Shown here in pieces: positions 1-42,252 of a stretch of DNA of 42,252 nt. The notes under the pieces are model-generated. The model had not been told where the DNA came from and did no database searches. It was given only the letters and a program-made list of their open reading frames with translations. Position 1 is the first letter of the stretch. Every line of letters begins with the position of its first letter. The position numbers and the translations under genes were made by a program. Origin of the DNA: a virus; IMG/VR virus record IMGVR_UViG_3300041407_000081, positions 1 to 42,252 of that record. One strand, written 5' to 3'.

Positions 1-127
1 CCGTCTTCCTTGAATACTGCCGGGATAGTCCACAGGCGTTTCTGGCGGTTCTGAATTATCAGCATTTTGGTCTTCCTCTGAATGGGTCAGGGCGCCACTT
101 GGGCGCCCTTGGGGTTTGGCTTAGATG
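1..127. repeat. Terminal direct repeat, left copy (circular closure)
   Basis: These 127 bases are identical to 42126-42252. An exact odd-length repeat at the two ends of a contig is the usual mark of a circular assembly. It could also be a true short terminal repeat, but the length equals a common assembler k-mer and the repeat cuts through a gene. Bases 1-65 hold the minus-strand 5' end (about 21 codons) of the head protein that is complete at 41819-42190; only the right copy is intact. Confidence 0.95.
89..109 (-). terminator. Hairpin between major capsid gene and next head gene
   Basis: Perfect 8-bp inverted repeat AGGGCGCC / GGCGCCCT with a 5-nt loop, just downstream of the capsid stop codon on the minus strand. 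There is no run of T after it, so it is a weak or partial terminator, or an mRNA-stabilising hairpin that would let capsid mRNA exceed downstream mRNA. Confidence 0.55.
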
Positions 128-1176
128 CCGTCGATGAACTGGGCGCTGGTTGGGTACGGCTTGTGGAAGCTGCCGAACTTGTATTCCGCGAACAGGTTGG
201 TGGCAAATTGTACGTCCTGCGGCGCCAGCATGTTGAACGGGATGGAGAAAGGCATGTAGTAGTTCTCCTCCTTCCACTCACTGACGATCATGCGGTTGGT
301 GCCGCCAGAGCCTGCGCCAGTCAGGTAGGTCAGGACTTCGACTTGCAGTTCCTGGCCGGTCAGCTGGGTGAACAGGTTGTTCTTCTTGATGTAGTTCAAG
401 ACGGTGATGTTCTCACCGGTGGCGCCTGCTGCGCCGCCCATGCGCTGACCCGCGATCTGCACCATCTGCGCCGGTGGAATCTCGATGCGACCCGGCAGGA
501 ACCGGGTTTTGCTGTTCGAGTAGACCAGGCCCAGAGCGGTGTTCACGTCCTTGGCGATCTCGTCACCGGTGGCTACAGCCCAAGTTGTGCCGCCCGCTGC
601 CTTGGTGCCAGCCGAAGTGGCCGGAGTCAGCGAGTAGTCGAGGTAACCGGCGAAGCCCAGGCCTGCGTAACCGTAGAAGAAGACTTCCTCGATGTGACGC
701 TCGGAAGCTTCACGCATCACGACGCCGAGGTCGGTCAACAGGTTCATGCCTTCGAAGCCCATGGACACGGCGCGGATGTCATCGATGTCGGCCTGGGCGT
801 GAACGCGGGCAACCTCGATCGGGATGGTCACCTTGTTCTGGGTTACGCCGACGGTCGGGGTGTCCTTACCGACAACGGCAGCGAACGCACCTTTACCGCG
901 ACGATCGCGAACACGGTAGCTCGCCAGCTTGGCGCCTGGGTTGACCGACGTATCGATCGAGCCAGGCGGCAGGGTGGAGTTCCAGCGGATCTCTGGCATC
1001 AGAACGTCATAAGCCTTGGCAGTCACCTGCTCGAAGACGTTGACGTCGAAGCCCATGCCGCCGTTGAGGCCGGCAGGGTTGCCCGGGGTCCAGGCGTTCA
1101 TTACGTGCTGAATGGTAGCCAGTGGGACATTCAAGTCCTCTGCCAGCTTCTGGGCGTTTTGGATACGGCTTGTCAT
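121..1176 (-). CDS. Major capsid protein (DUF2184 type)
   Basis: 351 aa. It forms the capsid shell. The sequence reads as a DUF2184-family phage major capsid protein: an N-terminal arm, a central region with paired Thr/Val-rich strands, and a C-terminal section rich in aromatic residues (EENYYMPFSIPFNM) typical of HK97-fold capsid proteins. The ATG has AAGGGG 8 nt upstream. It is the last of the head cluster terminase, portal, MuF-like, protease/scaffold, cement, capsid, an order that strongly supports the call. A strong hairpin follows the stop codon. Confidence 0.88.
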   Translation of the reverse strand: MTSRIQNAQKLAEDLNVPLATIQHVMNAWTPGNPAGLNGGMGFDVNVFEQVTAKAYDVLMPEIRWNSTLPPGSIDTSVNPGAKLASYRVRDRRGKGAFAAVVGKDTPTVGVTQNKVTIPIEVARVHAQADIDDIRAVSMGFEGMNLLTDLGVVMREASERHIEEVFFYGYAGLGFAGYLDYSLTPATSAGTKAAGGTTWAVATGDEIAKDVNTALGLVYSNSKTRFLPGRIEIPPAQMVQIAGQRMGGAAGATGENITVLNYIKKNNLFTQLTGQELQVEVLTYLTGAGSGGTNRMIVSEWKEENYYMPFSIPFNMLAPQDVQFATNLFAEYKFGSFHKPYPTSAQFIDGI

Positions 1177-1187
1177 GTTGCGTCCCC

Positions 1188-1721
1188 TTAAAGTTTGATG
1201 CGGCCGATGGTGCTGGCTGCTGCGGCGCCGTACCAGGTAGCGCCAGTGATTGCGATGAGGCCGGCAGCAGCAGCGTTCGAGAACGCACCGACCGGGATGG
1301 TTGCGTGAGACACCGACATGTAAACCGGGTCGCCGTGGGCAATGGTGATGCCGGCAGGGACTTCGGCGCCGATGACCGCGCCAGAGCCCAGCTCAGCAAC
1401 CGGAATCATGGTGGTCGCACGCAGGGTTACGGCCGTGTTGGTAGCGCTGTTGGTGGACGAATCAGTCAGCACCGCGATGCCGGCGAAGTCTGCCAGCAGC
1501 GAACCAGCCAGAGGGGTCTTGACGCCGTAAGGGGTCAGGATCGGGTCATTCTGCGCGTTGGCAGTGCCTTTCACTACGCCGCGTCCGAAGGTGATGACGG
1601 TTTCGGTGCGGAAGCTGCGAACTTCTTTGGCCAGGGTGTCGGACGCATAGTCAGCGAGCTGACCGGCGAACAGCGAACCGAAGGTATCGAAGAACTGGGT
1701 TTGAACGGAAGTCAGGCTCAT
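1188..1721 (-). CDS. Structural cement / head decoration protein (Gp24-like)
   Basis: 177 aa, rich in Ala, Thr, Gly and Val with a beta-strand pattern; it resembles the structural cement proteins found beside DUF2184 capsid proteins. It would bind the outside or the threefold points of the shell and stabilise it. It lies between the protease/scaffold gene and the capsid gene with 11 bp and 3 bp gaps, so it is co-expressed with them. AAAGGGG precedes the ATG. The family call rests on position, length and composition. Confidence 0.7.
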   Translation of the reverse strand: MSLTSVQTQFFDTFGSLFAGQLADYASDTLAKEVRSFRTETVITFGRGVVKGTANAQNDPILTPYGVKTPLAGSLLADFAGIAVLTDSSTNSATNTAVTLRATTMIPVAELGSGAVIGAEVPAGITIAHGDPVYMSVSHATIPVGAFSNAAAAGLIAITGATWYGAAAASTIGRIKL

Positions 1722-1724
1722 GGC

Positions 1725-2363
1725 TTAGGCCCCTTTCTTGGCGGTTGGGTAGAGACGGGCCATGCGGTCGTTGGCGTTGGCCATGTTCGGGCCCTCGGTG
1801 ACTGCATTGCTGTTGTTGACCACGACGTTAGCGCCGGTCGGGGTGCGCGGCTTGGTGCCGGAGGTTTCGACCAGGCCGAGATACATGCCCTTCACGAAGC
1901 CTTCCTCCTTCAGTTCTTCGGCGGTCAGCTCAGGCTTGCCGTTGGCAACACGCACCGAGTTCACGACATGGGAGCGTAGGGCGTGCCCGCGGAGCTTCTT
2001 GGTAGCGTCGAGCTTCAAGCCCTTCGAGTTCATCACCTCGGTGGCAACTTCGTTCTCGACGGCCATTTCTTCGGCGGCTGCGGCGACTGCATCAGTCGAC
2101 AGTGCCGAATCGAGCTGGTCCTTGTAGGACTGGATCATGCCTTCCAGTTCGGCGATGCGGTCGGTTTTGACCTTGGTTTCATCGCGCAGGGTTTTCAGCT
2201 CTTCCAGCGCTTCGTTGAGCTGTTCCGGGGTGATGGCGGTCTTCGCCACTTCCTCGTTTTCGGCCATGGCCTCTTCGAGGATCGGCGCGTCTTCGTTGGC
2301 AACGCGGACGACACGGGATTTCCCGGTCTTGGTGTTGCGGATTTGAACCCGTGTAAATTCCAT
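1725..2363 (-). CDS. Possible nested in-frame scaffold protein (internal start)
   Basis: Met192 of the DUF2213 protein lies exactly at the protease-scaffold boundary and is preceded by AAGAGG with about 8 nt spacing, a usable ribosome binding site. Starting here gives a 212-aa protein made of the coiled coil and tail only. This copies the logic of the lambda C/Nu3 nested scaffold genes. No expression evidence exists, so it is an inference from the site and domain edge. Confidence 0.45.
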   Translation of the reverse strand: MEFTRVQIRNTKTGKSRVVRVANEDAPILEEAMAENEEVAKTAITPEQLNEALEELKTLRDETKVKTDRIAELEGMIQSYKDQLDSALSTDAVAAAAEEMAVENEVATEVMNSKGLKLDATKKLRGHALRSHVVNSVRVANGKPELTAEELKEEGFVKGMYLGLVETSGTKPRTPTGANVVVNNSNAVTEGPNMANANDRMARLYPTAKKGA

Positions 2364-2936
2364 CGTTGGAGCCTCTTTTTCATTGATGATGCGGACTGAA
2401 GCACCCGCCCGACCCGCACCGGGAGGCAGAAGCGCGACATGATTATAACGCAGCTTTACAAAATACCCATCGTATGCTTCGCCAGCAGGGCTTATGCCGG
2501 CCTCCCAGACGATGCCCCAGTCACCCGCGCTTGAGATCTCTTCGAGCCGCTGCGGGTCCCCAGCTGGCAGCATTACCCGGCGCACGGCTTCTGGCTGCTT
2601 GAGCAGGATGTCGGCGATCAGGTGGTCTTCCTGGATGTATGGGGCGCCGGAGATCGAGCCGCAATCACTGAGCCCGGCCGATGTCTGCCAGGTATGACCT
2701 ATCACCGCCGGCATGCCTTCGAGAGTTGCGATACCTTCCGGATCCGCGAGCTCTTCCGGCGACACGTAGACGCGCAGTTCAGCCAAGCCTTCAGGAGGAT
2801 TCGACGACTCCAGCTCCGAGCGCTGGTAGGTCATCACGCCCGAGCAAAGGATCGATGCGGTACAACGCAAAAAACCCGTCTCCGGGTCGTAGCGCCATGT
2901 GTTGTTCTGGATCTTTGCAGAGGCCGTGATTCTCAT
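1725..2936 (-). CDS. DUF2213 prohead protease with C-terminal scaffold region
   Basis: 403 aa. Residues 1 to about 190 look like a DUF2213 domain: they open with the beta-rich, substrate-like segment of head maturation proteins, followed by a motif around AVIGHTW and a conserved stretch near VALLPPGAGRAG. Residues about 230-300 are a charged coiled coil (LNEALEELKTLRDE, RIAELEGMIQSYK) typical of scaffolds; the tail is Asn/Ala-rich. This is the usual protease-scaffold fusion, acting inside the prohead. The start overlaps the MuF-like gene stop by 4 bp. An in-frame internal start at 2363 may give scaffold alone. Confidence 0.8.
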   Translation of the reverse strand: MRITASAKIQNNTWRYDPETGFLRCTASILCSGVMTYQRSELESSNPPEGLAELRVYVSPEELADPEGIATLEGMPAVIGHTWQTSAGLSDCGSISGAPYIQEDHLIADILLKQPEAVRRVMLPAGDPQRLEEISSAGDWGIVWEAGISPAGEAYDGYFVKLRYNHVALLPPGAGRAGASVRIINEKEAPTMEFTRVQIRNTKTGKSRVVRVANEDAPILEEAMAENEEVAKTAITPEQLNEALEELKTLRDETKVKTDRIAELEGMIQSYKDQLDSALSTDAVAAAAEEMAVENEVATEVMNSKGLKLDATKKLRGHALRSHVVNSVRVANGKPELTAEELKEEGFVKGMYLGLVETSGTKPRTPTGANVVVNNSNAVTEGPNMANANDRMARLYPTAKKGA

Positions 2937-3775
2937 ACGTACTGTGCCTTCAGCTTTTCGAGGTTTAATTTCGGTTTAGCATAACACCGGCAGCCTGGCG
3001 CATGGCCTGGGTGGCCGTCGACCGGGGGCTTTGACCAAGAATAAACCTTGTCTTCCCGATCCCAGTGGTTGCCGTGCGCTCGATTTCCTCTTGGGTAAAG
3101 TCCGCTCGGGTTGCCGACGACTCGCCGGTCCTGCGAGTTCTTCCAATAGTATTCATCGATCCCGTTGTCGGCTTGCCTCGCTTGGTTCAGGTCACCAGTC
3201 AGCTTTGCCGTCTGGTCTCGGGCGATGAACTTGGCCCGGTTCTTCGAGATGGTGCCAATCTTTTGCAGGCGCTGGGTCAGCGACATGTTGTCCGGCAGTG
3301 GCACGCCCCGGTAGTTATCCAGGACCGCTTGGCTGACCTTGGCGAAGTGCTCCTGGCCGATGGACTTGATCAGCGCCGCGTTATCGGTGAGCGCCTGATC
3401 GATGATTGGCTTGATGTCCGGGCCGTCGATGACAGTGGCGAAGTCCACGCTGAGCGCGCTGGCGATGTTGGCCTGCATGGCGGCCTTGTTGGCGACATCT
3501 GCGGCGGTGACGAATGACCGGGCCGTCTGCGGGGCCAACCCCTCAAGCCTCGCCTGAGCATCTGCCGCCATGCTCGCCAGCGTGGTCGCCACGGTCTGCC
3601 GGTCGGCGCCGGACTTGAGCAGGTCGGAAAGGTTGGCGGTCTGGCCCTTCAGGTACTTGACCTGCTGGTCGAGCAGATCCAGATAGTTCTTCCGCACCGA
3701 CCGAGGCACGCGAACCGGCTTCATCGACCGGTCCTTCTTGCGAACGTCCTTGGCTGCTGCTGGCAGGATGATCAT
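2933..3775 (-). CDS. Phage Mu F-like minor head / head morphogenesis protein
   Basis: 280 aa. The C-terminal third carries the Mu F / SPP1 gp7 signature: RDQTAKLTGDLNQ, a central YYWKNSQDRRV, and the ending PPVDGHPGHAPGCRC with its conserved DG-x-PG and CRC. Such proteins sit at the portal and help head assembly or DNA ejection. It overlaps the next gene by 4 bp (ATGA) and the 63-aa gene before it by 4 bp, so translation is coupled through the cluster. Confidence 0.85.
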   Translation of the reverse strand: MIILPAAAKDVRKKDRSMKPVRVPRSVRKNYLDLLDQQVKYLKGQTANLSDLLKSGADRQTVATTLASMAADAQARLEGLAPQTARSFVTAADVANKAAMQANIASALSVDFATVIDGPDIKPIIDQALTDNAALIKSIGQEHFAKVSQAVLDNYRGVPLPDNMSLTQRLQKIGTISKNRAKFIARDQTAKLTGDLNQARQADNGIDEYYWKNSQDRRVVGNPSGLYPRGNRAHGNHWDREDKVYSWSKPPVDGHPGHAPGCRCYAKPKLNLEKLKAQYV

Positions 3776-3963
3776 CTGCGCACCTCGATGATGAAAATGT
3801 CTTCAGTCGGCGAACGGCGAATCACCCGGCGCCCGTCCAGCTGGTAAACATCCCCGTACCGACCTCGCAACTCGGCGACGATCTGCTCGCCAGTCCTGCG
3901 CAGACCGGCCATGCCCATGGCGATTGCCTTGGCCCTGATCACCTCGCAGCGAACGCAGGTCAT
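3772..3963 (-). CDS. Small conserved-looking head-cluster protein
   Basis: 63 aa, basic (many Arg), starting MTCVRCEVIRAKA with a CxxC pair near the N terminus and ending EDIFIIEVRR. It is tied by 4-bp overlaps to both the portal gene (upstream) and the MuF-like gene (downstream), which argues that it is a real gene. I do not recognise a family. The CxxC alone could not make a full zinc site unless the protein dimerises. Confidence 0.65.
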   Translation of the reverse strand: MTCVRCEVIRAKAIAMGMAGLRRTGEQIVAELRGRYGDVYQLDGRRVIRRSPTEDIFIIEVRR

Positions 3964-5381
3964 ACGGCGCTCAGGTCGGCGAGGTTCTTCGCCAGGTCAG
4001 CAGCAGGATCTGCGGTCACATCGCCACCGACCAACTCTTCGTCGACGGCCTCTACCTCTACCTTGATGGCGTCCCGAAGCTTCAGCTCATCCAGCGCCTC
4101 GGCATCGCTCAGCAGCATGGCGCCCATCATGGCGATGACGTTGGCCACGTCGGCGGTGCGCACTGTCGACTGGTCCAGCTCGCTCAGCGACCACAGCGGA
4201 TCGAAGGTCACGTCGATGTTTACAGCGGAATAGGCATCGCCCAGTACAGACGGACCGGCCACCTTCAGCCACTTCATCAGCTTGGGGCGCAGATCTTGGG
4301 TTTGCTGCGACTCAAGCCCGCCGTAGTAGTTCTCGAGGGATGTGCCGCCGTCGCCAGCATTGAGCCCGCCCGGTGCCTGACTGAAGAATCTGCTTCCTGG
4401 GATGTCAGAGGCTGCCGCCAGCACCTGGAGGAACGTCATTACCAGCTCTGGAACGCTCCCGAAGGACGGGCTGATCGTGGTGATCGGCGCGCCCTGTCCT
4501 GGCTGGGTATCGACTACCGCCCCCCTGAACAGATTGATCTGGTTGACGATGTCCTGCATTTTCTTCAGCGCTGACTGGCCTTGCTTCGTGGATTCGAGAT
4601 CCATCATGTCGGCCTGGAACAGAAAGACGCTGGCCCGCTGAACAAGCTGGTACGCGGCCTGCCTGGATCCGGTGGCCCGTGTCAGGTCGTCGAGCATGGA
4701 CATCAGCACCGAGACGCCGAACCCATCGTTGCGCAGCCACTGGCTCGGCATGATGCTCGAATCTGGAACCTGTAGCAGCGGGTCACCTTTGAACAGGATC
4801 AGGCGGTCGCGGTGAACCTGGATGCCGTTCACCCAGTAGGTCAGCGGCTCGCCGTAGGTTGGCGAAAGCGGGTCATAGTCCAGGCGCGTGTTGGTGATCC
4901 GGGTCCGCGGGATAACGTTCATGAACTTCAGGCAGCCCTTCTGCAGCGCCGCAAAGTTCACCGGCTCGCATGGATCCTTTGCGCCGTCGTCGATCCCCAT
5001 GAAGATTACGCATCCGCCGATCAGGCGCTCAAGCCGCATGGCCTGCTTGAACTTCTCCAGAACGCTCAAGGAGTCGGCGAAGGTAGCCAGAAGAGAAGCA
5101 TGGTCATCGTCCAGGCCCTCATACTTCCAGCCATAACGCAGCATGTCGTCGACCGGAATGCAGACGATCTTCTTCGCTGCCCAGTCGCTGAAGTAGAGGT
5201 CGACGACGAATTTGTCCTGCTGGAACGGAGAGAGCCGGACGGTTGCCGGCTCTTGAAATTGCCCGTAGTCGAACTCTGTGCCGATGCCGGAGAACCGGCC
5301 CACGTTGTTTTTGACCTGGGTCTTGACGACCGGGCTATGCGGCTTGCGTGCCGACTGGTTTTTTCTCTTGTGTCTCGACAC
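3960..5381 (-). CDS. Portal protein (DUF1073 type)
   Basis: 473 aa from the GTG at 5381. It is the dodecameric portal of the DUF1073 family (the Pfam family now named after the N-terminal part of Acb1-like proteins); conserved pieces include a DLYFSDWAAKKIV-like N terminus, the GGCVIFMG strand and SRFFSQAPGGLNAGDGG. The family is typical of phages with DUF2213 and DUF2184 head proteins. The frame is open to a GTG at 5396, but that would overlap terminase by 62 bp and has no Shine-Dalgarno, whereas 5381 has GGAGG 8 nt upstream. Directly downstream of terminase. Confidence 0.88.
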   Translation of the reverse strand: MSRHKRKNQSARKPHSPVVKTQVKNNVGRFSGIGTEFDYGQFQEPATVRLSPFQQDKFVVDLYFSDWAAKKIVCIPVDDMLRYGWKYEGLDDDHASLLATFADSLSVLEKFKQAMRLERLIGGCVIFMGIDDGAKDPCEPVNFAALQKGCLKFMNVIPRTRITNTRLDYDPLSPTYGEPLTYWVNGIQVHRDRLILFKGDPLLQVPDSSIMPSQWLRNDGFGVSVLMSMLDDLTRATGSRQAAYQLVQRASVFLFQADMMDLESTKQGQSALKKMQDIVNQINLFRGAVVDTQPGQGAPITTISPSFGSVPELVMTFLQVLAAASDIPGSRFFSQAPGGLNAGDGGTSLENYYGGLESQQTQDLRPKLMKWLKVAGPSVLGDAYSAVNIDVTFDPLWSLSELDQSTVRTADVANVIAMMGAMLLSDAEALDELKLRDAIKVEVEAVDEELVGGDVTADPAADLAKNLADLSAV

Positions 5382-6879
5382 GTTTGGTGCCTCCACCGTA
5401 TTTGGTCCAGACCGAAACGGCCGTGGTTATGTTATCGACATCATCGTCGTTTGCGTGCGAATCGTCAGCGGTGAATGCAGAAGCCTGATCAACGACCTGC
5501 TCGACCCACGGGGCGATCTCTGGATCTGGCAACCACACGTCGCCGTTGAAGATGTTCCACGAAGCTTCCTTGACGCGCCCGACCTTGTCGTCAGGATAGC
5601 CGTAATCCTTTGGCTTCCAGCCGACGGCCTTGATTCCCTGTTGGCGAAGGGACTGGATAAGTGAAAGACCGCTGGCCTTGGCCTCAACGTACAGGCGCTG
5701 GGCATCATCTTTGGTATTCCAGAAGGCCTTGGCCTCGGTGATCAGTTGCGGGAACTCCCAGTGGCCGGTCACGCGGTCTATCAGATACAGACGCTTCCCG
5801 CGCTCGGCGCCCCATAGCATGAACGATGAAGGGTCGTTGGCCGTGTTCTTCGTGTAGGCCGTGTCCGCGGTGAAGAAGAAGAACGTGCACCGCTGCAGGA
5901 TCTCTTCCTTGCTGGCGTAGTAGCGCCACCACGACGCTCGCAGCAGATTCCCTTCCAGGCTGCTGGGCCGCTGCTGCATCTGGCTGTTGAACATGGCCCT
6001 GGCGATCGGGTTGATCTCGCCGCGGTCGTTCTTCTTGTCGCGCATGGCCTTGAGCTTTTCGACCGTGTGCTTTGCCGGCCAGAGGGCGCGCTCAGTCGGC
6101 AGGCCCTCATCAATCAGCGCTGGCATGCACCGATGGAACCACTTCATCTCGGTGTCTTGCAGCAGATAGGCGGTGAAGTCCTTCTCGCCGATTCTTTGCA
6201 TGACCACGATTGTCGGGGTCTTCGGGCTGTTGCGACGGGACTTGATCGTTTCGTCCCAGTTGGTGTTGACCTCTTCCCGAATCGTTTCGTGCTTGTAGTC
6301 CTTGGGCTTGAGCGGGTCATCGATCATCAGTGCGCCGGAGAACTTGAACTCTTCGGTGTCTTCATCCCACTCGTCCATGCGGCCGGCACCGAAGCCGGTC
6401 ACCGAGCCGCCAGATGGGGCAGCCATGAACACGCCACCCTGCGCGGTTGCCCAGGCGTCCTTCGAGGATGTGTGACTGGAGATGGTGATGTGCGGCCAGA
6501 GCTGGCGGAACTCGGCAGAGGCCACGATCGAGCGGATACCCTCGGAGTTCCGCTTCACCAGCTTGTCGGCGTAGGACAGGTGCAGGAACTCGCACCGAGG
6601 GTTCTTCATGAAGCACCAGGACGCGAACAGCACGATCACAAGCTCAGTCTTCGAGTACCGCGGCGGCATGTTCAGGATGTAGTTCTGGATCTCGCCCCGG
6701 TAGATCGCCTCAAGGTCGTCACAAATAACCTGATGGTGTTCGCTGAAAGCAAACTTCACGCTCTTGCGCGCCTTGAACATGTACCTAGCGTAGAACGTGA
6801 AGCTCTCTTCGCACCGCTGGCGGTACCGCGTCAGCATCTGCTGTGGCGTTATTGGTGGCGGCTTGACCTGAGCGCTCAT
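5335..6879 (-). CDS. terL: Terminase large subunit
   Basis: 514 aa. It is the ATP-driven DNA packaging motor and nuclease. Visible motifs: Walker A variant PPRYSKT at residues 72-78, Walker B ALMIDD ending at Asp187/Asp188, and the RNase H-like nuclease with Asp339 (FTADTAY), Glu399 (VEAKASG) and Asp480/482 (DDDVDN). Normal length for the family. It overlaps the terminase small subunit stop by 1 bp and the portal gene by about 47 bp. All motifs appear intact. Confidence 0.95.
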   Translation of the reverse strand: MSAQVKPPPITPQQMLTRYRQRCEESFTFYARYMFKARKSVKFAFSEHHQVICDDLEAIYRGEIQNYILNMPPRYSKTELVIVLFASWCFMKNPRCEFLHLSYADKLVKRNSEGIRSIVASAEFRQLWPHITISSHTSSKDAWATAQGGVFMAAPSGGSVTGFGAGRMDEWDEDTEEFKFSGALMIDDPLKPKDYKHETIREEVNTNWDETIKSRRNSPKTPTIVVMQRIGEKDFTAYLLQDTEMKWFHRCMPALIDEGLPTERALWPAKHTVEKLKAMRDKKNDRGEINPIARAMFNSQMQQRPSSLEGNLLRASWWRYYASKEEILQRCTFFFFTADTAYTKNTANDPSSFMLWGAERGKRLYLIDRVTGHWEFPQLITEAKAFWNTKDDAQRLYVEAKASGLSLIQSLRQQGIKAVGWKPKDYGYPDDKVGRVKEASWNIFNGDVWLPDPEIAPWVEQVVDQASAFTADDSHANDDDVDNITTAVSVWTKYGGGTKRVETQEKKPVGTQAA

Positions 6880-7340
6880 CAGATTTCTGCGTCTATGGTC
6901 TTGTCGAGCACGGCGCGCTGGGCGTCGGTCAGCGGCACATCGGACGTAAGGATGTGGCCGGTGAGGTCGTGCTTCTGGGCAGCGTCCCAGCCCTGCATGC
7001 GCGCCAACCGCTCAACCGATCTTATGCGATCCCGCTTGGTTACCGCCGGCGCACGGGCAAATCCTGAAATGATCTGCATGGCCTCATCCCTGCTCATGAT
7101 CGACTGATTGGCGTCGTATGAATACATTTCATCCATAAACGCTTTCACATGTGCATTTTTCATCATGACGCTAACGATGTTTGGGATGACCGATTCCTTG
7201 GCCTTGCCCTCTGCCGCCTTGTATGCCTGCGGCCTGGTCATTCCATGAAGGATATTCATGCAGACGCGCTTCTGTAGGGTGCTGAGCTTGTTGTAGAGGA
7301 CGGTCTGTTCTGGCGTGAGCCTCATCGATTGTTCGGCCAT
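6879..7340 (-). CDS. terS: Terminase small subunit
   Basis: 153 aa from the ATG at 7340. It recognises the packaging site and loads TerL. The N-terminal half (LYNKLSTLQKRVCMNILHGMTRPQAYKAAEG) is a terminase small subunit helix-turn-helix; the rest is helical. The frame is open further to 7436, but that part spans the terminator hairpin at 7405-7429, so the extension is unlikely. The start lies in the repeated GACCAAGACCATG context with only a weak AGAGA. Adjacent to TerL with 1-bp overlap. Confidence 0.85.
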   Translation of the reverse strand: MAEQSMRLTPEQTVLYNKLSTLQKRVCMNILHGMTRPQAYKAAEGKAKESVIPNIVSVMMKNAHVKAFMDEMYSYDANQSIMSRDEAMQIISGFARAPAVTKRDRIRSVERLARMQGWDAAQKHDLTGHILTSDVPLTDAQRAVLDKTIDAEI

Positions 7341-7404
7341 GGTCTTGGTCTCTTGGAAAAGTTCAATGGAAAAGCACTTGCATTGCCGGAGTTTATCACG
7401 GGCA

Positions 7405-7429
7405 CAAAAAAGCCCGCACTTGGCGGGCT
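7405..7429 (-). terminator. Intrinsic terminator before terminase
   Basis: On the minus strand a 7-bp stem AGCCCGC / GCGGGCT with loop CAAGT is followed by six T. It sits between the Acb2-like gene (stop 7447) and terS (start 7340), so it separates early leftward transcription from the late packaging/virion genes. The 20-nt hairpin core recurs on the plus strand at 13966-13985 without the T run. Confidence 0.85.
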
Positions 7430-7446
7430 CATGCATCGAAATAGCT

Positions 7447-7647
7447 TCAGTCCTTCAGCGCTGCCCGGACAAAGCAGTCCTTGGCTTCGAGCAGTTTACG
7501 CAGACCGGCAGACTTCTCGGGCCCGTCTGGCAGCTCTTCTTCCATCTTCAGCGCGAGCTCGCCGACTGGCTGGCTGATACGCTTCAGGCTTTCCGGGAGA
7601 TGTTCAAAGGCGAAGTATTTCAGGATGTGGCTCGATGTAATTGGCAT
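7447..7647 (-). CDS. Acb2/Tad1-hairpin-like protein, putative anti-CBASS / anti-Thoeris sponge
   Basis: 66 aa, all helical. Pattern YFAFEHLP followed by about 20 residues, then LPDGPEKSAGLRKLLEAKDCFVRAAL (residues 40-64). It resembles the Acb2/Tad1 hairpin family, in which T4 Vs.4/Acb2 has REKS-x4-KLEEA at the same place. Those proteins sequester cyclic nucleotide or related defence signals. GAGGAAAG precedes the ATG; a terminator follows. The match is by eye and the segment is short, so ligand binding is unproven; small tail- or terminase-linked proteins of this family also exist with no tested role. Confidence 0.6.
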   Translation of the reverse strand: MPITSSHILKYFAFEHLPESLKRISQPVGELALKMEEELPDGPEKSAGLRKLLEAKDCFVRAALKD

Positions 7648-7817
7648 GGTCTTTCCTCACTGGTCTTTTGGTGCTGCAGATGGCCGGTGCTGATCTCCGG
7701 CTCTAATGCTCCAAGCAATCTCCAAGTCCGTACAGCGACGGCATTCATCTGCATCGGAAAGCGCCATCGAAAAGTTGTCACCGTGTTCCGGGTCTGGTTA
7801 CCGGGGGAGGCCAATCA

Positions 7818-7940
7818 ATGGGCGCTTACCTGATGAAGACGTTCCGCGTGTGCGGGCTGGCTTGGCGGGCTCCGGATGGCTGGAGTGCTTTGCGTCTGGC
7901 GCGGCGTTGGTTGATGGGGAAAAGTCTTGCAGAGAACTGA
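7818..7940 (+). CDS. Possible 40-aa plus-strand small protein
   Basis: ATG preceded by a very strong ribosome binding site (GGGGGAGG, 7 nt spacing) in a 296-bp stretch otherwise without a gene on the minus strand. The product is basic with many Trp/Arg (FRVCGLAWRAPDGW, ARRWLMGK). It would run against the leftward operon and meet the small minus-strand gene 8030-7944. No family is recognised. Real gene or chance is uncertain. In 7648-7817 I see nothing that supports a gene. Confidence 0.35.
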   Translation: MGAYLMKTFRVCGLAWRAPDGWSALRLARRWLMGKSLAEN

Positions 7941-7943
7941 AAT

Positions 7944-8030
7944 CTATTCCTCGTCACCAAACTCGTCAAGCGCCAGATCTTCGGCGGCTTCGAGTTCGAG
8001 GTCTTGGATGGCTTCTTCGAGTTCGGTCAT
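7944..8030 (-). CDS. Possible 28-aa acidic microprotein
   Basis: Reads MTELEEAIQDLELEAAEDLA and so on, with 14 Asp/Glu in 28 residues and no Lys or Arg. The ATG lies in the context GGCCAAGACCATG, the same leader seen at terS and other genes, and just after a terminator, so it could open a transcription unit. Highly acidic small phage proteins can be DNA mimics, but nothing more can be said. Confidence 0.4.
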   Translation of the reverse strand: MTELEEAIQDLELEAAEDLALDEFGDEE

Positions 8031-8070
8031 GGTCTTGGCCCGGTCAGTGATGGCCAATCATAACCCAAAG

Positions 8071-8096
8071 AAAAGCCCGGAGCATGCCGGGCTTTT
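8071..8096. terminator. Bidirectional intrinsic terminator
   Basis: Perfect 10-bp stem AAAAGCCCGG / CCGGGCTTTT with a 6-nt loop; T runs lie on both strands. It ends leftward transcripts from the exported-protein gene (stop at 8124) and could stop a rightward transcript from 7818. Confidence 0.85.
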
Positions 8097-8123
8097 CGTA
8101 TCGTGTATGGCTTCAGGTTGGGG

Positions 8124-8414
8124 TTATGCGCGCCAACCGACTTCGCCAAAGTCGCGGAACGTACCGGGCATTACGAAGTGGTTGCTGGAGGCCATCAAGC
8201 TGGAGGCCGGAATACCGGCATCGGTTGAACTGCCCGTTCGCCACTTGGCCAAGATCAGCTTCAGCCGCTGCATACCCACGGCCGGCAGATCGAAGGCGTG
8301 TTCGAACTGGCGAGCGACGAAGGTGATCGGCTTGACGACGGAATAGTCGAACGCGCAGGCCAGGCTGGCAACTATCGCAAGTGTGGCATATCGAAGGTGT
8401 CGCATGATTTTCAT
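8124..8414 (-). CDS. Small exported protein, unknown function
   Basis: 96 aa. The N terminus MKIMRHLRYATLAIVASLAC is a signal peptide; cleavage near residue 20 or a lipid-free Cys20-Ala21 site is possible. The mature part is basic and ends GEVGWRA. I chose the ATG at 8414 because GGAGAT lies 7 nt upstream; the frame is open further upstream but would cross the tRNA and its terminator. It lies between tRNA and terminator in the leftward early block. Could act in the periplasm, for example in superinfection exclusion; no family recognised. Confidence 0.6.
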   Translation of the reverse strand: MKIMRHLRYATLAIVASLACAFDYSVVKPITFVARQFEHAFDLPAVGMQRLKLILAKWRTGSSTDAGIPASSLMASSNHFVMPGTFRDFGEVGWRA

Positions 8415-8471
8415 CGGTGGATCTCCGGGCTGGTCGGTCTTTCGAAAGAACCCAGAGGATAGCGCACGGAC

Positions 8472-8502
8472 AAAAAAATGCCCACCAATTCCGTGGCGGG
8501 CA
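8472..8502 (-). terminator. Intrinsic terminator after the tRNA gene
   Basis: Minus-strand stem TGCCCGCC / GGTGGGCA (one G-U pair), 8-nt loop region, then seven T. It lies 17 bp beyond the tRNA 3' end, so it would end the tRNA transcript before the exported-protein gene. Confidence 0.8.
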
Positions 8503-8518
8503 AGCCCCTGATGAGGAC

Positions 8519-8593
8519 TGGTTGCGAGGTCTGGATTCGAACCAGAGACCTGCGGGTTATGGGCCCGCCGAGATACCGCTTCTCCACCTCGCA
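8519..8593 (-). tRNA. Initiator-type tRNA-Met (CAT), CCA encoded
   Basis: 75 nt including encoded CCA. Acceptor stem TGCGAGG/CCTCGCA, D stem GAGA/TCTC, anticodon stem GCGGG/CCCGC, variable loop AGGTC, T stem TCTGG/CCAGA with TTCGAAT loop: all pairs are intact. Initiator marks are the three G-C pairs beside the anticodon loop, the A11-T24 pair, loop CATAA and the AGGTC variable loop as in E. coli fMet. Pair 1-72 is the weak T-A rather than the usual C x A mismatch. Position 33 is C, not the near-universal T. Between rusA and an exported-protein gene. Confidence 0.9.
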
Positions 8594-8688
8594 AAATTCG
8601 CGGGCCCGTGCGTGGGCCAATCGGCAGGTATGGAGACCGTGAGACCCCGGCGAAGACCAAAACGCCGCCTGCCGGGGAATGATACGGG

Positions 8689-9162
8689 TCAGCAGGATCG
8701 CAAATCAAGCGGCGTGACGATGGCGACCACGCAGGGGTTTTCTGAGAATCGCTTTGTGATGTGGTGGTCGACGACCTGGCAGTCATCGACCCACACGGCG
8801 CCGGTGAATCCGTCCTCGATCGCCTTCAAGCAGTTCGAGCTGTCCGGCTTCTTGGTCGGCACCACCTGGCCAAGCCTTGCGGCCTCCTTGGCCTTCTTGC
8901 TCCACGACTGCGGGATCGGATAGAACAACTGGATCTTGAGTTCAACCGGCCCCGTGAACAGCGGTCGCCCCCGCATGCTGGCCGCAGCCTCGCGCCGGCA
9001 TTCGGCCTCGTACTCGACCGTTTCCTTCGGCATGTAGGTCATGATCCGCTTCCCGCGCAGGCCGGCGCGAACAGATTGCTTCCCGAATGGGTCGCCCTCG
9101 ATGACGATCAGCACGGCCTGATCCGAAAGGTCGCGCGGCCCAGAGTCGAACAGATCAGTCAT
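8689..9162 (-). CDS. rusA: RusA-family Holliday junction resolvase
   Basis: 157 aa. It cuts four-way junctions formed during replication and RecT recombination, clearing DNA for packaging. The family core is VPTKKPDSSNCLKAIEDGFTGAVW then VDD (residues 102-127), with Asp107 and Asp126/127 as metal ligands and Lys113 near the active site. The N-terminal part (VIEGDPFGKQS) is the usual opening strand. Overlaps the preceding 85-aa gene by 4 bp. It ends 95 bp before the tRNA, a spacer holding a 7-bp hairpin CCCCGGC/GCCGGGG. Confidence 0.9.
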   Translation of the reverse strand: MTDLFDSGPRDLSDQAVLIVIEGDPFGKQSVRAGLRGKRIMTYMPKETVEYEAECRREAAASMRGRPLFTGPVELKIQLFYPIPQSWSKKAKEAARLGQVVPTKKPDSSNCLKAIEDGFTGAVWVDDCQVVDHHITKRFSENPCVVAIVTPLDLRSC

Positions 9163-9416
9163 TTGACCACCTTGAGTTCAGGCCTCGGCATCTCATGCTC
9201 TTCGACCGACTTCATGACCGTTCGCATGATCACCAGCATGTTTTCCTTGCCGAAGACGGCGCAGCCGCTGCCGGCGGCCGCTGCCATGTAGCCGGACCAC
9301 ATCGCGGCCATCTGTTCCGGCGTCTTTGCGTCGTTGAGTTTGCCGACAGTCATGAACGTGTCGAGCATGTCCAGCCACATCTGCTTGCCGATCTTTACGA
9401 ATTTGTCATTGCTCAT
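9159..9416 (-). CDS. Hypothetical protein, 85 aa
   Basis: A helical, Met-rich protein (MWLDMLDTFMTV, AAMWSGYMAAAAG) with no clear charge cluster or membrane segment long enough to anchor it. It overlaps rusA downstream and the 77-aa gene upstream by 4 bp each, so it belongs to the leftward replication-recombination operon. No family recognised. Confidence 0.6.
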   Translation of the reverse strand: MSNDKFVKIGKQMWLDMLDTFMTVGKLNDAKTPEQMAAMWSGYMAAAAGSGCAVFGKENMLVIMRTVMKSVEEHEMPRPELKVVK

Positions 9417-9646
9417 AGATTCACCAAACCCTTTGGCTCAAGGCCGCTATTCCCGAAAATAAATTCGCGCTCAATGCGCGCCAGCGATTCTTGCGCATCC
9501 CACCCAGCGCAGTAACTCCGGTACGCCGAAGCGATCCCCGGCAGCCGGTACCCGTCTCGATCGATCCAGCGAAATTTCGCCATGGTCTCGACTGGCACGT
9601 CGTGCTGGTCGGCGTAGAACTGTTCGAACGATTCCTGGCGGGTCAT
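9413..9646 (-). CDS. Hypothetical protein, 77 aa
   Basis: Aromatic-rich (SFEQFYADQHDV, YRSYCAGWDAQES), a pattern common in small phage early proteins in which a Trp-Asp-x-Gln/Arg helix closes the sequence. It overlaps its neighbours by 4 bp on both sides. Function unknown. Confidence 0.6.
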   Translation of the reverse strand: MTRQESFEQFYADQHDVPVETMAKFRWIDRDGYRLPGIASAYRSYCAGWDAQESLARIEREFIFGNSGLEPKGLVNL

Positions 9647-10122
9647 GGCTTGTCCTCGTTTTCTGCTGCAAATTGCGCCTCTTCTGCGATGGCGCGGTCG
9701 ATCGATTCGTCGTCAATATGCTCGAACCAAGCCTGATGATTATGCTCTTGCACGCCGTGGTAGCTGCCAATGTCGAATTCGTGCCGGCGCAGCCACCGCA
9801 GGCGCTCGGCGTCCGAGCGATACGATTCAATGGTCGTGTATTGCCTATCAGCTTCTCGGGTGAGTGAGTCAACCTCTGCCTTGAGCGTCCGCATCAAAAG
9901 CAACACCTTCTCGACCCACTCAATTGCATGCGGAACGCATTGACCATGAACCGGGCAAGCCGGAATGGCCCTGATCAGCCTGTCCCGCTCGGCGATTACC
10001 TTGTCGGCGGTGCTGATCTCTTCGAGAAGATCAAGCACTTCGCGTCCATCCAGTTCAGGAGTATCCAGCCCGCGCGCCATCCGGTCTTCGATGTATCGCC
10101 GCATTTCGCTGTGATCGGTCAT
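9643..10122 (-). CDS. Hypothetical early protein with coiled coil, 159 aa
   Basis: Starts at the ATG of 10122, which overlaps the upstream stop as ATGA and has GAAGGTGG upstream; the longer reading to 10152 is inside the upstream gene. Residues about 30-110 form a helical region with a small CPVHGQC motif near residue 57, and the C terminus (AERLRWLRRHEFDIGS, then ESIDRAIAEEAQ) is a module often seen at the end of small phage early proteins. No catalytic motif is visible. Confidence 0.6.
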   Translation of the reverse strand: MTDHSEMRRYIEDRMARGLDTPELDGREVLDLLEEISTADKVIAERDRLIRAIPACPVHGQCVPHAIEWVEKVLLLMRTLKAEVDSLTREADRQYTTIESYRSDAERLRWLRRHEFDIGSYHGVQEHNHQAWFEHIDDESIDRAIAEEAQFAAENEDKP

Positions 10123-10862
10123 GACGCCACCTTCACACCGCAAAAAATGCACATCTCACCGGAAGGGAAAGCAGGGTGGAAGCTGTGCTGGCACTGCTTG
10201 AACACTTCGCCACACTCTGGGCAGCCGAGGTGATTTCCGTAGCTGTGCGCGCATTTTTCTTCCGCTGCTTTCGGGCGCCGCATGTACAGCTCTGCAATCG
10301 CCAGCCGCTGCCCGACGATCAGCTGTTCCTGTCGGCCGATGACGGCCTGAGCGTCGCGCAACTTGTCGCTGAGTTCATCGCTCAGTTTTTCCGCAGACAT
10401 CACGTCTTCACGGTCGCGGCCGTAAACCTTGCGCAGCTGGCCGATGGTCTCATCTCGCGCCTGGAGCTGTTCCCGCAGCGACTTGATATCGATCTGATAA
10501 GCCCGGTTCGTTGTGTTCATATCGCGGATGCAGTCGCCCGCGGTTTGCGCTGCCAGCTTGACCCTGTCGAGTTCTGCGGCTTGCTGTCCGACCAGGTTCG
10601 ACTGCTCGAAGTACGCATGATCTACGGCCTGCACGCGGCGCTGCGCTGCATCACGCTCTTCGCGCATGCTCCCGGCCATCGCGAGCGACAGGGCGTTCTC
10701 TTTGCGTAACTCTTCGAGGTGAGCCTCAAGCGAATCCTGAAAAGTTTTGAACAGATGGGTTGAGCCCACCATGCTCTCGAACCTTTTGAGGTCGTTGTAC
10801 ATGTCGCGCTTGGTCTGTTCGATTTTGGCGGTAACAACATATTTATCTGGCGCTTGATACAT
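10119..10862 (-). CDS. Long coiled-coil protein with C-terminal zinc-binding tail
   Basis: 247 aa. Residues about 10-195 are an almost continuous charged coiled coil; residues 205-245 carry Cys/His pairs (CAHSYG, CPECG, CQHSFHP, CIFCG) able to bind one or two zinc ions. It starts in the GCAAGACCATG context with GGAG upstream. It lies between replication genes and rusA in one operon. It may bridge or recruit proteins on DNA, but that is a guess from shape; no family is recognised. Confidence 0.65.
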   Translation of the reverse strand: MYQAPDKYVVTAKIEQTKRDMYNDLKRFESMVGSTHLFKTFQDSLEAHLEELRKENALSLAMAGSMREERDAAQRRVQAVDHAYFEQSNLVGQQAAELDRVKLAAQTAGDCIRDMNTTNRAYQIDIKSLREQLQARDETIGQLRKVYGRDREDVMSAEKLSDELSDKLRDAQAVIGRQEQLIVGQRLAIAELYMRRPKAAEEKCAHSYGNHLGCPECGEVFKQCQHSFHPAFPSGEMCIFCGVKVAS

Positions 10863-10887
10863 GGTCTTGCTCCGGTCGTTTGGTGTT

Positions 10888-11046
10888 TCAGAATGTAAAG
10901 TCGATAAACATCAACCAGTTTTCGTAGGCCTGTTCAATTGTTTTTCCAAATCCGGCACTTTCAAGCTTGAACATATTCAAGCCAGTGCACCGGTACATTT
11001 CCTGATTAAACCCGCAACGCCTGATAAGCCTGATTCTCGGCTTCAT
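10888..11046 (-). CDS. Small hypothetical protein, 52 aa
   Basis: Reads MKPRIRLIRRCGFNQEMYRC and ends NWLMFIDFTF. The ATG has a perfect GGGGAGG 5 nt upstream and overlaps the upstream stop codon (ATGA at 11043-11046), so it is translationally coupled. The basic N terminus and aromatic C terminus (AYENWL) resemble small phage early proteins that follow replication genes. Function unknown. Confidence 0.55.
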   Translation of the reverse strand: MKPRIRLIRRCGFNQEMYRCTGLNMFKLESAGFGKTIEQAYENWLMFIDFTF

Positions 11047-11213
11047 CGCGCCTCCCCTCTTGCAGTGTGGTGCCCGCGCTTCTGCGAGCCGTCTTTGAAA
11101 ATCACGCGCTTGTCTGCGCCCCGGGTGACTCTGATGATGTCGTCACACTCGACGACTACCTCGAACCCGGCACGGCGCAGCGGCTCGACGATTGCGGTTT
11201 GTGCTGGGGTCAT
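11043..11213 (-). CDS. Small hypothetical protein, 56 aa
   Basis: Reads MTPAQTAIVEPLRRAGFEVV, continues VECDDIIRVTRGADKRVIFKDG and ends in a basic tail. It looks like one small alpha/beta unit. It overlaps the P-like gene upstream and the 52-aa gene downstream by 4 bp each, which supports real coding. Function unknown. Confidence 0.6.
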   Translation of the reverse strand: MTPAQTAIVEPLRRAGFEVVVECDDIIRVTRGADKRVIFKDGSQKRGHHTARGEAR

Positions 11214-12055
11214 GGCTTCAGCCCCAACTTGGCCCGCAGCTCAGCGCGGAGTTCTGCCGGCGTCTTCTGATCCAGGCCCTGATCCTTGATCCGTTGCTTG
11301 ACCAAAAAGTCATTGGCTTGCTCAGACTTCTGAAGCTCGTCTAAGGCCGCTTCCTGACCCAGTAACAGCTGACCCGCCACCAAGGGTTCGCCCCGCTGGA
11401 GTTTCGCCGTCAGGTCGGCGTAGCGCTTGTTGAAACGGTTCTGAACGGTCTCGGCCTTGGGCGTCCCGGTGCGGATGCTGTACCAGTCCGTCAGCTTTGC
11501 CGCTTCCTGCACGATCGGATGGCTGAACTTCCAGTTAATCACGTCGCTGGATGCCTCCACGGCTTCGCGCCAGGCGGTTGCAACATCGGGGATGCCTAAG
11601 TTTGATTGGCCAGCAAGACACATGTCGCGGAATTCCGGGGCCGATGGCGGCCACGCTGCCTGCTCTCCCGTGCGAGTGGTGCACAGCTTCATGCCGTAGG
11701 CGATCTGCTGACCACTGATACCCGACAGGGCCTTACCCCAAATCCCGGAATCAGGCCGAGGATTGCCAGCCTCGTCGACCTTGATGTCACTCGTCCCGTA
11801 GGAGGAGATCCACTTGTGGCCGTACAGCCCCGCCATCATCACCCACAATTTTTCCATCAATGTCGCGGATGCTGGCAAATTCTCGCTCCCAGTCTCCGTC
11901 ATCCATTCCGGGTTCTTGTAGGTGGCCTGTGACCTCAGCTTCTGATCTCGAAGCTCGACGCCTTGCTTCTGCGGCGTCGTTCTCTGCGCGGACCTGGTCA
12001 ACTGCGCTAAGGCGGCCCGTGCGATTTGCTCCGGTGTTGGTTCCTGTGAATCCAT
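11210..12055 (-). CDS. Lambda P-like replication protein (helicase loader)
   Basis: 281 aa. The middle (MEKLWVMMAGLYGHKWISSYG, WGKALSGISGQQIAYGM, WPPSAPEFRDMC) is the phage replication protein P pattern. P brings the host DnaB helicase to the origin-bound initiator. I chose the ATG at 12055 because AGGA lies 8 nt upstream; a TTG at 12079 is weaker. Its first 269 bp overlap the 3' part of the DUF1376 gene in another frame, and both readings look like true protein. This P follows an O-like gene, as in lambdoid phages. Confidence 0.85.
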   Translation of the reverse strand: MDSQEPTPEQIARAALAQLTRSAQRTTPQKQGVELRDQKLRSQATYKNPEWMTETGSENLPASATLMEKLWVMMAGLYGHKWISSYGTSDIKVDEAGNPRPDSGIWGKALSGISGQQIAYGMKLCTTRTGEQAAWPPSAPEFRDMCLAGQSNLGIPDVATAWREAVEASSDVINWKFSHPIVQEAAKLTDWYSIRTGTPKAETVQNRFNKRYADLTAKLQRGEPLVAGQLLLGQEAALDELQKSEQANDFLVKQRIKDQGLDQKTPAELRAELRAKLGLKP

Positions 12056-12764
12056 TTGAGTAATCCTGCTTGATGGCAAAGAGTCCCTGCCATGAGTTGA
12101 AGGTTGATTGGTTCAATACGTCATCGGCTCTGTGACCTTCCGATTCGAGCTTGATCAGCGCCTTCACTGCTAGGCCCATGGCGTTATCGGTCATCGGCTT
12201 TTTGATCTTCTTTCGCATCTCCACGAAAGAATCCCACGCCTCGGTTCCGATCCAGTCCGGCAATTCAAATACAGGCTTTGCAGTTTTCGTTTTCACCGGT
12301 TTTTTCGACGAAGGTTTTTGATCTTGTTTCTGTTCTGTATCTGTATCTGTATCTGTATGGTTGACCTTTCGTTGGTACGTTTGCTCAACGTTCGTTGCAA
12401 CGTTCGTTGATTCAGTTTCTTCAAGTGCCTGCTTTGCAAGGGCTTTGGCTTTTGCCGAAGCTTTGCCAGCACTGCTGTTTTTCTTCGATTTACTCTCCAC
12501 TTTTTCGAGATCTGCCTCGACTCTGAAGTGTGTCCAGACACCCTTCGAAACGTGGAAAAACTCCCTCAACGTTTGCTCAACGTCCGTCCAACGTTCGTTA
12601 CTAAGCCGAGAGACTGAAGCGAGCCGGTCGGACCTCAAAGGCTTTCCGGTTTGCCAATAGCTGAACAACAGCAAAAGGTACGCGCCGTGTTCCTCCGTGG
12701 TCAGGTGCGCGGTGTCCGCCAAGTAGTCAGCCACGTACAGTTGCATGTACGGGAGGGCGGCCAT
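11787..12764 (-). CDS. DUF1376 replication initiation (O-like) protein
   Basis: 325 aa. Residues 1 to about 85 are a DUF1376 domain (LPYMQLYVADYLADTAHLTTEEHGAY, LLLFSYW), a winged-helix module of phage replication initiators. A low-complexity Lys/Thr linker follows, then a helical domain (WDSFVEMRKKIKKPMTDNAMGLAVKALIKL) and a charged tail. The linker DNA holds iteron-like repeats, so the protein may bind an origin in its own gene, as lambda O does. It lies 3 bp after the HTH gene and overlaps the P-like gene by 269 bp. Confidence 0.8.
   Translation of the reverse strand: MAALPYMQLYVADYLADTAHLTTEEHGAYLLLLFSYWQTGKPLRSDRLASVSRLSNERWTDVEQTLREFFHVSKGVWTHFRVEADLEKVESKSKKNSSAGKASAKAKALAKQALEETESTNVATNVEQTYQRKVNHTDTDTDTEQKQDQKPSSKKPVKTKTAKPVFELPDWIGTEAWDSFVEMRKKIKKPMTDNAMGLAVKALIKLESEGHRADDVLNQSTFNSWQGLFAIKQDYSNGFTGTNTGANRTGRLSAVDQVRAENDAAEARRRASRSEAEVTGHLQEPGMDDGDWEREFASIRDIDGKIVGDDGGAVRPQVDLLLRDE
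12335..12599. other. Candidate replication origin: iteron-like repeats inside the DUF1376 gene
   Basis: Two clusters of one motif. At 12386-12397 and 12398-12409 two exact adjacent copies of CAACGTTCGTTG; at 12567-12577, 12578-12588 and 12589-12599 three 11-bp tandem variants (CAACGTTTGCT, CAACGTCCGTC, CAACGTTCGTT). A T-rich stretch at 12292-12360 lies beside them, ending in four tandem CTGTAT units (12335-12358). Iterons next to an AT-rich region inside the initiator gene is the lambda ori layout. Function is inferred. Confidence 0.5.
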
Positions 12765-12767
12765 TGA

Positions 12768-12968
12768 TCAGTCCTCGCCGAGCTTGATGAAGTCGCTGAC
12801 CGACATCTCGAAAATCTCCGCGAGCCTTTTCAGGGTTTCGCTACGCACCTTTCCGGTGGTGCACATCTGCGTAACGTTCGATCGCACACAACCCAGCTTC
12901 CCAGCCAGGTCTGAGCGCCTGATGTTCTTCTGTGCCAGGGCTACGCGAATTGATTTGCCGATATCCAT
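12768..12968 (-). CDS. Small Cro/CI-type HTH regulator
   Basis: 66 aa. A single XRE helix-turn-helix domain: IRVALAQKNIRRSDLAGKLGCVRSNVTQMCTTGKVRSETLKRLAEIF, with the recognition helix near residues 26-36. There is no C-terminal peptidase or dimerisation domain as in CI. It is the first leftward gene, downstream of a good promoter that touches an inverted-repeat operator. It likely represses one or both divergent promoters, acting like Cro or like a minimal repressor. GGGGAG precedes the ATG. Confidence 0.85.
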   Translation of the reverse strand: MDIGKSIRVALAQKNIRRSDLAGKLGCVRSNVTQMCTTGKVRSETLKRLAEIFEMSVSDFIKLGED

Positions 12969-13007
12969 GTGTTGCTCCCCATGAGGTTAGAAAGTGTTGG
13001 CATGCCC

Positions 13008-13036
13008 ATAGTATTTATACGAAATGAATTAAGCAA
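13008..13036 (-). promoter_or_regulatory. Leftward promoter for HTH/replication operon
   Basis: On the minus strand TTGCTT (13036-13031), 17-bp spacer, TACTAT (13013-13008), a sigma70 match. The -35 box overlaps the end of the operator-like inverted repeat at 13034, so a bound regulator would block it. Confidence 0.6.
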
Positions 13037-13054
13037 TGTTTTTAGGAAACATTG
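13034..13054. promoter_or_regulatory. Operator-like inverted repeat 1
   Basis: Perfect 8-bp arms CAATGTTT / AAACATTG around a 5-bp centre TTAGG. The 21-bp size suits a dimer of a small HTH regulator. It lies between the divergent promoters and overlaps the leftward -35 box. Confidence 0.65.
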
Positions 13055-13067
13055 TGGTGGCGACAGA

Positions 13068-13082
13068 CAACATTGCTTGTTG
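13068..13082. promoter_or_regulatory. Operator-like inverted repeat 2
   Basis: Arms CAACA / TGTTG around TTGCT; shares the half-site core AACATTG with repeat 1 (AACATTGC at 13069-13076). It overlaps the rightward -35 box (13080-13085), so it is a likely second binding site for the HTH protein. Confidence 0.5.
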
Positions 13083-13107
13083 CGTCTTTGCAGAACGGAT
13101 CTATACT
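13080..13107 (+). promoter_or_regulatory. Rightward promoter for the 178-aa gene
   Basis: TTGCGT (13080-13085), 16-bp spacer, TATACT (13102-13107). About 85 nt of leader precede the ATG at 13198. The -35 box overlaps operator-like repeat 2. Confidence 0.6.
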
Positions 13108-13197
13108 TAAGTGACCAGGCACTTGCCTGTGCCGCGGCAGTAGAGAACTTCATAGATGACGACTCTGGCGGCAGATACGAGCAGCAGGTAACACACC

Positions 13198-13734
13198 ATG
13201 ACCAACAAACTGACGAAAATATTCAAATCGCTCGGCACCAACGACGACAAAAAGGAAAGCCTCGGCGGGCAGATCCTGTCCTTCCTGGTTGAGAAGGGCT
13301 GCAAGACCAAAGAGCAGGCCAACGAGCAGTTCGAGATCTCTTACCAAGAGGCTGGGTGGTCAAAGACGGCTGGTAGGCCAAAGACTGGGGCGAAGATCAA
13401 CCCAGCTCCGCCATCGGTGAAGTACTACGTCACCAAGTTCAGGCAGGCGTATGACGCTGGCCTCGACGTTCTCAGCTTCAAGACCGTAGGCGAAATGCGC
13501 GCCGCTATCCTCAAGTTCAATGCAGCTCGACGTGAGGCTCAGGAGAAACCCGAGTCTCTGATCGGCGTTCAGGTTGCCAAGGAAGACGTACTGACTGGAA
13601 ACCTGGTGCATGACATCTACGCCTGTATCAAGGCGATGTCGCCAGAGGATCGCGATGATATCGAGGTGAAGCTGCGCCGCGTTCTGGCCCAGGCCGTGAA
13701 GAAGGCGCCGCCCGAGTTGAAGCTCGTTGCCTGA
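13198..13734 (+). CDS. First rightward gene, hypothetical 178-aa basic protein
   Basis: A basic, soluble protein with no recognised domain. The N-terminal half has a helix-rich region ending in SKTAGRPKTGAKINPAPP, a Lys/Pro stretch like a DNA-contact arm, and the C-terminal half (SPEDRDDIEVKLRRVLAQAVKK) is amphipathic helix. It has its own promoter under the operator region and its own terminator, so it forms a single-gene immediate-early unit. That position suggests a regulator, for instance a partner of the HTH protein; no motif proves it. Confidence 0.65.
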   Translation: MTNKLTKIFKSLGTNDDKKESLGGQILSFLVEKGCKTKEQANEQFEISYQEAGWSKTAGRPKTGAKINPAPPSVKYYVTKFRQAYDAGLDVLSFKTVGEMRAAILKFNAARREAQEKPESLIGVQVAKEDVLTGNLVHDIYACIKAMSPEDRDDIEVKLRRVLAQAVKKAPPELKLVA

Positions 13735-13751
13735 CCGATAACTGCGCCAAG

Positions 13752-13777
13752 AAAGGCCGGCCACCACACCGGCCTTT
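13752..13777 (+). terminator. Intrinsic terminator after the 178-aa gene
   Basis: 9-bp stem AAAGGCCGG / CCGGCCTTT with an 8-nt loop, continuing into TTCTTT. It isolates the first rightward gene from the next promoter at 13840. Confidence 0.85.
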
Positions 13778-13839
13778 TCTTTGCCATAAATTCGCCAAAA
13801 AGAAAATTCCGGAACGCGTAAAGATATTCGAATTTCCTG

Positions 13840-13868
13840 TTGACGCAATTTCGTAGTGGCGATATTGT
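13840..13868 (+). promoter_or_regulatory. Strong sigma70-like promoter for the small-gene block
   Basis: TTGACG (13840-13845), 17-bp spacer, TATTGT (13863-13868). This is the best promoter match in the window. It follows a terminator and precedes the leader peptide and small genes beginning at 14028. Confidence 0.7.
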
Positions 13869-13924
13869 TCGTCTCACCAAGTCGAAATGCGATGAGGACC
13901 GATCAACCAAACGAGGATTTCACT

Positions 13925-13960
13925 ATGCGTCGGCCGACCAAAGATCGGCACCACAGCTGA
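13925..13960 (+). CDS. Possible 11-residue leader peptide
   Basis: ATG with GAGG 9 nt upstream encodes MRRPTKDRHHS and stops 4 nt before a strong hairpin (13965-13985). A short ORF followed by a hairpin in the 5' leader is the layout of translational attenuation, and the tail of Arg-His-His would slow ribosomes if charged tRNA were scarce. It may also be chance. Confidence 0.35.
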   Translation: MRRPTKDRHHS

Positions 13961-13964
13961 CCGC

Positions 13965-13985
13965 AAGCCCGCCAAGTGCGGGCTT
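13965..13985 (+). terminator. Leader hairpin (attenuator-like)
   Basis: 8-bp stem AAGCCCGC / GCGGGCTT with loop CAAGT, then CGCC instead of T. Its core is the same 20 bases as the terminator on the minus strand at 7410-7429. Without a T run it should pause RNA polymerase or shield mRNA rather than stop transcription. Confidence 0.5.
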
Positions 13986-14027
13986 CGCCAGTACCACAGG
14001 AAGCAACCCACCCAAGGAGTCACCCGC

Positions 14028-14237
14028 ATGAAAACGTTCTTGCTGCATATTGCCGGTTCTGTCTACGAAACCGCTACCGGCCAGAACCACACGCAGCGCC
14101 TGATTCGTCGCAAGTTCTCGAATTTCGTTCGTGGTGAGTCTCGCTGTAGCTGGCAGGACTGCCGGGTGAAGCGAGCGCCTGTACCGAGCGCTGAAGAATG
14201 CGAACGCCTTAACCGCGAAGCCGCCCGCTCGATCTGA
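14028..14237 (+). CDS. Hypothetical protein, 69 aa
   Basis: Starts MKTFLLHIAGSVYETATGQNH and is rich in Arg and Cys after residue 25 (RRKFSNFVRGESRCSWQDCRVKR). AAGGAG sits 10 nt before the ATG. It is the first gene after the strong promoter and leader hairpin. The short hydrophobic start is too weak for a clear signal peptide. No family recognised. Confidence 0.6.
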   Translation: MKTFLLHIAGSVYETATGQNHTQRLIRRKFSNFVRGESRCSWQDCRVKRAPVPSAEECERLNREAARSI

Positions 14238-14272
14238 CCCCGAAGACCACAGAGACCACAGAGACCAAGACC

Positions 14273-14494
14273 ATGATTCCCGAAAACGGCCGGACCATCC
14301 TGAACCTGCAATTGAAAAACGCTCGCGATACCGAGAGTGACGCATACGCCGAAGAATGCCTGGTCGCGGCAAGCGCGATTCTCGGTTACGCCTGCGCGGT
14401 CAACCACCTGACCCCAGCTGAATATTCGAACGAACTGGTGATGGTGCAGCTGGTCCGCGCCCAGCGGAAGAATCGTGCTGCGGCTCGCTCTTGA
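14273..14494 (+). CDS. Hypothetical protein, 73 aa
   Basis: Helical protein (ILNLQLKNARDTESDAYAEECLVAASAILGY) with a basic end. Its start has no Shine-Dalgarno; instead the ATG is preceded by two AGACCACAG repeats and GAGACCAAGACC, the start context shared with terS and others. Function unknown. Confidence 0.6.
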   Translation: MIPENGRTILNLQLKNARDTESDAYAEECLVAASAILGYACAVNHLTPAEYSNELVMVQLVRAQRKNRAAARS

Positions 14495-14573
14495 TCTCAC
14501 TGCTTTTCTGGTGATCGCGGCGCATGTCACGGCCGCGGTTGTCGCTCTCTACCTTGAAGGGGTTATTCCATGA
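14475..14573 (+). CDS. Possible 32-aa single-pass membrane microprotein
   Basis: GTG start with GGAAG 5 nt upstream, overlapping the end of the 73-aa gene by 20 bp and the next ATG as ATGA. Residues 4-26 (LALDLTAFLVIAAHVTAAVVALY) form one hydrophobic helix. The coupled overlap and the membrane segment make it plausible; partners are unknown. Confidence 0.45.
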   Translation: MLRLALDLTAFLVIAAHVTAAVVALYLEGVIP

Positions 14574-14716
14574 ACATCCACATCATCACCGGGCAGATAT
14601 CCGGGATACACACAGCTCTCCAGGGCATGGGCTTTCGTGACATGCAATCGATCGTATGGATTCGCTCGCCGGTTCGCATCGGCGGGGTATGGCATGCGGA
14701 GGTGCGTCATGGCTAG
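14570..14716 (+). CDS. Hypothetical protein, 48 aa
   Basis: Reads MNIHIITGQISGIHTALQGM and ends VWHAEVRHG. AAGGGG lies 7 nt before the ATG, and it overlaps both neighbours by a few bases. It is rich in His and Ile; no domain is recognised. Confidence 0.45.
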   Translation: MNIHIITGQISGIHTALQGMGFRDMQSIVWIRSPVRIGGVWHAEVRHG

Positions 14717-14786
14717 AGGCCCAACGAGATACGACCTGATCTTCAGCCTGATCTGTCTAGTGATCATCGTGATGATGGGGGTTTGA
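14709..14786 (+). CDS. Possible 25-aa membrane microprotein
   Basis: Short basic head (MARGPTRYD) followed by one hydrophobic helix (LIFSLICLVIIVMMGV) that runs to the stop. GGAGG lies 5 nt before the ATG (14700-14704 region). Size and shape match small phage inner-membrane peptides. Too short for any family call. Confidence 0.45.
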   Translation: MARGPTRYDLIFSLICLVIIVMMGV

Positions 14787-14787
14787 A

Positions 14788-14964
14788 GTGAGGACGTCGA
14801 ACTCCGTTTACGTCGGAGGACCGCCACTGGACCAGCCCGAAGACCTCGTAATGATCCGCTGCACTTACTGCCACAAGAGCGCCTATTCGGCTGAGTGGAA
14901 ACGAAACCGTGGATATTGCCCGCGCTGCCAGAAGGCGTATGCGGGGCCGAGTGATGAGGATTGA
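14788..14964 (+). CDS. Zinc-ribbon microprotein, 58 aa
   Basis: GTG start. Contains CTYCHKS and, 15 residues later, CPRCQKA: two CxxC knuckles spaced as in a zinc ribbon. The rest is polar. It lies in the small-gene block and overlaps the next gene start. Zinc ribbons of this size in phages often bind RNA polymerase, nucleic acid or host enzymes; the target is unknown. Confidence 0.55.
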   Translation: MRTSNSVYVGGPPLDQPEDLVMIRCTYCHKSAYSAEWKRNRGYCPRCQKAYAGPSDED

Positions 14965-14966
14965 TG

Positions 14967-15173
14967 ATGAGTTGTGAATTTTGCACCGACCCTGATGGCG
15001 AGCCATGTTTTCCTCTGTACGGAATTGGTCCGCATATCCATAGGCCCGGGCCAATTCTTGGCAGTACTGAGATTCTTCAGGATCAGAATTCCATCGAAGG
15101 ATTCACGCCATCGAAGGAAGATCCAGGCATGGGAATTTATTGGTGTCCGCATTGCGAGGATGGCAAGCCATGA
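14967..15173 (+). CDS. Cys-rich small protein, 68 aa
   Basis: Starts MSCEFCTDPDGEPCFPLYGI and ends YWCPHCEDGKP, so two CxxC pairs lie at the two ends and can form one zinc site. I chose the ATG at 14967 because GAGG is 7 nt upstream; ATG 14964 is an equal alternative. It overlaps the next gene by ATGA. The CEFC-x-DPDG opening is common in phage zinc-binding small proteins; role unknown. Confidence 0.55.
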   Translation: MSCEFCTDPDGEPCFPLYGIGPHIHRPGPILGSTEILQDQNSIEGFTPSKEDPGMGIYWCPHCEDGKP

Positions 15174-15301
15174 CCTACCTACTCTACGCAGCCGCCTGCT
15201 GGCCGCTCGCGTCAATCGTTCTCGCGGCGGTGATCTGCCGGGGGATTCATAAGGCGAAGGTTCGGCAGCGGGACGGGATCAATGCGAGCCTGGAAGCATA
15301 A
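15170..15301 (+). CDS. Small membrane protein, 43 aa
   Basis: One N-terminal hydrophobic helix (YLLYAAACWPLASIVLAAVIC) followed by a basic cytoplasmic tail (RGIHKAKVRQRDG). Starts inside the stop codon of the Cys-rich gene. Third membrane microprotein in this block. Function unknown. Confidence 0.5.
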   Translation: MTYLLYAAACWPLASIVLAAVICRGIHKAKVRQRDGINASLEA

Positions 15302-15350
15302 CTACGCCGCCCTCTTCGGGCTGGCATCGATCGATTTGCAGGAGGTTTGA
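15282..15350 (+). CDS. Possible 22-aa peptide
   Basis: Reads MRAWKHNYAALFGLASIDLQ then EV. It overlaps the end of the 43-aa gene and stops one base before the ATG of the 109-aa gene, so it could couple the two. The ribosome binding site is poor (GGGA). Low support. Confidence 0.25.
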   Translation: MRAWKHNYAALFGLASIDLQEV

Positions 15351-15351
15351 G

Positions 15352-15681
15352 ATGAGTGAAGTGACCGTGTATTTGGCTAGCGATCTGCACCCGAGCGAGC
15401 ATGTCGTTTTGCAGCCTGATTATGAATCCGTAGTTTTTGATTTGGCTGCGCTGCGGGAAGATCTGGCCAAGTCGCAAGAACTCAGCGTGACAAACATCCT
15501 GATGGATGTTGTGCCGGGGCTTGATGGCATGGGCGATGAAATTTATGCCAAATCTGCCGCCGAAGTTCAGCTGCTGATCAGCAATCTTTACTTGAAAACT
15601 GAAGAACTGGAGGAAAGCCTGACAGCCGCCGAGCTTGCTTATGACGCTGTAATTGAAAAGATCAAGGAGCTAAACTCATGA
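15352..15681 (+). CDS. Hypothetical acidic protein, 109 aa
   Basis: AGGAGG lies 6 nt upstream of the ATG. A short beta-rich start (EVTVYLASDLHPSEHVVLQPD) is followed by long helices (LKTEELEESLTAAELAYDAVIEKIKEL) likely to form a coiled coil. It overlaps the Ea22-like gene by 4 bp. No family recognised. Confidence 0.6.
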   Translation: MSEVTVYLASDLHPSEHVVLQPDYESVVFDLAALREDLAKSQELSVTNILMDVVPGLDGMGDEIYAKSAAEVQLLISNLYLKTEELEESLTAAELAYDAVIEKIKELNS

Positions 15682-16481
15682 ACGATGGACTGATAAAACT
15701 AGCTGCTGAATTGCTTGCCATATCGCCTAGTAAAGATGGCAGTGGGCATGCCGATATCTCTATACGGTTGCTGGAAAAGGTCTTAGGGCTTGGGAAGGAT
15801 GAGGCTAGGGAAATCGTAGAAGGATGGAAGTTGAAACGATATTGGTGGCACGGGCCAGATGCTCCTGTCACCAAGCAGGACGCCGCCCCGCCCGAACTCG
15901 CCGAACTGCAAGCCAAGTACGATCAGTTGATTTCGGATGCATGGGCGGCGTGCGGTGGCAATGGCCCGGCAAATCGCGAAGACCTGTTGACCGCATTGCG
16001 CCTGATGGATGAAGCCGAAGAAGAACTGCAAGCCACCATCGCACGGCTTGAATCGAAGCTTAACCGGGCGATCAATCTTGACTTCGAACGTCGCGCCGAA
16101 CTCGAGCGGCTGAAGGATGGGCAGGGTGAGCCGGTGGCGTATCGCTGGAGGGTTAAGGGGCATGACAATTGGGTGGCATCTGTCTGCAAGGTGGAGTTTG
16201 GCGCGCGCGCAAACGATGATCGGTTTGTTGCTCAAGCGCTCTACACCTCGCAGCCCGCGCCGGTATCGGTGGTCAGCCTGCGTAATTTCGCCAACTCCAT
16301 GATCGACATCGCACTTGAAGGCGGTAACGCCGACGGCGCGCAGATCCAGGAACTTGCGGTAGAACACGGACTGCTGAAGCCAGAGCAACGAACCGAACGC
16401 TGCGGCGACACCTGCTCATGCGCTGAATACTCTGACTTCCCGGTTGAATGCTTTCGAAAGGTCAAGGAGCTGAATCAATGA
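15678..16481 (+). CDS. Ea22-like early protein
   Basis: 267 aa. The middle is a coiled coil (ELAELQAKYDQLI, EEELQATIARLESKL) followed by GEPVAYRWRV, a Trp-rich patch and LYTSQPAPVSVVSL, the pattern of Ead/Ea22-like phage early proteins; an acidic Cys-containing end (CGDTCSCAEYSDFPVECF) follows. Lambda Ea22 is non-essential and affects the lysis-lysogeny choice. The family shuffles its modules, so only the general class can be given. Coupled to both neighbours by 4-bp overlaps. Confidence 0.65.
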   Translation: MNDGLIKLAAELLAISPSKDGSGHADISIRLLEKVLGLGKDEAREIVEGWKLKRYWWHGPDAPVTKQDAAPPELAELQAKYDQLISDAWAACGGNGPANREDLLTALRLMDEAEEELQATIARLESKLNRAINLDFERRAELERLKDGQGEPVAYRWRVKGHDNWVASVCKVEFGARANDDRFVAQALYTSQPAPVSVVSLRNFANSMIDIALEGGNADGAQIQELAVEHGLLKPEQRTERCGDTCSCAEYSDFPVECFRKVKELNQ

Positions 16482-16807
16482 TCGACTTGGACGCGCTTGA
16501 AGCCGAGATGCAGATGGCGCAGCAGAGCGGGCGGAAGATGTGCGCCGTGCATACTGCCGACCTGATGTCTCTTCTGATGCGCGCCAGGGAGCTGGAGAAG
16601 GTCCAGAGCATGGTTCCGATCCAAGCCGGGTTTCTTTGGCCAGAAGACCTACACAGGATGAAGTGTGGCGAGCTTCATCGCATCGGACTGTCGCGCAAGA
16701 GGGGGCCGAAATACTGCCTTGAGGCTCGCGTGCAGTACCTCCCGAGCAACATGAAAGGGCGTGAATTTAATTTTGATTTGAAAGCCTTGCTCGAAGCAGC
16801 AGGTTGA
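16478..16807 (+). CDS. Hypothetical protein, 109 aa
   Basis: I chose the ATG at 16478, which overlaps the Ea22-like stop (ATGA) and has AAGGAG 7 nt upstream; the frame is open 10 codons further but without a site. It is helical at first (LDALEAEMQMAQQSGRKM), then FLWPEDLHRM and a basic end. It is the last gene before the structured RNA element and the recombination block. Function unknown. Confidence 0.6.
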   Translation: MIDLDALEAEMQMAQQSGRKMCAVHTADLMSLLMRARELEKVQSMVPIQAGFLWPEDLHRMKCGELHRIGLSRKRGPKYCLEARVQYLPSNMKGREFNFDLKALLEAAG

Positions 16808-16853
16808 ATTACAGTCCGTCCCGTCAAGGCCGTGGAACGCTGAGACAAAGTTT

Positions 16854-16974
16854 GACCAGATGCCGGGGATTGAAACCCATGAAGTAAGCACCGTTCTCCT
16901 GATGATCAAGCCTCCCCGGCACTGGTCGATCTGAAAGGAGAGTTCCACCGGTGCTTAGCTTGATGGGTTTTTTT
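16854..16974 (+). ncRNA. Bistable RNA element: antiterminator/terminator before the exonuclease gene
   Basis: Four arms in order A, B, A', B'. A (16854-16868, GACCAGATGCCGGGG) pairs with A' (16914-16927) over 14 bp with one bulged A. B (16873-16893) pairs with B' (16949-16970) over 20 bp with one bulge and one mismatch, and B' runs into seven T (16968-16974): a strong intrinsic terminator. A third short stem joins 16895-16900 to 16936-16941 inside B/B'. A-A' and B-B' cross, and the 4-nt A-B link cannot span stem B, so they exclude each other. Folding is read by eye; regulation is inferred. Confidence 0.65.
16860..16934 (+). CDS. Possible 24-aa leader peptide within the RNA switch
   Basis: ATG inside arm A opens a frame (MPGIETHEVSTVLLMIKPPR and four more residues) that ends 7 nt after arm A'. 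A translating ribosome would melt A-A' and could set the terminator choice. There is no good Shine-Dalgarno, so this may be chance; it is listed because its ends match the switch arms. Confidence 0.25.
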   Translation: MPGIETHEVSTVLLMIKPPRHWSI

Positions 16975-16987
16975 GTGGGAGCTATTT

Positions 16988-17884
16988 ATGAATATTGCCG
17001 TTGGCCAGCTCGACCGCCAAACATACTTAGGCGGCTCCGACGTGGCAGCCATCCTGGGCCTGAGCCCTTACCGCACGCCGCTGGACGTGTACCTGGATAA
17101 GGTCGATGGCCGACTCCCAGACGATCCGGCGAAGATGAAGATCTTCAAGCGGGGCAACCGGCTAGAACCGTACATCCTCGACATGCTGGTCGAAGAGACT
17201 GGGCTTGAACTGGTGAAGCGCGGCGAGCGTTACCGCGATCGGGATCACGACTTCCTGGCCGCCGAGATCGATGCCGAGGCAGCAACCGGCGAGAACATCG
17301 AGGCAAAATCCGTAAACCAGTTCGGTGCAAAGGAATGGGGCACCGAGTGGACCGACGAGATCCCGGTCCATTACACCGCCCAGGCCATGCACGGGATGAT
17401 GATCAACGGCGCGCCGCGCACGATCTTCCCGGTTCTGATCGGCATCGATGACTTCAGGGTCTACAAGGTCGAGCGTGACGAAGAGACGATCGCCGGGATC
17501 CGCGCCAAGGAGGTCGAGTTCTGGCAGCGCATCCAGAGCAAGGAGGCGCCAGAAGCCACCACCGTTGGCGACATCGAGCGCCTGTTCTCGAAGGATTACG
17601 GATCTGTTGTTCAGGCCAGCGATGACATCGTCGAGGCATACAAGGCGCTGAAGGATCTGAAGAAGCGCATCAAGCTTCTGGAGTCCGACGCCGAAGACAA
17701 GGCCGAGATGATCAAACTCTTCATGCGCGAGCACCAGATCCTGAAGTTCGGCGCCGAGACGCTGTTAACTTGGAAGTCGCAGGACAGCACCCGCCTGGTG
17801 CCAGATCTGTTTCGCGCCGCCCACCCACGAATCGCCCGTAAGTTCGAGCGCACAACCACCAGTCGCGTTCTGCGGCTGAAGTAG
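16988..17884 (+). CDS. YqaJ/lambda-type 5'-3' exonuclease
   Basis: 298 aa from the ATG at 16988 (GGGAG 6 nt upstream). It chews the 5' strand of double-stranded ends to give single strands for RecT. YqaJ motifs: YLGGSDVAAILGLSPY (residues 13-28), RGNRLEP with Glu60, AAEIDA with Asp95, and IEAKS with Glu105/Lys107. The C-terminal 100 residues are helical and charged. It is the first gene after the RNA switch and forms an exonuclease-annealase pair with recT two genes on. Confidence 0.88.
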   Translation: MNIAVGQLDRQTYLGGSDVAAILGLSPYRTPLDVYLDKVDGRLPDDPAKMKIFKRGNRLEPYILDMLVEETGLELVKRGERYRDRDHDFLAAEIDAEAATGENIEAKSVNQFGAKEWGTEWTDEIPVHYTAQAMHGMMINGAPRTIFPVLIGIDDFRVYKVERDEETIAGIRAKEVEFWQRIQSKEAPEATTVGDIERLFSKDYGSVVQASDDIVEAYKALKDLKKRIKLLESDAEDKAEMIKLFMREHQILKFGAETLLTWKSQDSTRLVPDLFRAAHPRIARKFERTTTSRVLRLK

Positions 17885-17894
17885 AGGAAAGACC

Positions 17895-18104
17895 ATGAAC
17901 GCACAAGACCTGTACTTAAAAACAATCGATCCAACTGGTAAATATTCGGCCAGCATCAGCCATCACCGCGTCTGGGATCGTGAACTATTCCTGAAGTCTC
18001 AGCGCGCCATGCACGCCAAGAAGATCGACACGCCGGACTTCCGTGAAGTGGTGCCTGTTGATGAAACCGCTTACCGGAAAGACCGCAACTACAAGGTGAT
18101 CTGA
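17895..18104 (+). CDS. Hypothetical protein, 69 aa, between exonuclease and RecT
   Basis: Basic, Tyr- and Lys-rich protein (DLYLKTIDPTGKYSASISHH, RKDRNYKVI). The start has the GGAAAGACCATG context. Being placed between the exonuclease and annealase genes suggests a role with them, but no domain is recognised. Confidence 0.6.
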   Translation: MNAQDLYLKTIDPTGKYSASISHHRVWDRELFLKSQRAMHAKKIDTPDFREVVPVDETAYRKDRNYKVI

Positions 18105-18105
18105 C

Positions 18106-19047
18106 ATGTCGACCAATCAACTGCGCCAGGCAGCAACTGGCACCGCTGTACAGCAGCAGAACGCCGCGCCCAAGACCATCATGGAAATGATGGCCAGCGC
18201 CTCGGTCAAGAATCAAATGGCACTGGCCATGCCGCGACACATGACGGCTGATCGCCTGATGCGTATCGCGCTGACCGAAGTCCGCAAGGTGCCCGCGCTG
18301 GGCAAGTGCAACGTTCAATCCTTCATGGGGGCCATCATGCAGTGCGCACAGCTCGGCATTGAGCCGGGGGCCGCCTTGGGCCATGCCTACCTTCTGCCGT
18401 TCGGCAATGGGAAGGCATCCGACGGCCTGGCGAACTGCCAACTGATCATTGGTTATCGGGGAATGATCGACCTGGCTCGCCGCTCCGGACAGATCGTCAG
18501 CCTGAACGCCCGCAGCGTGCATGCCAATGACACGTTCAGTTATGCCTATGGCTTGGATGAAACGCTGGAGCATGTGCCGGCCACTGGCGACCGCGGCGAC
18601 CTGACCCACGTTTACGCTGTGGCCAAGCTGAAAGGCGGCGGCATCCAGTTTGAAGTGATGTCGAAGGCCGACGTGCTCAAGGTCAAGGCCAGCAGCAAGG
18701 CCGGCAACAACGGGCCATGGGTCAGCCACTTCGACGAGATGGCCAAGAAGACCGTTATTCGTCGCCTGTTCAAATATCTGCCGGTATCGATCGAGATGAC
18801 CCAGGCGGTCGTTCTGGACGAGAAGGCAGACGCCGGTATCGATCAAGACAACGCATCAGCGCTCACTGGTGAATACGCCTACATTCAGGACGGCGACGAC
18901 CAGGTGAACACTGGGACCGGTGAGATCACCCAGCAAGTCGACGAGCCTGAGCCCGAGCCAGAAGCAAAGCCTGAACCGAAGCAACAGCGCCAGCGTCAAG
19001 CCGCGAAAGAACCAGAACCAGCGGGCGACCTGCCTGACATGGATTGA
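18106..19047 (+). CDS. recT: RecT-family single-strand annealing protein
   Basis: 313 aa. It coats single-stranded DNA and anneals complementary strands. Family landmarks: KTIMEMMASASVKNQMALAM, ADRLMRIALTEVRK, AIMQCAQLGIEPG, GHAYLLPFG, CQLIIGYRGMIDLARRSG and the PWVSHFDEMAKKTVIRRL end. Residues about 265-313 are a flexible Glu/Pro/Gln tail ending in acidic residues, which could recruit partners. One base after the 69-aa gene; works with the YqaJ-type exonuclease. Confidence 0.92.
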   Translation: MSTNQLRQAATGTAVQQQNAAPKTIMEMMASASVKNQMALAMPRHMTADRLMRIALTEVRKVPALGKCNVQSFMGAIMQCAQLGIEPGAALGHAYLLPFGNGKASDGLANCQLIIGYRGMIDLARRSGQIVSLNARSVHANDTFSYAYGLDETLEHVPATGDRGDLTHVYAVAKLKGGGIQFEVMSKADVLKVKASSKAGNNGPWVSHFDEMAKKTVIRRLFKYLPVSIEMTQAVVLDEKADAGIDQDNASALTGEYAYIQDGDDQVNTGTGEITQQVDEPEPEPEAKPEPKQQRQRQAAKEPEPAGDLPDMD

Positions 19048-19104
19048 TCGACCACGGCAAGGGCGCCGAACACCCAACCAAACCCAAGACCATAAGGAAA
19101 CACC

Positions 19105-20115
19105 ATGAACGCAGAACAACGCGCAATCATCGAAGCAGCAGAAAAAGAAGGCGTCCCGGCTTGCGAGCGTGACGCACGCCTGGTCGTTTACTCGATGGTG
19201 AAGGCGACCCGCGCCGCGATGGCGAAGTATGAAGTCGGCCTGAACAAGATGACCGAGAAGCAGCAGGACGCCGTGCACGGTGATCTGGAAGAAGCCTATA
19301 AAGACCTGGCACTTTCCATTGCCAGAGCCATGGCCAGCGCCGGCACTCCGTCGGTAGTCATGGACTGCAAAGACCTGAAGATCGCCAACGGCACATTCAC
19401 CGGCATCGTCAAGGCTGACCAGAAGTTCTTCAATGAACTGATCAGCAAAGTGCAAGACAAATCCGAAGTCGTGGTGGTTCTGTACGAACGCCAATACGCC
19501 GACGCCCTAGACGCCATCGAGTCGGACAAGGACCAGCGCTCGCTGCCTCTGGACTCTGAAGCTGGCGCGAAGCCTGAGAAGAAGCCTCGCGCAGCCAGCG
19601 GCACCAAATCGGCCGGAGCCCTGGCCAAGGCCGTCGAGTTGCCGGCGAAGCTGATCGAGGACGCCCGCAAGTTCATCACCGAGCAACAGAACTGCAAGGC
19701 GTCGGCGCTTCAGAACTTCCTGAAATGCAACTTCGGTAAGGCCGAGGCGCTGCAGAAGCATTTCGAGGCTGAAGGCCTGATCGAGCTCGTCGGGACCGAT
19801 GCGTCTGGGGACTATGAGCTGGTGCGCAGTACTGAAGCGAAGGCCGAAGCCGCTTCGACTGACGAGGCTCAGGAAGCTATCGACCTGGCAACTGACGGGG
19901 CAGACGATCCGATCACCGAACTGACCGATGAACTCTACGACCGCATGGTCGCCAAGACCACCGAGAAGGGATCCGCATCGGCCGGCGCACTGTCGATCAC
20001 CTTCGACGTCTCCTTCGAGATCGCCGAGCAGGCCTTCGACCGCATGGAGTTGGAAGGCGTGATTGACGCAGAAGGCAACCTGGCGCCGAGCGAGACCTTC
20101 CCAGTCATGGACTGA
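19105..20115 (+). CDS. Protein with two FtsK-gamma-like winged helices
   Basis: 336 aa. Residues 1 to about 150 are an unrecognised helical/beta domain (VVMDCKDLKIANGTFTGIV, VVVVLYERQYADAL). After a linker, residues about 187-230 (ARKFITEQQNCKASALQNFL, GKAEALQKHFEAEGLI) and about 277-325 (LYDRMVAKTTEKGSASAGAL, FEIAEQAFDRMELEGVI) each match the FtsK gamma winged-helix pattern, which in FtsK reads KOPS DNA. No ATPase motor is present. It lies between recT and the SMC-like ATPase and is followed by a strong terminator. DNA binding is inferred. Confidence 0.7.
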   Translation: MNAEQRAIIEAAEKEGVPACERDARLVVYSMVKATRAAMAKYEVGLNKMTEKQQDAVHGDLEEAYKDLALSIARAMASAGTPSVVMDCKDLKIANGTFTGIVKADQKFFNELISKVQDKSEVVVVLYERQYADALDAIESDKDQRSLPLDSEAGAKPEKKPRAASGTKSAGALAKAVELPAKLIEDARKFITEQQNCKASALQNFLKCNFGKAEALQKHFEAEGLIELVGTDASGDYELVRSTEAKAEAASTDEAQEAIDLATDGADDPITELTDELYDRMVAKTTEKGSASAGALSITFDVSFEIAEQAFDRMELEGVIDAEGNLAPSETFPVMD

Positions 20116-20129
20116 TCGTCGCTGAAGTG

Positions 20130-20159
20130 AAAAAGCCCTGGTCCGTGCTGGGGCTTTTT
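20130..20159 (+). terminator. Intrinsic terminator after the winged-helix protein
   Basis: 9-bp stem AAAAAGCCC / GGGCTTTTT with a 12-nt loop. It splits the recombination block; a new promoter candidate begins 5 bp later. Confidence 0.8.
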
Positions 20160-20164
20160 ATTGC

Positions 20165-20192
20165 TTGCTCGTATTACAAATTGTGCTACAGT
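20165..20192 (+). promoter_or_regulatory. Promoter candidate for ATPase/exonuclease genes
   Basis: TTGCTC (20165-20170), 16-bp spacer, TACAGT (20187-20192), immediately after a terminator and about 28 bp before the 54-aa gene. Position supports it more than the sequence match. Confidence 0.5.
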
Positions 20193-20220
20193 TCGAGCCA
20201 GAACAAACGGAGACCGCAAC

Positions 20221-20385
20221 ATGAGCAAAGAGACCAAGCCAAGACCAATCCGGATGACAGACCAGCAATGGAACGACTACCGCGAACATCTTGGGAACAC
20301 CTGGCTTATCAACCAGATTGCCAAGGCTGTGAAGCTGGCAACCCGCAAACCAACAGCGCAAAAGACCAAGGACCAAGACCAATGA
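20221..20385 (+). CDS. Small basic protein, 54 aa
   Basis: ATG at 20221 with GGAGACC upstream. The core RMTDQQWNDYREHLGNTWLI looks like a short ribbon-helix-helix or similar DNA-contact fold, flanked by Lys-rich ends. It overlaps the ATPase gene by 4 bp and is the first gene after a promoter candidate, so it could regulate that unit. Family uncertain. Confidence 0.5.
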   Translation: MSKETKPRPIRMTDQQWNDYREHLGNTWLINQIAKAVKLATRKPTAQKTKDQDQ

Positions 20386-22118
20386 AACTCAGCAAAATTG
20401 AAATCAGCAACGTCATCGGCATCGGTCGCGCAGACCTCGACATGGCCAAGGCTGTCATGGTGGTGTCGGCTGACAACGCGCAGGGCAAGTCCTCTATTGC
20501 CGATGCCATCAGCATGGCCATGATCGGCAAGCCGTGCCGCGTGAACGCCAAGAAGGACTTGGGCCAGCTCCTGCACAACGGCGCCGAGAAGGGCCGCGTC
20601 AGCATCATGTTCGACGATACCGGCGACGGTGCAGAGTTCCGCCTTCCGAAGGGCGAGCACCACGTCAACGAGTTCGCCGCCTCCGAGTTCGTTCCATTCG
20701 TTCTGGACCCGGGCCTGTTCGCTCGCCTGAGCGACGATGAGCGCCGCACCATGCTGTTCAAGCTGACGGCGATAAAGGCATCGGCAAAGCTCGTCGGCGA
20801 GAAGCTGGAGGCGCGCGGTGTAGCCCAAGAGCTGATTGACGAGATCCTGCCGCTGATGCGCGGTGGTTTCCCGGCTGCCAGCAAAGAGTGTTATGCCCGG
20901 GCCACTCAGGCCAAGGGCGTTTGGCGCAGCGTGACCGGTGGCAACTGGGGTGCGGTCGTGGCCGAGGGCTGGTCCGCGCCGAAACCAGATGGTGAAGTAC
21001 CACCGGCCAAGCACTTGGAAGAGTTGCTGGCAGAGGTCGGCAAGCACCAGGCGGACCTGGAAGACGGCCTGAAGTTTATCGGCCAGCAAGAGGAAGCGCT
21101 GAAGGCGTCCTCAGGCAAGGCTGAGCGGCTGGCTGCGCTGAAGGAGGCAGCCGACCTGATGAAGCGCCGGCAGACCAAGCTGAAGACCGATCAGCAGGAG
21201 CTGGACGCATGGGAAGAGAAGTTCCCGGCGCTGAACAAGGCTCTGGACGATCTGAAGGCTGCCGGTGTTCCGGTGAAATGCCCGTGCTGCGACGAAGAGT
21301 TGAGCATCGTTGGCGGAACGCTGCAGAAGTTCGCCGGCTTGAAGGCTGACACGAAGGCGTTATCCGATGCCGCGCTCGCGATGACCAATGCCAAGTCGGC
21401 GATCACTCTGCTGAAGAGCGCCATCAGCCACGACCAGGCGGCGATTGCAGAGAGCAAGGCAGCGGCGGAAGAAGTCGAGCGACTGAGTGAAGAAGGCGGC
21501 GATAAGGTTGACCAGTCCAAGCTGGAGAAGGCGCGCGAGGCAGTGGCCAAGCTGCGCCAGATCATTGCCGACCTGCGCACCGACTTCAACGCCAAGCAGG
21601 AGGCCCGCAACCAGGCGTCCAAGGTCGCCGAGATCACCAAGAAGGCAACCGACGCGCACGAACAGGTCAAGGCCTGGAACGCTGTCGGTGATGCCCTTGC
21701 GCCTGATGGCATCCCGGGCGACCTGCTGAACGATGCGCTGGCCCCGGTTAACCAGTCGATCGCCGTCCTCTCCGGCATGTGTGGCTGGAATAAGGCCGTG
21801 GTCGAGGCCGACATGAGCATCACCTACGGCGGTCGCCTGTACGGGCTTTGCAGCGAGTCGGAGAAGTGGCGTGCTGATGCACTGATCGCGCTGGCCATCG
21901 CTCAGATAAGCGGCCTGCGCATGGTGCTGCTGGACCGGTTCGACGTGCTGGATTCGAAGTCTCGTCAGCGCCTGCTGGGGATGCTGCTGAAGCTTGACCA
22001 GCTCGGCGCCATGGACAGCATGATTATCTGCGGGACCATGAAGCAGCCGATGCCGCCGCATGCCAGCTATACCAGTGTGTGGGTGTCCAACGGTATTGCC
22101 GAAACAGTTACCGCATAA
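20382..22118 (+). CDS. SMC/Rad50-like AAA ATPase with zinc hook
   Basis: 578 aa from the ATG at 20382; a longer open frame to 20127 crosses a terminator and another gene. Walker A NAQGKSS at 32-38, central coiled coils, zinc-hook CPCC at 300-303, a degenerate signature (SESEKWRADAL), Walker B MVLLDRFD at 514-521 with D-loop VLD. This is the plan of Rad50/SbcC/RecN proteins, which hold DNA ends for a nuclease. No SbcD-type nuclease is present, but a DnaQ-type exonuclease follows. The start shows GACCAAGACCAATG. Confidence 0.85.
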   Translation: MKLSKIEISNVIGIGRADLDMAKAVMVVSADNAQGKSSIADAISMAMIGKPCRVNAKKDLGQLLHNGAEKGRVSIMFDDTGDGAEFRLPKGEHHVNEFAASEFVPFVLDPGLFARLSDDERRTMLFKLTAIKASAKLVGEKLEARGVAQELIDEILPLMRGGFPAASKECYARATQAKGVWRSVTGGNWGAVVAEGWSAPKPDGEVPPAKHLEELLAEVGKHQADLEDGLKFIGQQEEALKASSGKAERLAALKEAADLMKRRQTKLKTDQQELDAWEEKFPALNKALDDLKAAGVPVKCPCCDEELSIVGGTLQKFAGLKADTKALSDAALAMTNAKSAITLLKSAISHDQAAIAESKAAAEEVERLSEEGGDKVDQSKLEKAREAVAKLRQIIADLRTDFNAKQEARNQASKVAEITKKATDAHEQVKAWNAVGDALAPDGIPGDLLNDALAPVNQSIAVLSGMCGWNKAVVEADMSITYGGRLYGLCSESEKWRADALIALAIAQISGLRMVLLDRFDVLDSKSRQRLLGMLLKLDQLGAMDSMIICGTMKQPMPPHASYTSVWVSNGIAETVTA

Positions 22119-22154
22119 ACCGAAACAGAACAGACCATTAGTGAGACGAAGACC

Positions 22155-22874
22155 ATGAAAGTATTGCTTGCCGACACGGAAACAACCGGAACAGACCACG
22201 AAAAGGACGAGATCATCGAGGCGGCATGGCTGCATCTGCCGGCCACCATTGAAGAATTCTGCGCCGTGAAGAACCCGGAACAATTCGAGTTCTACCATGA
22301 ACGGTTCAAGCCATCGATCCAGATCAGTCTGGGTGCAATGTCGGTGCACAACATCATCGACGAAGACCTGGCCGACTGTGCTGATTCCAGCGCCTTTGGC
22401 TTCCCGGTCGAAGCTGAATATCTTATCGGCCACAACATCGATTTCGACTGGAAGATGATGGGGGAGCCAGACGTGCGCCGTATTTGCACGCTGGCACTCA
22501 GCCGGCACCTGTTCCCGGAGCTGGACAGCCACAAGCAGGCCGCGATGATCTACCACATAGGTACGATCTACAGCCGCCGGCCGTGGGCGCGTGACCTGGT
22601 AAAGGGCGCCCACGCAGCCCTTGATGACGTGCGCATGTGCGCGGCGCTGCTGCGATTCCTTGTGCTGTTCCTGCGCCACAAGAACGTCAGGCTGGAGACG
22701 TGGGAAGACCTGGCGCTGATCAGCGACGACGCGCGCATCCCGACCGTGATGTCCTTCGGCAAGCACAAGGGCCTGCGCATCGAGGATGTGCCGAGCGACT
22801 ACGTCCGCTGGTATCGCGGGCAGGTCGATAAAGATGAATGGTTGTTGAAGGCTTTCGCGAGGGCTGGAAAATGA
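22155..22874 (+). CDS. DnaQ/ExoX-type 3'-5' exonuclease with DUF3820-like end
   Basis: 239 aa. DEDD motifs: Asp7/Glu9 in ADTETTG, Asp96 in GHNIDFDW, and His153/Asp157-158 in HAALDDV, giving a complete active site of the DEDDh kind. Residues about 200-235 (SFGKHKGLRIEDVPSDYVRWY) match the DUF3820 module seen at the end of ExoX-like phage proteins. It trims 3' ends of DNA. Start context GACGAAGACCATG without a clear Shine-Dalgarno. Directly after the SMC-like ATPase. Confidence 0.88.
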   Translation: MKVLLADTETTGTDHEKDEIIEAAWLHLPATIEEFCAVKNPEQFEFYHERFKPSIQISLGAMSVHNIIDEDLADCADSSAFGFPVEAEYLIGHNIDFDWKMMGEPDVRRICTLALSRHLFPELDSHKQAAMIYHIGTIYSRRPWARDLVKGAHAALDDVRMCAALLRFLVLFLRHKNVRLETWEDLALISDDARIPTVMSFGKHKGLRIEDVPSDYVRWYRGQVDKDEWLLKAFARAGK

Positions 22875-23254
22875 CCATCGACCATTCGAAGTTCGCACCA
22901 ATCGAGCTGCTGCACGTCCGCTACGCCGAGAACCGTATCGCGATCCGGGAGGTCACCAAGCAGATCAACGCGCTGACCGACTGGAAGCGCGAGGATAAGG
23001 GCGTGCACCTCGACGGATTGCGCGACGAATACCTCGAAGAGGGCGACCGCTGGCGTGGCTGGAATCATGCGATCCGCTGCGTCTATGGCGCCTTCGATCC
23101 AGAGGACGAAGAAGAGTTCGGACTCACGGAAGATCAGCGGAATCTGGCCGACCTGCTGGACCAGAAGGCCGCGCTGCGAGTCGAGGCTGGCAAGATCAAG
23201 CGGGCCATCTTCGTGATGGGTGAGCGACTGATCAAGTTGAGGATTAAGCCATGA
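22871..23254 (+). CDS. Hypothetical helical protein, 127 aa
   Basis: Starts at the ATGA overlap with the exonuclease stop. Charged helices throughout (YAENRIAIREVTKQINAL, DYLDQKAALRVEAG-like segments), probably a helical hairpin or coiled coil, with DRWRGWNHAIRC in the middle. Resembles small phage proteins that follow exonucleases; no named family. Confidence 0.6.
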   Translation: MTIDHSKFAPIELLHVRYAENRIAIREVTKQINALTDWKREDKGVHLDGLRDEYLEEGDRWRGWNHAIRCVYGAFDPEDEEEFGLTEDQRNLADLLDQKAALRVEAGKIKRAIFVMGERLIKLRIKP

Positions 23255-23508
23255 GCGAAGGGTGCTACGTCGACGGTAAATATGTCCCTTGGACTACCGA
23301 TCTCATTCTCGATGCGGCCGATTCCGAAGTAGGGCCTGGCTGCTGCGACGCGTCATATCAGAAGCTTCGCGATGCAATGGAGGCGGCGCCCGGACTTCTT
23401 GAGGCGCTTACAATGCTTGAGTCAACCTGTGATTCCGGCTTGGCGTTTGACCACCCGATCAGGCGCTACGCGAGAAGCGAGATCACCAAGGCCAGGGGTG
23501 AAGCATGA
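23251..23508 (+). CDS. Hypothetical protein, 85 aa
   Basis: Begins MSEGCYVDGKYVPWTTDLIL and has a helix LRDAMEAAPGLLEALTMLES, a pattern common in small phage proteins of unknown role; an adjacent Cys pair lies at GPGCCDAS. Coupled by 4-bp overlaps on both sides. Confidence 0.55.
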   Translation: MSEGCYVDGKYVPWTTDLILDAADSEVGPGCCDASYQKLRDAMEAAPGLLEALTMLESTCDSGLAFDHPIRRYARSEITKARGEA

Positions 23509-23702
23509 GCCGACTCGAACACGTAGAGGGAGCCCGCTGGGCACGGCAGACCGTCCAAGAGATAGGACTCCTGATGGTCAGGGGTAAGCGCAAGGGGCTG
23601 GACGAGATCATCGATGTGCTGAAGCGAGGTACGATTCAAAAGCCAGCCGACTACGCAAACGGCGTGCTCGGCGTAATTCAAATTCTTGAGGATGCAAAAT
23701 GA
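23505..23702 (+). CDS. Hypothetical protein, 65 aa
   Basis: Mostly helical (GARWARQTVQEIGLLMVRGK) with a conserved-looking end (ANGVLGVIQILED). It overlaps the 85-aa gene and the exported-protein gene by 4 bp each. Function unknown. Confidence 0.55.
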   Translation: MSRLEHVEGARWARQTVQEIGLLMVRGKRKGLDEIIDVLKRGTIQKPADYANGVLGVIQILEDAK

Positions 23703-23995
23703 AAAAGACCACCACCATCGCGCTGTCCATGCTGATCGCCACCGGAGCCCATGCAGCGCCAAAGAACCAGGTCGCCGCCGGAAGCATAGTGTGCTTCACC
23801 GAGGACGGCTACAGCGCACAGATGAAGGCGCTTGCCCAGGGTGTCGAGAAGACCATCAAGGAGTGCGGCGTGGCCGGTAAGGCGATCCCAGTGATCGTGA
23901 TCGAGTCGAACATGTTCAGCGCCAGCCAGGTTCGGGCGGTCGACGGCGGCATGACATTGTGGGTCGGGATGGAATCGATCGAGGGGCGAAAATAG
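23699..23995 (+). CDS. Small periplasmic protein, 98 aa
   Basis: The signal peptide MKKTTTIALSMLIATGAHA has a textbook AHA cleavage site at residues 17-19. The mature part (about 79 aa) has two Cys (VCFTEDG, KECGVAG) that could form a disulfide and a beta-rich end. It is the last gene of the rightward early block, followed by a terminator. An exported early protein suggests superinfection exclusion or envelope change; no family recognised. Confidence 0.65.
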   Translation: MKKTTTIALSMLIATGAHAAPKNQVAAGSIVCFTEDGYSAQMKALAQGVEKTIKECGVAGKAIPVIVIESNMFSASQVRAVDGGMTLWVGMESIEGRK

Positions 23996-24011
23996 CCACA
24001 GAGGAATAAAC

Positions 24012-24038
24012 AAGGCCCGCGCAATGCGGGCCTTTTTT
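24012..24038. terminator. Bidirectional terminator between converging operons
   Basis: 9-bp stem AAGGCCCGC / GCGGGCCTT with loop GCAAT and six T on the plus strand. It ends the rightward early block; the minus-strand tailspike stop (24037) lies in it, so it also faces the late operon. Confidence 0.9.
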
Positions 24039-26520
24039 ACGACAAATTTGGCATGGCTCTGAAATTTGTACTTGTGCCGGCTACGCCTTCGGCAACGTTT
24101 ACCCACCCGGGAGATCCCCCCGCTGAAACAGTGTTGTTCTTTATCCAGTGCCCGCGAGCGTAATAGAACCCATCAGCCGGCACTGCCGTTGCGTAATGCT
24201 GCGTTATGGATACCAGCGCCCATTCAGCCGCTGCGCCAAGCTGCGGGATGATTCGCTCAAACACCATGGCGCCACCACTCGGGCAAGTAAGCTCCGGAAC
24301 GCCTGATGCACGAAGACTGATGTTCCCGTTTGACCGAACGGTAACGGCCCCGATTGCGAAAAGAACCCTCTGCTGTCCTGGATTCGCCCATCCGTGAAGG
24401 TTAGATACTCGAATGGTCCGGTCAGCGTTCGGCGAGACGTAGCAGGACGGATGCCCCTGCATATCCACGTTACCTGACGCATCGGTGACCACGATCTTGT
24501 GCTGTCTAGTGTTCTTGAACAGCGTCATACCAGTTGTTTGCTTGCTGCCCTGCCCGATGTATTCCCATGATTGAACCTGATCTAGCCCTACGCTACTGGC
24601 TGCCACCATGTTATCGACCGTGCCAAGCATGAAGCCGCCAGGGCCAATCTGAGTTCGACTACTGACACCCTCGCGGAATATGCCACCGTCTCCTGCGCCA
24701 CCCTGTATGAACGTAGTCGCGACAGTCTGCGAAACGCTGACTTGGTACGTGCCAGCCTTACCAGTGGCCCCGGTGAGTTGCTGCACTATCGTCGTGCCAG
24801 CCGTTATACCAGTCCCGGCAATAGACATGCCGGCGACGAACCGACCAAGCATGGACGCATCGTTCACGATGGTCAGCGTAGTTCCGGAGATCGACCCATT
24901 ACCTCGCCCGGCGCCAACAGTTCCGTTGCCAGCGTTCGCGTGCCGGTTGGCCTGGAAGAATTGCTGAGCGCCAGTCTGTACATCGAAGCAGATACCAACA
25001 GACTCAAACCATGTCTCCATGACGCTGTTGTTGCTGCATGCGCCGACCTCACGCCAGCCAAGCCTGGTTTTCTCGCAAGCAAATTGTCCCATCGAAGTTA
25101 CACCGGTAGGGCATCTGGCGGCCTGTCCGACTCCGGCGATATCTGATGTACTCTCACCGTGACCGCTAGCGTTATCCGCAACCTCTGCTGGGCTAGGATC
25201 AAAGGTCAGCAGCACGCCGACGTCAGAAATGTCGTCAGGCGCCGTACTCATGCCGCCCGTATAGCCGTTCTCAAGCTCAATCTGGCCGTGCTGACCAGTG
25301 AACATATAGCCAATACTTCCGATTGCTCCGCGCGCGCCAACCTGGCAATCATAGAATTTCAAGAACTGGTTTGGTAGCAGGGAGTGCGCGTCCGTATATC
25401 CGGCTCGCGACCACACGCATTTATTGAAGTTGATGATGCGAACATTGAAGAAGGTCGAATGCCACAATCCTCCTTGAGTATATGCGGCGTCCCATTTCGC
25501 TCTGGCGTATAGACCCCACTGAGTCGGGTTTACTGGCGCCACGTTAAAATCTGCCGTAGCAGCGCCACTGATCGTCAGGTTCGCCCATCCGCACTCAGCG
25601 ACAATGCCGCTGTCGATTTCAATCATGCCGTAGGTAAAGCCAGGGTCTGGAGCAGGCAGCGCCACGAAACCGGAGTTCCTGACGCCGACCCCGATTACCG
25701 GAACCTTGTGGCGGATGGTCAGTTTGGAAACGGCAGAGAAGCCGGGACCAATCCGCACCAGTCGCCCACCCTGACTGGCCGCATACAACGAAGCCAGCTC
25801 GCAAGCAGTCGTGTCATCGGTTGCCCCATCAGCCAAGCGACCGAACTGCTCCATCCATATGTCACCGGACGCGATCCGAATAAAACGCCCAGTAGCCACC
25901 CCCGGAACCTGGCGCGTATAGCCACCATCATCAGGCACTACGGAATCAGGATCCCAAGTAAAGTCATCGCCGCCACGCGGCCCGAGATACGGTGTGCGAT
26001 CCTCCCAGCCGGCATGGAAAGACACCATGCGATACGTCAGGCCTACTTTCCGTGGCAGCGTCAAGAGCTCGGCCATGGATGAAACTGTAACGACAGCGCT
26101 GCCGACGTTCAAAGCCGCACCAGAAGCCTCCAAATCAGAAATGCTTACCTTTGTAGAGAGCAGGCTTGCGGCTAGCTCTGCAGACTCCTGAGCAGACGAT
26201 GCGGCTGCCTCTATCTGAGCAAGCAACGGATCTCGCGGCGGAATCGTCGCCTCAACCATGATCAGTTCGTTCACCGTGTCGAGAGTGGTCTCTGCCGACA
26301 CGGTTATTTTCCCGATCTCGCGCACGCTACGGGTGCCAGACACCCTGACGCTGTAATGCCCGTATGGGCAATCGAACGAATAGGCGCCGGCCTCATCAGT
26401 CTCGAAGCTGGCCGAGACCGTCTCAAGAACTTGCTCAGATGTCTGGATGGCGATCAGGCGAACCGAGGCGTTGGCCATCGGAAGTCCGGTCGGGGTGAGT
26501 AGGATTCCGCTAAGTATCAT
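24037..26520 (-). CDS. Tailspike with phage tail N-terminal domain and beta-helix
   Basis: 827 aa. Residues 1 to about 95 (ILSGILLTPTGLPMANASVRL, YSFDCPYGHYSVRVSG) are a carboxypeptidase-regulatory/tail-fibre N-terminal domain for virion attachment, then a short helix. From about residue 200 (FGRLADGATDDTTACELASL) it reads as a pectate-lyase-type beta-helix that likely cleaves or binds surface polysaccharide. The C-terminal 200 residues are beta-rich. It is the last late gene, after the lysis cassette, an unusual distance from the tail module. Confidence 0.8.
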   Translation of the reverse strand: MILSGILLTPTGLPMANASVRLIAIQTSEQVLETVSASFETDEAGAYSFDCPYGHYSVRVSGTRSVREIGKITVSAETTLDTVNELIMVEATIPPRDPLLAQIEAAASSAQESAELAASLLSTKVSISDLEASGAALNVGSAVVTVSSMAELLTLPRKVGLTYRMVSFHAGWEDRTPYLGPRGGDDFTWDPDSVVPDDGGYTRQVPGVATGRFIRIASGDIWMEQFGRLADGATDDTTACELASLYAASQGGRLVRIGPGFSAVSKLTIRHKVPVIGVGVRNSGFVALPAPDPGFTYGMIEIDSGIVAECGWANLTISGAATADFNVAPVNPTQWGLYARAKWDAAYTQGGLWHSTFFNVRIINFNKCVWSRAGYTDAHSLLPNQFLKFYDCQVGARGAIGSIGYMFTGQHGQIELENGYTGGMSTAPDDISDVGVLLTFDPSPAEVADNASGHGESTSDIAGVGQAARCPTGVTSMGQFACEKTRLGWREVGACSNNSVMETWFESVGICFDVQTGAQQFFQANRHANAGNGTVGAGRGNGSISGTTLTIVNDASMLGRFVAGMSIAGTGITAGTTIVQQLTGATGKAGTYQVSVSQTVATTFIQGGAGDGGIFREGVSSRTQIGPGGFMLGTVDNMVAASSVGLDQVQSWEYIGQGSKQTTGMTLFKNTRQHKIVVTDASGNVDMQGHPSCYVSPNADRTIRVSNLHGWANPGQQRVLFAIGAVTVRSNGNISLRASGVPELTCPSGGAMVFERIIPQLGAAAEWALVSITQHYATAVPADGFYYARGHWIKNNTVSAGGSPGWVNVAEGVAGTSTNFRAMPNLS

Positions 26521-26600
26521 GTTCGCCTCTGCGCTTGAAGTCGGTTATCAAACAGAGGCCAGTATAGAGAACTTGAAGGATGGTTACCGACTGCAGAAAT

Positions 26601-26628
26601 GAAGAGGGCGCCGCAATGGCGCCCCTTC
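26601..26628. terminator. Strong hairpin between 282-aa virion gene and tailspike
   Basis: 7-bp stem GGGCGCC / GGCGCCC, loop GCAAT, extended by GAAG/CTTC across one mismatch. Lies right after the stop at 26631 on the minus strand. Few T follow (TCATTT beyond the stem), so it may be partial. A TATACT box lies on the minus strand near 26566-26561, without a clear -35, and could start a separate tailspike transcript. Confidence 0.5.
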
Positions 26629-26630
26629 TG

Positions 26631-27479
26631 TTATGGCCGCTCCTCCCAGATGAACCAGAGCGTACCGGTGGCGGCACCGCTGCCGAAGTTCTCATAGGTC
26701 ACATGGTAGGTGTTGGCCGCGATGCCCCGCTCATCACCAACGACATTGCCAACAGTGCTCTGCTGGGCCGTAGCGGTCGCTGCGACAACCCGATGAATGT
26801 CCAAGGCTGTCGCCCCCGCAATGGTGCCGCCTGCCGTCACGGCAACCTGCGGGGCATAGAGCGGCGTCGGCCGCTCGCTCATATTGTTCTTGCCCAGCAC
26901 AGGCAACGTCTCCGCGAACGAACCGCCAGGCGTGCCGCCAACGCTGTTGGTGATCCGGAGGCTGCCGCTATCCAGCTCGATGCCTTGTTGCTCAAGGATG
27001 ACGTTGATCGGAACAACGAACTTCAGGACGAGCGATTGACCTGCAGCGATGTTGATTTCACGAAATGTTCTGAACTCGCGACCGGCGAAAAACCCGGTCT
27101 GCCCGACATCGACACGAAGCCGACGGTTTGGGCCGAAGCCGCCATCCGTCATCAGGTCGCCGGAAGGGTTGGCGGTCGTTACGCTCGACAGCCATAGCGT
27201 CGGAGATGTACCACCGACCAGGCTGGCAAAGGTCACGCGAAGGGCGCCGATCTCGCCATCAGTCTTGACCGTGATAGACCCGCTGGAAATAGAGGCCGCT
27301 GTAGCGAGCTGGATGGAACTCCACGAAGAGGACCCGACGTTCTGCTTTTCAATGGTGACCGTGCCGGCCGACGGAGCAACGAGAAAGGCCAGCAGGATCG
27401 TTAGCGACCCCGCCTGACCTCCGGGGATTGGGATTATCTGCGCGCCGTTTGTTGCCAAAAGCGTGAATGGACGTGCCAT
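26631..27479 (-). CDS. Beta-rich probable virion protein, 282 aa
   Basis: Ser/Thr/Gly/Ala-rich and beta-patterned throughout (VTIEKQNVGSSSWSSIQLAT, ITVKTDGEIGALRVTFAS), without Cys. Composition and location between lysis genes and tailspike suggest a decoration or tail-associated structural protein; similar proteins are known beside lysis genes in several phages but their place in the virion is often untested. No catalytic motif is seen. Confidence 0.55.
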   Translation of the reverse strand: MARPFTLLATNGAQIIPIPGGQAGSLTILLAFLVAPSAGTVTIEKQNVGSSSWSSIQLATAASISSGSITVKTDGEIGALRVTFASLVGGTSPTLWLSSVTTANPSGDLMTDGGFGPNRRLRVDVGQTGFFAGREFRTFREINIAAGQSLVLKFVVPINVILEQQGIELDSGSLRITNSVGGTPGGSFAETLPVLGKNNMSERPTPLYAPQVAVTAGGTIAGATALDIHRVVAATATAQQSTVGNVVGDERGIAANTYHVTYENFGSGAATGTLWFIWEERP

Positions 27480-27484
27480 ATTGG

Positions 27485-27757
27485 TTACTCACAGGTTGAG
27501 GACGACTTGTAGTCAACCCCAGCACGCCAAGCGCGCAGGGCTGCTTTGTCCTCATTGGACCGTATGAGCGCGCAGTAAAGTTCAGGGGCCCAGCGGGCCA
27601 GGTCTTCATTCTTCCGGCCTGCGGCCAACGGGATCGGCGTGTCAACCAACAGAGACTCAGGGGGCAGGTCGCGGATCGGCACAGTCCGGGTCGGAAGGAA
27701 GGCGCAGCCGGTCAGCGACAGCGCCAGGGATACAGCCAGCAGCCCACGTAGGTTCAT
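27485..27757 (-). CDS. Outer-membrane spanin lipoprotein (Rz1-like)
   Basis: 90 aa. Signal sequence MNLRGLLAVSLALSLTGCAF with a lipobox LTGC (lipid on Cys18), then a Pro-rich stretch. It overlaps the Rz-like gene by 101 bp in another frame, the classic Rz/Rz1 arrangement. Together they fuse inner and outer membranes as the last lysis step. At 72 mature residues it is longer than lambda Rz1. Confidence 0.85.
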   Translation of the reverse strand: MNLRGLLAVSLALSLTGCAFLPTRTVPIRDLPPESLLVDTPIPLAAGRKNEDLARWAPELYCALIRSNEDKAALRAWRAGVDYKSSSTCE

Positions 27758-28034
27758 CGTTCAGCGCTCCATCAAGGTCAGAACGCAACTTTATCAGCTG
27801 CTGGGAGAGCTCGTTGTCCTTGCGCTTCCGGACGGCAAGGAGTGCATCCGAGGCGGCCTGGCGCTTGGCCAGATCCTCTAATTGCTTTCCCAGAGTGTCG
27901 GCTTTTTCGACAGCGGCCTGGGCGGCTGCCCGGGCATCTTGAACTTGCCCCCACATGACGTAGATGCCAGAGCCGAAACCAGCAATCAGGATCGCAGCAA
28001 GCAGCCCGGCCTTCCACCCAATCAGAGTTGGCAT
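27657..28034 (-). CDS. Inner-membrane spanin (Rz-like)
   Basis: 125 aa from the ATG at 28034 (GGGGAG 9 nt upstream). One N-terminal membrane helix (GLLAAILIAGFGSGIYVMW), a long periplasmic coiled coil (ARAAAQAAVEKADTLGKQLEDL and onward) and a Pro-rich end. It overlaps the endolysin gene by 13 bp and holds the start of the Rz1-like gene. Confidence 0.85.
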   Translation of the reverse strand: MPTLIGWKAGLLAAILIAGFGSGIYVMWGQVQDARAAAQAAVEKADTLGKQLEDLAKRQAASDALLAVRKRKDNELSQQLIKLRSDLDGALNDEPTWAAGCIPGAVADRLRLPSDPDCADPRPAP

Positions 28035-28549
28035 AGCTGGTACTCCCCAAGACGGCGATCCCACAGGCCAGAGCAGTATGGGTTTGGCTGGGAGCAGTCG
28101 ACCTTCAGGCCGTCCCGGGTGATGTAGCGCCAGTTCAGCATTGCGGCGCAGCCATCGGCCTGCTTGCCCTTGTTGATCAGGATGGCAGCCGTGCTGCGCT
28201 CGCACCCGGCATTGCCGATATTCCAGCAGAACGAGCCAAAGCCTGCCCAGGCTGCCTCGCTCATCGGCTTTCGGATGACCTTGTGCGCGAACGTGAGTCG
28301 CCGGCCGATCTCGGTCAGGCGCCAGTCGTCACACTGCTTCTTGGTCATCGTGGTGGCTGCGGTCACGTCAGCGGTTTTCCCATCGCACACAGTCCACACG
28401 CGAGCGCCATCCTGGTACGCCTTCAACTCGTACCGTTCCGAGCTTTCTTTCTCTTTGATGAATTGGTCAAGGATGCTGGTCTGGGATGCGCCGGCCGCCA
28501 CAAGGGCAAGAACCGCGGCGCTGAGTAGCGACTTCTTGGGGATGTTCAT
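28022..28549 (-). CDS. SAR endolysin, GH24 lysozyme
   Basis: 175 aa. It cuts peptidoglycan sugar bonds. The active-site pattern E-x8-D-x5-T is complete: Glu38, Asp47, Thr53 in ERYELKAYQDGARVWT, followed by CDGKT. The N terminus (LLSAAVLALVAAGASQ) is a weakly hydrophobic, Ala/Gly-rich signal-anchor-release segment, so the enzyme would be held inactive in the membrane until depolarised. Several Cys (55, 74 and others) could control refolding. Overlaps the upstream TM/coiled-coil gene by 4 bp. Confidence 0.88.
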   Translation of the reverse strand: MNIPKKSLLSAAVLALVAAGASQTSILDQFIKEKESSERYELKAYQDGARVWTVCDGKTADVTAATTMTKKQCDDWRLTEIGRRLTFAHKVIRKPMSEAAWAGFGSFCWNIGNAGCERSTAAILINKGKQADGCAAMLNWRYITRDGLKVDCSQPNPYCSGLWDRRLGEYQLCQL

Positions 28550-28911
28550 TTCTCGGAACCCTTGTTGATCACCATGAACAACCTATCAAGGCGCTCATTC
28601 GTTTGTCGCTGGTGGTCATTGGATTCTCGACGGAGGGTATCGATCTGTTCGCGGAGCTCCCTGGAGAATGTCGCCCCGAGGTTCTTGATGTCCTGGTCTT
28701 GGAGCGCAAGTCGCTCCCACAATGGGCGCAGGTCTTCTCGATCAATCTTCTTCGCCAGCACTTCGCGCACCTCTTCGAGATCGGCCTCAAGGCCGTCGAG
28801 ACGCTTGTCTGACTGGTTCGTCGATCTCTTGAAGTACCAGAGCAGCAAGCCCAGAAGGGGCCCACCGATCAGGCCCCATACCCAAGCTTTGACCCCGTCA
28901 AGCTCTTCCAA
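28546..28911 (-). CDS. One-TM coiled-coil lysis-cassette protein (holin candidate)
   Basis: 121 aa from the TTG at 28911, which has AGGGG 8 nt upstream; the frame is open to a GTG at 28953 without a usable site. One membrane helix near the N terminus (WVWGLIGGPLLGLLLWYF) then a long cytoplasmic coiled coil. Its place before the SAR endolysin suggests it is the holin or pinholin, but the coiled coil is not typical of those; it resembles DUF-type small membrane proteins of lysis cassettes. Confidence 0.6.
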   Translation of the reverse strand: MEELDGVKAWVWGLIGGPLLGLLLWYFKRSTNQSDKRLDGLEADLEEVREVLAKKIDREDLRPLWERLALQDQDIKNLGATFSRELREQIDTLRRESNDHQRQTNERLDRLFMVINKGSEK

Positions 28912-28971
28912 TTCACTATCCCCTGTATAAATAAAGACGGAGTTTATATGCACTCCGCCACTATTTCTTAT

Positions 28972-29160
28972 TTAATGCGCAGAGTTGATCATAGCTTGCT
29001 TAATATCTTCAGGAAAAGCTGCGCAGTATTTTTTAAATATATCGCTTTCGACTTCTGCCTCCCCAAAAACAGACCCATCATCTGGCTCTTTCGGCTCTCT
29101 CGAAAACCAAGATACAACCTCTTCTTTTTTTTCGTCTTTAAATTGGACATAAACGTTCAT
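28972..29160 (-). CDS. Small acidic AT-rich gene, 62 aa
   Basis: Reads MNVYVQFKDEKKEEVVSWFS and continues EPKEPDDGSVFGEAEVESDIF. The gene and its flanks are markedly more AT-rich than neighbours, with codons such as AAA, GAA, TTT favoured. It sits between the SGNH hydrolase and lysis cassette. The different base use suggests a recently gained gene (moron). AGGG lies 8 nt before the ATG. Function unknown. Confidence 0.6.
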   Translation of the reverse strand: MNVYVQFKDEKKEEVVSWFSREPKEPDDGSVFGEAEVESDIFKKYCAAFPEDIKQAMINSAH

Positions 29161-29169
29161 ATGTTTACC

Positions 29170-29802
29170 CTAAACAAGTAGTGAATGCGCCAAGGTCATG
29201 AACAAGGTCTGACCCTTGAAGCGGTAAAGCTCCTCGTTCGGGTGCAAGCCATCCTTGAGTAGCCGCCACCATACGTTGGTTGCACCTATCGCCCTGTAAT
29301 GGTCAACCACAGTAACGTCAAGTGACGCGCCCATATTGACAAGCGCCTCGCTGTATAGGGCGACTTTTGTATTTACGTCAGAGTTGCCGTGAACAATAGG
29401 GTTTGGCGTGCCAAAGATTATTTTCTTGTTCTTCGCCGCAACGATTTGGCACATCTCCGTAGCCAGCGTTATGACGCCGCCTACGGAATGCCCACGTAGG
29501 GCGCTGTTAATGCCGAGCTGAACATATACCAAATCAACGTCCGGATACGTGTCGAGCAGTTCGGCCAGGCTTGGAATCACCGCAGGGAGGAATAGGGTCG
29601 CGTCACCGTACCGCCAGCTGCGGAAATCCGTACCTCCGTGGCTTACGTTGATGAACGTAAAGGCCCCCGGACCGAATTTCTCGTCCAAAAGTTGCCCTGC
29701 GATCACGCATTCAGTCCATGGGGAGACACCACTGTAAGCCCCGTTGGGCCCTAGATGGCTGGCGCTTACGCCTGTTGAGTCACCTATAACAAGAATTTTC
29801 AT
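29170..29802 (-). CDS. SGNH/GDSL-type hydrolase
   Basis: 210 aa. Block I is MKILVIGDSTGVS with nucleophile Ser9, a Gly lies in NVSHGGTD, block III is LGIN with Asn, and the catalytic Asp/His are in KDGLHPN near the end: a full SGNH set. Such enzymes remove acetyl or other acyl groups from sugars. It shares its start with the tail fibre stop (1-bp overlap), so it is probably a virion-associated O-antigen or capsule deacylase, or modifies the surface after infection. Confidence 0.85.
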   Translation of the reverse strand: MKILVIGDSTGVSASHLGPNGAYSGVSPWTECVIAGQLLDEKFGPGAFTFINVSHGGTDFRSWRYGDATLFLPAVIPSLAELLDTYPDVDLVYVQLGINSALRGHSVGGVITLATEMCQIVAAKNKKIIFGTPNPIVHGNSDVNTKVALYSEALVNMGASLDVTVVDHYRAIGATNVWWRLLKDGLHPNEELYRFKGQTLFMTLAHSLLV

Positions 29803-30950
29803 CAGATTTTGTATCCGCTACAAGTAATAGAAAACGACATCGTTCCTGCGGCAACAGTACAGCGGTAGTACAAAGTTTGCGGGGTGATAATAGGAATGTT
29901 CGGGAAATGTGCCTGAAAGCCAGCCCCACCGATTGCTGCGCTTGTCAGTGCGCATCGTTTTTCGCCAATACCGATTCCCGCCGCAACTGCCGCTGATCCA
30001 GCCAATCCAGTCAGAACAGAAACGGTTGCGCTGCTGCTGCTGATTGTCGTGCTGAAATCCCCTGACTTTGCGTTTAGCGGAACAACGGCAGACAAGTCGC
30101 GGATAAATAGAGATGCTTGTTGGGTGGCGGACGTGTAGAAAACGTTGTCTGGTATCCAGACATTCCGGCCGGCTACAAAGGCAGGCGAGAACTGCCCAGA
30201 ACCATTGGTCGGCACGACGGTCAACAGTGCAGAGGCCGTGTAACCGGAAGGCATGTTTGCGCCGCCATAGACTGAAGGTTGCTCTGCCAGGGTTGCGTTC
30301 TTGGCAAGCGACGCGAGATCACCGGTAACCGGATTGTAGATAGCGTACACCGCAACGTATCCGCTTACTGGGGCCGCTCCGGTATCCATGCCGCCAGCGC
30401 CAACACTGGCAAGGTTTACAACTTCATTGAACCCAGTAAGCCTGTACGAGATGCCTGATAGAGACGTGGCAACGATAATTTGATTATCGGTGAAAGTCGC
30501 GCTTGCGCTTGCCGCAGTAATGCTGCATTCAAGATTTTCGGAAGGCCCGACTATATCCTGAGATAAGGCTGCTTTAAGAGGCAGCCAATAGGACGGATCT
30601 CCAATGGTTGGATCTTTTGCGCCAACACCAGCGGGGCCGGAAGTGGCTACCCATTTGTAAACCTCGCCATCACTGCCCAGGACTATGCCGGCTTCGGTGT
30701 AGTCGACAGCGCTAGACCAACCAAGAATTCCCTTTTTATCCATGATAGATACCAGACTGCTTAGCTGGTACATGATCTGGTTCCACTCCGCAGAGTTCAC
30801 GCGCTCGGCATACGGCCATCCATCTGGAGAGCTTGCAGGGCCTGCTGTCTCATCTCGATATGTGACCCCGGCGACTGGTGTCGGCGGGATTACCGTCAGG
30901 GCTGTGGATGCGAACGGCGGCGGCGAAATAATGCTACGGGTAGAAGACAC
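29802..30950 (-). CDS. Tail fibre / receptor-binding protein
   Basis: 382 aa. The N terminus (SPPPFASTALTVIPPTPVAGVTYRD) and NSAEWNQIMYQLSSLVSIMDKKGI suggest a baseplate-attached fibre base with a short helix; the rest is Ser/Ala/Thr-rich beta structure ending in a compact Cys-containing tip (YYRCTVAAGTMSFSITCSGYKI). It overlaps the baseplate gene upstream by 17 bp, the usual fibre position. Receptor unknown. Confidence 0.75.
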   Translation of the reverse strand: MSSTRSIISPPPFASTALTVIPPTPVAGVTYRDETAGPASSPDGWPYAERVNSAEWNQIMYQLSSLVSIMDKKGILGWSSAVDYTEAGIVLGSDGEVYKWVATSGPAGVGAKDPTIGDPSYWLPLKAALSQDIVGPSENLECSITAASASATFTDNQIIVATSLSGISYRLTGFNEVVNLASVGAGGMDTGAAPVSGYVAVYAIYNPVTGDLASLAKNATLAEQPSVYGGANMPSGYTASALLTVVPTNGSGQFSPAFVAGRNVWIPDNVFYTSATQQASLFIRDLSAVVPLNAKSGDFSTTISSSSATVSVLTGLAGSAAVAAGIGIGEKRCALTSAAIGGAGFQAHFPNIPIITPQTLYYRCTVAAGTMSFSITCSGYKI

Positions 30951-31641
30951 GGCTTACTCCTATGAACGCCACGTCTGGCGCTCCGTTATCAAGGTCTGGC
31001 GCAAAGGCATCAGGGTAGCGGAATGATACCCGTGCAATGCGCGATGTTGTTGGAAGTGGAAGGTTGAATTGATGATCCGCCGTGTCATCGGATATCTCAC
31101 CGATCATGGCGGCGATGTCAAGCGGAGGCGTTACGACTGGGAAGACAATTTCTAGATCAGAAAGGCCAATATTGCGAACGCTGATCGTCGCCCCATAGGC
31201 GAGCTGAGCGAAGTACTGGAGCTCTGGCGCGCTTCCGTATTTAGTGTGGTTCTTTGCGATCTTGGCGCGGATTGCAGTCCGGTATGCAGGGTCACCAATC
31301 TGAACCTGCCCAGCCAATGGGGCGCCCGTTACATACACCGGCGTCCAATCGGGGGCGGTCAGCATGTCATCGGGGCCGAAGTAGACGATGGCCGAGGCGT
31401 CGATCAGAGGTCGCGGGAACAGGCCGACGATGCGCCCAAGAACATCAAGATTTCCCTGAACAGCATTGTCCAGAGTTCGAGCCGGCATCGAATCAATGAT
31501 CGCCGTGTGCAACTCTTGTGTCTCATTGATCTGCGACGTTTGGATTCCACGGATAACCGGCGAGCGACGGAACACTTCAAGCGTCGTCGCGCACGCCAGC
31601 GCCTGAAGATCCTGTCGGTAGATGTCGAATTCACTGGCCAT
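30934..31641 (-). CDS. Baseplate wedge protein (DUF2612-like)
   Basis: 235 aa. Opening FDIYRQDLQALA and the middle TPVYVTGAPLAGQVQIGDPAYRTAIRAKIAKNHTKYGSAPELQ match DUF2612 proteins, which sit between baseplate J and the fibre gene. Residues after DLEIVFPV are more variable. It overlaps the J-like gene by 1 bp. It probably links fibres to the wedge. Confidence 0.75.
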   Translation of the reverse strand: MASEFDIYRQDLQALACATTLEVFRRSPVIRGIQTSQINETQELHTAIIDSMPARTLDNAVQGNLDVLGRIVGLFPRPLIDASAIVYFGPDDMLTAPDWTPVYVTGAPLAGQVQIGDPAYRTAIRAKIAKNHTKYGSAPELQYFAQLAYGATISVRNIGLSDLEIVFPVVTPPLDIAAMIGEISDDTADHQFNLPLPTTSRIARVSFRYPDAFAPDLDNGAPDVAFIGVSRVFYP

Positions 31642-32864
31642 TACGGAGCCACCGTGATGTCGATGTTCGCGTCGGTGAATTCTGCGAACTCATCCCATGG
31701 GACTGTCACGTCATTTTCAAGAGTTGGGGCCGGTGCATCTCCGATAAAAAGCGAAACAACCCGGTGACCCGGCACAAAGTTAATAGGCGTGAACAGGCGT
31801 GACCAGATAACCGTTGCGCCAGGCGGGAACCCTGTTTCACTGAAACCGTCATCTACTCCCAGCGCCGGAGCGCCACCCTTGGCGTAGAGAATGATTGCGT
31901 CCTTGATCTGTTGCAGGCCGTCGGCCGGAAAGATGTTCCCGTTGATCACTTGGATCGTCAGCGCGATGTAAATTGGTTTCGCCGTTGGCCGAGTCCACTT
32001 GACCGCGTATGGCTCGCCCTGGACGTCAAACAGAGTTAGGCTACTGCTGCCGTACCACTCAGCGGTGACGCCGGTCCTTGCCAGCAGTGTCATGGCGATG
32101 TCGAGATCGGTGCCTCCGACAACAACCGCCGCGACGCTCTTGCCGGGTATCCCGTTCGCGTCCACCGTCAGGGTGTTGTTCTGGCGCACACGGGCGTAGG
32201 TCACGCCGGCGACGTTTGCCAGGTTGCCATAGACCGACTCGACTGGGCTGGCTGCAGGCGCCATGGTCGAAAGCTTCTGGCGGGCGCGCAGCTCGGTATC
32301 CGTCTCGACATCGCGGCCCAGCGATGCGGCCAGCGGGTTGGTGACAGACGAAAGGCCTGGGTATGGCGTGACGATTCTGGTCAGCACGCCAGGCGCGGCG
32401 GCGATCGGCCCGGGCACCGTGCACTGAACGGTAACTGATCCTTCGCCAAGGGCGTCGAGGGTTATGTCCTCCAGTGTTGCCCACTGGTTGGTGTTGTTCA
32501 CGTCGGCGACGAGTTGGCCAGCAGGGATCAGTGCGAGCGGGGTGCCGAGCAGATCTTCGGTAACCGTCGAGTTGAACTGGTCGAGACGGGTGATTCCGTT
32601 CAGTTGCACCAGGGCAGACTGCGCCGGGCCTACAGCTGCGCGCGGGTCGAACTGCTGATAGGACAGCTGCATCGCTTCCCATGCCAGCCCGACTCCTTCC
32701 AGCGGAACCTGCACGACCTGCATGGCAGGATCTTCTTCCTCGAAGTTCGGCTGCAAGGTCTCCCCGCTGACCGGATCAACGATCGTCCGGAGGTCGTCCG
32801 CCGCATCGGTCAGCACATCGGCAAGGCGCTTGGCCTCAAACCCATTATCTGTAACGCCTGCCAT
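31641..32864 (-). CDS. Baseplate J-like protein
   Basis: 407 aa. Classic Mu gp47/P2 J pattern: GVLTRIVTPYPGLSSVTNPLAASLGRDVETDTELRARQK, ASPVESVYGNLANVAGV and LPI-type central strands, then SETGFPPGATVIWSRLFTPI. J forms the inner wedge ring of contractile baseplates. Downstream of the gp46/W-like gene by 1 bp gap and upstream of the DUF2612-like gene. Confidence 0.9.
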   Translation of the reverse strand: MAGVTDNGFEAKRLADVLTDAADDLRTIVDPVSGETLQPNFEEEDPAMQVVQVPLEGVGLAWEAMQLSYQQFDPRAAVGPAQSALVQLNGITRLDQFNSTVTEDLLGTPLALIPAGQLVADVNNTNQWATLEDITLDALGEGSVTVQCTVPGPIAAAPGVLTRIVTPYPGLSSVTNPLAASLGRDVETDTELRARQKLSTMAPAASPVESVYGNLANVAGVTYARVRQNNTLTVDANGIPGKSVAAVVVGGTDLDIAMTLLARTGVTAEWYGSSSLTLFDVQGEPYAVKWTRPTAKPIYIALTIQVINGNIFPADGLQQIKDAIILYAKGGAPALGVDDGFSETGFPPGATVIWSRLFTPINFVPGHRVVSLFIGDAPAPTLENDVTVPWDEFAEFTDANIDITVAP

Positions 32865-32865
32865 A

Positions 32866-33246
32866 TCAGTTACTCACTTGAATTGTTTCGCTGGAGCCAT
32901 CGTCCATATCGAGCTTGACTTCGCCCAAAACGTCGACGTGGCGCATGGCGTCCTGATTGATCGCCAGGCTGTTCACCCTGCCGACCTCTGGACAGAGAAG
33001 AATTCGACGACGGTACAGCGCGCCGACTTCTGCCTCGGATCGCTTGCCTCCGAGAATGCCATTCTCACCAGTGTAGGGAATGCCCTTGGTGACATCGAGA
33101 AACCATTCACCGACGTCCGTACTGAGCGCGGTGAAGATCCGGTCTCTGGCGGCGTCCGCACCGCTGGACAGCACGATACGGCCGGCGCGTATCTGGAAGT
33201 CTGGGACTGTGGCGCCATCGCGCCGGAGCAAGAATGAGAAGGGCAT
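32866..33246 (-). CDS. Baseplate protein W/gp25/gp46-like
   Basis: 126 aa. Contains the gp25-type pattern IFTALSTDVGEWFLDVTKGIPYTGENGILGGKRSEAEVGALYRRRIL. Such proteins start sheath assembly at the baseplate. Placed next to J as in Mu-like phages, with 2-bp gaps on both sides. Confidence 0.82.
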   Translation of the reverse strand: MPFSFLLRRDGATVPDFQIRAGRIVLSSGADAARDRIFTALSTDVGEWFLDVTKGIPYTGENGILGGKRSEAEVGALYRRRILLCPEVGRVNSLAINQDAMRHVDVLGEVKLDMDDGSSETIQVSN

Positions 33247-33248
33247 AG

Positions 33249-33920
33249 TCAGGGCGCCGTGATGAATGCGTTTGCTGTAATGGTCCCGTCCACGATCTGG
33301 TTTCCGACCTGGCCAAGGTTGCCAGTGATCGCGACCAGCCCAGTGATATCGACAGGGCCGACGATGTGCAGGCCAGTGGCATCGAGTGTGACCGTCATGG
33401 CCCCCACGGTCAGCTTTATCTCGCCAACCTTGACGCTGAGCACGGTGGATGCCTCGCGGTCCTGGATCGTGATCGCATCGGTCGGGTAGTTAGCGATCGA
33501 CTGGCTGTCGCGCAGTAACCCGGGATAGAACGCCGAGTCTCCCAGGTCGCTATGCCGCGGAGTCTGCATGTCAGGCGGCGGCTGATTGCCTTCGCCGTGC
33601 TGCCAGTTGTCCAGGGCGCGCATCATCGGGATCAGTAGACCGTCATCACCTGAGCTTATCGGCGGGCAAATGAACAGGCCGTTCGTGGTCGATCCGTACA
33701 TCATCGTGGGGGCGCCGCGAACCTCGGCGCGCGGGATTGGCTGGGTGACCCCCTCCAAGCGCTGGACTTTATCGATGGCCGGCTGTGAGTCAACGCTCTG
33801 GCCGCCTGTAGCCACGTTGGTGACAATCGAAGGGGTTGGCCCATCCTTCTTCAGGAGCTGCCGGTCTACGGCCACCCGTAGCGCTTCGTCGTCTGGTGTA
33901 TCGGTCGTGGTTAAAGTCAC
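33249..33920 (-). CDS. Gp138-like membrane-puncturing spike
   Basis: 223 aa. The Gp138 spike pattern: N-terminal OB-like part (PIPRAEVRGAPTMMYGSTTNGLFICPPISSGDDGLLI), DSAFYPGLL, then a C-terminal beta-helix-like repeat (KVGEIKLTVGAMTVTLDATGLHIVGPVDITGL). It forms the tip that pierces the outer membrane. Overlaps the hub gene by 4 bp. Confidence 0.85.
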   Translation of the reverse strand: MTLTTTDTPDDEALRVAVDRQLLKKDGPTPSIVTNVATGGQSVDSQPAIDKVQRLEGVTQPIPRAEVRGAPTMMYGSTTNGLFICPPISSGDDGLLIPMMRALDNWQHGEGNQPPPDMQTPRHSDLGDSAFYPGLLRDSQSIANYPTDAITIQDREASTVLSVKVGEIKLTVGAMTVTLDATGLHIVGPVDITGLVAITGNLGQVGNQIVDGTITANAFITAP

Positions 33921-34804
33921 TTCTTGGTCTCCTTCGGCGGGGTCTTCATGGACTGGGCTTTCAGCAGCGCCTGCCCATGGCTGTCGAACTGAAGATTAAC
34001 AGACGTCGACTTGTAGCTCCCATCCAGCAGGGGATTCACAGACGACTGAATGATCATCTGATCGCCCGGTTTCATCCGCGCGTCAAACTTCGCCTGGATC
34101 TCAACGCCCACGTTATCGGCCATTGGCCCATTGAGCAGCGGCGAGGCGTTGATGAGGTTGCTGCCTGATGTGAACAGGAATGACCGGCCACTATCGCGCT
34201 TGTCACTGATGGCCTGGAAGACGCCATCCTGAACAGACCAGCTGAACCCGTATTGGTCGGCAAGGCTGTTGAGCTGGTCGGCGCTCGCCCCGCTGAACTG
34301 CTGGCCCTTCTGGAACAGGTTCCCGTCAACGTCGATCAGGCCGACGGTCACACCCGGAAGACTTGCGGCGATGTCGCTGACGACCGCACTGATTGGGGTC
34401 TGCCCGCCAAAGGCTCGGCTGTAGGCGCCTCGAACCATGCCGCCGTACCCATCAAGCGCCGTAATCTTCATTACGATGTCAGGGCCTTGTCGCTCCGGGA
34501 TGGCCGAAAGGATTGCTCCTGATGCGACCAGGCCGGCACTCCCTGGCGAAGAGGAGTAGCCGGCCATGACCTGGATCTTCGTGAGGTTTCCGCGGATCGC
34601 CATGCGCGTCTTGAGCGACAGCCCCCAGATGGCCAGATCGATCTTGTTCGGCGAGCCTGTGATTCCTTTGTTCGCGTTGAAGGCCACCCGCAGATTCTGG
34701 TTCGTGCCGTCGGCGATGATCCGAATCGCCTCGCCGGACGATCCACCGCCCTGCCAGTCAGCAAGCGGACCGATGATCAGCTCTGCGTATCGTAGGAAGT
34801 CCAT
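33917..34804 (-). CDS. Baseplate hub protein (gp44/gpD-like)
   Basis: 295 aa. Reads as a hub of Gp138-spike phages: start FLRYAELIIGPL, ITALDGYGGMVRGAYSRAFGG, DQLNSLADQYGFSWSVQDGVFQA and the MKPGDQMIIQSSVNPLLDG turn. The hub links tube to spike. It ends in a Lys-rich tail (KTPPKETKK). It shares one base with the Pam3 gp18-like gene. Confidence 0.8.
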   Translation of the reverse strand: MDFLRYAELIIGPLADWQGGGSSGEAIRIIADGTNQNLRVAFNANKGITGSPNKIDLAIWGLSLKTRMAIRGNLTKIQVMAGYSSSPGSAGLVASGAILSAIPERQGPDIVMKITALDGYGGMVRGAYSRAFGGQTPISAVVSDIAASLPGVTVGLIDVDGNLFQKGQQFSGASADQLNSLADQYGFSWSVQDGVFQAISDKRDSGRSFLFTSGSNLINASPLLNGPMADNVGVEIQAKFDARMKPGDQMIIQSSVNPLLDGSYKSTSVNLQFDSHGQALLKAQSMKTPPKETKK

Positions 34805-35199
34805 CAGGGCGCCTCGGTCGTGTACATGGCATAGACGTCAAACGGCAGAACCGTAGTCACCGCCTGCGGGATCTCGTTGTCCTCCCATTCCCCAGGCTCG
34901 AACCACCAGAGCTGGGCGGTATCGCCGAGTGATGTTTCGGTATTGTTCTCGCCACCGTCCTTGGTGAAGATTCTGAACTGGCCATAGATGCGCGTCAGAT
35001 TCGGCTGAGAGTCCAGCACGTTGACCACCGGCACTAGCGCCAAGCCCCGAGTGATGGGGCTTCCGTTGTTGTCGATCAGGTCCATGTACCACCCCGGGAC
35101 GGTCGAGTTCCAATAGGTGCGGACCGTCACAAGGTTCTGGCCCAGCAGGATCTGAATGCGCCGATCTCCGGTGCTGTCGACTGGAAGTATCAAGGCCAT
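34804..35199 (-). CDS. Baseplate plug-like protein (Pam3 gp18 / DUF6983 type)
   Basis: 131 aa. Pattern RIQILLGQNLVTVRTYWNSTVPGWYMDLIDN, LGLALVPVVN-like strand and FEPGEWEDNEIP resembles the plug protein of simple myovirus baseplates. It may close the hub. Start context GTAGACCATG with GGGG upstream; 3 bp after the Dit-like gene. Confidence 0.7.
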   Translation of the reverse strand: MALILPVDSTGDRRIQILLGQNLVTVRTYWNSTVPGWYMDLIDNNGSPITRGLALVPVVNVLDSQPNLTRIYGQFRIFTKDGGENNTETSLGDTAQLWWFEPGEWEDNEIPQAVTTVLPFDVYAMYTTEAP

Positions 35200-35202
35200 G
35201 GT

Positions 35203-35772
35203 CTACCCCTTCTTCTTGAATATTTGACTGAGCACGCTGCCGCTGTTGTTCTTCTTGTCGGCCTCGGTCGGCGTCTTCGGCTCCACCCGCCCGGCATTTG
35301 TTTGAGTGCTAGCGGTCTTCTTGGCCTTACCCTTCGGCTTGCTCTCCGGGACCATCGTCCGCTCAAGGGTGACTTGGTTGACCTCCTGGAAGACGACCCG
35401 CCCACGGAGCGCGCCAGTGAACGGTCCGACGTGCTCGGCGCTAACCCCGATGATCGCCATCGAGGGATAGGTCCGGTGACGAGTCACAACCTCATGCAGG
35501 CGTCGCTGCTTGATCAGCGTGCGCATGCCGTCGAGGAAGGCCGCTGCTCGGTTGCCGTAGGACTGGCCGTCCTCGTCCAGGTTGCTCATGACCCAGCTGA
35601 CTTCGAGGCCATCCGGATTCTCGACGATATGATCGGCAGCCGCGTCTCCGTTCTCGATCGTGTAGGTCGTCGGCGTGGCACTGAAGGCGTGATACTCGGC
35701 GCTCTTGCCGTCGGCCTCCGGACCATCTGAAAGGATCTGCAGGCTCTCGCCGCTGAAAAGTGCTACTGCCAT
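35203..35772 (-). CDS. Dit-like baseplate protein
   Basis: 189 aa. N-terminal 140 residues (VALFSGESLQILSDGPEADG, LDEDGQSYGNRAAAFLDGMRTLIKQRRLHEVVTRHRTYPSMAIIG) match the Dit-like phage tail protein domain, a ring between tube and hub. Residues 140-189 are a Lys/Thr-rich disordered tail. Directly after the tape measure gene. Confidence 0.78.
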   Translation of the reverse strand: MAVALFSGESLQILSDGPEADGKSAEYHAFSATPTTYTIENGDAAADHIVENPDGLEVSWVMSNLDEDGQSYGNRAAAFLDGMRTLIKQRRLHEVVTRHRTYPSMAIIGVSAEHVGPFTGALRGRVVFQEVNQVTLERTMVPESKPKGKAKKTASTQTNAGRVEPKTPTEADKKNNSGSVLSQIFKKKG

Positions 35773-35784
35773 TCTGGCGCCTCC

Positions 35785-37377
35785 TTATCCGGTGACCGGG
35801 CCGGTTAGGCCTGGGCTTGATTGCTGGAGAGTTTGGCCCAGCCCTCCCTTCTTGACGACCTCGTTCGCCACCGCCGCAGGATCGCCGGCCCCGTTGATGT
35901 TGAAGGTGTTGGTGTTGTTCTGCGTTGCCGATCCTCCACCCTTCATGGCCTCTGGCGACATTGGCGCGGACGATGGTGCAGATGCAGGAGCTGCGCCGCC
36001 TGCCGGAGCCTCTTCACCGCCACCGAACAGCCCGCTGAACATGTCGACGATCTTGTCGGCGTACTTGCCTGCGAACCCGATCACGATATCCAGCTGCTCC
36101 TTGAACATCTCGGGCAGCACGGTAAACGGGTTGGCGCCTGCGACGATCTTCTCGATCCCGCGCATCGTCGAGGCGATCGAATCAATGATTGCCGTAGCCA
36201 GGTCAGCGAAGAACGCAAGGATCTGCTTGATCGCGACCAGGAAGTCATCGGCAATTGCAGAGGCTGACTCACCTGCAGATCCAACGATCGACTTGAATCC
36301 GGCCGTGATCGCAGGGAAGGCCTCGGCGAACTGATTGACCCATCCGCCGATAACCGAGTCGCCCCCGGTGAAGGCGGAATACAGATCGTCCAGCACCAGC
36401 ACAACGCCAGCGATGGCGGCCGCGGCAAGTATGAACGGCCACGTCGCAGCAATCACCGCGATAGCCAGCGCCCCGAACGCGATGGCCACGGATATGGCAA
36501 TGGCCTGGGTCGCGTCGAGAGGACCAATTATCGAATCCAGCGGGCCGATCAGCTCGGTCACCTTCCCATAGAGATAGCCAACCGCATCGCCGAACATCTC
36601 GAAGCCCTTGGCTACGCCTTCGACAACCTGAGTCACTGCCGAGGAAATGAACTCCCGGTTCTTGCCAATCCAGTTGGTGAATACGTCGAGCGATTCGGAC
36701 ATCGCAGGCAGCAGGCCGACAGAGATCGACTTGCCCAGCGCGTCGACGACCGATCTCGCATTGAGCAGAGAACTCTGGAACTTGGCGGCCTTGTTCTTGG
36801 CGTTGTCGTCGAGCACGATGCCCAGGGCTTTTGCTTGGTCGCGAAGACCTTGCAGGCCCTTTCCGCCCTGCTGCAACAGCTTGAGGGCGCTCGGGCTAAG
36901 CCCAAGCTGATCCGTGAACTTGTTCTGCTCGCCCTTGCTCAGCGTTTCGAACTTGGTGGCGATGTCCATCAGGACTTCATCGGTCGAGCGGAGTTTCCCG
37001 GTCGCATCCTTCGCGCTCACGCCAAGCTCTTTCAGCGCGTCGTTATCGTCCAGGGTTTTGGAAAGGTTCTCCAGGTCCATGCGGAACTCTTCAACTTCGG
37101 CGCCTGATTGCTTGGCCGCGAATTCGAGTTCTTGGAATGCCTGGAAGTTGATCCCGAAGGCTTCGGCCATCTTGGCTGATTTGTCGATCGCCTCGGCCTG
37201 GGTGGCTGCGTAGGCGCCGACTGCGGCGGCTGCCGCGACGAGCGCCGCGCCTGCTGCTGCGGCGGCCGCTACGACACCGCCAAGGATCTTGCCGAAGGCG
37301 GACGCCTCACCCTTGGCCTTTGGGTCTGTTTCGAGTCCGAGCAGTGTAACGAGCTCGTCGACCACTGTGCTTGTCAT
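35785..37377 (-). CDS. Tape measure protein (short)
   Basis: 530 aa, small for the family; at about 1.5 A per residue it predicts a tail near 80 nm. Features: N-terminal Ala/Gly hydrophobic segment (VVAAAAAAGAALVAAAAAVGA), a conserved early motif (AEAFGINFQAFQELEFAAKQSGAEVEEFRMDLENLSKTL), a second hydrophobic patch near 305-335 and a flexible C terminus. It sets tail length and enters the envelope during injection. Overlaps the frameshift domain by 1 bp. Confidence 0.9.
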   Translation of the reverse strand: MTSTVVDELVTLLGLETDPKAKGEASAFGKILGGVVAAAAAAGAALVAAAAAVGAYAATQAEAIDKSAKMAEAFGINFQAFQELEFAAKQSGAEVEEFRMDLENLSKTLDDNDALKELGVSAKDATGKLRSTDEVLMDIATKFETLSKGEQNKFTDQLGLSPSALKLLQQGGKGLQGLRDQAKALGIVLDDNAKNKAAKFQSSLLNARSVVDALGKSISVGLLPAMSESLDVFTNWIGKNREFISSAVTQVVEGVAKGFEMFGDAVGYLYGKVTELIGPLDSIIGPLDATQAIAISVAIAFGALAIAVIAATWPFILAAAAIAGVVLVLDDLYSAFTGGDSVIGGWVNQFAEAFPAITAGFKSIVGSAGESASAIADDFLVAIKQILAFFADLATAIIDSIASTMRGIEKIVAGANPFTVLPEMFKEQLDIVIGFAGKYADKIVDMFSGLFGGGEEAPAGGAAPASAPSSAPMSPEAMKGGGSATQNNTNTFNINGAGDPAAVANEVVKKGGLGQTLQQSSPGLTGPVTG

Positions 37378-38086
37378 CAGCCGTTCCCTCTCATTCTCTC
37401 GGCGAGCACATGGCTCTCCCAGTCAATCCAGTCGTCAAGGTCGAGAAGGTCGTGCATCTTCCAGATCTCTTCCCACGAATATTTCCAGTCACGGAGGTCG
37501 GGCCAAGTAACGCCAAGGCCGCCCTTTAACAGGCGGCCTATCGCGTAATCAATCCTCCATTCTTCTGGGATTTCAATAGACGGGCGGCGGGCACCCGACA
37601 GCTCTAGCCCTTTCCGCCGAACGCGAAAAAACCGGCTACGTTGGTTTTCAGTGCCCAGACCAGGACCAGAAGCAGGTGGTCGGGGTGATCGGCGAACCAT
37701 GCGTTGATCGCGTTATCGTCGTGCAGCTTCTGCCCAGCGAAGACCCGGCCGCGCACGCACTTCAGTGCGCAGTCGTACAGGCTTTCAGCGTCAACTTTGG
37801 CAATGCCTCCGGCCAGCGCAGAGATCAGTTGCGGTGATTCCATCAGCTTTTCCAGAATCTTCCCGACATCTTTTTTATCGCCATCTGGCTGCTCGACTTC
37901 CTTGTCGGACTCTTCATCCTTCTGGAGCATGCTGGAGCTGATCAGCGACTTGATGACCTCGACGTCATCGAGAGCCCCCGCCAGATTCTGCGCGACCTTG
38001 GTAGCCAGGCGTCCGGCCTCCAGAGGGTCGAGCTTGATCAGTTTGTAATCCTGGCCTCGGATGTTCTCGGTAACGATTGCGGTCAT
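37377..38086 (-). CDS. Tail assembly chaperone fusion (G-T type) by -1 frameshift
   Basis: Joining 38086-37625 to 37625-37377 by one backward step gives a 236-aa fusion. The second part (about 82 aa: LSGARRPSIEIPEEWRIDY, WKYSWEEIWKMHDLLDLDDW) has no good start of its own; the frame is open to 37700, inside the first gene. Position between tube and tape measure, and shift site, match lambda G/GT. The fusion would guide tape measure to the tube. Confidence 0.75.
37604..38086 (-). CDS. Tail assembly chaperone, unshifted (G type)
   Basis: 160 aa. Acidic helical protein (KLDPLEAGRLATKVAQNLAG, SDKEVEQPDGDKKDVGKIL) ending CVRGRVFAGQKLHDDNAINAWFADHPDHLLLVLVWALK, a common pattern in myovirus tail chaperones. 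A slippery site lies 7 codons before its stop. The start has the CCAAAGACCATG context. Located between the tube and tape measure genes. Confidence 0.78.
   Translation of the reverse strand: MTAIVTENIRGQDYKLIKLDPLEAGRLATKVAQNLAGALDDVEVIKSLISSSMLQKDEESDKEVEQPDGDKKDVGKILEKLMESPQLISALAGGIAKVDAESLYDCALKCVRGRVFAGQKLHDDNAINAWFADHPDHLLLVLVWALKTNVAGFFAFGGKG
37625..37631 (-). promoter_or_regulatory. -1 programmed frameshift site
   Basis: On the minus strand T TTT TTC in the frame of the chaperone, a canonical X XXY YYZ heptamer. The new frame runs on for 82 codons. A GGCGG/CCGCC stem can form shortly downstream, around the zero-frame stop. Confidence 0.7.
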
Positions 38087-38098
38087 GGTCTTTGGTCC

Positions 38099-38512
38099 TT
38101 AGTTGTAGATGATTTTTTCAACGTTCATAACGACGGTCTGGGCCGACGCAGTTTTGCCACCGGTACTGATCTGACCGATGCTGGAGATGCTACAGCCTTC
38201 CAGTCGAATCGATTGGTTGGCCGCGGTGATGACCTGGCCGCTGAACTTGCGAGCAGCGGCGGTCTTCTGCGCCTTCCAGAGCCGGATGTATTTATCGAGG
38301 CTCGGGCTGGTGTGGGCGAAGTCCTGCTCGAACGTCCCCGACTGATCGGTGCTGAACACGGTGGTTGCCGTGTCGAAGCCAACATCGAGGGCGGAACCCT
38401 CGGTGTTCGAGATCACCCGGATCGAATCGCCAGACAGGTGATCGACGTCAACCGACCCGTTCGTCACGACGGTGCAGAAAGCTTGGTTCAAAAAATCCGT
38501 GTTACGTGCCAT
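38099..38512 (-). CDS. Tail tube protein
   Basis: 137 aa. Beta-rich with GTFEQDFAHTSPSLDKYIRLWKAQK and LEGCSISSIGQISTGGKTASAQTVVMNV, matching small tube proteins that follow DUF3383 sheaths. Forms the inner tube. Its position directly after the sheath gene supports the call. Confidence 0.82.
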   Translation of the reverse strand: MARNTDFLNQAFCTVVTNGSVDVDHLSGDSIRVISNTEGSALDVGFDTATTVFSTDQSGTFEQDFAHTSPSLDKYIRLWKAQKTAAARKFSGQVITAANQSIRLEGCSISSIGQISTGGKTASAQTVVMNVEKIIYN

Positions 38513-38524
38513 GGCTTCTGCCCC

Positions 38525-40042
38525 TTAGCTGAATGCGTTGATGCCGACGGCGATGGAGTGCATCGCGCCTGCGAGGTTGACGTCGATGACGAACGGAGGG
38601 CCTACGCGGTCGGTTCGCTCGGCCACGGTTTGCAGCTCGAACAGGCCAGGCGTGATCGTGTACGGCGGATCAATCGTGAAGCCATCGATGTTGGTCAGGT
38701 CGAGAACCTTCCGGGCGCTGAATGTGCCGTTGAAGATGTACTTCTCGCAGACCTGCTGAAGGCCTTCTTGCATGAGGGCCTGTCCGTCGGTGTCGTTGCC
38801 GACTTTGCCGTTACGCAGGAAGCAGTTGTACTCGGCGACCTGAATCTCTTCGACGAAGTTGTCAAGGTTCACGACGTCATCCATAAACCAGGCCACGTTT
38901 CCGGTGGTGCCTTCGCGGTTCACGCGGGCGGTGTTTCCGGTGAGCGTGAAGGTGTTGTAGGCCTTGCTCTTCAGAACCTGCCACTGAGTTTCGGTCAGGC
39001 CAACAGTCGGGATGCCGACCAGATCCTTGAACTTGGCGGTGATCGTGCTCTTGCGCTGGGCATAGTTCACGGACAGCAGGAGGGCCAACAGGGCCATGTC
39101 GGGATAGAAGTCAGCCTGATCGTGGTAGTAAGGCCAAGCGCGGTACAGGCCGAGGGTTTCGATCTCAGGCCCAAGGTCCGTCGTGCTGTTCGGATCCCAG
39201 GCCAGCGGGCTGTTGCTCACCAGCGGCGTGACGACGTTGTTAGCTTGAGCCCACTGGCCGAAGGAGACCTGGTCAGCCGTATCGCGGTAGGCCACATCGA
39301 GCGCCCAGCCATACAGGAATGAGCCGCTGCAACGACCAGCCTCCTTGATCAGTGCTGCCTCGGAAACCAGATCGCCAGGCGTGTAGCCCGGCTGAACGAC
39401 GGCGGTCCCGGTGCGGCCATTGAGGAAGCCCGGACCACTGATGTCGACGCCAGTCGCAGGCGATACAGCGGCCAGAACCGATACCGTCGATCCATCGCCA
39501 GCGGTGCCGGAGGTGATCTTGATTTGGGTTCCGCTGATCACGCAGGTCGCCGCGGTAAAGCCACCGGTTGCAACTGCCTGAAGTGCCGTCTGGATGCGCG
39601 CAGCCACCTGGGCAAGCGTGGTGTCGGTCGAGAAGTTCAGCAGTGTGATGTTCGCGTTCACGCCGTCGATCGATACCGCGAAGGATCCAGTCGTTACGGC
39701 CTGGAACGCAGCGAGCGTGCCGATTGCGCCGGTCAGCAGATAACCCTTCTGTGGAGTGTCGAAGACTTGGCCGATGGCCATTCGACGAGCCCGGCGAGGT
39801 TGGGCGAAGAAGTCTCGAGCGGCCTTCTCACCTTCGGCGGTTACGCGAGGATCATCAGCCACGGCATCGAACGTTGAATAGAAGCCCAGGCGGCCAGCAC
39901 CGAAGTCAAAGCCCCCGCCGTCCTGAACGAATACCGCGACCGACAGATCGGTCGTTACCTCTGCACTTGGCCGCGAAACCGTGACCTGCACATCGAGCGA
40001 GCGCGGAAGCGATGCGCTGCCGCAGTTGACTACGTTGACCAT
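38525..40042 (-). CDS. Tail sheath protein (DUF3383 type)
   Basis: 505 aa. N terminus LPRSLDVQVTVSRPSAEVTTDLSVAVFVQ and ARDFFAQPRRARRMAIGQV, then an inserted beta domain (residues about 120-230, with repeats of VTTGSFAVSIDGV type) and a C terminus with WYYH/QADFYPDMALLALLLSVNYAQR and PPYTITPGLFELQT. Forms the contractile sheath. Normal length. Confidence 0.88.
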   Translation of the reverse strand: MVNVVNCGSASLPRSLDVQVTVSRPSAEVTTDLSVAVFVQDGGGFDFGAGRLGFYSTFDAVADDPRVTAEGEKAARDFFAQPRRARRMAIGQVFDTPQKGYLLTGAIGTLAAFQAVTTGSFAVSIDGVNANITLLNFSTDTTLAQVAARIQTALQAVATGGFTAATCVISGTQIKITSGTAGDGSTVSVLAAVSPATGVDISGPGFLNGRTGTAVVQPGYTPGDLVSEAALIKEAGRCSGSFLYGWALDVAYRDTADQVSFGQWAQANNVVTPLVSNSPLAWDPNSTTDLGPEIETLGLYRAWPYYHDQADFYPDMALLALLLSVNYAQRKSTITAKFKDLVGIPTVGLTETQWQVLKSKAYNTFTLTGNTARVNREGTTGNVAWFMDDVVNLDNFVEEIQVAEYNCFLRNGKVGNDTDGQALMQEGLQQVCEKYIFNGTFSARKVLDLTNIDGFTIDPPYTITPGLFELQTVAERTDRVGPPFVIDVNLAGAMHSIAVGINAFS

Positions 40043-40564
40043 TTAATGGCACTCCCCTTGGGTTATACAGACTGTCTCGTCGAACTCCGGAATCTCGGAT
40101 CTGACCTCGACGCATGATGTTTCCATAAGCTCGGCCGGAGCCGTCAAGTCAATCGCGGCGAACAGCGTCACTCGCAATTCTACACGCTTGCGAAAGTTTC
40201 CGAGCTCTACAGCGGTTCGGTCGCTTGGCCCGGTGATCCCGGAAAGCCCGCAGAGCTTGTACAGCTCGTTTAGGCGCTGGGATAGGCGGAAGGATAGGGC
40301 GAATCTGGCAGCGTCTCCCATGGCGTCACCGCCGCAGAAGTTGACCAGGAACTCGAATGGCGTGCCGGTCGCGATGATGCGCTGATCGAGGCCTTCGAAC
40401 TTCCTCTGAGGGAAGTCGGTCAGCACCAAGCCCTCCAGGCTCCAGAGCGCATACGGCACGGCAGGAGCCCCGGCCTCGCCGACTCGCCCCTCAACAAGTT
40501 CGCGGCCGCTCAGTGCAAGCAGGGCCGCGAATGCGTTTTCGACCTGGGTGATGGTGGCAATCAT
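40043..40564 (-). CDS. Neck / tail terminator protein
   Basis: 173 aa from the ATG at 40564, which overlaps the upstream stop (ATGA). Reads as the protein found before DUF3383 sheath genes (FEFLVNFCGGDAMGDAARFALSFRLSQRLNELY), likely the tail terminator at the head-tail joint. The frame is open to 40648 but that lies inside the upstream gene. Confidence 0.65.
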   Translation of the reverse strand: MIATITQVENAFAALLALSGRELVEGRVGEAGAPAVPYALWSLEGLVLTDFPQRKFEGLDQRIIATGTPFEFLVNFCGGDAMGDAARFALSFRLSQRLNELYKLCGLSGITGPSDRTAVELGNFRKRVELRVTLFAAIDLTAPAELMETSCVEVRSEIPEFDETVCITQGECH

Positions 40565-40953
40565 GTGATGGTCCCGTCGATGTTGACGTATCTGGTCAGG
40601 ATGTAGCGCCCGATCGGAGAATGGGGCTTCCAGTTCTGAGTGTCCCATACCTTCCAGATATCGCCGTTGTGGCGGATGTAGGTCTGGTCGCCACTCGACA
40701 CACCGTTGCGCACGTCGGCCGCCTTCAGTTCAGCGCGAGTGTGGAAGACAAGCGCGCCATCGGACTGGGCGCCCTCTGGCAGCAGCTGGATGTCCTTGTA
40801 GCGCGCAGGCTGTGCGTTGGCGTCTGTGATGTCGTAGTCGGCCCCCTGTGTGATCACTGGTCGCCCTGCCGCGTCCTTGCTGTGCGCGACGTCGAACGCC
40901 TGCACGGTATGCGTCAGAAGGTTGTGGGTTACGTGTAGCGGGAGAATCAGCAT
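40561..40953 (-). CDS. Neck-region protein, 130 aa
   Basis: Beta-rich, ending WKVWDTQNWKPHSPIGRYILTRY. Located among head-tail joining genes with 4-bp and 1-bp overlaps, so probably a neck or head-completion protein. No named family by eye. Confidence 0.6.
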   Translation of the reverse strand: MLILPLHVTHNLLTHTVQAFDVAHSKDAAGRPVITQGADYDITDANAQPARYKDIQLLPEGAQSDGALVFHTRAELKAADVRNGVSSGDQTYIRHNGDIWKVWDTQNWKPHSPIGRYILTRYVNIDGTIT

Positions 40954-41423
40954 CAGCGCCTCCTGACGACGTGGGTCAGTGTGTTCCTGAGCAGTGCCGT
41001 ATCAATCAGCGGCTGGGAGCTGCCCTTCTTTTTGATGGTGTAGTCTGCGTTCGGTGTCCAGGCAACGCCTGTGAATACGCCCTTGAACGATGCTTCAGCG
41101 AAAGGCCCCATCTGCTTCAGGATTTCGGCCGCAGTGATCTTGCCCTTGTTTAGCAGCGGCACCAGTTCGGCCGCCACCTTCCCGGCATCGCCAGCAATGG
41201 CAGCCGTCGCCCCTTCGGTCATAAAAGGACGGGCCGGAATCCCCATGGATTGCGACCCGTATTGGTTTACCGCTGCGACCAGTGTGACTGGCGTCCCGTC
41301 TGGATATCGAATCCCGCCTGTTTCAGAAGCGGGGTAACCGACCGCCAGAACCTCCTTGTTGTCGTAGCTCTTGAGCAGCTTGGCAAGCCACCCTGGGTTC
41401 TTCTGAATGACCCGGGCCGTCAC
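40953..41423 (-). CDS. Gp10-like neck / minor tail protein
   Basis: 156 aa from the GTG at 41423, coupled to the upstream stop as GTGA; an ATG at 41501 would overlap the DUF4054 gene by 82 bp. Contains VAAVNQYGSQSMGIPARPFM, the family mark of HK97 gp10-like neck proteins (EFG..IPARPF). Sits at the head-tail joint. Confidence 0.78.
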   Translation of the reverse strand: MTARVIQKNPGWLAKLLKSYDNKEVLAVGYPASETGGIRYPDGTPVTLVAAVNQYGSQSMGIPARPFMTEGATAAIAGDAGKVAAELVPLLNKGKITAAEILKQMGPFAEASFKGVFTGVAWTPNADYTIKKKGSSQPLIDTALLRNTLTHVVRRR

Positions 41424-41815
41424 CAGCTCAACCGCCCGCGATCCAGGCACTGCCTCTGCAATGCCATGTACGCCTGTCCGTATGGGGTTTGGCTGAGCCA
41501 TTCCTGTGTGAGGGTCTTCGGCGTGCTGCTCTGGGCGAAGGCAAATGAGATTCCCTCTTCACTGCCCGAAGCCAGAACACCAGTCTGCGGAACGACGACG
41601 CCACCGTCGCCAGTAACGACCGCCGAGGCCTCGCGGGCCAGCGACAGCGAAAGCTCATGAGCTGTGTAGTTGAGGGCGGCCTTGCCGTAGCACCGCCCCC
41701 ATGCGCCCTCGTCCAGATGATCCAGCGCGTCATCCAGATACAGAGTGACGACACCGTCAGAAGCAGTGTCGAACTCGGGGAACAGGAGTCTGAATGTCGC
41801 CAGATCAGGGGTCAT
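41420..41815 (-). CDS. DUF4054 head-tail connector
   Basis: 131 aa. Reads as DUF4054: FRLLFPEFDTASDGVVTLYLDDA, YTAHELSL and a C terminus LSQTPYGQAYMALQRQC. It is an adaptor bound to the portal. First of the neck genes; GTGA overlap with the next gene. Confidence 0.8.
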   Translation of the reverse strand: MTPDLATFRLLFPEFDTASDGVVTLYLDDALDHLDEGAWGRCYGKAALNYTAHELSLSLAREASAVVTGDGGVVVPQTGVLASGSEEGISFAFAQSSTPKTLTQEWLSQTPYGQAYMALQRQCLDRGRLSW

Positions 41816-41818
41816 GGA

Positions 41819-42190
41819 TTACTTCGCCTTACGGTCAGTTTTGCCGGAAGCTGGCTCGTCGAGATCGATCTCTTTCAGCTCGATCTTGCTTTCGACTTTG
41901 ACGCGGTCGTCTTTGTCGGTCAGATCAGCAGGCGCTTCAGGCATGGCAGGGTTCGCCAGTTCGTCGGCGTCCAAGTCGGACTTCTTGGACTTGCTGACGA
42001 CCAGGTGGCGGCCAGTCAACAGAGCTTCGATTACTTGGTTGCCCTTGGACACGTAAGCCCAGTGGTCTTCATTGATCGGCTCGGACGCACCGGGGGCCAG
42101 GTTGATGTGCTCATATGCAGCCGATCCGTCTTCCTTGAATACTGCCGGGATAGTCCACAGGCGTTTCTGGCGGTTCTGAATTATCAGCAT
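41819..42190 (-). CDS. Head-region protein, 123 aa
   Basis: Starts MLIIQNRQKRLWTIP, with AGAGGAAGACC upstream; a beta-rich first half and a very acidic Lys/Asp/Glu second half. Placed between major capsid and connector genes, 3 bp before the latter, so probably a minor head or completion protein. Its first 65 bases are repeated at the left end of the window. No family recognised. Confidence 0.6.
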   Translation of the reverse strand: MLIIQNRQKRLWTIPAVFKEDGSAAYEHINLAPGASEPINEDHWAYVSKGNQVIEALLTGRHLVVSKSKKSDLDADELANPAMPEAPADLTDKDDRVKVESKIELKEIDLDEPASGKTDRKAK

Positions 42191-42252
42191 TTTGGTCTTC
42201 CTCTGAATGGGTCAGGGCGCCACTTGGGCGCCCTTGGGGTTTGGCTTAGATG
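42126..42252. repeat. Terminal direct repeat, right copy
   Basis: Exact copy of bases 1-127. Joining the copies makes the minus-strand gene 42190-41819 follow the major capsid gene (1176-121), giving one uninterrupted head-to-tail operon. That supports circular closure rather than chance duplication. Confidence 0.95.

Follow-up and report, generated by a model that had tools for sequence, protein, structure and literature searches.

Results

The leader upstream of the YqaJ exonuclease gene

The window analyzed here is the whole of a virus record of 42,252 bases. On its plus strand, a divergent regulatory region near 13.0 kb leads into a gene block with a YqaJ-type exonuclease gene (16988..17884; PF09588, E = 3e-20) and a RecT gene (18106-19047), while a replication-initiator gene lies on the minus strand. 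The protein encoded at 19105-20115, with homologues in L029, L031 and L018, has a C-terminal FtsK gamma domain (phrog_6576), and this protein is found in or beside such recombination modules in many Pseudomonas phages. A tRNA gene within the phage (8522-8593, minus strand) overlaps the region of a predicted ORF.

Directly in front of the exonuclease gene and on the same strand, we found a leader with pairing arms in the order D-A-B-C-A'-C'-D'-B'-T7. Arms D (16832..16838, GTGGAAC) and D' (16942..16948, GTTCCAC) form a perfect 7-bp helix, and arm A (16854..16868, GACCAGATGCCGGGG) pairs with A' (16914..16927, CCCCGGCACTGGTC) over 14 bp with one bulged A at 16860; these two helices, nested in one another, make up fold I. 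The remaining arms, B (16873..16893) with B' (16949..16970) and C (16895..16907) with C' (16928..16941), make up fold II, a single long terminator hairpin in which B/B' contributes 20 pairs with one G-G mismatch and one bulge, C/C' forms the upper stem, A' occupies the apical loop and D', abutting B', provides the 3' side of an asymmetric internal loop. Arms B, C and C' rest on covariation and an arm-swap test, A' from its sequence and the arm-swap test, and B' from all three. The hairpin runs into seven T (16968..16974), after which come a GTGGGAG ribosome-binding sequence and the YqaJ ATG at 16988 (together 16975..16990), the start codon thus lying 13 nt after the T-run. Both helices of fold I cross both helices of fold II, and in the window D, A, A' and D' have no base in common with B, C, C' and B'. 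Since the helices cross and the A-B linker of 4 nt is unable to span a terminator hairpin of 30 bp, the two folds would be mutually exclusive, as judged from geometry together with the calculated energies. The 146-nt RNA is predicted to fold at -53.6 kcal/mol vs. -40.6 +/- 3.8 kcal/mol for dinucleotide shuffles (z = -3.4), surpassing 200 of 200 shuffles. The original prediction had described a 14-bp A/A', a B/B' of about 20 bp, the T7 run and the 4-nt linker, all of which are present in the sequence where they had been placed; it had overlooked the helices D/D' and C/C', the promoter-like stretch 16787-16815 and the variation of the downstream gene.

This promoter-like sequence comprises a -35-like hexamer, TTGCTC (16787..16792, plus strand), 17 nt before a -10-like hexamer, TACAGT (16810..16815, plus strand), which in turn lies 16 nt before D. 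It is weak by consensus, and a consensus scan listed neither this promoter nor the long-loop terminator; only 0.9% of control stretches scored as high. Across the family described below, the sigma70-like promoter scoring best within 60 nt upstream has its end 12-17 nt from D in 36 of 37 elements, the distance being 16 nt in 18; as a rule it combines a TTG-type -35 with a spacer of 16-18 nt. We infer that transcription would start near 16822, about 10 nt before D.

Distribution of the element

A further 36 copies were found in Pseudomonas phages AH02, Orisa03 and HU1 and in IMG/VR contigs, giving 37 elements for analysis. Close relatives (IMG/VR contigs and AH02) came from DNA and pattern searches. 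Covariance models R1-R3, built on B/B' and C/C' only, cross-recognized divergent members including Orisa03 and HU1; a D-box pattern search yielded members with unrelated A arms, and a last pattern, for A, yielded further ones. A pattern scan of genome contigs was swamped by chance matches, and chance also accounts for the fit of L158, L169, L170, L173 and L174 to arm patterns. The host is Pseudomonas for every member with a named host, many of the IMG/VR members being without a known one.

The AH02 copy is 90% identical over the element and is followed by an HNH gene in place of YqaJ; as AH02 is reported to be lytic (PMC8567786), the element is not tied to lysogeny in that phage. This copy (L005:6004-6132, gene 28) is annotated as the hypothetical protein gene AH02_28, which is probably not a protein gene. 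Elsewhere in the AH02 record (about 29.5 kb, other strand), the stretch L199:9484-9640 holds a terminator with CCGCCAA in its loop, complementary to TTGGCGG just 5' of the stem; this half of the layout, with no clear D/D', lies near replication genes.

Five phages carry two copies. In four of these (L198, with copies at 1943-2096 on the minus strand and 10900-11046 on the plus strand, together with G727, G728 and L217), the copies are on opposite strands in divergent gene blocks, about 8-11 kb apart with one per early gene block. The genes found behind the element encode YqaJ/RecT, Erf, RecT, an HNH endonuclease, an FtsK-gamma-like protein, nin proteins or an antirepressor (Ant); regulation specific to YqaJ was therefore rejected. 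Most copies do stand before recombination genes, as the original prediction had it, but some second copies precede nin genes or the antirepressor. Whatever the gene, 22 of the 24 members checked have a same-strand start codon 8-36 nt beyond the T-run, the two exceptions being L026, with its first ATG at 0 nt, and L193, with only a poor start candidate.

We did not find the element in relatives with YqaJ homologues (epsilon15, D14H, BR153a and a Klebsiella phage), and a plasmid search gave no match. It was likewise not found with R1 in 369 gammaproteobacterial genomes or in 349 genomes of the G171 family, presumably Pseudomonadaceae and identified by PrrF; with 8 candidates scored per genome, the best at 24-25 bits, these searches are a weak negative as to its absence from hosts. 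One host genome stretch, L179:1501-1537, scored 24.9 bits against the apical hairpin that contains A' and is without stem B; we regard it as probably a chance match in GC-rich DNA. No Rfam 15 family reached its gathering score in the element regions, only a tRNA being matched in the window, and a literature search turned up no paper on the element, which is probably a new RNA family.

Coevolution of the four helices

In the terminator helices B/B' and C/C', changes on both sides were seen at 20 of 30 pairs, with 96.7% of cells paired, and none of 500 shuffles did as well; evidence of this comparative kind weighs far more than the folding energy. D/D' is a perfect 7-bp helix in 37/37 elements, in nine sequences (GTGGAAC, GTGAGAC, GTCGTAA, GTAGTAG, GTTAGAC, GTCAGAC, GTGAGAA and GTCGAAA, with TTTGAGA in HU1), whereas chance alone would give about 0.025 perfect matches per element (13 x 31 positions x 4^-7). 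A/A' exists as 10 distinct coevolving arm pairs, with pairing retained as the sequence changes from GACCAG.TGCCGGGG/CCCCGGCACTGGTC in the window to GGATCGACGGC/GCCGTCGATCC in L159, ACCGGAAGCCGGG/CCCGGCTACCGGT in L175 and GGATCGAGGG/CCCTCGATCC in L191-L193. When each 5' arm was set against the 3' arms of other members, pairing was destroyed: a foreign partner equalled the native one in 0/42 combinations for D, 1/84 for A, 3/378 for B and 20/338 for C. Arms A and D were placed manually, with B, B' and C' fixing where they lie. Because the models that found the members with new arms contained neither helix, D/D' and A/A' are independently confirmed in those members; D in members found by the D pattern and A in members found by the A pattern are not independent.

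The spacings are nearly constant: D' and B' are 0 nt apart (with one overlap of 1 nt, in HU1, the one base used in both folds), A and B 1-5 nt, B and A' 19-21 nt, and A' and D' 13-15 nt, with a run of T5-T8 in the members checked. Outside the pairing arms no sequence is conserved across the family, and we saw no shared loop or linker sequence that might serve a single ligand.

At the level of sequence, these patterns show that both folds are maintained. The proposal of two interlaced folds, one of them a terminator, is thus borne out by the coevolution of all four helices; it had been put forward with the proviso that homologues should not conserve B/B' alone without compensatory changes in A/A', and A/A' was found to change and still pair. 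Two copies from one phage are unlike in their D and A arms, yet in each copy the arms match their own partners, a sign of action in cis.

Predicted folding of the leader

Folding was calculated at equilibrium, with pseudoknots and kinetics left aside. With the RNA taken up to the end of D', the minimum-energy fold holds D/D' in 13 of 14 diverse members and the probability of A/A' is at least 0.97 in 16 of 17; once the RNA is complete, imposing D/D' carries a penalty of 6-19 kcal/mol in 13 of 14. The window is an exception, in that at full length its fold I tree and fold II come out level in energy, owing to an extra, unconserved pairing between the 5' end and B'. HU1 is another, having a weak A/A' and a C/C' that stays formed inside the D/D' fold. 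The calculations hence predict fold I first, on the nascent RNA, and fold II on the complete RNA, and to this extent, with HU1 as the exception, agree with the earlier suggestion that A/A' forms first.

At equilibrium, fold I gives way once 7-21 nt of B' are exposed. In the group of the window, 4-13 nt separate the changeover from the end of the T-run, placing it for the most part within RNA still covered by polymerase, given its usual footprint. In several subfamilies, equilibrium already favors fold II after 7-12 nt of B', so that read-through as the default is not certain.

The 24-residue open reading frame

An ORF of 24 residues (16860..16934, plus strand), ending 7 nt after A', had been suggested as the place where a ribosome might cover A or A' and release the terminator. 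It is not part of the conserved element, being shortened, re-framed or absent in most members, and among the 37 members we found no conserved leader start codon or short ORF over the switch arms. Because the small ORF is not conserved, the ribosome trigger fails, and we consider a leader ribosome unlikely as the factor that chooses the fold; the 24-residue peptide may be incidental. In AH02 (L005), L006 and L007, two compensating indels keep the C-terminal frame (KPPRHWS) open, and L026, L022 and L031 break the frame.

Discussion

Upstream of the YqaJ gene we found an intrinsic terminator whose T-run stops 13 nt short of the start codon, together with a covarying alternative fold that crosses the terminator helices B/B' and C/C'. 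Helices that cross and coevolve, a terminator next to the start codon and, at a near-fixed distance, a sequence resembling a promoter are accounted for most simply by a promoter-linked transcription attenuator, and on these comparative grounds we consider it fairly probable that the element is one, with a leader of about 150 nt and two mutually exclusive folds. In such an attenuator, transcription would begin near 16822, and with the emergence of A', C' and D' the helices A/A' and D/D' would close, B and C being held in the loop (fold I, antitermination). Were fold I not formed or undone, C/C' and B/B' would close and polymerase would be halted at the T-run, short of the gene (fold II). Fold I would permit read-through, and the factor choosing between the folds cannot depend on one conserved loop sequence.

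More tentatively, at somewhat short of an even chance, we surmise that the element represents a family of phage RNA switches not described before, whose antiterminator and terminator have no nucleotides in common and whose decision is topological, falling to whichever crossing helix pair closes first, with no need for a conserved ligand-binding sequence. In known attenuators, two structures compete for the same bases; here the bases would be different and exclusion would come from geometry, with spacings near-constant while the sequences change almost completely. Such a family would be a clean natural model of co-transcriptional folding, where order and speed of folding set expression, and would let one ask how the timing of recombination and nin genes is set in Pseudomonas phages that have no recognized N- or Q-type protein. 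With the layout kept and the letters changed, it would also offer many natural variants for mutant assays.

We also weighed a free-standing small RNA, about 150 nt long and acting in trans, its alternative fold serving maturation or a folding pathway. A promoter-like sequence and a terminator do occupy fixed positions on either side of the element, the complete RNA is calculated to be very stable (-54 to -67 kcal/mol), and phage RNAs with short and read-through forms exist, as with IsrK of Gifsy-1 (PMC4825925). A small RNA gene, however, needs no start codon shortly past its T-run on the same strand, nor would one expect unlike D and A arms in two copies of one phage or a lack of family-wide conservation outside the pairing arms; in addition, trans pairing elsewhere in the window did not go beyond chance. 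We consider this reading unlikely.

A model in which a phage antiterminator protein resembling Q or AlpA loads at the promoter and carries polymerase past the leader terminator, with fold I secondary or an aid to pausing, appears improbable to us. The succession of promoter, short leader, terminator and gene is that of lambda pR' and the P. aeruginosa alpB promoter (PMC7969949), but the spacers of 16-18 nt have, by eye, no motif common to the family, no Q-like protein was recognized among the window proteins scanned, which were a part of its ORFs, and the coevolution of D/D' and A/A' would be left without a reason.

A compact pseudoknot in which B/B' coexists with some of the other helices, binding RNA polymerase in the manner of put and not switching, seems to us very improbable. 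Pairing alone would permit coexistence, as no base is used in both folds, and the two copies in divergent operons of four phages recall putL and putR. Against this, A lies 1-5 nt from the base of B/B' and, on geometric grounds, should not reach an apical loop some 30 bp away, and put RNAs, of about 70 nt with two plain stem-loops, have no built-in terminator (PMC9378689). An ordinary terminator amid chance complementarity, for which B/B' and the T-run would indeed suffice to stop transcription, is to all intents excluded by the comparative data, D/D' and A/A' coevolving over highly diverged sequences with D/D' perfect far beyond chance expectation. An inverted-repeat binding site at the DNA level is disfavored, in that the stems covary and some of the pairs are G-U.

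Among known systems, the attenuator reading has a likeness in the antisense-controlled transcription attenuators of plasmids pT181 and pIP501, where the default fold of the 5' leader bars the terminator and blocking that early fold lets the terminator form (PMC4878617). The attenuator proposed here would work in the same sense; their antiterminator, however, sequesters the 5' half of the terminator, whereas fold I pairs with none of the terminator's own bases and would exclude it topologically. As to an antisense RNA across the leader, a promoter scan of both strands of 15.5-18.5 kb gave no promoter-like site, the same scan having missed the proposed forward promoter.

With putL and putR of HK022, to which the original prediction had distantly compared the leader, the element shares its place as an RNA of phage early operons, a link to antitermination, proposed in its case, and, in some phages, two copies in divergent operons. 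The comparison breaks down over size, helices and terminator: put is a two-stem-loop RNA whose binding partner is the beta' zinc-binding domain and whose effect falls on terminators far away (PMC9378689), whereas the element, at about 150 nt, has a terminator of its own and four crossing helices.

In AlpA-controlled alpB, 54 nt separate the start site from the beginning of the terminator, and the -35 and -10 have the binding element between them (PMC7969949). These leaders, like lambda pR' with Q, are controlled through a DNA-binding protein that sits at the promoter (PMC7969949), whereas the conserved feature of the element is RNA pairing, and by eye we found no common protein-binding motif between its -35 and -10.

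The P4 CI RNA works in trans, with seqA and seqC as its targets, in contrast to the element, two copies of which in one phage carry different arms and so argue for pairing in cis. Both the P4 CI RNA and IsrK resemble it as phage leader RNAs with internal complementary segments and premature termination (PMC4825925).
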